This document shows positions 1 to 64,000 of a stretch of DNA of 64,000 nucleotides, piece by piece; position 1 is the stretch's first letter, and the number at the start of each line of letters is the position of its first letter. Both the position numbers and the translations under genes were made by a program. Source of the DNA: Rhyzopertha dominica (lineage: Eukaryota; Arthropoda; Insecta; Coleoptera; Bostrichidae); NCBI GenBank assembly GCA_025024175.1, contig QCXZ01000137.1, positions 8,494,001 to 8,558,000 of the forward strand. Direction: 5' to 3'. The notes under the pieces were generated by a model that saw nothing but the letters and a program-made list of their open reading frames with translations, searched no databases and was not told where the DNA came from.

Positions 1-2219
1 ACTGAAACTTATTTTGCTCAGGTGTTAGGTTAATTATGGAGTTCGCGGATGAAGAAACCGTATAAATGAGGTTGCTACACCAAAACTTCTTGCAGTTGAC
101 CATAAACCGTTAAAAACGACTTTTCTTACCGACAATCATTGTTCTATGAATTTTGTGTATTCAGCTACAATTATTTTGGCAAGCATCTTGATAAGCATGA
201 ATTCATTCATTGCATTTATTTTCTATTCTAGCTTTCAACAAAGAGAAGTAGAAAAGAAACACTTCTTGCAACCAATTGTACCCTATTCCAAGATTTTTAA
301 ATCTGTTGCTTGTTGCGATAAGAGCTTAATAATCACTTTCACGTATACCTTAGTCCTCTAAAATGTTAATTGGTTGTATTGAATGGACAAGGACAAAATT
401 GTAAAAAATGTTTGAATCATCTGCCGACGTTTCGTTTTATTTAGGTTTAAAGCCTATTCAGGACTGTACTATTTACATACATTTAAATAAAGCTACCTAT
501 TTGTCATTATTTAAATTCGCGATTAAAGGATGTCACTGAAACGACAAAATAATTGGATTAAGTAGTTTCTTATTAGATTTTACCAATCAAATTGTTATAT
601 ACAGATCGTAACGCGATGGTACAGTATGTCCTGTAATTAGCTGTATTTTTTGATTTATTAAAATCGTCTGACTGTGGTCATTTTAGAATGTACAATTTTA
701 ACTGATCCTATTGAAAGTTGGTCTGTTTGTTCCACCTGGCAAAGTATTTACAGACCACATTGATCATTCTTCTTTAATAGTTTCATCTTTAAGTTCAGAA
801 TATACTAGTTTGTCTAAATCGGCACAATTGTATAAAACGAGCTCAATAATGGTATTCTTACAACATTTCTTAATTTTATTGAATATAGTAGGAATGTAGA
901 GAATTTCCAACGAAATGTGCTATTACGTTTAGGGTAACCGAACTAACTAAATAACTAACTAATAGAATGTGAAAGTTACAGATTGCTGTCAGCTGCTTTT
1001 CCAGTTTATCCACAACTACATTCTATACAAAAATGAGTTAAACCATCCGGAAACCTTCTAAAAAAAAAAAGAAAATTGCTGCATTGCTCATTAAATAAAG
1101 CGCATGTATGAGTCTCAAACTTGTGAATACTACTGAGATACTAACTCCTGTGAAAAAAAAACTCCTAACGTATACATCGTACGTTAAAGCAGATACACCA
1201 AGAAAAAAGCAATACCATAGATTGATATTTTTGTCACATGCAAGTCTTAAACGATTGGGGAAATTCTACCTCATAGAGTCTGAACATACTCGAAATATGA
1301 AATTGTGTAGCTGTTATTGGAAGTGCTTTATACATTTTATAGCAGGAATGAAAAGCATAGGTGGGCTACTTACTCGTAAATAAGTTTTCTATTAGAAGGC
1401 ACCAAGACATATACATTACATTGATACTGCAATTCTAATCGTTCCATTGTCACGAAGAGTATAATATAAAATATCCATCACGGCTGATAATTAGGAAAAG
1501 CCCGCCGTAATTTTGTAAATGCAGTTAATACAGTTACGTATGGTTGGTAAAATTCAAACATCACTTCCTAGTACTATGATCTTTCATATCAACTATGTTA
1601 CATAATTCACAATAATTAATCTTAAATTGTATGCAGGAGTAGTAGTATCATTTGTATACTTAATTTTCATTGGGAGAACCAGAATGACGAACAGGAGGTT
1701 AAAGAGGGCTTCACTCTTTTGTCGCCATCATTATTAAACTGCTTATATATTAATAATAGACACCAGTTGTGTGGTTATTCTTTGATAAAATAATTGTCAC
1801 TTCGTTCTAGTTTGTTACTATAAAAAATAAGTAAAAACTCTTTAGTTCTAATGTGTTATCAGTCAGAAAAACACAAGTCTACATAAACAAGATTGTATCA
1901 CTCATAATGCGACGTTTTCCCACTGGGCTACCAACCTGAGCTACAGACTTAAAAACACTTAAAACATATGCCAGCCTCAGTTGAATAGTGACTGACGCAA
2001 ATTTCTAGTCTTCATACAAGCAGCTATCTTATGTCGCTTGTGTGTGAGCAGTAAGTACAGTAGAGACCTTAAAACCAATCACTGAGGCATTCCTGTTTTA
2101 GTATTTAACAAGGATATCGCAAATTGGAAGAGAGAAAAGTAAAAAAAATAGAGATATGATTCCACTTTATCCGTAAACTTCAAATGTATGTGTTCTTAGT
2201 CATTACTGGAGAAATTACT
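1..2219. other. Intergenic, nothing recognised
   Basis: AT-rich sequence with only short open frames (under 95 codons). None of them shows a recognisable domain, signal peptide with donor site, or transposon motif. I see no gene here. Confidence 0.5.
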
Positions 2220-2234
2220 CTACCAGAGAATAGG

Positions 2235-2600
2235 ACCTATTATTGGAGACTCACTTCCAAAGGAGCGAGCAGGTTTTAGGAAGAACAGAAGTTGATGCGA
2301 CCAAGCCTTTGCTCTAATAACATATGAAGCTGGTTTTCAGAAACGATTGAAAAATGGAGTAGTGTTCATAGACTTATCGGCGGTCTATGATACTGTGTGG
2401 AAAGATGAATTGTTCCTCAAACTATTTAATACTCTGAAATGTGGAAAGACTGTAAAGTTCATCGAACGAATGTGGAGACTCCATCCAAACGATTGAACAT
2501 ATGGTCAACAGATGCGCTTCTACAGCATGGCCTGGTGGTATTCCATTTATTCATCATGCTGATGAAGGTGGCTTAATATAATCAAGATCTGATTGGATCT
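2235..2600 (+). mobile_element. LINE reverse transcriptase fragment
   Basis: The + strand encodes a broken piece of a non-LTR retrotransposon reverse transcriptase. Visible blocks are AGFRKNRS, then CDQAFALITYEAGFQ, then VVFIDLSAVYDTVWKDEL; the last is the usual FIDL.AAYDTVW motif of RT domain A. The frame is interrupted and the YADD region is missing, so this is a dead 5'- and 3'-truncated copy. Clade not determined. Confidence 0.7.
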
Positions 2601-2711
2601 TTTCTACGCAAATGCAAGATCTCTTATCGTTGAATAAAAAGAATTTTTCTTTTAACACTATTATAGAAGTAGACCATAGTCACATGAAATTAACAGTATT
2701 GTGTAATGTAT

Positions 2712-4094
2712 CAGTGGCGGCTCGTGACTGTATCGCAAGGTAGTGCCAAAAATTATTGTTTCAAACGATTATAAAACTAAAGAGATAAATTATAAAATGG
2801 TAGTTTAAAATATCCAATTTATAAAATATGTACGTAACTCACCTACCATATTTGGCATCACACGTTTGCATCCAAAACAAGTTAGGTACCTGGTTAGAAG
2901 CCTAAACTGCATTTTCAACGCGATCGTCAATTATGCGCCTTAAGTTACTATGTAGTTTTCATATTGCCCGATAGACAAATCCATTCGGCGCTCTTTTCTG
3001 CGTGCAAAATTGTCAATCCCTCGCATTAAAATTGTCAATATTATTTAGCAATTGTTTCTCAGCTGATAGCATTCCCAATCTTTCTTCTTTTACAGAATTT
3101 CTCAGAAAAGCTTTAATTCTTTTCGACATAAAAAATCATCGTTCAGTCTTAGACGTCGACATATGTGAAGTAAGTAAAATTTACAGAAGTTTTGGTGTTT
3201 TTTGAAAGGTACAGCGTATTTTATCTTGAGAAACCAAGGTTAAAAAAGAAATAGCCCCAAAAACCACTTGTATCTCCTATTTTTCATAAATTATCGTTAG
3301 TTCGGTTTTCGGTCTACTAATATAGATAGATAATATTACATAGTCATTTACTACTTCTGTGATAAGGCTGCCAGGAAAATTATTTATGTAGTGAATAAAG
3401 CTTTCAACTTAAAGGAACTTGGTAACCTTGAGGTGCCTAGTAAAAGAGAATCTGATTTTAATTTGTTAGATTATAGTGTCACAAACTTCTAATGCTTCCC
3501 TCTTCTTATTTGATGAGTTATCCACAATGGGGCGTTTTTTCCGACTCATCAGCGTCCATTTGATCACGGATTCTTTGCACTGCATTTTCAAAGTTTTTAA
3601 ATCCTGTTTAACCTTAATTGTATCTGTATTTGTCGCTTGCAACTGCTGGAAAAGGATTTATACGTGGGGCATAATTCTATGGAAAATTGTCAACCAAAAA
3701 ATCTTAGTTAATAAGTATATGCGGCGAACGCATTTAAATCGCGTCGACTGAAAACTATCGCTCAGAACTGCATCCGTGCCAATCGACTCACTGGCACGAA
3801 GGTCCACTTAAACTTACGTACTCCTCGCATCCTCTTGCTCCCCGGGGAGATCCAAAAACTGCTGCGATTCCGTGCCAATTCAGAGCTAGCAACGAGCGTG
3901 AAGTTGGATCGAATGCTGGTGCTGGGCGCGGGAAGTAACCGTTTATGAGTGGGTGTGTTCTGCAGTTCCGCCGATGTTCCCACAAATTCAACCACTTTGA
4001 AATAAATAAAAATTTAATATATGATTGTAAAAAAATTCTACGGTTTTGCTGGTAGTGCCATGGCACGTTGGCACTTATTGAGCAGCCGCCACTG
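2712..4094. mobile_element. hAT-type non-autonomous DNA transposon (hAT-A)
   Basis: The element starts CAGTGGCGGCT and ends with the reverse complement of the same 11 bases. It is flanked on both sides by the perfect 8-bp direct repeat TAATGTAT (2704-2711 and 4095-4102). An 8-bp target duplication and CAG..CTG ends are the hAT signature. At 1383 bp, with only short unrecognised open frames, it appears non-autonomous. Its right end lies 153 bp before the start codon of gene 1, so it forms part of that gene's upstream region. Confidence 0.85.
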
Positions 4095-4142
4095 TAATGT
4101 ATTAGATTTTCATTAGAATATATACTCAGACATTTTACATCA

Positions 4143-4206
4143 GTGATAAGCATGTTTGTTGCTAGTCCTTGTTTTTATTTAAGTAAACACGACTTCATTC
4201 ACTCAT
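4143..4206 (+). promoter_or_regulatory. Candidate core promoter of gene 1
   Basis: A TATA-like TATTTAAG lies at 4176-4183. An initiator-like CTCATC with its A at 4205 lies 29 bases downstream, which is the usual spacing, and 42 bases before the ATG. A GATA-factor type TGATAAG occurs at 4143-4149. The motifs are seen; their function is inferred. Confidence 0.35.
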
Positions 4207-4247
4207 CGCACCGCTATCGTTGCCCTTTAACATCCACGTATCACAAC

Positions 4248-7200
4248 ATGCGCAACGAAATACTTTTCTCGTTCGCCCTCTTCCTGAGTGCATCTTCAGG
4301 TAAGTAACAAGCGTCGCCACTAAACGATTTTAAACGCTCTCTCTGTGGACCAGAATTGTATTCAACGTGCACAACCCCCAATCACGAAACTGGAACATGC
4401 AAGCCGGTGAAGGCATGCACACCAGTAAAGGACGCCATAGCAACGCTCAATTCGAGTGCTATCGAATTCGCTCGCCAATCTGCATGCGGATTCGATGGGG
4501 AACAACTCGTCTGTTGTGGCTCGGTCGGTTACTACAGGTAACAATACATTTTAGGTATAAGCTGATGGTGAATGTTATTTGAGGCAGAAACTACTTGGAA
4601 CGCCATCTGTTCCCTTGAGATTACCTGAATGTTACCATTACTATATTTATTTATTTCATGAACAGGTAGGGCAGCTAAGTTATTATGGATTAAAGTTTTA
4701 GTCTTTTGGGGATAGACCGAGTCTGCTTTTGGAATAAGGTAGTGTTTCGCCCGCACTTGTAAGGGGCTTCATCACGATAGTTAAAGAAATTGCACTTAGA
4801 CCCATTGTTAATACTATTGACTCAGCCACTCTTAACATCGCCAAATTCTTAGCGTATCTTAAGAAGGACTACACGGGAAAAACATATTCATATGTTGTCA
4901 ATTCCAAACACTTTGTAAGTATTTTATTGAAACTCGTCCTCGGCCCAGAAAACATTCAAGTTCCAATTATTATCCCGAGACAATCAGCAGCCTTAGTAGA
5001 AAAATGTCCCACTTCAAAGTATTTCACATTTCATGGTCAATTCTACCGACAACTTTCTGGTACACCTATGGGTTCCCCATTATCACTAGTAGTGGCAAAC
5101 ATGTTCATGTAAGCTTTTGAACAAATTGCTTTAGAGTCATTAGACCTGGAACCTAAAATCTGACTTCGTGATGTCGACCACACTTTCATTATATGGCCTC
5201 ACTGCTCCAATACCCTAACAACCTTCTTAGATCACTCTAATTCTCAACCTTTCGATATAAAATTCACGACGGAAATCGAAAGCAATATTTTTCTCCCGTA
5301 TCTTGATGTTTTTGCCACTCTTCTACTGGATGGTCGTTTGGGCCACCCCGTCTATTGCAAAGCCACCTTCACGGATCAGCACTTTCATGTGCCTTCTCAT
5401 CACCATACGTCACAAAAACGCTCTGTCCTACATTCTTTTGTTAACCGTGCTATATCAATATCTGAACCGGACAAACTTCGAAGTGAATTGCAACACTTAC
5501 CAGGGGCGCCGAATCCATGGGGGCTCGAGGGTTTCAGCACCCACGAGAGGTAAATTGTGAGAGCGGAGCACCCAGGACCAAATAGACATCATTCCACAGC
5601 TTGATTAAAATATGTAACTGTTTTACTTTACGTGATTTTGAATCCGTGTTAGTCATTTATATTAAATTTAATACACCAATAATGAAAGATGGCGAATATA
5701 CATGTCAAACAAATTAAAAACTGCTTAATCGATTTGTACCATAAATTCAGACTGACTTATCACAGATATAAGAACGTACTGATTAGTCAAATTTATCAAG
5801 TTAGAACGTCTACAGTGCTGCTGGATTACGTAAACCTACCCAATCTTATTTTAAAATTTCTTCTGAAAGCAAGTACGTGTAAATGTTGCTCAGTTTTTGT
5901 ATATCTGATTTTTTATTCATTGCACTGGTATTTTGATTTATGCAAACCATTTCAAGTATTAATCTCTTGTTTGTATTACTTTCTTTATCCAAAATTTTGA
6001 CATTATTCCAGTTAATATGATGTCCATTGTTGATTAATATTATGCCAATCTATTACTATTAACCTTCCATTGTGATGTCTGTCCTGTATACTTACCTTCA
6101 CAATCCCCACATTCCAAACAATATATAACATTTGCTTGATATTTTGTAGGTATTTTAGTGTTGCGAGTAATGTTGAGCAATTCTTTTTGTTCTTAATTGC
6201 AATTTTTATGTTTTCATTTTTAAACGTTCTGATTAATTTTGTTGTCAATCCAGTAATGTTTCGTAGGGATCCATACCTTCCATGTACTACTGTTTGTAGG
6301 TTATTGTCAAGATCATGATTTACCCTCTGCCCCATGTCATCCTGCATACCACCGTTATTCACCGTTAGCGTGTTTGTGTTACGTGAAGTGTTGATAAATC
6401 AGTAGCAGAATACAAGATTTTATTTATCATCGTTTTCGGGATGAATTGTGTATTAATAAATATTTTAAAGTTTTTAAATTTTTCTCAATAAGTTGTGAAT
6501 GTGATCTTATAATGATTTTATGTATCATCTGTTTTACAAAGTTCATTTTAATTCGTGACGAATGATCTGACAAGTAGTTTATATACCTCCCCGATGAAGT
6601 TGGTTTCCGGTACCAATCCAGTATTATATTTTTATTTTTTCGTATGGCTTTGGTGTCCAAAAGGGTACTCCACATTATACCTCTCGTTCTCTTGTGAATT
6701 TTATATACTGATCATAGGCGTTGAACACAGTTTCTATTCATAAAAAAATTTGTTGATGACTTAATAATGCTGGTACCAACAAAGGCACTAGAACCAATCT
6801 AGCATTTTTGTACTTCTTTTTCCCTCTTATGTATCTTTCTATTTATATCACACATATTTCCGTTCCAGAGCATATGTACCTATTGAGTTCTATTGGACGG
6901 ATTCATAGATACGGTTTTCACGATTATGTTAGCATGAGCACCCACAGGGTTTTCTAAAAGCCGGCGCTCCTGACACTTACGCATCAGTCTGGCCAACACC
7001 AGGTCTAATAACCGTGAGATACAATTTGCAATTAATCGTCAACTTTACTCCAAACCGAAAGTAACTCTCGAACTCCCTGTCACAGACAGAATTGACCAAA
7101 TTCTTAAGGAACAACTCATCCCCTACCTATTCTTCCATTTCCGTAGGACAAAATAAATCTTCTGCCTTCTAGAGATATTTACAGCATCCCTTGTTCATGC

Positions 7201-10200
7201 GGTGCCGTATATATAGACAAAATAGGAAGGTAGCTAAAACCAGACTTGATGAACATAGAAACTGCATAAAATCAGGTTTCAGCAGTAGCTGAACATCACC
7301 TTGAAACCGGTCACAATATTTTGTTTGACAATGTGTCAGTCCTAGCAAAAGTCCCCTTTTTCACAACCCGAAAATTCCGAGGAGCCATAGAAATTTCTAA
7401 ACATCCCAATAATCTAAACCACGAAGATGCTTATCATNTCTACTATTTGGTTCNCAATCACTAGACGGCTATCCCCACTNTCACAATCTCCCACCTCNGC
7501 CGTCCAAGCATCCCTGCCCCCGTCGTAACGACAGGTGCACAGTTAACTATCATTTTCATTTTCTTTTCTTGGGATTTGGTTCAGTTCAGACGTGTTTCTC
7601 GCGTTAGATTTGCACAATATTCCATACTCCTTATTCCTGTCCGGATGATACCCTTTACAAGTGCGGGCGAAACGTAGGCCTTATCCCAAATTTAGACGCG
7701 GCGTAACTCAAAAAGGCTAAGATTTCAATCTAACTCTTGCCGCGAAAGCTTACGTTCTTACATATTATGGATTACATTAATGTGAGTTACCAATAATACA
7801 AATTCCGTTTTACATCTAGCCCAGATACCCAGCTAATTTATAGATAAAAGGCATCTTTAAATTCTTTAGATACTTTGAGCAGATACTAATTTCAGTTCCC
7901 TGAAAAACTCCACAATCAGTTTTGGACTCGATGATAAACAGATCTTCTCTTTCCGTGCAATAGGGAGCACGACAGAATCCTGGACAGAAAACCGTCATGG
8001 TTTGAATCCATTGAATCCTCCACGTCAAGGGGGCCAAAAATGAAAACATCAGCAGCGTCAAGTGACAAGTTGCCTGACAAGAGCGTGTGTGGTATACAAA
8101 GCGAGCAGACCAGGATCATAGGTGGAGAAACAACGGAAATTGGAGAGTTTCCATGGATGGTACTTTTAAAATACAAGGCAGTGAACGGAACTGAAGCCAG
8201 TTTTCAGTGTGGAGGTACCTTGATAAATAACAGATATGNTTTGACCGCCGCACACTGCCTGAGGGGAATGTTTCAGAAGGAGTTTTTGATGTAAGTGGGG
8301 TTAATATAATCAGGAAATAATAGAAATTATGTAAAACAATTCATCCGCACCTAGTATCAACTTTCACAGACGAGATTTCCGAGTCCTCTTCATACTATTG
8401 ACTAAATTAGTCGAATTTATCGAAAAATAAATGTTGATTAACCCCACCAAAACTTGAAGCTACCAACCTAGCTCTTCAAGATTTTAGTATATAAGTATAT
8501 GCTAATTTTGAATTCCACTTGAATTAATGATTCTGATTCAGATTTAGTTTCTTCTTTAGCTCATTCCTGGTAATAATGAGTCAACTGTCTGCAAAAGGTA
8601 TTAGTTTAGTAAATAGACTGCTTTTTTAAATTTTTAGGCTGACCAAGTTGGTGTGTTGCCTCTATTCCCTAATAATTTCATCAAAGCCTACTTTAACTTG
8701 CCTACATTTTTTTTTATCTCATATCAGCTTACAAATGCCTACGCCCATGAAAATGTATCAATCATTTGCAGATAAAATTTACCAATAGCATTGTAAGAAA
8801 GATGAATCATTATGCTCAAAGTGCAGTTACTTGTTTAACAAATTAAAAACAAGTGAATCAATGTCTTACTGCACATCCTTAAATTATGTTAATTAGTAAA
8901 TATTTCGAGGAAATCCACCCTCATTCTCGTTCATCAACCTAATAGCTCCAATATCCAGTTCTTGATTGAATAAAATCGAATATCTTCAATAGTTATCTCA
9001 AATTGAAAAAAACAGTATTGGAAAGAAATACGGAAATTACTTTTGCTAAAAGGGAATTATTTGTATGTGAACCATAAATAAAGAGCTCAAGCACGTACAT
9101 GAGTCTAAGAAACACCCAATTTTTTTTATTGTATCGTAACTGAAACAAGGATATGTAAATTTTTATTATACATCTCCTGATTGGCAATGATGTTATCGAT
9201 TTCGAGAAGCGACTAATTTTACTTTTGCAGACAGTTTCTAAAAATTCGTTAAGGCCAACATGTTAAAAGGTTACATGCAAATTTTGGATTCAGGCGAAAA
9301 ATTACGTAAGTTTCACCGTTACTTCTTGGAAACCGAACACAATTAGAAACTGATCCTTGGAGTACTCAAATCGAATTTCTGTAATTTCTTGCATATGCTG
9401 ATATTAATAACACACTGCCATTGAAGCTGATTAAAAAATTAAAAAACGTGTTACTTCAAATGATAATTAATTGTAATAACACATTAGTGACGGCGTTCGT
9501 CTTGGGGAATGGAACATATCCTCTGCAAGAGATTGCTTTACCGATGAGGAATGTGCAGATTCGCCCGTAGATGTAGACATTGAAGAGGAAATTGTGCATC
9601 CATACTACAGCGTACCAACAGGAAATAACGACATCGCCTTACTTCGCCTTAGCAGAAATATAGAATTTACAGGTAGAAATATTGAGTGTTATAAGAATTC
9701 ATAATTAAGAAATAAGTAATTTTAATAGACAGAAAGTTCACTATTCCACAAGTCACTTTGAACTATTAATATACATTATATTAGCTATGATTTCCCCTTT
9801 TTCGGTACTCTCTGTATTATTTAACTAATTCATTTAAAAAATAAGCAATTTTAGAGTAATGTTGGTCTTTATAAGATAGACACAGCAGGTTTACGTAATA
9901 GAGTCGACGTTTCGCCCGCTGTTATAGAGAGCATTATCAGGACAGGAATACTCTTTTTCCATTCTTAGGGCTTAGTTCAGCTCGGATATGTCTCTCCCAT
10001 TCAGTTGTGCTATATTCTATATTACTGTCCTGAACCCTATTTCCTAAACCGACGCGGTCTATCTCAAGACCAATCTGACTATGGTCACAATCCTACAATT
10101 TTAGAGTACATCAGGCCAATTTGTTTGCCAGAAGCAAACCTAGAACTCCCAGATGCAAAGACAATGCTCACAGTATCCGGATGGGGACTTACAAGGAATG

Positions 10201-10565
10201 GTAAGCAAAATAATGTATTTATTTGAAATAAATCTTCATGACACATTTCAGGAACTCAATCTTCCGTAAAACTTAAAGTAAACGTACCGCTGGTATCCCA
10301 CAATGAATGCACGGAAAAACTGACATCTTCTAGGGCCAGGATTACTGACAATCAAATATGCGCTGGAGGTCAAAAGGATAAAGACTCATGCAAAGGGGAT
10401 TCGGGAGGACCATTGATGAACATCCAAAGAAATTCACAGGAGGGAGCTCAGTGGTATCAAGAGGGGATCGTCTCGAGAGGAATTGGTTGTGGCTATGGAT
10501 TTCCTGGTATTTACACCAGGGTGTCTAAATTTACTAGCTGGATAGTTAATAACTTACAACCTTAG
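4248..10565 (+). CDS. CLIP-domain serine protease, single CLIP (gene 1)
   Basis: Six exons, rebuilt from GT-AG sites with matching phases: 4248-4299, 4354-4537, 7964-8290, 9488-9672, 10105-10200, 10252-10565 (385 residues plus stop). Order: hydrophobic signal peptide (1-17), CLIP domain with six Cys (23, 33, 39, 62, 71, 72), linker with Cys121, activation site R129|IIGG, then a trypsin-like S1 domain with His176, Asp236 and Ser332 (GDSGGP). Asp326, six residues before the serine, predicts cleavage after Arg/Lys. The extra Cys pair around 204/210 is typical of easter/PPAF-like CLIPB proteases. The family acts as secreted zymogens in Toll or prophenoloxidase cascades; which one is unknown here. 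One N affects codon 171. Intron 2 carries a nested Penelope/hAT insertion, and intron 4 a small Penelope-type insertion at its acceptor. The start was chosen because the signal-peptide exon closes in the required phase 1. Confidence 0.92.
4743..4775 (-). ncRNA. Degenerate hammerhead-like motif, left end of PLE-1
   Basis: On the - strand it reads GTGATGA, one extra A, a GCCC/GGGC stem, then GAAAC. This matches the hammerhead core CUGANGA-stem II-GAAA except for C-to-G at the first core base and the extra nucleotide. PLEs are known to carry hammerhead motifs in their terminal repeats. Activity is doubtful. Confidence 0.45.
5501..6972. mobile_element. hAT-type DNA transposon nested in PLE-1 (hAT-B)
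   Basis: Flanked by the perfect 8-bp direct repeat ACACTTAC (5493-5500 and 6973-6980). The ends are CAGGGGCGCCG and, reverse complemented, CAGGAGCGCCG (one mismatch in 11). Removing it and one repeat copy rejoins the RT and nuclease halves of PLE-1, so it inserted into PLE-1. No transposase recognised; most of its inside is another retroelement fragment on the - strand. Confidence 0.88.
6012..6720 (-). mobile_element. Penelope-like fragment PLE-2 (RT C-terminus + GIY-YIG remnant)
   Basis: On the - strand, 6675-6427 encodes WYRKPTSSGRYINYLSDH, a block typical of the C-terminal part of Penelope RT. 6362-6012 encodes TLLATLKYLQ followed by a decayed nuclease region (YIVWNVG). It differs from PLE-1 and lies inside hAT-B, giving the order intron, PLE-1, hAT-B, PLE-2. 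Stops separate the two parts. Confidence 0.7.
7642..7675 (+). ncRNA. Degenerate hammerhead-like motif, right end of PLE-1
   Basis: Reads CGGATGA, one extra T, then a CCC..GGG stem region, then GGGCGAAACGT. The second core base is changed (U to G). It mirrors the - strand motif at 4743-4775, so the two PLE-1 ends are inverted copies. Confidence 0.4.
9859..10095 (-). mobile_element. Short PLE-type terminal unit inserted at a splice acceptor
   Basis: A 237-bp insertion between two copies of the 13-bp repeat CAATTTTAGAGTA (9846-9858 and 10096-10108). The repeat contains the 3' splice site TTTTAG and the first four bases of exon 5 of gene 1. The ends are inverted (TTGGTCTTTATAAGATAGAC at left against GTCTATCTCAAGACCAA at right). 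A hammerhead-like motif CTGATAA..GCTC/GGGC-GAAACGTC lies at 9905-9940 on the - strand. The size matches the unit at 47643-47878. Confidence 0.8.
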
Positions 10566-13500
10566 CAGCACAAAATTATTCTTTCAAGGTTAAGAGACAG
10601 TCAATTTGATAATAAAAGAATTCCACAACTAAACAGGGCAGTGTGCTTTATTCAAAATAAAGAGGAACTTTTATTATACTTGGTTGCTATTAATACCAAA
10701 CCCAACAAACAATAATTCAGCTAAACAAGATGTGATTTGCTGGCATAAACTTGAAATGCAGATAACGACATAAAAACTATGTGCTAGAGCTCAATAAGTT
10801 GTAGATGATACTCTTAAGCAGGGATTTTTGTAAACTGCTTTTGCAGAAAATGGAGCAGACAGTAAATCAGAACTTTGCACGTCCATTTTGGTAAAACTTG
10901 GTGCTATATTCATGCTAAACAGAGTAGAACATAATTTGATGCAAGACCGAAGCATATTACACGTTTGTAGCAGCAGAAATCTTTGCATCTTTATGTTCTT
11001 TTTAAAAACTGACATCTTTGCTGGATGATTTTTGACAGTGATGTGTATAATGACATCACAGTAAAAAAGAGAATGCGAAACTTAAGCTATTTGAGAAAGA
11101 CACGTTAATAATCGTAATCACCAAGGAATGTTCGGGCAAAACACAATATTATCTTATCTAATGCAATTCCTACAAAAATCATATAAATGGATTTATACGT
11201 TGAACGTTTTTCTATAAGATTAGCATATTATAGCCGCCAGAAAAATAATAATAAAATGTATCTCCAACATGAGATGAATATCAAACGAAGTATGATAAAA
11301 AACACACGCCATCCAAAAGTGGCTTATGACNTTTGGTTCAGATATTTCAAAGCAGATTTAAACTTTTTGGTAGTCCAGTGTTTGAGCCATCCAAGAAGTG
11401 CAAAATCAAGCTTTAACTAGCATTGCCCGACGAAGAATTGGCCCATACCAAAATTTACAAGCGACTTGATTTAGCAGAGCTCAAAAAAAGAATAAACAGA
11501 AGAAGCCAAAGGTAATCCTGAGGTAGAAGTATTCTACTTTGACCACCTGCACAATTACCAAAATTACCACCATGGAATGTATTCTGTCTACACCCTTGGG
11601 TTTATGAATCTTGCATTTGCTCATATTTCTAAACATATGACGTAATAACTGCTATCAAAACTTTAAATGAGACTACGCGTTTTGGAATGTTATATTAAAA
11701 ATATTATTTCTCGGTTAGCTGTGCTGCACAAAAAAAAACTTTAGTCTTATGCAGTACTTCATCACTTTGGTGCATCTGCACGTTCTTAATGCTTAGTACA
11801 TGGCTACCATAAATCGTATGTAAACCATACCGTGCGACAAGTCTTTTGAGATGGTAAAAAGACGTTATACATTTATTGGATTTTCCCTCCACAAGAATAA
11901 TGTGAAGGTATGACCTGTATTAGTGTAATAAGAGTTAATCACTTAAAACCGCAATGCAAGAAGGTGGGTATTAACCTATACCGCAAAAAGTACTCAATAA
12001 TCAAATACAAAGTGATTCTATGTGATCAGCAGCAATTAGCAATTTACTGTTAAAGAACCAATAACAATACCTTCAACATTCTTCATAATACTTAGACACC
12101 CGTTAAAAAGGATAGAGTACGTAGTATGAAAACCTTGAACAGGGTAATAATGTAAATATATTAATAAAATGCTGTTTAAATATGAGCTATCTTATATATA
12201 CAAAACACAAGCTCATTTCTGAAAATAAAAACAAAATTTTGAGCTTAAAGCACTATTCTTAGGAGTTTTATAGTTGCTTGGTCCTTGAATAAGATTTTGA
12301 ATATTTTTTCGTTTTCCCAGAACTAATAAATATAGAGTTGTTTCCTTCTTTCTGTGGGGTCCTTAGTTTGTTGTCTCTAGTAATAGGAGCATGATTACAT
12401 ATGGAATCCTTTGGCTAGATGTTTGTTCATGTTCCATCTAGCTAGTACCAAATTATCACTTTTCGGTCAGAATCTTCATAGAAAGCTAAACAGTTTTCAT
12501 CAAAATATAGGCATCAAAGGAACTACAATTGATGCTTGGATCAACTTTATCCGTATAGACTGAATGCAATTGTTTGATTTGATTTAGCATATAACCTCCT
12601 TTCACGAGGTCTTCTGGTGGTCTGGTTATCTATCTGCAGTATCTTAAATAAACCATGTCAAGGAATAGGTTACTTTGGAGACCACAGTTGTCCCAAAACT
12701 GTGGATCCTGATGAATATTTATAAAACAACCTCCCTGGCCTAAAATCTCGTGATTACTTGAAAGAAGGGCAAATAGTCACCATATATTTCTACCATATCA
12801 TAAAAAATATGTTTTGCAGTGGTACCATATCATCTCCTGCTTAAGTTTTGCTGATTTTGATAAATTTACGAAAAACGCTTAAAATACACGAATAGAGAAG
12901 CTGGTGCTAATAGGGATAAAAAGTAGGTTTTGGAAGACATTAGATGCTTTTACAAGGCAATTTCTACAACGCGACATTTGTTGTTTGGAGTCATCGGCAA
13001 AGTGTTGTTAAGTAAGTAAGTTAAACAACTAGACTGAATTTTTCAAGTATGTTGCTTCAGTAAATATGTTTGTTTATTTTGATATAATTGATAGCATCAT
13101 TTATAACGTTGTTTTATTAATTCTCTCTACATGTAAACAAGGAAATAAGTTGGAAAGAGTTATGATACCTACTACATATGAACGAACTATTTTTACAAAT
13201 ATTACGTAATCCAAAAACAGAATTCTACTTACAGTTTACTTACTACAGAATTTAAAACCTATTATCTTTATAGAAATGTTACGTTGTCAGAGTCGAACAA
13301 AGGATTATATATTTTAAACTTATTACTCAATAAAAATGAAGAGATACGTGTATACCGAGAATTTTAAAGATCTCTTTAAATAAAATCTATTGTAGACCCT
13401 GAAACGAAATGGAAAATGCTTTACGAATTACTACATATTTCAAGTACTTTGATGAATATTTTAGACTGTTCGTGGAAGCTGTATACAATTTAATAAAAAA

Positions 13501-14820
13501 AATTGAAGATCAAACTGAAAAGCTGTAATGCTGTGGATAAAGATTCAAAAGGTGAAATGATAAACGTCTTCAAAAAGAAAATACGACTGACTAAACCGGA
13601 TGTAAGGATGTAGGTTTGAGTCATCTTTGTTTAGTGGTAGTACAAGCTAAATCAGGATTGATAGAAGGTCGATGACGATTAATAATGTTTCAGTCTCTAA
13701 CTGCAATGGCACACAATGTGACAAAACTTTTAGTAGTAACTCGTGTTATCCGCAACCATTCCTTTTATGATTCAGTTGCAACTGACACACACGGTTGATA
13801 ATTAAAAAGTGCTGGCGATTCACAATGAGCGACTGAAAATATTCTCCGATAGTGTTTTTTCCGTTTTCATCCGAATGGAACCAATTCGTCGTAAACAATT
13901 CTAGCACTTAAAACAATTAACAATTTTGATTTACAGGCTTGCGGCAAAGCTGCGATTATTGCAATTGCTCAAGCATGAGAAAAAGTACGTAGTTCATGTA
14001 GATATGTGTACTAACCGCAAATACTGCGTTTTATGTGGATGCGTGTTGCGTAATTATGTGTTCTGGAGGAAGTTTCAACTACTGTATAAACATCCAATAA
14101 ATTAATAAATTAATATGGGTTGTGTCGATAATATCCAGGCGAAATGGAATGACGAACTGAAAAATATATGCAAACACTACTTTATTTCCTCAACTTTGTA
14201 AATGATCCTATGTCAGCATTTACCCTGCAGCAGTGTACAAGTTTTTATAAAGATAATTAATCCACGTTCAATAAAAACAGATTTTATACCTTGAAAACAC
14301 TTTTATGGTTAATGGCAGCATAATATGTTTATCCCATCAGCTATTACATGTGTTTTTCAATTGTTTAACTACAGTTAGAATTCACTGATCACTACGGTCA
14401 TTTTAATGTTCACATGTGTCGCTATCCCGGTTTTTCTACAGTCTCAAAACATTAATTTGGTTTTCGTAACAGTGAGAATAAATGTTAACATGCATCTTTA
14501 CGGTTAAGTAACAGTTTAAAAATTACTTCTGCCGATGGGATTCACAAGAATGACTCAGAGGCTACCTCTGCTAGGTGGATACCCGGTAAATTTGCATATA
14601 CATGTAGTCGCGCGCCAGATACAAAATGTTTACAACGCACCTGAAGACTATTGCGATCTGGTGTAACACCGAACAAATCACTAGTCCACGGCAAATCGTG
14701 AGTGTGTTCAGTTATGACGAGATACATTTTGACGCGTGCGATTAATAGTATTTATTGCAACTTCGGCTGGTAATTGATATAAGTGGCTTGCCAACTTCGA
14801 TGTGCACCGTAGTGGCGAAG
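10566..14820. other. Intergenic between protease genes 1 and 2
   Basis: AATAAA at 10611-10616, 46 bases after the stop of gene 1, is a good polyadenylation signal. The rest holds only short open frames without recognisable similarity and one N at 11332. TATAAG at 14778-14783, 38 bases before the ATG of gene 2, is a weak TATA candidate. Confidence 0.5.
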
Positions 14821-17800
14821 ATGTCTGGCAAGACGCTAACGGTTAGTTTTTTGGGGTCCCTCTGTGTTTTTATGTATGTGTTGTTGGTTGATAATGCTTC
14901 AGGTGAGTAAATTGGGAAACTAACAAAAAAGACCTTCTTTTATAAATGAAACTAATTTTTGTCTACATAGAAAGTTGTAATTATTATTATGTATTATGTT
15001 CCACGTTACAAATAAAAAAACGTGTACTTTCTAATTTCACATTCATATTATTTTTCTTTTACCAGTATAATATACGTCACAAAAAACACTCGCAAACATT
15101 TCGCTAAGCAAATTTTAGTGATGTCTTATCATTTTACTTTTTAGAGACGAGGAAAAAGTATGCCGAGGTCGAAAATTGTACCCCAGTTTTTTAATTTCCT
15201 ATGGAATCAGGGGTGCTAATATTGTTTACAGAACCCTAGTGAATGGCATAGGAGATTTGATAGTAAAAGTGCTTCATGTCATCACTTCGGTACGTTTAAG
15301 TTTGTTTGAACATATTGGTCACTTTCTAGTTATCAATTGTGACATTATGTGAAAAAAATTTGTTATTTGAGTATTACTTCTTGGCATTATAGCTTATAAA
15401 CCTCTTGTATCTTGTGTGATCCAGATGAGGCAATTATTTCATCATTGTTATAAAAAGACTTTCCACTGAAAAGTGTCTTTTTCCAATACGGCGCTTATAA
15501 GAAAAAAAAACTTGATGATGATGACTCGTTACCAAAAGCCGTAATAAATTTGTAAATAAGTGCCTTAGTAACGCACATTCCGTATTTCAATCCAATGTCT
15601 ATTGTAGTTACAAGTAAAAAACAAAAATTTTAGCTTTTTCTTAAATTGCTTTGAAAAGTGCAGGGTGTTGTCCCATTGCCATTTCTGCATTATACATATT
15701 TTATTTTAAAGCTATAGCCAAGTTTTGAATGTAGATTAAAAGAAAACTCTAAGGACATTTTTGATAGATCTGTTTATTATATTCCAGTAGCGTATACACT
15801 CGAATGTTTTTAGGCGGGGATCACATTTTCGAGATATAACAAAATCTTGCATTTTGAAATTGAAAGGCTTTGCTATTGTTGAAAAGACCTATAATGCTAG
15901 GTTTATTTTCAATTATTCTGGTATAATTACAATTCCTTCTAATAACTAAACAAGATTTTTTGTTTATATCCAAGAGGCTATGGAACAATCTTAAGTACTA
16001 ATTTTAGTTTAAATAAAATTTAAAGAAAACATATACCTGTTTGTGTACGTACTTAACAATCGTCTATGTACTCATGCAATTCTTTTGACAGTGTTGAATG
16101 TTGTCATCCAACTAATCAAAACCATTGTCAGTTTGGAAATAAGTAGCTATACATAGCTCCATCTTGGCTCCAAACATGAAACATGATTTATTATTAAAAA
16201 TATTGGAATAATAAAAGTATTATTAAAAATAAGCCTAACGCTTTATATTTTTCTTAATCAGGGAAAATAGGTTTTTCGACTATACCAAAGCCTACTATGG
16301 TTTTCATAAAAAAATTGTAGGTTTGTGCCATATCGAGAATGCCACGTGTTTCAAAATATCAATATTAATTTTTAAAAATGTATTTATACATTCAAGCAAA
16401 ATACTGAGAACTGAAAAAATGTTATGTTATTGAAAATAATAATAATGGCAATGGTACAGTTCAATTCACAATAAAAAGGTAAAGCTTTAATTTACAAACC
16501 GCAACTCTCTGGTATAAATAGTTACCGATATGCTCCGCAATTACAGCGAAAGTGGAACACCCTGTAAAACAAATAATAGTAATTTCTTTTTGGGTTCTTA
16601 AAGGTTACAAGAATTTTCATCTTTGACTTTATTTAATTGATTCTCTGTCTCTTAGCGAAAGAAATAAGACTGCATGGGTTTCAACAAAAAACTACATTTG
16701 AATTTGAATTACCATAACACTACAACTTCTCTGTCTTATATTTCAAATTTCTGTTTATATCGAATAAAAACAAAAATTTTAGGGAACAACTGATGAAGTA
16801 CCTATTGCATTCTTGAAATCCTCAATCAAAATCCAAAGATGCATTAGCAGTACAATTTTTTCATCCAAAGTTTGTAGACCTATAGATTAATACGAATGTT
16901 ATACTAATACAGCATTAGCTTATTATGGACCCTTCATAGTATTTTGCTTACTTTATATTCAATACGACGTTCTTTCTTATTTTCTTTATGGTCACGGCGT
17001 TTTTGGGATTAAATAAATTAATTTAAATATATGCTAAATGTTCAGAATGAGTTATTATTTGAAATTTCTTTAATTTAATATTGCCCAACAGTTACCCAAT
17101 TACAGGACAGAATACAGATTGAAAAGAAAAATAAATAATATTGATTCGTTATAACTTATACACTTATCGGTCAAAGTTACTGCACATTATGTTGACTGGT
17201 GACGCTCCAATACAATTTATCCTACTGGCTTTATAGTAAAAAGTAGTACTATGCCTAGATGCAATTCGAGATACAATAAAATTTATTTTAGACAGCAGTT
17301 CAGCACAGTCAACTCCATTATGTAACAAACCATACAACACTGGAACAGTCATTCTAATACTGCGGTTCAGTATGCATGCACTGAGGGGCTGCTTCATTTG
17401 TAAATAATCTAGTGTTTCTTAAATTGAAATCAAGTATATTTCACGCTGATGCAATGATGTCATTTATGTTTGTGAAATTTAAAAGGTGTATTAAAAACAC
17501 ACCTAAGTCTTTGATCTCCCATACTCTGCATAAATCTCCTTCATTCAACTGATAATTAAGGGTCAGGAGTTTTATTTACGTGAATATGATGCGATACATT
17601 TAAGCCTAATTGATTCTCATTACATCACTAAGATAAATCAGAAAGCATATTTTGCAATCGTAAATAGTCATCTATGGTACAGGCCGTAAGGAAAAATTTA
17701 AATCATCCGCAAACAAAAGGCAAGGTACATTGACACTACTTATGTCATCTATTAAAATACAAAACAACAAAGCCCCCAAACTGGAGTCTCGTGGAACTAC

Positions 17801-20800
17801 AAATGTGGCCGTGAAATCATAGGATCGAAAACCACCATACAGAACGTCCTGTCAATTAGATAGGCCACAAGAAAATTTAAAAAATCTGGTAGTTGTACCA
17901 AAGTTATCAAGTTTGGTTAGAAGAGCATTGCGATCAAACCAATCAAAAGCTTTCTGGAAGTCGGTACCTATATATAGCATCCATTTGACCATTGCTGTTA
18001 AGAACTTCAGTAGTAAGTTAAAAAACAATAGCTAAATTAGTGGCGGTTCATATTTGAACGTATGTTGCTGTAGTAGTAGGATTTGTACAAAAAATCAATT
18101 TCTAACTAACTAAAAACTTGCATTTCAGGTATGATTGATGTTAACCGCTTCGAACACTTCGCCTGCGTATCCATCAAGAACTGCCCATATTTGCTCAAAC
18201 TAATCGCTCCAGACATTCCACAAAGTACAAAAAAGTTCTTGAGGGACTCACGCTGTGAGTACACAGATTTCCCAAGGGTGTGGTGTGAAGTCAACAGCAT
18301 CGTCAAGGACTGCATCACCACCAACCACCGAAAAGGTACGTCATTGGACTTGATAACTTCAAAATTAATGCTTCGTAACACTACAGGTTCTTGTATTCCA
18401 TTCGAGCAATGCACCTATGCAAACGGAAGACCAAGTGCTGATTACGATGTCTGCGACTATACGGAGGCCTTCGGTTCCCATACGTGTTGTGCCTTCAACG
18501 AAGAAATTCGAAGGCAAGACCTGCAACTTCCGAAGCCAGAAAATGGAGAGTGTGGATTCCATCCCACGGGTGTAAAAATTTTTGGTGGGCAAGAGGCAGA
18601 ACTTGATGAATTTCCCTGGATGGCAATCCTGCAGTACTCTTCGCCAAAAGGAATGCAACAACTGTGCTCTGGGAGTCTCATAAACCAGAGATATGTGATA
18701 ACGGCTGCTCATTGCATCGAAAGTAACCTGTAAGAAGCTGCAATCTTTAATTTTCTTTGTTATTATTTCACACTTTGCAGTCATAGCGTGGTTTTGGGGG
18801 AATACGACACCAGAAACAGAACTGACTGTTTTGGTCTTTATTGTGCTCCCCCACCAGTGGTTATGAGAATAGCTACTGTCATTCTTCATCCGCAATGGCG
18901 CACTGGTAGGATTGGTAACGACATAGCCCTGTTGAAGCTTGACAGAGAAGTGCAATATACAGGTATGTACGTTAGATTGATTTAATAAGAATAACGTATT
19001 ACTTTCTAGAATTCATTAGGCCGATCTGCTTACCAAAAGAGGAAATGGGAATAGCCAATTCAGAAGGACTACTCATAGCCGGATGGGGTAAAACCGACAA
19101 TCCGATTTTTCGAAAAATACACGGTAAGAGTAGACGCATTGGTGATGAGGAAAACACCTACGAGATCATCTACTGACTTATTTTTACTATCTAAAGAAAA
19201 CCAAAAACAAATAAGCAAAGTTACTAAATTGTTTTTGGTTTTAGTAATAAATACAAATTCGGCAAAAAGCTGAAACAGCCGAATTTTAACTTGAAGAAGA
19301 ACCAACTTTCAATTTGGTGTCAAAATTATTTCCGCATGCCCAGAGAATACACGAATGTTAATACGAAGTGGAGAACACATCATTTTAAAGCTGCTTTTAA
19401 AATTCCTTTAAAAAACCGCGAAATTGTCTAAATCTCGTTAACACCAACTGTTAACCAGGAACACCCTCGTTCAAATTGACTTTAAATCTGTGGTTACATC
19501 AAGACTGTTAGCTGTTAGTTATAAATTCGTCTTTCATTGACGAACCACAAAAAATGTTGAGTGCATAGATAGATTCTTAAGTATTACAGGTATTGTTAAT
19601 AAGATACAAGCAGCTTTAACTCTGAAGTGCAAATTAATATCTAAAAGTCAAATACAGTTAACTGGTACAACAGTAGATTGCTACCAATGAGATATAATCT
19701 CACATTTTTACATGAACTGAAATAGTCAAATCCTGGTCCTAAGGAATTTGTCTATTATCATCCTACATATCGGAAATACTATCGTGCTGAAATATTTAAA
19801 TAAAATAATTTAGCAAATGATAAATTCTTATCTGAAAGCTCCAACTTATTTATGAAAAGTGCTTGGTCTCTTATAAAGTCCAATCGAGGAAATTCCAAAT
19901 CGCAGGTAATTTCTAAAAACTTAAAACCAAATGACCTTAACAATTATTTTGCTTCCGTACCAGAAACCATAACAGAAAATATTCCACCAAGTAATAAAAC
20001 CTTGCCAATTTGTAGCAAAAACAAAATGGGATCTCATTTGATTTTGAGGAAACAACTTATAATTAACTACGTGACGTAATTTGTGAGACGAAGAGAACTT
20101 CCAAAGATACGTTATAAATATCAACTTTATTAAATGTATCAAGAACCTGATAATCACTGCATTGACAAAACTTAGCAATAAAGGACGCATCGTTTCCTAA
20201 ATGCTTCAAAATAGCTTAATTAATACCACTGTTTAAGAAAAGGAGCCAAAACTTGCCATATCGGTTGATATCGACTGATATCGATTGTGCCTACTATTGG
20301 CATGATAATAGAAAAGGTCCTATTTAAGCAATTCATACATTTTGCGGAACATTACACCTTTTTATACAAGAATCAATTTGGCTACCAAATTAGCTATTCG
20401 TGAACTATTTCAGGGAACCATTGAAGGAATGGAAAATAACAAATAAGCTTGGGGAACTTTTTTTGACCTAAACAAAGCGGTTTAACTGTGCTATTCCTGC
20501 TAAACTTATTAAACATTTGGAACCTTAATTCTCATCCTTAAAACTCATTGAACGCTATTTGAGTGAAAGAAAACAGGTTACTTATTACAACGGCGCCGGC
20601 GGTAGATCTGATTAAAGGTCAATAAAATACGGCGTACCTCAGGGTTCTGTATTGGGCCCTTTATTGGTTTTATTCTATATACATGACATATTTGACAATG
20701 TCACATCCAATAATTAGATATTATTTTTGGACGACACGAGGACTTTCAATACAACATCCAGTTTGGATACTTTAATCTCATCTATGAACAAGGCGCACTT

Positions 20801-22114
20801 AAAAATTAAACATTTGTTTGAGGATATTAAAACACAGTCAAATGAAGGCAAGTCCAAGAGCTCATATCTTCAACTAAAAATCTTGAATTTCAATTGCTAA
20901 AANAATATAAAGTTCTTGGGTGTGAACGCAGACTATGATTTAACATTTGAAACACATATAACAGGAGTTTGTGGGATATTGTCAANANCCGATTGTTTGA
21001 TGCACATGCTGGTTAATGTGATATAGACGGAGTACTACTCTCTGTTTCAGAGTGTGATGTCTTTTGGTTTGTTGATTTAGGGTCATAGTAGTCATGCTAA
21101 AAAGATTTTTTCTCTGCAAAGAAAAGTAGATACAATTATAGCTAGTTTCGGATAACGAGGTGGCGCTAAAGACGCATTTATAAATGAACAAATAACTATA
21201 TATTCTACAGGTTAATGTATATACAAAATAATATAACAAACTTCATAAAATGTTCAGAGAGACATCAAATCAACACACGTGGCAAGGGAAGATTAATTAT
21301 TATTAAGTCCTCTCAGACTTGAAAGGAGCAGGCACGCATACACTTAATGGTCCAGAATACTTCAATAGGTTTGGCCATTACATTACGGCCTTGCCTTGAA
21401 GGGAGCTTATTATACTTACGTAGCTCATATTAATTTTAAGCATAATGTGTGTTAATCCTTATATTTGTTGTGCATCAGAATTTTAATTCCCATTATTTTT
21501 TAAAGAACTACATTAGATGCATTTTCAATCTTTAAGTATTTTACATTTACCCTTAATTTTCAAATGACTTCTGACTTTATGTGTAAGTTTATTCTACGGT
21601 GCTATTGCGGCTTTAATACCTATTGGTAAAGAGTACGTATTTGTTCATGTTTAAGTAACCCAATTCTGATGAACCATAACTATATATATTCTAATACCAT
21701 ATCATGAAAATCACTGAAAATTTTTACTGGGGGTCAAATTTCACTACCCCACAAGCGAAAGGGCTTCCGCCTCGCTCTTGACGAGGATTCTAAGATGTAG
21801 TTGTCTACTTCTTGTTTTCAGAAAAGAGAAGCCCAGTGAAAATGAAGGCTGAAGTGAGACGAACATACTGTCCGGCGAATCCATTCCTGGAAAACGTACA
21901 GAATGTAGTTTGCGCCGGTGGAAATGGTAGGGACATATGCAGCGGCGATTCTGGAGGACCACTCATGTTTGGAAGAGTCATCAGTGGGGATTACCTGTTG
22001 TTTTTGGGAGGAATCGTTTCCTTCGGACTTTCGAGGTGTGGAGATTTACCCAGTGTGTACACGTACGTTCCATCTTACATGGATTGGATTTTGGAGACGG
22101 TACAAAACAACTAA
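14821..22114 (+). CDS. CLIP-domain serine protease, two CLIP domains (gene 2)
   Basis: Exons 14821-14902, 18129-18335, 18387-18729, 18781-18962, 19010-19123, 21822-22114; the phases close to 406 residues plus stop. Signal peptide 1-27. CLIP1 has only four Cys (40, 46, 70, 80); the usual first Cys is absent and the fifth is Trp79. CLIP2 has all six (89, 99, 105, 119, 130, 131). Linker Cys152, activation site K160|IFGG, then an S1 domain with His205, Asp258, Ser353 and Asp347 in the pocket (trypsin-like). A 51-nt intron (18336-18386) splits CLIP2 between its first two Cys and is in frame without stops. Relative to gene 3, about eight extra residues precede the last intron. Introns 2 and 5 carry LINE remnants. 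It is probably a secreted immune or developmental cascade protease; the exact role is not deducible. Confidence 0.88.
15661..16564. repeat. Possible MITE with CAGGGTGTT ends
   Basis: CAGGGTGTT at 15661 and its reverse complement AACACCCTG ending at 16564 are 904 bp apart inside intron 1 of gene 2. Similarity beyond these nine bases is poor. TA is present only on the right side, so this may be chance or a decayed Tc1/mariner-type element. Confidence 0.3.
17110..18040 (-). mobile_element. LINE reverse transcriptase remnant
   Basis: On the - strand, 18040-17690 encodes TDFQKAFDW, then SLGALLFCILIDDI and LLFADDLNF, the RT catalytic FADD motif. Then 17397-17164 encodes a C-terminal segment ending in ASPVNIMCSNFD, of a kind common at the ends of insect non-LTR ORF2 proteins. 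Stops and frame changes show a dead copy inside intron 1 of gene 2, 90 bp before an exon. Confidence 0.75.
19700..21420 (+). mobile_element. LINE (Jockey/CR1-like) ORF2 remnant
   Basis: A degenerate non-LTR ORF2 inside intron 5 of gene 2. In several frames one can read FKSAW.LIKSNRG-like and LNNYFASVPETI, then FLYKNQFGY, FFDLNKA, VPQGSVLGPL (frame-broken), KVLGVNADYDLTFETHITGV, FQSVMSFGL, LQRKVD and RLERSRHAYTLNGPEYFNR. This is the RT-to-C-terminus order of Jockey-like LINEs. Many stops and frameshifts and several Ns. Exact ends not determined. Confidence 0.75.
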
Positions 22115-22673
22115 AAGAAGAAAGACTGACAGTTTTCCGGAAGCTGAAGAAACAAGGGGTCACTAGATTTTTATTTACTCAGGAAGAATAACTTTATTAT
22201 TATCATACCATTTTTCATGTCGGAAAGAATTAGTATAAATCAAGTTAGTATTGTAGTTGATATAGTGGAGATCTCATTTTACAAATGTAAGCGTGATTAA
22301 TATTATAATTTTGTGCAATATATATGTACTTAAATGACTAAAATGTAGGTAATTAGTCTCCTGATTGTAGAAACCACATTAATAATTTATCTTGGTCAGT
22401 TTGATACAGCTATGAAATATACGTTCTTGCTAGGTAGCAAATTAAAACAGTAAAGAAATTTATAAAGAATTTTGCGATACTTTTGGATCAAACTGTATTA
22501 GATAACTCCCTTATTAGAGATCCAGGCATGTTCAGAGTACATGAGACACGGATAAAAAAAAAACTTGTTTTAGTTAGTATGGTAGGATTATTAAGAAATA
22601 CGCAATGCATGTCAGTGCGAGCCGTCGGCCTCGTCATTATTTCCGAACTGCCAATTTCATCTGTATTATCTTA

Positions 22674-22901
22674 TTATCTATCTAAATCGTTTCCAAACTG
22701 AATCTTATCCACTACTTCAGCTGTTAATGGTATAAAATATTTGTAATCATAATCTTTTAGTACAGAAAGTCCTAGAGCTCTGACATCCGAGAAGGCATCA
22801 TTCATAAATTTTATAATTTCTATATATGTTTCTTCATTGATTGGTATACAGCTTCCTAATATATGAGATGTTTTGTTTGATATTCTTGGAAGTACAACAA
22901 T
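22674..22901 (-). pseudogene. Unidentified coding fragment, - strand copy
   Basis: A 75-codon open stretch on the - strand, bounded by stops on both sides, contains SHILGSCIPINEETYIEI and LSVLKDYDYKYFIPLT. A related stretch occurs on the + strand at 23021-23179 (LPILKDYDYKCPVPLT). The resemblance of two independent copies suggests pieces of a repeated protein-coding element. I do not recognise the family. Confidence 0.4.
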
Positions 22902-23020
22902 CTAATAGTTTTCATATGGACATATCACTGCAAATTTAAAAAAATAAAAAAAACTTAAAAAAGCTGATCTGACATATCACTGTACCAGATGTTTTATTTC
23001 CCAGAAACGATGCCATCTAG

Positions 23021-23378
23021 AATGCCACAACTTTCGGACTCCCTATACTGAAAGATTATGATTACAAATGTCCCGTACCATTAACACTTGGAGTAGCGTA
23101 TGAGTTAGTAAATAAATTAGATAGCGAAGACATCAGCCAGAGTATAATTGGACCTGAAATGGAAGCTACAAATGAATAATGTTCATCACAAATACAGATG
23201 AATTTAGTAGTTCTGAAAATATGGACGACCATTTACTAAAGAATTTGTCTGTGCTTTCTTTAATATCTAAAAAACTTTCGATAATAAATTATGCTGAGTG
23301 TAATATTAAACTAGAGGAAAGTAGTCCATTAAAGAGTGTAACGGATGGATCAAATAATGTGATGGTAGTGAAAAATTA
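23021..23378 (+). pseudogene. Unidentified coding fragment, + strand copy
   Basis: Open from 23021 to the stop at 23177-23179, with LPILKDYDYKCPVPLT followed by GVAYELVNKLDS, related to the - strand copy at 22674-22901. A second frame begins at the overlapping ATG (23179) and runs 66 codons, rich in Ser/Asn/Lys. This could be a frameshifted continuation. Function unknown. Confidence 0.35.
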
Positions 23379-23839
23379 ATCTTTATGTTGGTTGCTACGA
23401 AAATGTAGATGGTGCTTAAGTAATGATCGCCTTTAACGGGTAAGAGAAGCTGCAGTATAAAGCACATAAAGATATATAAATCTATGACTACTACACAACC
23501 ATACATAACATGTGGCGAAATTTCTATTGGGGAATGATGTCTGATAATTAAAAAATGAAACAGAGACAAGTTCTCTTAGGTTTTATTCTTAGCTATTTCT
23601 ATTTAATAGGAATATGATCTAATTTCCAAGCCCTTAGGTGGTCCCTGCACATTTTCTAAACCTATTTTGAACTGCAACGGCCTTACAATACCTGAGAAAG
23701 TGTTAATTTTTATTCGGTTTTAATGTTTAGTACTATTATTCCTAGTTTACCATGTTTACTAAATAAAAGTATGCATTTGCTTTTTTAAATGAATTATGTT
23801 ATTCGTTTGACCTTTTTTTATTAACTAACTTTGTATATA

Positions 23840-25162
23840 CGAGGCATGTTTTTTAAGTAAGTACCGTTTTGCGATTCCGCCGCCGCAGCGCTACGGTCGG
23901 CGTTCCGCGCATGCGCGCTGGTTACCTACATCTCTTGTCTACGCACTGACGCCATTACAGTTTGATTTTTCATTGTATACGTTGTTTACTGAGTGTTTAA
24001 GATGCCTCCGACAATCGTGAGTCCCGCCGATTGTGAAGTACGGGCTGTTATACGATTTCTTAGTGCTAAAGGCGTAAAACCGATCGATATTCATCGTGAG
24101 ATCTGTGAAGTTTACGGACAAAACATTATGAGTGATGGAATGGTAAGGAAATGGATGAGGGCATTTAAAGATGGCCGCACAAATGTGCATGATGAAGAAC
24201 GGAGTGGGCGTCCTTCGGTCGTTAATGAAGATTTGGTGCAGAAAGTGAACGAAAATGTGAGAGAAAACAGACGCTTTACAATTTCATCATTGTGCGACTG
24301 CTTTCCTCAATATTCTCGTAGTGTTTTGTATCGCATTGTGACCGAGAACTTGAATTACTGGAAATTGTGTTCACGTTGGGTTCCGAAAATGTTGACGGAT
24401 TTGCACAAAACCCAACGTTTAGGCAGTGCATTGACTTTCCTTGAGCGGTACCACAATGAAGGTAAAGATTTTTTTAGACCAAATTGTTACTGGTGACGAA
24501 ACATGGGTGGCCTACGTCACACCAGAATCGAAACAACAATCCATGGAATGGCGACATTCATCATCACCCAAAAAGTGAAGTTTAAGCAAACAATTTCTGC
24601 CCGGAAAATGATGTGCACAGTTTTTTGGGTCAGAAAAGGAGTATTGCTAATGGAGTTTCTGCCTCGTAATGAGACAATCAATGCAGCGTCTTATTGTAAG
24701 ACATTGAACAATCTGCGTCCAGAACAAAAGACGTGGCAAGTTGAGTAAGGGTATCGTTTTGCTGCATGACAATACCCGTCCACATGTGGCTAATCGGACC
24801 AAAGATCTCATCAAATCTTTTAAATGGGAAACTCTAGATCATCCTCCATACAGCCCTGATCTGGCGCCCAGCGACTACCATTTGTTCCTGCACTTGAACA
24901 AACACCTGGGTGGTCAGTGTCTTCAAGACGATAACGAAGTCGAAACATTAGTGATACAGTGGTTAACAAGTCAGGCGGCAGAATTTTATAAGGAGGGTAT
25001 TCAAAAANTGGTGCCACGTTATGACAAGTGCCTCAATATTCACAGAAATTATGTAGAAAAGTAGATTAAGGTACAGGCTTTCATGTAAGATAAAATTATT
25101 GCCATATCTTTGCACGTCTTTTTTTAATTCCAAAACGGTACTTACTTAAAAAACATGCCTCG
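23840..25162 (+). mobile_element. mariner transposon with perfect 32-bp terminal inverted repeats
   Basis: The ends begin CGAGGCATGTTTTTTAAG and are identical inverted repeats (23840-23871 and 25131-25162). TA is duplicated on both sides (23838-23839, 25163-25164). Length 1323 bp is usual for mariner. The single gene inside encodes a frameshifted transposase. Identical ends with a broken gene suggest a fairly recent insertion, either of an already defective copy or followed by quick decay. Confidence 0.93.
24002..25064 (+). pseudogene. mariner transposase, frameshifted
   Basis: The N-terminal part (24002-24468) has the paired helix-turn-helix region, with RFLSAKGVKPIDIHREI and DGRTNVHDEERSGRPS. 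The catalytic D,D34D triad is visible: TGDETW at about 24490, HDNTRPH at about 24769 and YSPDLAPSDYHLF at about 24850, with 34 residues between the second and third Asp. At least three frameshifts are present, in the T-run near 24470, the A-run near 24575 and near 24715. One N lies near 25010. Final stop at 25062-25064. Not functional as sequenced. Confidence 0.92.
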
Positions 25163-25164
25163 TA

Positions 25165-26858
25165 CATTTTATTACTCATTTCCTGTACCAAAATGGTTAA
25201 AATATATTTTTGTTGGTTTTTGAAAATCTTGATGAAATCAGATGCCATCTTTGTAATTTGCGTGAAATGCGATGAAATTCAATAAAATCTATTGAAATCA
25301 AATGTAATAGGAAATCTGTGGAGCACTATTTCTGCCAGTGGATTACCCCTTCGCCCATTCGAACAGGTAGCTTCTTATCCCCCCCCCACGTAAGCTGAAA
25401 CAACTGAAAGGTAAAGTAACTATTCGTCATTGAACTTAATAAATAATATCTTTTGAAAGCGAATGCGGGCGCCACAACAATGTACATGCTCATTATGCGG
25501 TTATTTACGATAATGTATGGAATTGTAGGACTTGATCGTGGCGGGGCTTTTCCAAGAACATGTCCAAACNTGCGGTCTACAACCTTACGAAGCTTTTTCT
25601 CGGTAAAGGCTGCAAATTAAGTGAATTACAGCTTACTCACCCGCACAAGTCATGTTATGAGTGAATCTTGGCGATTTCCCTTGCTTGTATAAAATTCATA
25701 TCTTTTAGAGTGAATAAATAAATATTCCAGGTTTAACAAGATTCTAGAATAATTTCGTACGTAGAAAACAATATGGACTAACCCAGTACAGTGCCTAGAT
25801 AAACTAAAAATATTCAATAATTCAAGTAAAAAAGTGTGTTTTATCAAAAACTCTCGAAAAAATACATGTTAACAGTGGCAAATTACTTTCTACCTTCAAA
25901 CCAGATCAGTATATACTGGATAAACCTTACTAGGCTTACAATAACGGATCGACATTTGTCAAAGCCATTCTGACAAAATTTGCAATTTTTCACTAAACAG
26001 AATAGATATTTAACTATCTGAAATTCTTAAGCCATCACCTTTTTGGAAATCCTGACAGTAATCGTTTTTATTTGACCACTAACTAATCCCTACTAAATCG
26101 TAAGAAAAAGGTGCATTAGTTTAATTCTCAAAGCATGTTAAATCAGAAAATGGCAATGGTACAGAAAAGGATGAAAAATTTAGTTAGTATGTTACCTACA
26201 AGGGAAACCTTTCTGAATGAATAACAAGTCTTGGCTTTTTAGATCAATATGATCGATTTAGAGATAATGTCTGGTAGTGATATAGTACACGTGGACACAA
26301 TATTGACTTTTTCTGAACAACTTGGATCATACACGTAAGAAACTAACAAGAGTTTAGGGTTGTAACTGTTTAATGTCCTACATTCAATGAACTTCCTAAA
26401 TGTCACTGTATATTATTGACATATACATTGTGCAGTGGATAGCTGCCAGATTGTTTAGAAAATTTTAGGTTCAACTTTACAAGAATTGAATTAGATATTT
26501 ATACTGATCGTTCAGTACTGAAGTTGGAATTTCTATCAGTATTTAAACAAGTATTATAAGCTATAACAAATAAGAGATGATTTACGACATACATTAAAAG
26601 CAGTTATATTTTATGCACCATTTTTAAACCGTGGATATATTATATATGTTTTTATAACGAATAACACGAGAAGACCTTCTTGTCTGCTATTTAGACAAGA
26701 AGCAATTGAAAAAGATATTAATATAACGCAAGTGCAATGCAACAAAAACTGTATGCACTTTTTAACCTAAAATCTTCATTCCTGTTTTAATATACCTTTT
26801 TTAACTTTTTCGTTTCATTGAATTAAAAAAGAGCCTATTTTAATTTCTTCACAGTATG
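25165..26858. other. Intergenic, low information
   Basis: At 25217-25320 there is a loose repetition of about 11-base units around GATGAAAT / GAAATC. A C-tract of about nine bases begins at 25380. One N at 25570. No gene seen. Confidence 0.4.
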
Positions 26859-26969
26859 CTGATAACTGTATTGGGTTAGGCTTTCACGACCAGCATTCAA
26901 ATGATTGCATCTTCCGGGCTGGGTGGCAGCAGCCGATATCTCCTTCTTCTTCTTCTTCTGCTGTCTGCA

Positions 26970-27004
26970 GACGTTTCGCCTATTACTGTGCCAGGCATCT
27001 TCAG
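26970..27004 (-). ncRNA. Hammerhead-like motif with intact CUGAAGA and GAAA
   Basis: On the - strand: CTGAAGA, one extra T, stem II GCCT/AGGC, then GAAACGTC. Core nucleotides CUGANGA and GAAA and a GUC cleavage triplet are present. The ACGU between them could only form stem III in a dimer. The extra base between the core and stem II is unusual. Confidence 0.5.
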
Positions 27005-27081
27005 TGGCGAGCTAGTGATCGCGGACGTAGACTGTTAACGTGTTCATCGCAATGTCTACGTCTAGTACCACGAGCTCACCA

Positions 27082-27116
27082 CTGAAGAAGCCTGCCAAAT
27101 TACAGAGCGAAACGTC
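27082..27116 (+). ncRNA. Hammerhead-like motif, + strand partner
   Basis: CTGAAGA, one extra A, a stem (GC-CTG against CAG-A-GC with a bulged A), then GAAACGTC. It faces the - strand motif at 26970-27004 in the same inverted unit. Confidence 0.45.
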
Positions 27117-27759
27117 TGGAAAGAGAAGAAGAAGACTAAACTACGGTCATCCAGCCCGGAAGATACACATCATCAAACTGATAACTGTTAAAATGTATAC
27201 AAAAATATTGCAATATTTAGAGAAACATAAATTTTGGGTATCAACAGAAGCAGCAGCAACAACAAAATGTTGAATACCTTCCTGTCCAAACAGTCGTTTA
27301 CTTAATTCATTAAAAAAAAGACCAAACACTCTTATCTGTTGTTTGTTTATAAGTAAACTTTCCTTCAGTGAACATCTACTTAGTATAGGTATCTCCTTCT
27401 TCAGTCGTAACGAGAATCAAGAATGTCAATGGCAAATTTTCAATGTATTATGTGAATGTCAAATTCTAGAAACAAACCCACACGCACTGCATTTCCTCTT
27501 CCGTCACCGGTTCGCACGTTTGACGCTTCAAATTTCCTGCCTGGCATCATCGGAAATTTTCGGAAAACTTCAGCACCGACGACCGCTCGTGTTTACTAGG
27601 CGATTATCAATAATAAAACGATTAAGATGATCTAACAAAAAAAGATGATTTGATTAGCAGGTCGAATCCACGTTTCCCTATAAAAACTAGCACCTGACAT
27701 TTTGACTGGTCAGTTGGCGGCGAAACGCTATAATGTTTACGGCTAGTTATCATTCCTAA

Positions 27760-27825
27760 TGACGTCATTGCGATCGGTTTCCTAATACCGCATATAAATT
27801 CCCTTCCGCTCAAGAAGAGGACAGT
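27760..27825 (+). promoter_or_regulatory. Core promoter of gene 3 (TATA, Inr, CRE)
   Basis: TATAAA at 27793-27798 is followed about 30 bases later by ACAGT at 27821-27825, an insect initiator-like start, and by the ATG at 27866. A full palindromic CRE/CREB-type TGACGTCA lies at 27760-27767. The spacing supports both the promoter and the choice of exon 1. Factor binding is inferred. Confidence 0.55.
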
Positions 27826-27865
27826 GCCTCGCCGGTTTCAGTATTGCGGCTGGATTGTTGGTGAC

Positions 27866-30800
27866 ATGTGCGTAGTTTTGAGTTACTCGTGGTGGATAGT
27901 ATTATTTTTAGTACCAGGTAGGAATTGATTTGATTTATTCTTCTACGTCTCTTAGAGCCAAAAATTTCCCACAATTCATAAAACAGTGACTTCATGTTAA
28001 AAAAAGCTGTTTTACATATCTTGAAATCAAGATATATGGATCGTGGTCGCTTACACATTTAGCGGTATCTTTTAAAGTTAAATCGTCAAACTTTTCCAAG
28101 AAACTCATTCATACAAACTGTTTTGGGTTTTGGGTTTAACTCAGAGGTTATCATTTCTAGTAGCGTAAGATGAACTCATCTTTTAATTACTAGCGGGTAG
28201 TAAAGAAATTCGTACAACTGCACGTCAATATAAACAACGGCTATGACTTTTGCGAAGTAACAACATCAACAAAAATATTTAAAAAGTCTAAAGTAGCAGA
28301 AGCAATTCAGCTGGAATACACCCATAAGTGGTACACGTCCAATTAGACAAGAAACTTCGTGATATTCTTTAAATTAAGTTCAATATAGGAACTGCAGTTT
28401 TGTGCGTGTTATAAAATATTATCACTAGCAGTGTAAGTGCACGCAGTGACAAAACAGCTAGAATTTTTGATAAATTTCATTTTCAGATTAATTAAAAAAT
28501 ATTTTATACATAAAAGTATGTCATAGATAAAAACGAAATAATCGTTGTATTGAATTATACAGTTTATTACAAACTGATAGCATTTGTTACTCTCCCCAAT
28601 ATTATTAACAATTTTTTATCTATCATGATCACAAATGACAGTGGAAAAGATTGCTTTTAACGTTTAAAATCGAATAGAATTAAAAATGAAGTGCAAAGTC
28701 CTATGGTTTAGGAAAGACTGCACTGCTTGTCCCTAATGTGCATATAATATGATCTTCAAAACAATAATAAAAAAAAAATAAAAACTAATTTGTGGATGAA
28801 AAGTGAACAAAAAACTATGTGTAAGTTTAATTGAATGTTTAATAAGTTTCTATTTGATTTTCCAGCAGTTTTTAAAATATGTGTCCTCCGTATGCTGTCG
28901 CTTGCTTACTTAAAAAAAAACCCATGAAAATGGTCCTGTACTATAATAATTATAATTTAAATTACNAGTTCAAAGAAAATTCTNCTTGCACAAAGGGTGT
29001 TCCTACAGTCTATCAAACAAGAGAATATAAAACATTCTAAGGAGTAANAGTTATCTTTACACGCAACGTCATGCTAANGTTTGAAACAAAATACATATTT
29101 TCCTTGACGTTTCTAAGGCAAATCGCAGAAAATAACCATAGTGCTCTTAAGATGATATTTCTGATATAAAATATTATTAGGACGTTAGAATGTTCGGTAA
29201 AAGCTTTAATAGTAACTATTTTATAGTAAGCTTAGGCTTTCCTTTAATTTTCAATGGAAATAAGTATCGGTACATTGCATAGTAATTTTACTGTGTTAAG
29301 TGTGCCCTTATTTTCGGTACTTAGTATCAAAACATTGCAAACCTTCATTTGGGACACTAAAACATTATCCTAGGTATGTACAAAAATATAAGTACAAATA
29401 TGTGCGCTTGAATTTTTGATATCCAAGGAATACAAAAGAGGTGAAAAGAAACTGTAAAGCGAGTTTGACCATTACTTTAATTGTAATAATTAGCAATTCT
29501 ACAGAAAGAAACAAATTTTAAAAAACGGTTCCTTTAGAAATTGTACAATTTGTTCAAATTTTGGTCTTATCTACTACTTCCTAACGTTAATTCTGTCTAG
29601 CCTATACTTATCGCATTTTAATTTTGAAATTGTCGATTACGCAAATAGTCATAAGAATTTAATATGGCTATGTTGTCATAACTCGGACGCTATCTATCGT
29701 CTCTATTGCATTTGTAAGTACTTTTTACATAATTTTTGTCGTCCTTTTTCATTTAACTTTATATTAAATACTCGTATCTATTATGTCCTCGTAAAGCGGG
29801 TATAATGATGTGCAAAATCTTGGCATAAAGATATAATGTGTTTTATTTTCAATAGACAGGTAACTGAACTGTGTTTTCATCTTGGTATCATCTACGGTAT
29901 TTCTCAAGTTTTTATGAAAAAAAGGTTTCTATGTGAAATAGTTTATCAATCTAGTTTTGAAATTTTGGTTATTGTTGGCCTTAAAAACCTCAAATAAACC
30001 TCAGATATAGAGTTTAGGATGATTACAAAAAATTGTTAGTATTTGAGCGTTTCAAAGTCAACTGTAATTTTTCCAATAACATTGTCCAATATTTTTATCT
30101 CGCAATTTGAGCGATACAGCGGCCTACCAATAAGTAAAAGAAGAAACTGAAGATTCCATTAAAAGAGAAAGGCAATTATGAATTCGGTGCCAAGTTTTAG
30201 TATCATACTTTACGTTTGTTAATTTTTTTAAACAAGGTAAAATGAGTTTGAAAAATCTAACATAATTTGCAAGGCGATATAAAAAATGAAGGAAATCATT
30301 TACGTTAAAGTTTTTTGTCTAAACAATCCTTAAGCAGACAGACAGACAGACTAAGGAAAAAGTACGAATAGAAACTTAAATAAGCTCTTATAAAAAATTA
30401 TTAAAAGCAGGTACCTAACGAAAAATACTGGGATGTGATGAAAATTTGAAGACCGTTAAGAAGCCTTAATATGTTGAATGAGCCAATACCCATATTTACC
30501 TGAATCAAAAGTATTGGTCTGCGGTGCTATGCGAAATACAAGAAGAAAACAATAAAAGCAAGAACCCCGCAAAATGCTGTAATATAAAAGGTACTAAGTT
30601 CACAAATTGGGTTCAGTACACTGCTGCTTTTCTTTAATTCCAGTTATTTAAAACTCACACAGTATGCTTTCCGGAGTAACCGTTCATGCAAATAATAGTA
30701 TGTACTTTCAAAATAGCTTTTTTATTAGGAAGTATATTTGATCTGAAACTTGTTTCTGACCAACGACACTTTTGAATGGAACGCCACCAACAATTTACAC

Positions 30801-33800
30801 ACAACACCAGCTAATGAATACAATACGAATAGAAGCACGTTACGCAGACAGCCGTAACAATGACGTCGCGTGTGATTCCAATTACGTTTATAAACACTAG
30901 CGTCTTACGCGGAAATCCACAGGAGTCTTTGACTGGAGAACGAAATGACCTTGATTGAAAAGCTGCGTCTTTCATTCGTGTCACCATCAGGTTCTTGGTC
31001 CACTGATTCAACAATAGACAGATTCCTCGTAATAAGTTTACACAGAAATAGCCAAAAGCCTTCTGCGAAACGGCACACGATGTATTTTAGAAGTTGCAGA
31101 CGTCGCAGAAGTGATTTCTTTTAAAGGAGACTTTTCTGCGTAATTGTGAAACCAGACTGTGACGAATTTTTAGAATGCCTTTGTATTTGTAAAATAAAAA
31201 GGTGGAATATTTTGGTATTCAGAACGTCTGCAGTTACCACTGTTAATGACATATTTATATATGTTACACATCGCATTCTTTCTACTTCGTGATTTTAGAA
31301 TATGTGGATACATAGGTCTATGCCATAAAAATATTTAATTCAAAATGACAGCCATTGCTAGTTACACATTTACAGCATTTTTATACTAACTGAATCCATC
31401 GATCGGATCGAGCTAACTATGATGAATAAGCAGTGCCTCTACTTTTCTCGGTGAATTTGTCATCAAGGAAAATCACCTTGTGTTGCCTCTTTTGAATTTT
31501 GAATGGAATGAATTTGTCGAATTTTCCAGGCTGTCATACCATGGTCTTCACTATTGTAGCGCAGATATTTTGCCATTTGTAACTGGTAGCATGTTCAGTG
31601 CTTCAGGCAATTATTAGGAATGGCCTGAAAGAGTCATAATTATTAGTCCGGTCAAATAATAGCTTTGCTAAACAATATGCATGGGCAACGATTTTATTTT
31701 GTCATTTCATTGGAGGGTGGTGAATATAAAACTCAGTTTTCAGGACTACAACTCTGCCAAATGGGCCAACATTTTGAAAACAAGACCAAATAGGTTTTTT
31801 TTAGTGATATCTTGGTAAATATTATCATAGCGAACATTTTTGATACTTTTTATTTGTAGACAAAGAAACGGTCAGTAGCTCTCACTAAGGACATTTTTAA
31901 GTAAAGTTAGCGCTTCATAGAAATATCTTTGATATGTATTCTTCAATTTTCAATTTTACAAAAAAATTACGCTTGACCTTTTTTGTAGACCACGCTTTAG
32001 CGAGTCATTCGTACATTTAACGTTTTCAGTTAATTATCATTCATTCTGAGGATTCCACAGCATTATAAACAAAGTACTAACAGTAATTTTAATTCAATAT
32101 CTCTATATACCTACTAATAGATGACAGAGTTTATAAAACAAGATCGCGTGCAATACACATTACTTGAATATTGCCCTTCTTAGATTGTACAGCGCATGAA
32201 TGTTGAATTATTTCTTTAAATATTTGCCAGTAGATTTTTCTCAGGGCAGGAAGCCCAATGTTTTATATGATCTAGCTCTTTGTCCTCATAGTTAAGGTTT
32301 TTTCATAATAATACATTCAATTGCAAGTAAAATTGATTGATGCATTGCACGAATTGAGAGGAATATTTCCCTGTTACAAGCTTAGAAATGCAAGTGGGCT
32401 AATGCAAGAGCTAATTTAATTTAAAAAAAAATTTAAAAATATTTAAAGAAGCTTCAATGAGAACCTTGCATGGATTTTTCAACTTTTAGCACGTGCAATT
32501 TGTTTACTTATAACTAACTGTAATTTAATAATAATGATATAAAAATATGATAATAGCAAAGACAAAAATGTTGCACCACCTCTAATGTGAAAAAGCTGGT
32601 CTAAATTTCACCTCCTCTGTTTTCTAGGTGTACGAATTTTTATTTAAAACCTAGTTATTTTTAAGATTCTAATGTAAATAATCAAAAATATATAAATATT
32701 CATGCCCTGAGAAGCAACATTTGAATAATGTATTTTGTGTTCTTTTTTCTCCTTTGAACTCACGTATCTCCTGGCTAACATACAAAATATATTGAACTGA
32801 AACTACCGTTTTCCTTTTACGGCTTTTAGGTTATTTATTACCAACTAACTAAACGTACGTACGACTAGGGGTTGCTGAAACATTGTAATAAAACCGTTCG
32901 CACACTAATTTCAAGATAATGGCTAAATGGGATTGCAATTCCGGAAACTGAGTATTGTGTACTTATAAATGAACCCCCAACATATTACTAAATCACTGCC
33001 TATTATAATAGAATGTTGTGCTAGCCCCATTTTTCCGGCTTAATTGACTGGTAGTAGAAGTATGGTCTTTGATCTGGTAGTCAATAATAAAATTACGGGG
33101 CTAATATGTTAGATTATGTTCTAATATAACAAACAATGTGCCAAAACGTGAGCTTAAGATCTGCAAAGTTATGGAAATCTTATTAAGCTAATGGCAAAGA
33201 AAATCAGTAGGAATTGATGACATTTGCTAAATTTGGGTTCCAATGGTCAAGGGAAAGCTTAAAAGATATAATTTTTAGAATAGGATTCTCAAAATATGAG
33301 AATAACCACTTATGAAGATTCATTTCTGTGACATGTTTAATTGTTGTGCAAGTTGTTGATTGTTATTTTCGTCCAGTTCGGCGTCTTCAAAACTTTTTCA
33401 ATAGTCTCCTGTGTCCCTCGTTTCTCTCATCAAAACCTCTACTTTTGAATCTATCGAACCACTAGCACTAGCACTATGATTTACCAACAGCATGATTCCC
33501 GTAAGCTTCTAAAAGCATTCGACTGAATTCTGCTGCAGTTTTCTTTAAATGGTAACAAACAACCAAAGCTGTCCGCATATTGTGGTTCAAAAGCTGAAGA
33601 ATCTACATATTCAACACGAACATGCATGAAACTTTAATTTTTTGAATTAGGTATTGTCGGCAGATGCCAAACAATAAAATAACGTTAATGTCTTAGTTTG
33701 GCTGTACACTTATCTACAATTGTAACCATACCATCATAGGTATAAACATGGTGTTTAAATACGTGACATAGTATGGCTTTCAGTGGCTCTGGAAATTAGT

Positions 33801-36800
33801 TAATAAGCCTAAATCTGAAACTATTTATTTCAGTTTTATCGCATAGGAAAAATAACTGCGTGCCCTTACCAGAATGTCAGTCTGCCGTAGATATGTTGCT
33901 GAGCAAGCCATTAGACCCTTTTACATTAAAAATGCTGCAAATATCCCAGTGTGGAAGGACTGAAGAATACATCAAGGTTAGATGTGAAGAGATTGAAATT
34001 CCTTGCAAGACACCAAGCAATCGGAACGGTAAGATAACAAAGAAATTTCTATTTAGTTATTTTTTGTTTAACTCATATATTGTACATCCCTGGATAGATG
34101 TAACAAGAGGTAAGTATAATAGACAAAAATAATCAGTTTTGGAATAGCATTCCTACTGCTTGTAAGTGTACAGAATTTGAGCCGATTCTGTGCTATATAG
34201 GGTGTTTTATAAACATCAAAAGTGCAAATATACCACCAGTCATATACTTTATTTTTAGGATATCAAAAATCTACTAAAAATTATTTGGATTACCTGTTTA
34301 CACCCCCATATCACGTTTCAATTATTTTTCGAAATTTTATATTATTTACTTTATTTTTAATTTGTTTTTATTATTGACATTGCTGTCCAATATTGTCAGT
34401 GCTATTTATTGTATAAAATTGGTTGAGAACTGTCACTTACCAGTCATGAAAACTGAAAAAAGAAATGGCACATTCCATAAAAAATATATTGTGTATTGGT
34501 GAAAACTTGCTAATATAAGAATCTAATAAGGTTGTTAATATCAACCTTCCAAACGCTGTCTGTCGAGTATTGGTACTGGTAGCGTAGTTAAAATCAAAAG
34601 AAAAGATAGAAGAATATGATGCAAACGGTGTTGGAACTATAACAGTTCGTGGAGAGATCATGTATTACCAATGCTTGAGCTTACCAAAATATACCGAAGA
34701 GACCAGTACAGTAGTCTCTTATATTAATGCACCAGCTTATAAAATTTGCAAGAAACTCAGTCATTTAGTGCCAGAACTGATTGATTTTAGGCCTCAATCT
34801 TCAGTAAAAGAGACCCTCAAAAATTAAAAAAAAAATCCCTCTCTAGTAACGCAAAACTATTTTCATTTGATCACAAAAACTTATTTACTTCCATACCAAT
34901 TAGTGAAATGCAAGATGCTTTACAAAAACATATCATTTAAGCGAGCTTAAGTGACCTAGCAAAGAATGAGTTGACTATGTTATTAAACGAAGGCTTGAAT
35001 CAAAATTATTTCCTATTTAATAACAAATATTACACACAAAAGGTTTGTTTGCCTGTGGATTCCCCGCTATCTCCTTTTTTGGCTGAATTATATATGGACA
35101 ATTTTGAGACAAACATATTAAATTAAAAAAAAATGTTGGAAACGTTCACGCATGTAGACGACATTTTTTTGTATTTGAACAGGTACACTTCAAACATTAG
35201 ATCGATTTCTAAGTTATTGAAAAAAAATCAGACAATAGATTAGACTTTTTAGATCTCACCATAACCAAACATTTTATCTTAAATCCTATTCAAAAACGGA
35301 AAAATATCGGCAGTCCATCAATAAATTATATAGGGACATTAATGACAGAATTACAAAATATCTTACAAGTAAAAACAAATTTTCCATCTCCATTAATAAA
35401 TTTGCATAGTTAGTAAACAATAAAGGAAAGATAGAGAGAACTAACAAAACGCTGAGATTTTTGTGTTTGCTGTACTGTATTTTACTCAATACACAATTTG
35501 CAAAATACCAAGTGTTGTTTTTTACTAATAGTTAAAAAAATGTTTTATTTGTCTCCACCACAACGTTCAGTTTAAGTTAATAATCCGTTCAACTGTTGTA
35601 AAATTACAACCAAAATGTAACCTTAGCAATAAACTTTGCTTTACAGGAACTTGCGTTCCCATTAAGAGCTGCCCACCATACGTCAACATCCTGAAGATGT
35701 TCAACGTGAAAGACCCCCTCACCAAAAAGTATCTCCGAGAATTTCGCTGCGACAGTCCGGAAGGACACATCCACATTTGCTGCCCGGAAGTAAAGTTCGA
35801 AGTAAACGACAGGTCCTTCGTTCCGCAACCTGAGTTGGAACAATGTGGAGTGCACATGAGCGACGACAGGATAGTTGGAGGTACGGTGGCGGGAATTGAC
35901 GAATTTCCCTGGATGGCGCTTCTGGAATACAGGTCGACTAACAACAGATTAGAACCAGCTTGTGGTGGGAGCCTGATTAACAGTAGATACGTGGTGTCTG
36001 CAGCTCACTGCGTTGATACGGTCTTTTTGCAAACAGTTGGATATAGAAGATTGTAAGTACATATGTTCTAACAGAATTACAGGTCCTTCACAGAGACGGG
36101 TGTTAATTGCCAGTAATGGGATAGTGTCGCCAACAATTATTATTCTTGCAAGTATGTTGGCGTTAGAATTGAGGAAACTGAGTTTTAAAATAACAAACTA
36201 TTGAAAACTTGTTATATAAAAATTCAACAAATTTAGAATAAAATAAAACTAATACCGTTGTTTACCACATCTATTCCCAGGCCATGAAATGCTACCATCT
36301 TAACCAATAGCCATTGTTTTGTAACATGAATAAAATATTTCCCTGCAGTAAAAGTAATAATGCAACTTCTAGCCGAGAAGTGGTGCCTTCACTATCATAA
36401 GTTAAAGGTCAATTAGATTTTTACATTTCTAATTTGTGGTATACCAATCTATAGTTCGTATATACTAATATGCAAAGGTATAAAAGAGTTCATTTTAAAA
36501 TGATATATTTGTGTACGTTTTCTTGTCTTTATTAAGCTTATTATAATTAGAAGTTATAACGCACTTTCTCTTTTTTATGCAGTTCACGCAATTCTGATGG
36601 TCGTAAGCATAGTACTGGATTGAAACGTTTGCAACTCTCGTATGGCCGAGTTAAAAACAAAAAAATAGCCAATATTCCAGGAGTTAGATAAATTAATATC
36701 ACATTATCCAAATGGACCTATCGTGACGCTACATCAGCAAAAAAAGCCATCACATTAGCAATAATAGTTTGGCAATTAGGGAAAATACTTTGTGCTTCAA

Positions 36801-39800
36801 AACTATAATAATGGGTGTTGCATGAGTACTAATATTAATAATTTAATGTGCATGACCCTGCCATAATTAGTGGAATATTTGGACAGTTTATATCTGCAAG
36901 ATCAGCGTGACAAAGCTTGAAACACAAAAATGTCCTAGGATAAGAGGTTTTTTTCTTGTTAGTTCTTAGTGAGACAAATACTCGTAACGTCAATGTCAAA
37001 TTTGATTAGTCAGAGGAAATTTTAGTGGCGAAGCTTTTAACTCATTATTTGCATCATTAATTGAGTTTAAAAAATATAGTTTTCCAGATAGTCAGAAATA
37101 TGAAACATCACGCTTTTTCTTTACATGCATTTAATGAAATTTCTATCGCATCAGTTCTCACAGAATTTCTTTAAAGTATTTTCTTGATTTCGCTTCTGTA
37201 GAAATTATTTCGTGAAATGTTGATGAATTAGCCAGATCATGTTCTATGGAAAGCATAAATATATTTTTGTGTTCTTTCTCGGTTTGTTGCTTATTCACAC
37301 GAGGAGGTAGTAACATGAAGGTTAAATTCTAGCGATAGGTCTTCCAAGAGGCACATTTTATTTAAATTTGTGAACAATAATTGAGTTTAAAGTCTAAAGC
37401 TTTCCATTTTATCTGTAAATTTCTAAGTATCTATATTTTTATTGTATATATGCAGTTGTTTTTTGTTTCTGTCAAATTTTCTATACTTATAAGCTAATGA
37501 AAATTTTCCGTTTAAAAATCCAAAATTTTTGCTGGGCTATTTAGCGAAGCAAAGCTTTCTTCCATTTGCTGTATAATGTAATCCGTAACTCCCAACTGAG
37601 AAAATCTTAATTGTATGCTGGAATCAATAACAGTAATTCGTCACTACGCTGTTCTGCCATTTTGGTGTTTCTGTTCACCCATTTCTGGGAAATCGGGCAG
37701 TAACTACTTCTGCCTTTTCCTCCTGCAACTTAAAATTTTCTATTAAAGGCACAAAAACTTTTTTCTTTGAGATTTTGAATCGCTTAATGAACCTTTAATC
37801 ATGCCTTCTCCTCTAACAATATCATTTTGTTTATGTTGCAAATTCAAGTTAACGGATTTTAGTTAAAATTTGTTCCCCGAGAGATATAATAGTATTTTTT
37901 TAAGTATTTTTAATAACACTTTTGGCTGTACGAATGCACACAAGTATTAATTCCTGACACTTATCGCTTCAAACAAATTTATGATTCCAACAAATTANAG
38001 AAGATTCACTGTTGTTTTTAATTGAGCTTGCAATATTTGACATCGACCAGATGATCCGACTACCAAGTATAGACTTGTTAAACAATCCAAAAGTTTTTTT
38101 TTTAATTTTTGTTGATACTACAGCAGGTTTTTTCTTGAAAAAATATAACTTGGCTGGCTGTCTTCAGTGAACCACTCGGTTCTAAGAGGGGCAACTTTTA
38201 ATGAAAATACATTATTATTTTTGTCAAGTCGCCAGTTCAGAGGCCAGATATTGTCGTATTTAACTACAATCACGTTCCCACCTTGACATGAGGTGAATTA
38301 CTACTTAATTTTTGCCATATTTGGATGATATTCAGATATTCGATATATCGTTTCCGATAAAATTAAATACTTGATTCATAAGCTCGTTACACACGACTGG
38401 TGAGCGTACTTAACAAGTCTTCGACCTGTAAAAAATTTAGTGGTGTTAATGTAAAAAATAGCAGGAGTATTTAACCAGTGTGCTCACTCTTCGTAGGCAC
38501 CATTGATCTCTAGTGGGCTCAGATTTTCGATAAATGTTTTTAAGCTTAGCAGAAATCTGCATTCTTATTGGTTACAGCACTGGCACCACGCGTTGTTTAC
38601 AATAAACAGTAAATTCTAGGCTATTGCCAGCATGGGCAATTTTACTTCAGCGTTGCCTGTATTTGTTATGAACGGTATTTTATGAATTTTATTATTATTA
38701 GTTTTCAACAAAGTAAGATATACGTATAAATTTTTAACTGGTGAAACAAGCTATAAGAAAAGATTTGGTTTCGGCTAAGATAGATGACGCGTTAGTAGGC
38801 TTACTGTTAATTTAGATAATTAAAATACAAGCTTTGGCTATTGTCACTTGTGCGTTGGTAGTGTAGTAGTATGCACATTGGAGCGCCATTCCAGCGGCCC
38901 GAGTTCGATTCTCGGCCGAAGCTAAATCTTTTCCTATAGCCTATACTAAATTGTTGTAAAGGATTAGTGACTACTGTGTGCAGGCAGTCTACATGTATGT
39001 TATGGACCTATGGGCTAATACTTCTGGCAGTATGGCAATCATGATCGTTGACAGATATGAAAGATTATGGACGCGGTTTTAAGTGTTTGTGTTGTGTTTT
39101 TGATTTGTTTTCACCTGGACTGTTCTGTGATTTGCACTTACGTAGATAACCATGCCAATACATATCTGAAAATCCTGTCAAAATTACACATATGTGTTTG
39201 TTTACACTTTGCTAAACACGAGCGCGTGCGTTGCCAGGGTAACGAGCAAGCCCCTAGTATATGTAAGAATTTAGGATGGCAATGCCATCTGTCAGCATTA
39301 CACTGACATGATGACAAAGCCACCTAGCTGTCTTAACGGGTACTACTTCCTAAAGAAAGTGACCTGTAGCCTGACAAATTGGCATGCAACTGCATACTTC
39401 AATTTGAGAGCAGGCCCCCACGTCACTTTTTGCTAGCGGGCAAGAACCGACATACATTAAAATGCATGTCTATGCTGTGCTGTCTACACCTCAACCAACT
39501 GCAGATAGATCTATTTCGCTGTCATTCCAGCTCATCAGTGCAGTTTAGGTCTAGTGTAGACAGCACAGGTCAATTCCTTTAGGAAGTAGTATCCGTTAAG
39601 GCAGCTAGGTGACTTTGTCATCATGTCAGTGTAATGATGACAGATGGCATTGCCATCCTAAATTCTTACTTACATCATACCATTGCTGTGGTATATAAGC
39701 AAAACCAGTTCTATGCCGTGCTGTCTACACTAGACCTAAACTGCACTGATGAGCTGTAATGACAGCGAAATAGATCTATCTGCAGTTGGTTGAGGTGTAG

Positions 39801-42800
39801 ACAGCACAGCATAGACATGCATTTTAACCAATAGTATGCTTGCATACTGCTGTAAGTCATCAGTTGGTGTGTAAATTTAAAAGAAAAAAGAGGAGCGTGA
39901 TTTTACTGTTTCCTTTATTATACGGTGTAAAAGCTTCGAGCGGCCACAGTTAACACAGTGAACTACAGTTTAGTAGCGCTTCAATATATGCAAATTTAAT
40001 ACAGTGGAAAATTCCTCATATAATATAACTGGGTTACCTATCATCTTCGTTAAATGATCTTTTCTACTGTTTTAATACCTCCTTCCTAAAATCTATCGAA
40101 ATATGCAGCCTCTGGAAGATTAAAGGTCCAAGTAATGCGATTTCGACCAGCTTGAAATATTTCATATTTCAGAAAGTTGTACAGTTCAGCTAATTCATTT
40201 CAGCAGTATATGACAGAACATGGTCCTTTACCGTATAAAACCTTTGCATGTGTTTATATACAATCTGAAACCAGACAGTGCTAACGCCGCAATCAGCAAA
40301 TGAACAAAAAATCCCTAGATTGCCACGAAAAATCACCTCTGGAGCAACCACAGCTCATAATAACGTCTTCAGCCAGGCAACTGCTCCTTTATTCATACAG
40401 TACGCGGCCTAGACGGATGCTCGCTACGAATCTTTGCCAAGCCACTTCCAGAAACAGTTTCAATTATGGATGACAATATTATTTACAGAGAGAATGTAAT
40501 CCTCGGGGAATACGACACGCGGAACGAAACGGACTGCGTCGAATTCGAAACGGGGAGACAATGCGCTCCCCCAGCCCGCAAATTCAAAGTAGACGTCTAC
40601 ATAGTCCATCCAGGATGGAGGCGGAATTTAGACGACGACATCGCTCTGATAAGGCTGGATGAGCAGGTGCAGTTCAACGGTAAAAGCCGCGTCTCCATGT
40701 ACGATGCGAAATGACAATTTAATAAATGTTGCAGAGTATATAAGGCCTATTTGTTTGCCGCTGGCGGGTATAAACTTGACGAGAGATGAGCGCTTCCTGG
40801 TGGCTGGCTGGGGACGAACGGAAAAAGGTAAGTGACTCGCCTAACTTGTAGTTTTTGCCTTAATGGAATTTTCCTGGAAGAAGGGATTTAATGATATAAT
40901 CGACTTCTCAAATAGCCTAGATATTATGATCTTATGTAGTGTAAATCAAGCTGAGAACTCAAGTATGATCAGTGCCGTAGCTATCATGTGGCAACTGGGG
41001 CTATAAATCCTGCCCTCCCGTTCGATCTTGCAAATTTTTTCAGGAGAGAGCATAACATTATTAGAAACAGCCACGATAGGAGAAGTAGTAACAGAGTATA
41101 ACCAGTGAAGCCTTTAGAAAGCATTTAGATCTAGAAATATTTCATACGTTATCGATCAACAAATAAACATGGTTAATTTGTGAAAAAAATTAATGAACAA
41201 AAAGAAGGTGTTTTGAAAAAGGAGTGGCCTCTCAAGCCTCAAACGCGAATATCGCCTACTTGCATCTAGAAGCGAGAGAACCGGCTACCGACTGCCTGTG
41301 GATATTTTACAAGAAATTCTAACTTAGGAAAACTAGAAATATCATTATTCTGAGAACTTTGTACTTGTAGACAAAATCTAGTTGTTCGTAGCATTATACG
41401 TGTCTTAAGAATTAAATTAACAAGAGTTTCATATTTCCGTCTAGCTGAACTTAAAATGGAAATATGTAAATATATACCTAGGAGCAGTAGAACAACATTT
41501 TTGGGGCTGAAAAGCGCAATGAGTTATAGGTTCTTAAAAAGGAGATTTATGAATATGTTCCATTATAAAAGTTATAACTAAACAACTAACAGCTATTTTC
41601 ATATAAATCTGTCTTGCTACCAAAATAGCAGGTCCCGTTTGGATGGATTTAAAACTAATTAACTTTTTTTTAATGCGTGAATAATCTGTTGTGGTGTGTA
41701 AAAGTTTAAATTACTCTTGGAAACACTGGTTTACTTCCTTATAGCAGGTACCTATATAAGAAAAATGAAACTGTGTTTGTACTTTTAATGTTATTGTAAT
41801 ATCTACTTATGAATACATGGTTACTTAGCAAAATATTATTATTTTGAATAAAACCGCCAAATGAAATCGCAGCTAGCAAATACAAGGCGAAGGAAAGAAT
41901 TAGTTCGTTTTCTCAACAAAGACAGCTTCTCAGTGTAATTAGTGATATGAACAATACATAATATAACTGTAATGCACATATTCCATAATTCTCAGTTATT
42001 CAGTGCACTCAGAGCCTTTACTTCTTGGGTCTATCTATCATTTTCCCAACAACATATACAGGGTTCGCCACTTAAAACTCTCAAGGCTCGTATTTGCAGT
42101 ATTTTTTTAGGTACAACCTTAAATTATGTGTCAAATTGTAAGTCTTCTTAAACTCTTTAAAAATCGCATTGTGAGTGTCCAAAAATTTATTTGCCGATTA
42201 TGGTATTTTAAAAATACAGTTAATTTTTGTAAATATTTTTTACCTTACCCCGTATAATAAATATTGCTTCATAGTTAGATGCAGACTTTTGTCTTCTTCA
42301 ATTTGTGTTATTACAACGTATGCATATTTTTTATTTCTTCTTAATGAAAAACAAGAAAAACGCGTCGCCGTCATATTCTATAAATAGGGCTGTTCACAAT
42401 TTTTTAAATGTTACTTTAACATCTCATTACGGTACAAATTAAACCTACATACCCATCGCTGCACATAAAACCCCAAAATTTAGTGTAACTTAAGGTTGTA
42501 CCTAAAAAATAATGAAAATACGAACCTGGGGAGTTTTAGATGGTGGACCCTGTATATGTCAAGTCAATTCAGTGTTTACTGTTTCTATAGTCTACCACTT
42601 CTTTCACCGCCTTGAATAATTTAAAGTCTATGATGTTCTACACATCCCTAATTTACTACCTTAAAATACAACTCTGAAAATGTCATATGAAATAACGTAG
42701 TGGTTTCATTCTAAACGCAATGTCAATGGAAATGGTAGTAAAGGATATTCTAATTAATTAGCCGTTTGTAATTAAATGAAGCAGACGTTCACAAACTTTT

Positions 42801-44437
42801 TCAATCAAAGACAACTGAATGATTGCACATACTATTTTAAATATTTTTAGTTGGAAAGTGTAATAGGTACCTACTACAGGTCATCGCAAGAAAGAAATTT
42901 TTATCGTTTTAAGCTTCTTGTCACTGCGGTAGACATCTCGTACAAATTAAAATACTCACAAAACAATTTTTCTAGGCATAACTTCAAAAAAGCATAGTCG
43001 CTTATTCTGACAATAATTTTAGACCATTACTGGTCCTAAAAAACGAGGTTTTAATAATGCTATGTGTTAGGATGCAGTGAAACGCTAATCTTTAACAAAT
43101 CAATCAATTTCTCAACTTGAGTAGTTCATGTTCATTTTGGGAATGACGCTGCAGTTTCTTAGACACAAATTCTATATTGCTTATACCGCCTTTTATATAG
43201 TTATTATATTATGCATACGGCTACATCGCGTTTTTCCCAAGATTTTGTTTCAGAATTAAAATACTGAAGCTCACACCATTTCATAAAAGGGCATAACTGC
43301 AGTCTTTTCAAAAGCAAAAGCAAATTTTCGGTCTCGATGTATCGTGGAGAAAGTGACTACCCTGTAAGCAATTTTTGAAATTATACCCCTTCAAAGTTGT
43401 GTTACATTATTTCAACCGTTATAATAGAAAAACGAGCTGAAAATTAGAATATCAGTTACGTATATAAAAAAAAACTTTTTAAGACAAATTGTAGTGTTTT
43501 TTGCGGCAAAATTAGGTATTACCAGGCGAAGTTATGAAATGTAAACATTTTTATCAATTCTTCTGCATCGTCATTAATTGTTGTAGCAACCTTTTGATGT
43601 GATATGCTGACTGATGCGGCAATAAGCGTGTTTTAAGTCTTTTTTTGTTTGTGAATTGGGTAAGATTTTTAAAAGCTTCTAAACGTATGTCTAAAGCGAG
43701 AAGACAATGGGTTTGCAACAAACCACTTTATCCTTCTTGTACTTGAAAAAGTATTGATTTTTGAAACGTATATCAAAAGCCAATTTTATATCAAAAAATA
43801 TCGATTTCTGCCATAATACATAATGAGCAATTCAAATTGTTTTAATTAATCTACAAAAAAAGCACAGTATGTTGCAACAGGATGTAACTTACCGTTTGAT
43901 ATAACTAGGAATGCATAGCAAAAGACACGATGCCATAAGGAAATTCTATGGTTTTGTAACCTATTGCCTACTCAATCCTGTTTTTCTTGGTCATTAGCAA
44001 CAAATGGCTAAAATAGTAAATTATTAATAAGTGTATGTAGATCAAAAATCTAAAGAACTGTCTGGACATTGTTCGCTTAGAAATCAGCTTTTGTCAGCTG
44101 TAAACACCTAAATCACTTTATGATTGCAGAAAGAAGAAGTCCTTTAAAAATAAAAGCCAGTGTCCCGCTGGCCAACCGGTCGCAGTGCCTTGGCAAACTT
44201 AGCGACAACCAGCTTTGCGCGGGAAATATCAGAGGAAGCGATACCTGCGTGGGAGATTCCGGGGGTCCACTGATGCTGGAGCACAATGTAAACTCTAACT
44301 ATCTCGTTTTCCTCATCGGAGTTGTCTCGTACGGTCCTGGTGTTTGTGGAAGTCGACCGGCGGTATACACCTACGTTCCAAACTACGTTAAATGGATTAC
44401 AGAAATTTTGGACTTGGAAAGGTCTTTCATTTGGTGA
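27866..44437 (+). CDS. CLIP-domain serine protease, two CLIP domains (gene 3)
   Basis: Exons 27866-27917, 33834-34028, 35647-36052, 40489-40679, 40735-40827, 44130-44437; the phases close to 414 residues plus stop. Exon 1 encodes a signal peptide (MCVVLSYSWWIVLFLVP) behind a TATA box. CLIP1 has four Cys (26, 32, 57, 68); the first is missing and the fifth is Arg67. CLIP2 is complete (75, 85, 91, 117, 127, 128). Linker Cys149, activation site R157|IVGG, S1 domain with His203, Asp268, Ser356, and Asp350 giving Arg/Lys specificity. The loop Cys pair 234/243 is as in easter-like proteases. It is closest to gene 2 in layout. Introns 1, 3 and 5 are 3-6 kb and hold repeats including two hammerhead ribozymes in intron 3. 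Polyadenylation signal AATAAA at 44571-44576. Exon 1 is the least certain part because it lies 5.9 kb from exon 2. Confidence 0.88.
27918..33833 (+). other. Intron 1 of gene 3, mostly unrecognised
   Basis: 5.9 kb, AT-rich, with Ns near 28966-29078 and a short (CAGA)n run near 30336. The block 30790-31150 is GC-richer and CpG-containing (ACGTTACGCAGACAGCCG, TGACGTCGCG) and stands out from its surroundings; it may be regulatory. No coding similarity seen. Confidence 0.4.
34640..35450 (+). mobile_element. Penelope-like RT fragment in intron 2 of gene 3
   Basis: Readable blocks in shifted frames: LPKYTEETSTVVSYINAPAY and KICKKLSHLVPELIDF near 34680-34790, then SPFLAELYMDNFETNILN near 35070-35125 and HVDDIFLYLNRYTSN near 35150-35200 (the catalytic VDD). 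This matches the Penelope order of thumb-like N-terminal region and RT core. Stops show decay; no GIY-YIG part seen. Confidence 0.65.
36053..38740 (+). other. First part of intron 3 of gene 3
   Basis: AT-rich, one N at 37998. No open frame above about 65 codons and no recognisable repeat family. Nothing supported. Confidence 0.4.
38750..38942. repeat. Inverted repeat enclosing a tRNA-like sequence
   Basis: GCTATAAGAAAAGATTTGGT near 38750 is the imperfect reverse complement of GCTAAATCTTTTCCTATAGC near 38921-38940. The arms, about 26 bp including the adjoining GGC/GCC sequence, enclose the tRNA-Gly-like sequence. This suggests a tRNA-derived mobile element rather than a plain gene. Confidence 0.45.
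38852..38922 (+). tRNA. tRNA-Gly(GCC)-like sequence, probable pseudogene or SINE head
   Basis: A 71-base cloverleaf can be drawn: acceptor GCGTTGG against CCGAAGC (one mismatch), 4-bp D stem, anticodon stem TTGGA/TCCAG with loop GCGCCAT (anticodon GCC), and perfect T arm CCGAG-TTCGATT-CTCGG. A TTTT terminator follows at about 38929. Against a working gene: C instead of U before the anticodon, no GG in the D loop, and its position inside an inverted repeat. Confidence 0.45.
39477..39566 (-). ncRNA. Hammerhead ribozyme, type I (- strand copy)
   Basis: On the - strand: stem I outer 13 bp (GTGCTGTCTACAC with GTGTAGACAGCAC), internal loop, inner 7 bp AACTGCA/TGCAGTT. The core is CTGATGA (39538-39532), stem II GCTG/CAGC, then GAAA (39517-39514). 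A 3-bp stem III follows, with cleavage triplet AUC (39506-39504). All core bases are intact. It differs from the + copy by one stem II base (U to G). It is antisense to gene 3. Confidence 0.85.
39718..39807 (+). ncRNA. Hammerhead ribozyme, type I (+ strand copy)
   Basis: Complete architecture. Stem I has an outer part 39718-39730 with 39795-39807 (13 bp perfect), an internal loop (39731-39738 / 39788-39794), and an inner part 39739-39745 with 39781-39787 (7 bp). Core CUGAUGA 39746-39752. Stem II GCUGU-AAUG-ACAGC 39753-39766. Core GAAA 39767-39770. Stem III AUA-GAUC-UAU 39770-39779, and the cleavage nucleotide C39780 in triplet AUC. The short stem III is typical of animal retroelement hammerheads. 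It lies in sense orientation in intron 3 of gene 3, so the pre-mRNA would contain it. Confidence 0.9.
42059..42552. mobile_element. MITE with about 80-bp terminal inverted repeats
   Basis: A 494-bp element in intron 5 of gene 3. Left end CAGGGTTCGCCACTTAAAAC; right end, reverse complemented, CAGGGTCCACCATCTAAAAC. The similarity continues through TTTTTTAGGTACAACCTTAA to about 80 bp. TA (or TATA) is present on both sides. Ends and target fit a Tc1/mariner-type MITE. No transposase. Confidence 0.8.
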
Positions 44438-44570
44438 CGGAATCTAGATGATGCACCAGGTGTAAATAATTTGAGAACGAAAGAAGGTCTTTACGAAGAC
44501 AAGATGAGGCGCCCTCATTTCGAGGAGGACTTTATCATCAATTTGAACGCGAGACTGAATTTACGAATGA

Positions 44571-44576
44571 AATAAA
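44571..44576 (+). terminator. Polyadenylation signal of gene 3
   Basis: AATAAA, 134 bases after the stop codon and 140 bases before the stop of the convergent TTLL gene. Confidence 0.6.
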
Positions 44577-44715
44577 AAATAACAATTAGGACCGCCGTTT
44601 TACTACAATCAATACCTGATCTACTACAGTTACAAGCACTGCAATTAATCATATCAATTTAGTGCTAATTACACGCAATTAATAACATACATACTACACA
44701 GACAAAAATAACCGT

Positions 44716-46689
44716 TCACCGGCCACTTTTGGTACTAGCATCCTTAGATTTCCTAGCAGGAATGGTAGTAATGGTTCTAGGAACCTGCGAGCGCGCTAGG
44801 CTAGCCCATGATACTGGCAGCTCCGATCTGGCCACTCCGACTCCCCTCAAGCCTTCAAGAAGATCCACGATTGCAGGTCCTTTGGTTACAGGTGGGTTAG
44901 GTTCGTTGCGGATTTTATCGAAAATCGAAAACTTTCTTTCATCCTGCGGTCTTAGGACACCGTTTTTCTTGAGCCCGAAGTAGATGTGTTCGAGTAGTCC
45001 GTTGCTCCTGACGAGATAGTCGCGCTGAGCGAGTCTTTGCAGTCGTTCCTTCTCGTCCGCTTCCACGATCATCTGAGGCTCAAACGAGCTGATGCTGCTC
45101 AGCGGTGCTGAAGGAATGGAGTGCTTGGTACGAGGCGACTCAGATCTGATTTTGGAAGTAGGCGGCGTCGGCTTGTTGGTTATTCTCTTGGAAGCCTCGA
45201 GCTTAGCGCGCAAATGCATCTCGTCTCTTAACGCCATTTGCGCGCTTTCTCTAGCTCTACTCGCTGCTGTGTCGCAATATAGAGATCCTTGGCCTTGGTT
45301 GAAGAATTTCGAATAAGTGTGGTCTGCCGAGGGCAACGGATAGACCAGTCTGAAGTTGCCGCGATTACACATTTCGTGCCTGTAGTATTCAGTGAAGGAT
45401 CGTCCGTCGGTTGCCGGTGGTGGCGCGTCTTTGTTCATCCCGTGCAGAAGCCTCTCCCTCACCCTCTTCTTGTCTTCACGCATTATCTTCCGTTTGTCGC
45501 AGATGTCCATGTTGAGCATTGCGAACATGTCGTGCAGGAGGCCTTCCTTAACTTCGCAATCCAAAGCCGTGTCAGTGTGGAAGCTGGGCGAGTGATTTAT
45601 CTCCAGGATTTGAGGATTTAGGCGTCTATCCAGGAGGATGTCTGTTCCCAGCAGCTCACAGCAAGCGGGTATCACATCGTGGTTGGGAAAGCACGCAGAG
45701 TAGCTGTGTTTCAAGACAGGCCATGCACTGATGATGGTTTTGATAATGACGTCGTCGATGCGGTGCCATAGCTTGTCAACGTCGTGGCCTAAGCTACGCA
45801 AGTACCCGTTTAACCACGACAGCTTACGTTTGCTGCCTCCTTCATTGTCCAAATTGTAAGTCCTGCTGTGCTTGTTAACGGCGTAATTGGTCAAATGCAT
45901 GAACACGTTCGTGATATTCACGCCAGATGGTTCCTTGTATCGACTTGTAGCAAACCTGCATAACCCTTCTTCGTATATGTATATTCTTAACGGATCACAT
46001 GATGTAATAAGAGTGTAGACTCGTAAATCGAATTTATAGCCGTCAATAAGGAACGGTCTGGATATGTAAACTTGACATATAACTCGATCTGAAGGTTTCA
46101 CTTCTTTCAAATTTTTCGTAATGAGGATGCCCCTACCCTGACTCCCAGCATCCGGCTTTAATATAAAAGTCTTGTTCTTTCGGAGCCTGCTGTACGAAAG
46201 CACTTCTCCTAGGTCAGCTGGGAGGCACCAAGTTTTAGGGAAGAAGTTATAATCCTTCGGAAATAGACGCAACATCCTGTTGAGGTTCCTAGCCAGCAAA
46301 TCTTTACGACAAATTTCCAACATCCCAGGAAAATGGTTGATTTTCTGATAGCGCTTCATTTCCTTACACCTCTCTATTGAAATAGATAAATCAGTCCAGT
46401 ACATGTTCCACGTGTCGCCCTCCGCTACTTCTTTGTAGCCGAATTTTGCTGCCGTCCTTCTGATGACGTCGTATCGACAGTTGGTCAAACATATCGTAAC
46501 GGCTCTTTTGCGCTTCTTCCTACCCTTCGTAGAGTCGCTGCGTACGACCTCCGGTTTGATATGCGGTGTTGATGGCTTCCGTGTCGTGGTCGATCTTGAC
46601 GTTTTATCTGTTTCTGTTTCTGAGCTCGAGTCTGAGCTGTCGTCGTCAGCTTTTATCACGGGCAAACTAGTAATGGAATAGTCTACCAT
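44716..46689 (-). CDS. TTLL6: Tubulin polyglutamylase, TTLL6/13-like
   Basis: A single uninterrupted frame of 657 codons from ATG 46689, in good context (ATCCATGG); the frame extends only six codons further to a GTG directly after an in-frame TGA. It has an acidic/Ser-rich N-terminus, then a basic stretch (GRKKRKR, about 55-62). The TTL ATP-grasp domain (about 65-400) shows ICRKDLLARNLNRM, FPKTWCLPADLGE, KPDAGSQGRG (about 178-187, nucleotide loop), YKFDLRVYTL, HLTNYAVNKHS and ILEINHSPSF (metal-binding Glu/Asn, about 362). Next comes a basic microtubule-binding-type helix region (KRKIMREDKKRVRERLL) and a long low-complexity tail. TTLL6/13 enzymes add or lengthen glutamate chains on tubulin tails, mainly in axonemes. 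Assignment to TTLL6 rather than TTLL13 is by overall resemblance. Convergent with gene 3, with 278 bp between the stop codons. Confidence 0.9.
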   Translation of the reverse strand: MVDYSITSLPVIKADDDSSDSSSETETDKTSRSTTTRKPSTPHIKPEVVRSDSTKGRKKRKRAVTICLTNCRYDVIRRTAAKFGYKEVAEGDTWNMYWTDLSISIERCKEMKRYQKINHFPGMLEICRKDLLARNLNRMLRLFPKDYNFFPKTWCLPADLGEVLSYSRLRKNKTFILKPDAGSQGRGILITKNLKEVKPSDRVICQVYISRPFLIDGYKFDLRVYTLITSCDPLRIYIYEEGLCRFATSRYKEPSGVNITNVFMHLTNYAVNKHSRTYNLDNEGGSKRKLSWLNGYLRSLGHDVDKLWHRIDDVIIKTIISAWPVLKHSYSACFPNHDVIPACCELLGTDILLDRRLNPQILEINHSPSFHTDTALDCEVKEGLLHDMFAMLNMDICDKRKIMREDKKRVRERLLHGMNKDAPPPATDGRSFTEYYRHEMCNRGNFRLVYPLPSADHTYSKFFNQGQGSLYCDTAASRARESAQMALRDEMHLRAKLEASKRITNKPTPPTSKIRSESPRTKHSIPSAPLSSISSFEPQMIVEADEKERLQRLAQRDYLVRSNGLLEHIYFGLKKNGVLRPQDERKFSIFDKIRNEPNPPVTKGPAIVDLLEGLRGVGVARSELPVSWASLARSQVPRTITTIPARKSKDASTKSGR

Positions 46690-47629
46690 GGATGCTATAG
46701 GATACACTCATTGCAGAATTTTACAGGGCGTGTTTTCGAATGTGCTAATTTTGAGGGAGCAGTATGACATACAAGTTTCTAGTTTGACACGTACTAAGCA
46801 CTTGTTACACTGTCAATGTGTGGGGCTCGCTGTTGCTGTCACCGTGACATTACAATAATTTCGTGAGCAGAGAATACAAATATTGGGGTCGTAAAGGGCT
46901 TAGGTGACTAAACACGTAAATATTTCTGGGATACCAAACGGGCTACTTTGCAGGTTTACTAGAAAGATTCACAAACAGTTATGTGGTTAGGTGAATGGGG
47001 ATTTATGCCAAAATTGTTTCACAACATTGTTACAATTGAGAAAATTACCAGATGTCTCCTTTGATCCAAACTTTATCTACTGTATCGTGTCACGATTGAT
47101 ATCTAAGATTACCTAGGTATATCTTTTGCATTTCTCTTTTATTTTTAAATTTCTGCTAGATAAAATTTATAATGCTAACTAAAAATCGGACAATTAGTCG
47201 AGAAAGGTTTTCATCTCAAAATTACCGACTTTCTCATTAAACTGATATTTTAATAACACCCCTGATTTTAGCTCCTATTTTGAATGCACTTTTTAATTCT
47301 TCTTCAACTAGCAATACCTAAAATGAAGGGCTCTCGACATGTTTCAACAGTTCATCAATTTAGTAGGCTTTTGCTCATTGAGAACAATAAAAAGATTCCT
47401 TTTTAGTTCAAAAGCCAAACATAGGGACACCACAACAAAAAAAAAGTGGTCAAAATTTTATCCAAAATGGAATTTATAAAAAAAGCAATGGCTTAATAAA
47501 AAAACTTTTAATTATTTCTTTAGACTATAGTAGGTATAGACGAATGTTTTACCATATAAAAATTGTTATAAACTCCGCTATACACGTTTCTATAATATGC
47601 GTTATCACTCATTTAGTACGAAAATGAAA
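46690..47629. other. Upstream of TTLL gene, nothing recognised
   Basis: This stretch should hold the - strand promoter of the TTLL gene. I see no clear TATA box. An upstream exon cannot be excluded. Confidence 0.4.
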
Positions 47630-47642
47630 GGGTACGACATAT

Positions 47643-47878
47643 AAGATAGTATTTTGTCGGATAGATCGCTGTCTCTTGAAAACACTGACAAAAAGTTAAT
47701 AGTCTGACGTTTCGATTACACCTGTAATCATTGTCAAAGACGAAGAACCTCAAAATTTGCCTGACACAAGTTCAAACAAAATTTTGACTATTAACTTTTT
47801 GTCAGTGTTTTCAAGAGACAGCGATCTATCCGACAAAATATTATCTTATATTTATAGACGCTGAAAGTATTCACCCTC
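47643..47878 (-). mobile_element. Short PLE-type terminal unit (236 bp) with 62-bp inverted arms
   Basis: Flanked by the 13-bp direct repeat GGGTACGACATAT (47630-47642 and 47879-47891). Arms 47643-47704 and 47786-47847 are inverted repeats with one mismatch in 62. Between them, on the - strand, is a hammerhead-like motif (47706-47737). The same sequence forms the right end of PLE-3 (52690-52852), which identifies the family. No coding content. Confidence 0.85.
47706..47737 (-). ncRNA. Degenerate hammerhead-like motif
   Basis: On the - strand: TTGACAA, one extra T, a perfect 6-bp hairpin GATTAC-AGGT-GTAATC, then GAAACGTC. The stem II/GAAA/GUC half is intact, but CUGANGA is changed at two positions. 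Probably inactive. Confidence 0.4.
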
Positions 47879-48474
47879 GGGTACGACATATATTAGTTCA
47901 TGTGTAAAAAAGTATACTTCAGTACCATTAGTATTTATTCGTTCTGGATTAATGAATTGATTTTGAATACTGCAGAACACCAATAGTACCTGCAATAACC
48001 CTATATAACTTCTACTAAATTGCACAGATTTTCTTTATTGCCAAAATACCAGTTAATTATGTAAAAGGCTTGCATTTACTGAAGTACTTTAATAATTGCT
48101 TGGAAAATGNGNAATATATAAACAAATACATAAACGTTTGAATGATCCTTATAAAGATTAGAAAATGGCATTTAAATGAATCACACATTTATGATGTACC
48201 CAACTGAAAACCACTGTACCTTCATGAAGTATTTCAGTCTTGTTATGGACCTTGAGTGATTTCTTTAAATAGACTGTATTACATGAAGAATGTCGTTACT
48301 TAGTAATGAAAGTTATTGCATTTATGAAAGATGAAAAAGAAAATGTGGGACCTATAGTTCCTGTGGAATCTTGAAACGTAGTGCTAACGCACTGGATGCT
48401 ACCGAACAAATGCGAAATAAGGAGATTTGATTGCGTTTATAGTAGGTAGATATATTTGTGAACAAGTGTTGTCA

Positions 48475-48679
48475 GTTCTGACCAGGATTTGAACCCGGAC
48501 CTCTTGATTACTAGTCAAATGTGCTAAGCAATGCATCATCAGATGGCGTTCGGTAGCGTTACATTTTGTAAACTGGGGAGGATATACACCACTCTGACCT
48601 GGAATAAGAGCCTGATGACGCAGCGGTTAGCACATTTGACTAGGAATCAAAGGGTCCCGGGTTCAAACCTGGTCAGAAC
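48475..48679. repeat. Head-to-head pair of tRNA-like sequences
   Basis: Right copy, + strand (48611-48679): A-box-like GACGCAGCGGTTAGCAC, perfect anticodon stem TTTGA/TCAAA with loop CTAGGAA (anticodon AGG), and B-box GGTTCAAACC. Left copy, - strand (48475-48541), is the inverted relative with loop CTAGTAA. Acceptor stems are degenerate. They are probably tRNA-derived SINE heads in inverted orientation rather than tRNA genes. Confidence 0.55.
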
Positions 48680-51293
48680 TAACAATAATTTTAATAAAAT
48701 ATATATCTCCCTGCTATAAAACCAATTAAATCTTCGTATAGTCAGTATATACAACTTTTTGTTTTCCTGACGAAACTTGAATTTTTCCAAAGAGGGAAAT
48801 AGATGCACATGACAGCATGACTCACTACTTCCCTACTGATCGTCAAATAACGGTGATGGAAAAAGATACATCATTTTACACAGAGAAGGGAGTTTTGTGA
48901 AAGTGAAAATGAAGATGCTTGTTTGAAACAAATCAAAAAATTAGCACGACATATTATTTAAAAATGGATTTCTGAAAAATTGCTACCACTACTAGAAGAA
49001 CTGTTTTACGGATAACGCTTTGTATCATTCAGAATTAACTAAAAAACCTTGTTGAAATTGCTTAAATAAATACACCATATCTTGGATAAATGAACACAGC
49101 ATTTATTCAGAAAAAAAATAACTAAAATAGAAGTGAAAATCGGCGCAAAAGAGGGATATGTACTATACTAATTATGCAGCAGCCATGGTCATTTAGCCCC
49201 TGGTACGAATAGCACCTTACTAATGTGCCAATAATTACTACGACAGAGACAACGAACAAAACGGGTTTGGTGATAAGACAATTAACGAAATGTTTGCGGA
49301 GGCAAGCTCTTTCAACAAACGGTTTGCACCACTGCGAACAGTTAATAGTAGTAATCATTTCCTTTCTTTTCATTCTGTTTGATATCTCTGACAGTTAAAA
49401 AAGTATTAAGGAAAACTTGGTTATATAATTATTACCAATGGTTATTCAGTTCACATTCTGGTTCTATCCTGCAAGAATCTGGAGCTCAAATATATCAAAT
49501 AAAATGTGGTCAACATGGTTAAGTATTTCTGCAAAAATAATTTAGTAAGCTTAAAATTTAAGCAGGCCAGTGATAAGACCTCGGGTAAGACAATACTGTT
49601 GCGATGAAATAATACTGTCAATGGCTTAGAAATGTATATCACGCACTGGAACAGTATGCTGTAGATCTGCGAGAAAAACAAGGAGGGAATTGGTACTACA
49701 AATCTTAGAAAAGATCTCACTCTTCGAGAATACATTAATATTTGAAAACCAATATCAATTTTTCTAAATATTTTAGGGGGAAATGTGCTAACATTATGAA
49801 TGCCATAGAACAAAGGAAAAATATATGACTAGTAATACGAATAAGCATTTACACCTTGCCACTTTATAGCTTTTACATGCTGAATGCTGATGAAAAATTT
49901 TCCTTCAGTATAGGCGAAAATAAAATTTATATAGCCGAAAACTATAATGAATAACGAAATCGCAAGTATTACAGATGTTACTGCATATTTTTTTTAAATT
50001 ATAATTAATAATAAACGAATGTTTACTAGGCACAAATTAATTTAAACAAAACTCTGATAAGGTAATGTCTTCTTACAAACTATTTAGGAAGATTACATTT
50101 TACAAAGAAGTTTTATAAAATATACCAACCAAATAAANATTGCATTTTAGAATTACTGCTAATTTGATAACAGAATGGAACGGTCAAGTATTGTATATAC
50201 CCAACAAAGGAACNTGAATAATATGAGTCTGCAAATTTAGTTTTGTGAAATATTTGTGAGCGTCTCTTAATTGTATAAAATCTTCTAACTGTAATAAGAA
50301 AGAGCAGTCATGATAAATGTTGTTGCCCCCATTAAATTGTTTTAAGTGCATGGATACACTTTTGAGATCATTACCTAACGCTATTGGCACTTCATTTGGT
50401 AGATAAATATCAATGCCTTCTATAAATAGGATTAACAAAAAGGTTGAACATAATTTACAGAGGTGGATGGAGCACAGGCTAATTAATCGGTGGCTTTTAA
50501 CAATTAACTCTATTATTACATTACAATATTACACGTTCAAGTGCATTAGTCATCAATATATAAACTGCACCAGACACGTAACACGTATTTCCTCGAGTGG
50601 TGGAACACCGATGACGCAGTGGAAAAACTGCATTTCTGCTGCGCACTCGCAACAACAAACGCATTAACGCCAAGGGAAAAAGGCACGAGCACGTTGCGAC
50701 CATCCATCTCGAGGATGTAACAATTTCGGCAGCATCCACCCTCGCGACCCTTTTGCAAATTATTATCGGGCGATATTTGGGAAACTGTCAGGACATCTAT
50801 TTACGATGTTCATTCGAATATTTTATGCCGATGTAAAACGAGCATAAACCACACCATAAAGTGCGGAGCTGCTTTTCAGTGCGCATATTAAATGTTGCAA
50901 CGACTCTATTTTTATAACCTATAAACGCAAACTCGGAGACGTTGATACAATGACGGAACGTGACGGGGCAGAGTAATCTTCCGAAATTTCATAGCCCCCG
51001 AAGGCGAATTCGAGAAAGTTAACGCGTTTGCATAGGATATACCGTATATCGGTGTATATATTTTGTCGATGTTTTGAACCGCAGAGCAGTCACTGCTTTT
51101 TCGCAATAGACAACAACATAACTTTTTCTTTAGTTTCGCGGTACATTTACATAGATCTTACAATCAGTCAACCAGCAGTCGAGAATTCACTACAGTGGAT
51201 TATAGCAATTTTGTTAAACAAAAATACTAATCCACTTTTTTCCACTTCTTTAATAATGTGGCCATCAGCCATCAACAATGCTAAAATATACTA
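48680..51293. other. Intergenic with a GC-richer block
   Basis: Mostly AT-rich with Ns at 50138 and 50214. The block 50560-51060 is richer in GC and CpG and has motifs such as TTTTTATAACC and CCATAAAG (Cdx/Abd-B-like). It has no convincing coding frame and could be a conserved regulatory region. Nothing else recognised. Confidence 0.35.
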
Positions 51294-51301
51294 TATGCAG
51301 T

Positions 51302-52853
51302 GCAAAATATATACATATAATTGCACAGAGTACCACTTATCAGGTTAGGTTATATAATTAAAATCTTTATTGATATTATAAAAGGTTTAAGTATTTCAGA
51401 AGGTGATATTTTAGATAGTTTTGACGTGGTTTCTTTATTTACGAAAGTACCCATTCCTGAAGCGATAGATATCATCAAATCCAAGCTCAAGAGCGATCCC
51501 CTAGGTGACACGATTATCTGAACATTGTTCAAAATCTACTTATTTCTTATAGAACGATAATTTTTACGAACAAAAATCAGGTGGTGCAATGGGTTCACCC
51601 CTAAGTCCTGTAGTAGCCAATTTGTTTATGGAAACTTTTGAACAGGTAGCGATAAACAGTTTAAGCCAAAATGTTTGGTATAGGTACCTAGATGACACTT
51701 TTGTTATTTGACCCCACGATATAGGAGAGTTAGGTAGGTTTCTAAATCATTTGAACAGTCAAAATCCTGACATAAAATTTACTATAGAATTAGAAAGCAA
51801 TGGCAGTTTACCTTTCTTGGATGTCCAAATTTACAGAATAAACACTGGACACAAGGTTTACAGAAAACCAACACCCACAGACAGATATTTACATGCCACA
51901 TCTCACCACCCTCCCTCTCAAAAGAATTGTCTTATAAGGACGTTATTTGTTAGAGCACGTAGGATCTCAGACGAAAATTCTTTACAAAACGAAATATGTC
52001 ATCTTAAATCAGCGCTAGTGAGAAACGGTTATAGCAATAAGAATATTTGGGTCAGTTTTTAATAAAAGTGCTCATCCAAATCAAGTAAATTCTCAGCCAG
52101 GACAAAGTAAATTGAAGTTGAGTTTGCCTTATGTACAAGACCTTTCGGAGAAATTAAAGAGGATGCTTAGAAAACACGATATTTTAGTTGTTGATAATAC
52201 GTATAATAATTTAGATAAAATTTTAAGTTCTACTAAAGATAAAGTACATTTAGAGAGTGAAGGTGTTTACAAAATTACTTGTTCTTGTGGCAAGTGTTAC
52301 ATAGGTCAAACTAAAAAAAATTAGGTACGCGTTTGAAATAACACATACGTGCTACTAGGCTACAATAGATAGATAAATCTTCCGTAGCTGAACACTCATA
52401 TTTGACTAAACACATGACTGACTTTGATAAAACAAACAAAAATATTATCACAAACGTATAATAAAGAAGCTATAGAAATTTGTAGGAATACTAATAATTT
52501 TAATAGGGATTGTGGAAGTTGTGAGTTAGGTGACATTTGGAATGCTATATTGTAGTTATCTTTTATCAAGCAGTTCGTGTATATAGTAGGTAGATAGTCC
52601 CCTTTTCGTCGGTAAGTTCTTTTTTATCAGGTTGATTCTATGACGTCTCGCTTCCTTGGTAACTTGTTTATTTACTTTCAAAATCTTGTTTGAACTTGTG
52701 TCAGGCAAATTTTGAGGTTCTTCGTTTTTGACAAAGATTACAGGTGTAATCGAAACGTCAGACTAAAAACTTTTTGTCAGTGTTTTCAAGAGACAGCGGT
52801 CTGTCCGAGAAAATATTATCTTATATTATGGACGCTGAAAGCATTCAACCTCG
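51302..52853 (+). mobile_element. Penelope-like element PLE-3 (RT + GIY-YIG + terminal unit)
   Basis: The RT core reads ILDSFDVVSLFTKVPIPEAI (from about 51408), GGAMGSPLSPVVANLFMETF, YRYLDDTFVI (catalytic DD at about 51690), LPFLDVQIYR, VYRKPTPTDRYLHATSHHPP. The nuclease start GVYKITCSCGKCYIGQTK is at about 52262. Stops at 51519, 51708, 52060 and elsewhere inactivate it. The N-terminal part is missing. The right end (52690-52852) matches the unit at 47643-47878 and has a hammerhead-like motif (52728-52760). TATGCAGT at 51294 and 52854 may be an 8-bp target duplication. Confidence 0.85.
52728..52760 (+). ncRNA. Degenerate hammerhead-like motif at the PLE-3 3' end
   Basis: TTGACAA, one extra A, hairpin GATTAC-AGGT-GTAATC, then GAAACGTC. 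Same form as at 47706-47737 but in sense with the PLE-3 coding strand. Confidence 0.4.
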
Positions 52854-53324
52854 TATGCAGTATAAACTGTTACAGTCGGCTAAACAGTCATCATCAAACA
52901 AAGAAATATCTAAGGAAAGCATTCACCGATTGTGTGACCCCTTCCATTCCAATCTTAATATTCTCGTAACATGCGCCCACTAGCAACAAGCATGTCTACG
53001 TCCAACCCAACATAGACGTAGCCGGTCCGGCGGTATATCCGCGGGTTTATTTCTCCTATTCAACACGCCTATTAAAAATCTGCACGTAAAATAGTACCTA
53101 AAAAGTTATATAATTGAAGGGTGAGCCATAATATCCGTGGTCCAGTCTTAATTTATGGACGTCAAAAAAGACCACTAAATAACATGTCTAAAACAGAAAG
53201 TCAACCTCTAAATGCAACTCAGTTACAAAAGCTACAATGGCAATACATCATAGCAATTAGGGTTTTTATAATTTGAGTCTCGAAATGGTTATAGCAATTT
53301 AAATGCGCATTAAATAATGGTCTT

Positions 53325-53690
53325 ATGACATCCTTGTATTTTCTATATAATTGTAGCGATACCATTTATCAGAACAGCGATAATAAAACTGCAGTTAATA
53401 AATCGACTGCTAATGGAAAGCTCGTCACCACGCAGAGTTCAGAAAGTTCGTTCTCAGCTCGTTCCTTTGTTTCTCTCCCCACGGTTCCAGTATTGGTTAG
53501 TCGCGTTCCCAGTAATAAACAGGGATAAATCTTCCTAAACAGCCACATAAATTTCAACGAAAAGTACTTGTAACGTTTTTGATAATTTGCTGAGCATTTC
53601 GTTTTCTGTTCTTTCTCAAGATAAACTTGGGAGAATACACGAGCTGTCTGGAAACGAGACGATGTAATTTAATTTTGGTAAGTAAACACA
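53325..53690 (+). other. GC-richer block ending in a strong donor-like site
   Basis: 53390-53660 is less AT-rich than its surroundings. It includes a 67-codon open frame without recognisable domain and ends near TTTTG|GTAAGTAAAC at 53679. It could be a 5' untranslated exon or regulatory sequence; not supported as a gene. Confidence 0.25.
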
Positions 53691-53699
53691 TAAACTCTG

Positions 53700-56690
53700 T
53701 ACATCTAGAGAAAGGGAACTAAGGAGGCCTTGAAACTTATCTGGCAAAATTATGTTGCGTTAAGTTAGTAATATATGTCATTAGTTACATAATACTCGAG
53801 TTTTAGCGAAGCCATGTTCCCATACGTGGCCTTTTTAATTTTACGAAGAAGCAACTTTTCTCTTTGGTTAATTAAAAAAATGTAAGGTTAGCTCACCTTT
53901 TTGCAGCTCTGTTTTGAACCTGAAAAAGAAAAAATAAGATTATTTTATGTTTTACGTCACTCACTATTTTCCAAAACATACCATAAATATTTAGAAATAA
54001 TGTTATTATAATCTTGTACATACAGGATATTCCCAGATAATAATGATTGCGTGTACTATAAGATACAGAAAGTAGTGTTTATAAAAAGGGGTACAAACGC
54101 TCAAACACCTAATTAAGGGAAAGGTCAAATTTGTAGGTATAAAAAATGATAAGGACCGCTCAGTAATAAAAGACAGGTATTAAAAATTTGTGAAAACTAT
54201 CGCGGCCTCAAAAGAAAATGGGTTTTATATACAAGGTGTACATTAACATTTACCCATTCCAACCATTAATTACCAATCTGTTAATCACAAAACATTAAGC
54301 AAGCATCTTTTAAAAAAGTGACGTGCAACTATGACTTTAAAGTACCTTTAAGTTTGTTTCATTTTAATAATAGTAACACAACAGTGACCTTCCAAGGCGA
54401 ACCAACCCTAGCAGAAGAAAGTATTTATCTATCCCACAATCAAATTATCAACAAAGTTTCTATTATGTTCAAAGGAAAACTTTTTACCATTGTCTTGAAA
54501 GTTTGAATTAAATGTTAACGTTTTATTTCTTTGCTTAATTCATTGTAGAATCTGCTAGACAAAAACGCCCAATTTTTCTGACCTATGTTTTTAGGGGCAT
54601 CCGAAACCTTGGCTAGCTTCTTTTTTTTTCTGTCGTGGCCTGCATATAGGGGCTCCTAAGTTTTTCTATTTATATACTGGTATTACCAGTGATGTTAAAA
54701 TTATTTCACAATGTGTAATTAACTACAATTACAATTACTTTGGGTAAATTGTAATTAATTATAATTACAATTACATGCATCAATGCAATTTCAAATAATC
54801 AATTACATCTACTCTTTAGATAGGATCAGGTAGAAAGATGGAAAAAGTTTTAAAATAATATGTTACTCGTACCCTCGTTCATATCTACTTGTTTTGACAA
54901 TATAATTTTTATTACATGTAATCGAGTCAGGACTAATTATCCTAATTATTTTTATATGCAAACTTACAACTCTAACAAGTGATTAATAGTCTAACTTGTA
55001 TAACTTATTAGTTTTCTTAACGTAGATTACCAACCACCGTTATGTCTTAAAAACAAGAATATCTTAATACCAAAAAGTGAGTCGAATTATTACTTAATAA
55101 TGCTCTGGAATATCAGGCGGCGACGAAGTAACGCAGGGAAATAACATACGTGAATTTCAATTATAAACTATAATTGTGTGATATATAAAGGGATATTGGT
55201 TAAAAAGATAGATTAATAAAGCTGTGTCACGGGTTTAAAGTCTGCTTGAACACAATGATATATGTGAATCGTCGTCGGTTGCCAAAGATTGAAGACTTTT
55301 CTGGAAAATTTTTTGGATTACAGTTAGGTAATTTGGAGACGATAGGATACCTTTTAGTACAGCTAACGCACATCGTCAAATGATCATCACATCATTAATA
55401 AAATATTTGGTCGGTGCATTTACTTTTTTCGTCATTATTCTAACAACACGGTGTTAAAATAGTATACGAGATGCGCCACAAATTCTAAAATGTGTCGGAT
55501 TCAAATTATGTACCTCCAAGGAAATTGTATTAATTTCTAAATATAATAAAATACTTTGGCTTTGTTATTGAGAAGTCAAGAAAAACTGTAGCTATTCCAA
55601 TGGCTCTATTGGCTGAAAACAGTCAAATAAAATCATTTTAGGGTTAGTTAAATACGAAGAAAAAATTAAATGTTTGACGTAAGTTCTCTGCCTTTTATAT
55701 TTGAAATAGTTTTAAAGAACCTTCAAAATGACTGACGATGTTTTCAGTGTATAATTTTTTTTGAGTACCTACTAATAAACAGAACAATAACTTGGGACAG
55801 ATACACCTTATATCCAATAGGATGGAAGTAATTATGTTATATACTTGATTATTATGAACACTGTGTTCCCACCTGAGTATATATAGACGCATTGATTACC
55901 TGAAAATGTTCACAATCACCATCAACCAACATCTCAAGACCTCTGAGATTTGCTCATCTTGATAAATCCACCCCACCGAGAGGTAAAAAATGAATCCTAA
56001 TTTAAATAATACAGCTTGCGAATACCTGCGCAAGCACGAACGAGGCATTCAGCCGGCGAAAGTTTAACATCTCATTTTGCATGAGGCAGAGATCCATTTA
56101 ACACACGTCAGTCGATCTAGTTGGCACATGCACGGATGCCGAGGTTCGATGGCTGTTTTATTCTAGATCAAGCACGTTTATGAGNTCGCGTTAGGGAGAC
56201 GTGTAAAGATGAGTTCATACATTTTCAATTTGAATANCTAATACGCCACTGATGCNCACGGGGGATGGAATGGTGCAAATTTATAACCGTTGCTCAACGG
56301 CAGTTTAGGACTTTTGCACGTCGATTTACTGAGCGATTCTAAACTGATGCATGCATTCCCACTGGGCAAAGAACATCTAATAAACATTATAAAACGTTGA
56401 TAGCAAGTCATAATCTGATACATTGATTCTAAATGTACATATACGTAACATTGCTACTACGTTTATATGTCGCAGTTTGCAACAGAACAGAACAACTTTG
56501 TTTCGCGGGACACGTGATATTTAGATAAATAACACCCTTCGGCGGTGTACAGTGTGATTTTCTCATAAATTAAACACTTTCGGACTTACTAACCATATAT
56601 TCACTTAATTCTTACAATACTTCTTAGCTAAGTCTATTTTTAACATAAAACGTCTTAAAAATTGCTTTACAATACTAATTCATTTTCGTT
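53700..56690. other. Intergenic, nothing recognised
   Basis: AT-rich. 54713-54780 is a low-complexity stretch of ATTACAATTA/TAATTGTAAT palindromes. Ns near 56185-56256. No supported gene. Confidence 0.4.
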
Positions 56691-57638
56691 CTATACATAC
56701 AGCTCCCGCCACGAGAAGTTGCGAGCGACATTGCGGCGTTGTCCAAATATGCATTCTCTGCTGCAATAACATGTTTGCAATATTTCTTCCAGTCATCGGG
56801 AGATATTTTTTCAAACTCTTCTTCGGCCAGTTTCATAACATCGTCAAGTTTGAACGAGACGTTTCTCTTCGCAACGTTGGTTTTTACTGTGCCCCAAACC
56901 ATTTCAGTTGGATTTAAATCTGAATGGTACGGCGGAAGTCTCAATTTCGTCAAATTTGTACCTGACAAGTTGTGTTTTATGACGCTTTATAATTTCATAA
57001 AGTTGTGGCTTCAGCATTGTAGGGTCAAAACTAATCCGTCTATTAGTTAACCACTCGACCATATCACATTTCTTAGAAGTGGTGTTAGTGGCCAGATTGA
57101 TTTGGACATTGTGGTATGGTGCATTATCGATGACGATTACTGATTTTTCAGGTAACCTTTCTCGGACCCATTTACCAAAATTTTCGGAATTAATTTCATT
57201 ATGGTAATCGCCTGTTTTCGTTCCCGACTTGAACATTAAAAAGCAATTCTGAAAAAAGCCCATTTCTCCACCGGTATGTACCATTTTTAAGCGATTACCT
57301 TTTGTATGTTTTTAAATAATCCCTCGTCGCTCCAACCCTTGGTACTAATGTGGCTGCTATGAATGTAGCTTTCATCAATGTAAACTATGGCACGGTCTAC
57401 GCTTTTAGCCCTCTTTTTGGCAGGACTTCTGAAAATCGCTTCCCCATTTTTGGCTGCAATTGTTTCACCTTCTTTAACAATTCTTTCGATTGTTCTTATA
57501 GATATACCCGTGGCCTCAGATACAAGGTTTTTTTAAATCTGAGACAGATTCGTTTTCAGGCTTATGTAAATTAAAATACTTCAATACTTTAAACACCACT
57601 TCGCGCGTTTGACTACAAACAGTTTTGTTTCGCACCAT
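56675..57638 (-). pseudogene. DDE transposase of the IS630-type element, frameshifted
   Basis: Starts at ATG 57638 (MVRNKTVCSQTREVV). An A-run near 57530 shifts the frame. Downstream are IYIDESY-like, then VHTGGEMGFFQNCFLMFKSG, VIVIDNAPYHN (second acidic residue) and LPPYHSDLNPTEMVWGTVK (third, DDE_3-type). A second frameshift lies between 56968 and 56904. The frame reads through the left inverted repeat into flanking DNA and stops at 56675, so its native C-terminus is probably altered. Confidence 0.82.
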
Positions 57639-57804
57639 CTTTACAAGTCAGAAGTAGGCTGATAATTGAATAAGTACAATATACCCTTGCGTTACGCCAC
57701 CGTAAGACCGTACTAAGGGTAATAGGCGCCACCGTGTCTGAAGCGGTTCGCATTTTGGTTTATTGCGCATCCAGGTCTCTCGCCACTTCTTGTGGCGGGA
57801 GCTG
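56700..57804 (-). mobile_element. IS630/Tc1-mariner-type transposon
   Basis: 1105 bp with inverted ends CAGCTCCCGCCACGAGAAGT / CAGCTCCCGCCACAAGAAGT and TA on both sides (56698-56699, 57805-57806). It contains a decayed transposase on the - strand. Confidence 0.85.
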
Positions 57805-57806
57805 TA

Positions 57807-60800
57807 AGTATTTATATTAGCCTACCCCCAACCACAAAAGGACGGATCTTGGAAATTCCCAGTGTAAAATTATTATAACAACCGTCGCCCACCCCTTTGT
57901 GGTTTACAGATAAAAGGCAATAAATATTATTGCGGTTCACAGGGAAGGCCTCATCGTTTACCTACTATCTCAATTTGGCATTTCCAAACATAACACAGAG
58001 GGTATTGAAAGCTAAAAACAAACTTCATTGGCAAAAAAAAATTGAAAAATGTATTTTTAAAAAAGAACGCTTTTTTATTGGCGTCCTAAAAAGTAGCATA
58101 TAAAAAAGTTAAGGTAAAAAAAAGTTTTTTTATTTGACGTCGTTGACAAGTGGTTTAAATGGAAAATTTCTCATCCTCATGTTGCCGGAAAAACAGTAAT
58201 CCTGCTTGCATGTTTTCAAATTAAATGTAACTGCTAGGGTTCGTCAATAGCAGAATTTTTGTATTCAGGCTTTATATGAATTTGAAGGTCTCTCTATTTA
58301 GCCGACACGTTGCAAGCGTTATCATAAAATTGCCCTCTACAATCTTGAAAATCAATGTCTTAATCAGATAATAGCTTCAAGATGCAACGCCTCATTTTTA
58401 ATTTTAAATAATTAAATAATACTTTACTTCTTCTAATTCCTAAATAGTAAAATATAATAATAATTTAAATAATTAATCTAAATAGGCTCAATTTTTATGC
58501 CTATGGAATTCAATTATAGTGTCTTATGTTTTTTCCGTACTGTATGTTTTTTTATATTTTGACAAATCTTGTGATTGCATTATGGCTTCGAAGATGGGTG
58601 AATGGCCGAAATCGATAAACCAACCTAATTTTATTATTTCATTCACTACATCGGTCTTAATGTGAAAATTATATTTTTATTATACTATAAATACACTGTA
58701 ATTGTTCTAATGTCGTTATGGCCACGATATCCCAGACGGTGATTAAATATTTTATGGCCTATTGACATAAGGGGTCAGAACATGCAGGTAGTGTAGTTTT
58801 TTTAAGCTCTCTTATCCTATTTCTCAACACTTCAATAAAATGACCGTCTCAATCTAATTGACCATGAAGATGTAAAACACTGAGTATAGTCACATAATAA
58901 TTATGATACCCAGTTCCAGCATTACTTAACAAAAAATATCAATGCAGTGTCAACTATGCATCCATGTTATGCTATAGCACACAAAAAAGTATATCAAGAA
59001 CGGTCGAAGACAATTAAGTATACTTTTTATTGTATCATTCTGTTATTGTTAGCGCCAAATTAAAAACCTTTTGTAAGCACTTGTCACGCGCGCGCCGAAG
59101 GTAGAGTCATTCAAAATTTTACCGACACTGAAAACAGTGGCTCTTCTAGTTGTCGTGCCTCCGATAGTTTCGTCAGCGATTCCAGAAATAAAATCTGACG
59201 GCGAAGAAAAGGATTCCATTGGCTTTCTTCAATCCCTTCGTCCCCCCTCCTTTTGTCTGCGATTCCCTAATGAAGAAAACCACTGGCACCCTACTGAATC
59301 ACCGGGGTAAGTTCATTCAATTAAAAATAGAATTCCAAATACAGTCCACAGATTACTGAAAAACCGAACCGGCGCTCATAGAAATTACGCCACAGTTATT
59401 CATGAAAGCATACGTGTCTTTACTTTCAATTACGTTCTGAATAAATCAAGATTGTTTTGTAATCTTTTTATAAGCTACACTTGAAAAATGACTGCTGTTT
59501 AACTGAAAATTTAAACTAGATTAAGCCCTTGTACAGTCGGTAGGTATGACTCGAGTCCATTCTAGCAAGTGGTGTCATATTAACACAAGTACTTGTGAGG
59601 CACAGGATAAGGAATCGGTGACTAGCCCATTCTAATTATTTTTTGAATAAATGAGGCATTGAAAAGTTTTAAATATTTTTGGAGCGGTGACAGTAATTAA
59701 AAAATAATATTATAGATATAGATGGTTATGATGTTTTATTAAAGATGCGAAACTACTTTATTTTTAATTTTGGAACACTGCAAATTAGGTAGGACTAAGA
59801 TTTGCTTACAAAGGTTGACACACACCAAGAAAATTTGTCTTTGAAAGTAGAGTAGATATTTCATTAGTCTTGCCAAAATGACCTGAATTAGTAATACTCG
59901 TATGGTATCCTTGTGTCTCAAATTTAGAATAGGACTTAGCACTCATTTTTGCACCCACTGCGTTAAGCTCATACACTATAAATGTATAAAGCAACTGACA
60001 ACTACTGGACTAAATACGTAGCTCTTTTCTTAATCCTAGTTTGAAGACCTTCTCTTTTGGGATTTTGGTATTTATTTTGACCGTCGCTGAGCTCTATTCA
60101 AATATTTGATAAATGTTGATAGGGATAGGGTATTTAACTTTTGCTTTTGCCATGGAAAAGAGAAGTATATTGTATTTTGACATGAAATTATATTTCTCTG
60201 AGTCTGCTAAAAATATTTTCTTAATGACATTAACCGACGAATTCCTTCTACAGGGTAGTTGTTATCCATGACACTCTCTGTCTCTGTCAAAATGCTTTTA
60301 ACGCTTGCAACATAAATCCTCGTTAATACAATGGTGTGGACTTAATTATAATAATATTTTCTTTAATAACCGCAATTTTTGAGACTCTTGTGGCAGAAGC
60401 CGCTTTCTACCTTAAAATATTTTGTCCAGTTCTTGAAAACCTGGTATGAAAGGTACGTCCAACATGTCTTTATGACAGCTCTTGATTTAGTTTTGTTAAT
60501 TCTGCTAAAATCACGAATCCTTCAGTAGAAAAAAATTAACTTGAAATTCTTATTTAAATGTAGATAAGTACTAATGCCGAGCAATAAGTTTTCCATTGAC
60601 CTTGGATTTTCATTTGTCATTCAACAGCAACTATGTTAACTATATCTTAGCTGATTAACTATCGCACCACGATTTTTGTATATATATCTGCTTACACAAA
60701 AAGCTTGTCACATTAAACTGTATCCAAATTTCATGTACTTGCGCCGTTCACGTTATCACGTCAATGTCCGCAGAAAACAATTGCCTTGCTTATGCTCCAT

Positions 60801-60945
60801 ATAAATTTTATTCCACGAAAGTTGTATTGAAACATTTATGCTCGAAAAGAACGATGAATATTTAGCAGCATAAAAAATTATATATTTTTCACTCCTGATC
60901 AATAAATTTTTATGTCAACGCTTTATCTGCCTTCGGTTCACGCAT
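57807..60945. other. Intergenic, one GC-richer block
   Basis: 59060-59310 is GC-richer and ends in CACCGGG|GTAAGTTC. Just before it, an ATG at 59270 opens a 12-codon stretch to that donor, so a first exon of an unknown gene is possible. No partner exon recognised. The remainder shows nothing. Confidence 0.3.
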
Positions 60946-61224
60946 CTTTGATTTTATAGAGATATCAAAAACGTGCTAAAATCGCGGAATATGCAGATGG
61001 CTTCGGGTGCGTCCGCTGGGGCGTGTGCTCCTAGGATTTTTAATGTATTGCAAGAAACACTTGGCGTCTTCCCCCTTACTTCTTTTGAGGTACGACAGAC
61101 TTACAAAAATGTGTACTGGCGAGGAAAATGTGATTTATTTGGGGATATTTGTCAGATTGCCAGGGTAGTAGAAGAAGCCAAGCTCCGACGGAATAAGCCT
61201 ATGGGTGTTTTAATACTGGATTGA
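60946..61224 (+). other. Unidentified open frame before the mariner insertion
   Basis: An open frame contains SGASAGACAPRIFNVLQETL, WRGKCDLFGDICQIARVVEE and RRNKPMGVLILD, then stops 11 bases before the transposon at 61235. An acceptor-like TTTTATAG precedes it (60958) and a donor-like GAG|GTACGA lies inside (61090). Composition is more gene-like than the surroundings. Family not recognised; it could be an old transposon or an exon. Confidence 0.25.
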
Positions 61225-61234
61225 GAAGAATATA

Positions 61235-62552
61235 CAGGGCCGCTACAAAGTATGGANCCAGCAGGNTATTTCAGGTTCTGTTCAACCGATTTTTCTGAAA
61301 CTGTGCATGAGCCTATGGGCAATTAAAATGCATTTTCCGGATTTTTTTCCACGCGGGATCAGCTCTCGTTTCCGAGATATTGGCGCAAGTTGCATTTTTA
61401 AATGGGAAGGGGGGTCAAAAGGCACTTCAATAAAAATATTTTTCCTGATTTCAAAAATGTATCACACTTGTACAATTTATTGCTTCTGAGTTGAGAAAAG
61501 TGTGATAACAAACTAGGGTCTTCCAAAAAACTACTTAATAAAACCATATTCGTTATCGCTAAGTAAGAACAACAATTCCAGGTGTCGCCTTTTTCCTCGT
61601 GACTGGTGATAATTTTTATTCACTTTGTTATTTGCAATCGCAATGCCTTAGTTAACTGAACACGGTCGCATCGAAATTTTGATGATGGTGGGTTATGGAG
61701 ATAGAAGTAGTTGCACTCTACAATGCAATTCATGAAGATAGTGAACCAATTACCAGATCAAGGGNTATTAAAACATTGAAACGTTTTGAGGAAACCGGCG
61801 GTGTTAAAAATGGTCAAAAACTAGGACGTTCAAAGGTTGCTACGAGCAAGGAAAGTCCTTTTAGATGTGCAAAAGAATCCCAAGTGTTCCGTACAACAGT
61901 GTGCTCTCACTCATCATATTAGCAGAAGATCTGCTCAGAAAACTTTGAAAAAAGAGAAGTTTCGTCCATACAATATTCATTTATTACAAGTACTCAGCGA
62001 AGATGATTTGGATTGTAGGATAGAATTTTGCGAAAATGCTATGAGCATGACAGATGAACGTTTTAATTTTTTTCTGATGAAGCGACACATTGGATGGAAC
62101 AAGTCCACACATAACACCCTCAGAAAGTGAATGTCTGGTGTGGTATTATCGGTGAGCACATTATTAGACAAGTAACTACTTACAGCTCTTGCGCGAACAC
62201 TTGCTTGTTCCATAATCGTGAAAGTGCTGCGCGTCCTTCTGAACAAATATGGTTTGTGCAAGATGGTGCACCACCCCATTTTGCAGCCAACGTTCTTGGA
62301 TAATGAATGCGATATTTCCAGACAGATAGATTGGCAGGCGCGGAGCGATAGAATGGCCAGCACGTTCATGTTCAGTTAACTGAGGTACCTATTGACATTA
62401 TAAATAACAAAGTGAATAAAAATTATCACCAGTCACGAGGAAAATAGAGACTTACTTAGTATTAACGAATATGGTTTTTATCCCGAAGAAAAATTGGTCG
62501 AGCAGAACCTGACATATCCTGCCTGCTGGTGCCATACTTTGTAGCGACCCTG
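61235..62552 (+). mobile_element. Tc1/mariner-type transposon with long inverted repeats
   Basis: 1318 bp. The ends CAGGGCCGCTACAAAGTATG and CAGGGTCGCTACAAAGTATG are inverted, with TA on both sides (61233, 62553). Repeat similarity continues inward: 61540-61665 is the inverted relative of about 62370-62490, sharing TCGTGACTGGTGATAATTTT. The inside encodes a broken transposase (61695-62340): an N-terminal HTH part (ALYNAIHEDSEPITRSR, TGGVKNGQK), HLLQVLSEDDLDCRIEFCE, and IWFVQDGAPPHFAANV with the second catalytic Asp. Frameshifts, a stop, a missing first acidic block and Ns show inactivity. Confidence 0.82.
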
Positions 62553-62679
62553 TATAGGAAATGAAGGAAAACGAATAAAACATCTTTGTTAATAATCAGA
62601 GACTTTACCGATTCAAAACATCAACAATTAATGGTGATAGAACAAGTTAGTAGATATCTGATAGTAAGCTTTCGCGCCC

Positions 62680-63620
62680 AAAGTTGGAATGATATCTTAG
62701 TCTTCTTGGGTTACACCGCGTCTGTTTTTGGAATAGGGTCGAAGTTTCGCCCACTGAAAAACAGACGCGGTCTAATCCAAAAAGACTAATTGCTCATTCA
62801 CAATGAAAGTAATACGTACGAAAGACATAACCGTAAAGTGAACATAAGCGTTATTTTTAAGCATAGTGTTCACAATACATATAACATAAGATTATCATAC
62901 GCATGCGCATTTGAGTCATGCCACTTGTTTTTATGATTGTAACCTCAGATTTCGCTTGTATATGAACAACGAAATGTCAACAATTTTAACTCTTCTATTT
63001 ATAAGAAGACTGCGTAAGAAGTGTGTAGAAATTCCCACATCCCCAAAATTCGACGAAGGCGGTTTTGGGTTAGACCGTCAAATCACAATCGGTAGAGAAA
63101 TAACACGGAATGCAATAAATTAATGTTGGAACTAAAACTGCATGATCAAGAGTGGGTTTTCTGCTATACTAGATTGACTCCTGCACTCTTTGATGATTTA
63201 CTGAGTATTGTAGGTCCTTTTTTGAAGAACAATATAAGAGCATCATTAGAACTCAATAAATTGAATGAATCAATATAAATCAAACGATAAATAGGATAGC
63301 ATCAGTGTACAGCAAGTTGGTTACAACAGCCGTCTCAAAAATCCCTATAAAATTTACCAGATCTGTACATAACACGTACGTAAAGTTGGATTCAGTCCAA
63401 CTTTATGTTCAAGTTACGTCGCCGTCGTCAAATAATATGCACATAAGCATAAGAATTACGTTAGTCCATTGTGAACACCGCCATTGATTTATATGCATCC
63501 ACCTTTTGTCTTATGTGTTCCTTATGTATTTCTTACGTATTACGTTCATTGTGAATGAGCACTAGGATTTCAATCTAATTCTGGCAGCAAAAGGTTACGT
63601 TCGTACATACTTAACCTCTA
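62680..63620. mobile_element. PLE-type terminal unit, split by a later insertion
   Basis: 62690-62788 has inverted copies of ACCGCGTCTGTTTTT and TTTCGCCCACTG, and 63562-63620 continues with AGGATTTCAATCTAATTCTGG. This closely matches the PLE-1 right end (7711-7760, AAGATTTCAATCTAACTCTTG). The middle 62789-63561 is a separate DNA transposon. The CUGANGA half of the hammerhead is lost. Confidence 0.6.
62789..63561 (+). mobile_element. PIF/Harbinger-like transposon remnant
   Basis: Inverted ends (GCTCATTCACAATGAA and similar, about 40 bp) are flanked by the 3-bp repeat CTA (62786-62788, 63562-63564), the usual Harbinger target size. The coding remnant includes WVFCYTRLTPALFDDLLSIVGPFL near 63152-63225, resembling the N-terminal region of Harbinger transposases. 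The catalytic part is missing. Confidence 0.6.
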
Positions 63621-64000
63621 TGCAGAGGATATTTTTTTCAAAACCTCACAATTCTCCAAACTTTGTCACAAACATTCTGAGCTTTTCTTTTACGTTGTCG
63701 TGACGATAGTTATTCCCAAGTTTCTAAGAAACAAGGGCCAGTTCTTCAAATGATCGTCTAACAAAATCCTAAAGCTTTGAACATGAAGTAAACGAAGACT
63801 AAATGCAGATCTCCATAAGGTGAGTTTTTAAAATCACCTGCGTAGCAGAATAAGATGCCAACTAAAATGTCAAGTTAACTGTATGCCAGTCTATTTAATG
63901 TTCATATTTAACCAAAAAAACCGCTGCAAATTGAATCAATATTTCCGCATCCAATTGTCAAAATGAAATTACGTTTTTATTTCTTATACTATACGATTAG
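63621..64000. other. Nothing recognised to window end
   Basis: AT-rich sequence without open frames or motifs I can support. Confidence 0.4.

Follow-up and report, generated by a model that had tools for sequence, protein, structure and literature searches.

An inverted pair of type I hammerhead ribozymes in a protease intron of Rhyzopertha dominica, and its probable origin as a retrozyme insertion

The presence of two canonical type I hammerhead ribozymes in inverted orientation within one intron of the beetle Rhyzopertha dominica raises the question whether they were acquired or selected one by one, serve the host gene, or arrived together as a mobile element. The stretch of DNA analysed (the window; 64,000 nt, contig QCXZ01000137.1, positions 8,494,001 to 8,558,000) contains the following features, in agreement with the motif positions, the cleavage sites and the location in a protease intron given in a preliminary description made from the sequence alone:

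36053..40488 (+), host intron of a CLIP-domain serine protease gene, 4.4 kb, exons joined in frame
39477..39566 (-), type I hammerhead, antisense copy, predicted cleavage 39504^39503
39718..39807 (+), type I hammerhead, gene-sense copy, predicted cleavage 39780^39781
39770..39779 (+), stem III strand ATAGATCTAT, 10 nt, a perfect palindrome

Two hammerheads in one intron

Both copies have the arrangement CUGANGA ... GAAA ... UH with three stems, open at stem I, and their CTGATGA core starts at 39746 (+) and 39538 (-). A descriptor of the core and stems I-III matched only these two hammerheads in the window, and had 0 matches in 300 dinucleotide shuffles. Local fold energies of the two copies are -48.1 and -47.9 kcal/mol (z -7.4 and -7.3), and the three-stem hammerhead with free core lies 3.6 kcal/mol above the minimum free energy (MFE) in either copy. 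Some details of the preliminary description need revision. Stem I, given there as 13+7 bp, folds as 14+4+7 bp in the plus copy and 16+4+7 in the minus copy; the three pairs of stem III stand, restated as an A-U pair and 2 further bp below a GAUC loop; and the copies, called diverged, have arms that agree at 109/110 bases and differ at 1/110. The palindromic stem III strand could also allow pairing between two ribozymes.

An Rfam match above threshold, the lack of which had been named in advance as a refutation, was not obtained: at the gathering threshold 0 hammerheads were reported at the locus. The top family below threshold was RF02275 Hammerhead_HH9, with 29.0 and 27.7 bits for the two copies (threshold 52) and E-values of 1.7e-4 and 4.6e-4 for 3 kb, or 0.0037 and 0.0099 for the window. 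Since the same scan of 20 related loci of the family described below found a hammerhead in 0/20, we read the miss as a limit of the models rather than as a refutation. This best-scoring model, which we take to be an amniote intronic hammerhead, has the same topology, with a score here far below its family threshold; both are intronic, but the beetle copy belongs to a mobile repeat. A minimal-hammerhead-like pair at 26.95-27.14 kb of the window was also considered, and was rejected when it failed a contiguous stem II scan.

A dispersed family with a 352-nt unit

Searches of the R. dominica assembly yielded a family dispersed through the genome. Most of 30 fetched matches, with 86-95% identity, covered all or almost all of query positions 24-588 (39263-39827). 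Judged from this end-to-end alignment, the hammerhead pair is one insertion of this repeat family. The recent spread of a small ribozyme element (retrozyme-like or derived from a Penelope-like element, PLE), one of the readings first offered, is thus borne out by a dispersed 352-nt family with words resembling target-site duplications (TSDs) at most of the loci inspected. Both hammerheads do lie within the extent first proposed, 39477..39807, but the feature is larger and is organised as follows:

39263..39827 (no strand), whole retrozyme insertion, a minus and a plus run of the 352-nt unit, alignable with family copies over its full length
39263..39565 (-), minus run in the antisense block order A-X-B, its 3' end outermost at the A-end (unit 350-352) and its 5' end innermost at unit 47
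39565..39827 (+), plus run in the block order A-Y-B, its 3' end outermost at the B-end (unit 155) and its 5' end innermost at unit 245
39565..39566 (no strand), head-to-head junction of the runs, with breakpoints that differ between family members
39368..39456 (-), block X (unit 156-246), at this locus confined to the minus run
39673..39717 (+), block Y, whose TATATAA at 39692 lies 26 bp upstream of block B
39255..39260 (+), candidate left TSD, TAGTAT, with its right copy at 39832-39837

The unit has the order Y-B-X-A, with the hammerhead inside B. Its length of 352 nt is given by a natural two-lap reference copy, and the window locus by itself yields the same value from its two partial runs (110+89+108+45); in multi-lap family copies, block X comes after B. 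The family thus combines a unit within the 150-450 bp of animal non-LTR retrozyme repeats, one type I hammerhead and tandem laps, as described for retrozymes in the available parts of Cervera and de la Pena 2020 (PMC7229834). The TATATAA of block Y is a putative promoter motif only, in a window where TATAWAR occurs at about 1.1 per kb per strand, and TAGTAT stays a candidate TSD because such a duplication is expected by chance in 6.3% of cases, near chance level at this locus. The 565-bp insertion has no listed ORF of at least 110 aa, and the telomerase-like reverse transcriptase, with or without a GIY-YIG nuclease, that marks PLE membership was not found in it; RT-like fragments within the window had no Pfam match, and a protein search with one of them scored nothing. 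Viral and prokaryote collections gave 0 exact matches to the patterns used.

These data bear on several other origins of the pair. A single inverted duplication of one copy is ruled out by the family data and by the block order, which is not mirrored (A-X-B and A-Y-B). That the two hammerheads are unrelated or were each selected on their own, a reading to which the intact core in both copies would lend itself, is scarcely credible in view of the family origin, the near-identity of the arms and a core without significant excess of conservation (see below). The insertion might further be a DNA transposon or MITE whose B arms are 110-bp terminal inverted repeats ending in TTAA, and in the window the B arms do end exactly at TTAA on both sides. 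Family insertions, however, have the A-end at one border and the B-end at the opposite one, their junctions and lap numbers vary, their TSD-like words range from 6 to 14 nt, and neither fixed inverted repeats nor a fixed-length TSD was found, which makes this origin very improbable.

Ends, laps and junctions in the family

Two samples of the family were compared, S1 with the loci fetched with a 611-bp query and S2 with those picked by the full unit alone; the genome searches scored 40 of 3043 or of 2124 first-look candidates, so that the tallies given here are not copy counts. S1 comprises 41 loci (30 + 11), in which L030 repeats L028, and L040 has the same flank as L038. Its TSD-like words and position sums refer to 39 loci (L036, without a simple pair, left out), and its conservation, run-end, pair-change and junction analyses to 39 loci with L030 and L040 out and L036 in. 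In S2, removal of 8 repeats (L042, L048, L052, L053, L056, L057, L058, L068) from 30 loci left 22; L042, L053 and L056 are repeats of head-to-head A/B loci of S1. BLAST matches of less than 75% identity were discarded when runs were mapped.

Among the 22 distinct S2 loci, a sample in which long runs are favoured by selection with the full unit, 16 are head to head, 6 of one orientation and 0 tail to tail. Their run 3' ends (n=39) fall at the A-end (unit 346 to 11) in 21 cases, at the B-end (149-166) in 16 and elsewhere in 2, and one A-end is combined with one B-end in 14/15 head-to-head loci with both outer ends classified, including L065 despite its extra middle piece. The exceptions are L054, an A/A locus, and L071, with one end unclassified; L059, of one orientation, carries an 11-nt inverted B-end piece in its flank. 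Simple A/B two-run loci make up 29/39 of S1, a tally biased by a query that itself carries the A-end and the B-end; L039 is a B/B locus, and 9/80 of the 3' ends lie elsewhere. TSD-like words of at least 6 nt flank 29/39 S1 loci (14/780 control places) and 14/22 S2 loci (6/440 control places), leaving 10/39 and 8/22 loci without a word of that length. Repeat runs were seen at two loci, with a TAG run at the B-end of L015 and L017 lying within an ATT run.

The cleavage site is crossed by 117/140 runs, which implies a circular or multimeric template and nothing more. At least one lap is completed in 43/125 merged runs, the longest measuring 1747 nt (almost 5 laps). No excess of run 5' ends was seen at the cleavage site (0/80 in S1, 3.4 expected; 3/39 in S2, 1.7 expected). 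Junctions overlap by at least 1 nt in 44/55 cases, with a median of 3, and a search for complementarity behind the junction register found none in support. Opposite runs within a locus are 95.5% identical and runs of different loci 94.7% (54 loci, p 0.0005). Block mean identities had suggested that laps of one run are closer than opposite runs, a difference rejected because the paired per-locus test found the two equally alike (28 loci, p 0.47). Pairs of loci with a common junction have 0-2 flank 12-mers in common, and in 12 of 17 such pairs the two loci resemble each other a little more than they resemble the others (a gain of at most 1.5 points), which does not apply to the other 5; microhomology hot spots fit these recurrent junctions better than inherited junctions do. 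A constant-sum rule for junction positions (p+q mean 291.8, sd 9.8, 39 S1 loci; 0/20000 shuffles as tight) was dropped as a product of selection with the 611-bp query, since it is not kept in S2, where sums read by hand were e.g. 255, 385 and 376, and 287 in L064.

On this evidence the pair is probably a non-autonomous non-LTR retrozyme, inserted by two-ended target-primed reverse transcription of a circular or multimeric RNA. Tandem transcripts would be cut by the hammerhead and closed to 352-nt circles, and a reverse transcriptase would open the target by a staggered break of up to about 14 nt. Synthesis of cDNA would then be primed from both target strands, with one start at the A-end (352) and one at the B-end (155); each cDNA would roll a variable distance round the RNA circle, and the two cDNA 3' ends would be joined, often at microhomology. 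The circle itself sits uneasily with L045 and L047, which are 99.7% homogeneous inside yet also 99.7% alike to each other, and long tandem transcripts could have served as template instead.

This last point leads to another account of the same family, in which a linear multimeric transcript of tandem arrays serves as template and the joins arise by LINE-type twin priming. A same-orientation array of about 5 laps does exist (L047), the youngest cases (L045, L047, L064) are not clearly more alike within than to the nearest locus, and variably truncated 5' ends and TSD-like words as long as 14 nt would suit LINE machinery. LINEs, however, usually have one fixed 3' end, as against the two fixed ends seen here, A being paired with B in 14/15, and the flanks inspected have no consistent poly(A) or microsatellite tail, the runs at L015 and L017 notwithstanding, so that we regard this account as rather unlikely, although worth keeping in mind.

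Two-ended priming has a precedent in Penelope-like elements. In the available parts of the respective papers, inserts of Adineta Pen2a carry an extra pLTR in inverted orientation, a tail that is optional and a TSD of 9 bp (PMC3846280), and the enzyme of Anolis PAc extends both strands and has two start sites in its own RNA (PMC11167929). The beetle family, in which extension of both target strands is likewise presumed, shares with these elements the inverted terminal copy, here head to head, the short TSD-like words, partial tandems, type I hammerheads and two different 3' ends, which in PLEs are tail and no tail (PMC3846280, PMC11167929). It differs from them, as far as those sources describe them, in that PLEs are autonomous and have minimal hammerheads, whereas the window insertion has no coding part and a full three-stem hammerhead, and in that the published start sites are adjacent (PMC11167929) and the beetle-family ends 155 nt apart. 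A Penelope-like element would be the likeliest enzyme donor, and it is tempting to see animal retrozymes as the 'SINEs' of such elements, with a paired reverse transcriptase that grips one RNA circle at two fixed starts, primes a cDNA on either strand of the broken target and leaves an A/B head-to-head pair in nearly all insertions; we offer this generalisation tentatively, and rather doubt than expect that it is correct.

The mobilisation of animal retrozymes has been suggested, partly from co-occurrence, to depend on PLEs or other non-LTR elements, in the portions of PMC7229834 and PMC7761336 at hand. The former also describes linear as well as circular retrozyme RNAs with lengths of 170-400 nt. 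The beetle family resembles the elements treated there in its short 352-nt unit, type I hammerhead, short stem III and tandem laps, and in TSD-like words that exceed the 4 bp seen in plant retrozymes, but those elements are same-orientation tandem repeats, and head-to-head pairs and two fixed 3' ends find no mention in the same portions (PMC7229834). The Dolichopoda pDo500 element is a cave-cricket satellite, and the word 'inverted' is absent from the available text of PMC2808323. The anatomy of the beetle family, in which either DNA strand has its own fixed 3' end, lap numbers and 5'-5' joins vary and TSD-like words surround the whole, seems to record the insertion mechanism, and so provides a clue to how ribozyme elements integrate. 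The model predicts two cDNA starts on one RNA and a partner enzyme working on both target strands. Inverted hammerhead pairs in genomes can thus be by-products of integration rather than marks of host function.

Fold conservation and the host intron

Selection for activity, which the preliminary description had proposed from the conservation of both copies, is not supported for the hammerhead core: the copies are near-identical, and divergence over 138 family copies is 2.0% at the 13 core sites and 3.1% in the remainder of block B, a core value reached by 1060/5000 random site sets. The core is intact in 104/138 copies (75%; 67% expected). Pair 55/126 of stem I has changed from A-U to G-C in 10 loci and pair 84/91 of stem II from G-C to A-U in 5, against 0-2 such cells when partners were slid by 2-4 sites as a control; double stem changes without a restored pair number two (L012, L031). 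These compensatory changes suggest that the hammerhead fold was maintained in the source lineage of the family, and are uninformative on the protease intron.

The element is most probably carried by that intron as a passenger. A host role, which would be compatible with retrozyme insertion, can be imagined if the outer A:A' hairpin shields the gene-sense ribozyme from its antisense copy and gives it a brief opportunity for a co-transcriptional cut that the antisense ribozyme lacks. Amniotes have conserved intronic hammerheads, according to the accessible sections of PMC6155905. We nevertheless consider such a role improbable, as the effect follows from a head-to-head layout common to the family, folds computed at equilibrium for partial transcripts do not represent kinetics, and structures exchange fast in vivo in the part of PMC2817708 available. 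The folds themselves are consistent with it. In growing transcripts, pair probabilities of stems I and II reach 0.80-0.99 at ends 39788-39815, and from end 39820 the hammerhead is displaced by a B:B' duplex. With the left A arm shuffled (one shuffle, then three) the hammerhead was unfavoured at every end tested, and on the minus strand it lay outside the MFE structure at all tested ends. Removal and reordering of blocks gave concordant folds.

Hammerhead pair, insertion anatomy and host intron

The two type I hammerheads claimed in the preliminary description are both present, and their assignment to a protease intron was borne out.

Features of the hammerhead insertion and its host intron (window positions)
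39718-39807, plus strand: type I hammerhead (motif and descriptor)
39477-39566, minus strand: type I hammerhead (motif and descriptor)
39260-39367 with 39565-39672: inverted repeat A, 101/108 matching
39457-39566 with 39718-39827: inverted repeat B, 109/110 matching
36053-40488: host intron, in a gene with Pfam CLIP and Trypsin domains (CLIP protease); exons joined in frame across GT-AG

A descriptor scan of the window matched these two hammerheads alone, with 0 matches in 300 shuffled windows. Both sequences have strong predicted folds, with a stem I of 14+4+7 bp and a UA bulge in the plus copy, a stem II of 5 bp in the plus and 4 bp in the minus copy, and a stem III of A-U and two pairs with a GAUC loop, whose strand is a 10-nt palindrome. 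In the Rfam covariance check proposed for the pair, the closest model, HH9, scored under its threshold. The copies are not diverged, as had been claimed: the B arms holding them agree at 109/110.

Inverted repeats A and B are nested and interlocked. On the hammerhead strand, block order is B-X-A in one copy and A-Y-B in the other, with no detectable likeness between blocks X and Y. This order rules out a mirrored duplication of one copy; on sequence grounds, the two copies are instead circularly permuted pieces of one unit (110+89+108+45 = 352 nt). The same intron holds a tRNA-Gly (GCC) gene (38750-38940) whose 3' end lies within a 31-nt foldback, and the protease gene is adjoined by a TTLL6-like gene (44716-46707, minus strand) with an uninterrupted 663-aa stop-to-stop ORF. 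A protein search with the TTLL6-like gene marks the host as a beetle: among the 120 matches listed, those with names are all from beetles as far as rank 65 (Ignelater to Gonioctena), and Athalia, at rank 69, is the earliest from another group.

Genomic copies and their arrangement

A search of the 479-Mb assembly to which the window belongs (138 contigs) yielded dispersed copies of the whole 565-bp insertion, at least 30 of them at 86-100% identity, the 100% match being the window locus itself. Block mapping of extended copies gave B followed by X and A, in agreement with a circular reading of the unit, and locus L017 carries two natural laps (full rounds) of a 352-nt unit that agree at 331/351 sites. 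The cleavage site is spanned by 117/140 runs, and 43/125 merged runs extend over one lap or more. Loci L038 and L040, on contigs C64 and C136, agree in the flanks compared and in their target-site duplication (TSD) word but differ in length by one lap (353 nt); either a duplication was followed by a change in the number of laps, or these may be assembly haplotypes.

Loci were selected either with the whole insertion (S1), and so are biased towards that shape, or with one unit alone (S2). Among the 22 S2 loci, 16 are head to head, 6 have a single orientation and none is tail to tail; one of the six, L059, has an 11-nt inverted B-end remnant in its flank. Run 3' ends in S2 (n=39) fall at the A-end (unit position ~352) in 21 cases, at the B-end (~155) in 16 and elsewhere in 2. 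One A-end is paired with one B-end in 14 of the 15 head-to-head S2 loci with both outer ends classified, the exception, L054, having two A-ends; the sixteenth, L071, has one end unclassified. TSD-like words of at least 6 nt surround 29/39 S1 loci (14/780 controls) and 14/22 S2 loci (6/440 controls). Junctions, where the two runs meet 5' to 5', are variable, with apparent overlap in 44/55 (median 3 nt; local alignment may inflate overlaps). Identical breakpoints recur between unrelated flanks (L017/L019/L038; L045/L046; L003/L009), a sequence pattern that suggests preferred joining points in the unit.

Putative mechanism and relation to known elements

The outer 3' ends are fixed, the inner 5' ends vary and TSD-like words enclose the whole, all of them marks of target-primed synthesis, which would have proceeded from both target strands. 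The template RNA would be circular or multimeric, since a hammerhead-cut monomer cannot template a run across the cut. Pairing of an A-end with a B-end is not expected from a single fixed RNA 3' end.

Penelope-like elements (PLEs) resemble the family in insertion style. In the parts of PMC3846280 covered, an inverted pLTR completes the PLE insert, with an optional tail at one end and a 9-bp TSD; in those of PMC11167929, the PLE enzyme extends both strands in vitro and reverse transcribes from two adjacent start sites. PLEs have already been proposed as retrozyme partners (PMC7229834, PMC7761336, in the parts covered). The head-to-head rule was not found in the covered parts of these two papers or of PMC4918200 and PMC6155905, nor in any title or abstract opening among the papers listed.

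Two RT-like ORF fragments lie in the window.

4738-5553: RT-like ORF fragment
51712-52062: RT-like ORF fragment

The regions share 58.5% DNA identity (4999-5417 versus 51520-51923), and a Pfam search of both fragments gave no match. By motif alone, we presume that they may be PLE remnants.

Selection and predicted folding

Selection for activity had been suggested for the window copies, as an alternative to recent spread. Core divergence is 2.0%, versus 3.1% in the rest of B, and was equally low in 1060/5000 random site sets. The core is intact in 104/138 copies versus 67% expected, and variants common to at least 4 loci show no depletion in core or stems. Compensatory changes occur at two stem pairs (10 loci for one, 5 for the other) and may each go back to a single event in an older subfamily; two other double changes, in L012 and L031, do not restore pairing. 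By these comparisons, the source lineage of the family probably retained the fold, and individual copies, including that in the window, look neutral.

When growing gene-sense RNA was folded, the hammerhead was favoured for ends 39788 to 39815, because the A:A' stem forms earlier, and from end 39820 the 110-bp B:B' duplex prevailed. This predicted folding window, a by-product of insertion layout, was missing at the tested ends after each of four shuffles of the A arm as well as on the opposite strand. Inside cells, one RNA structure can quickly give way to another (PMC2817708, part covered).

Other repeats and remnants occur in the window. An 82-nt inverted pair (26951-27135) has motifs CTGAWGA...GAAACGTC reminiscent of minimal PLE hammerheads, but a scan requiring a contiguous stem II did not retain it. 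Remains of a broken mariner-type transposase (HTH_48, DDE_3) lie at 23993-25064. Another inverted pair of a small repeat consists of tRNA-like sequences head to head (48450-48542 and 48612-48704), with 93-nt arms, 78% complementary, and Rfam tRNA matches of 39.2 and 28.5 bits.
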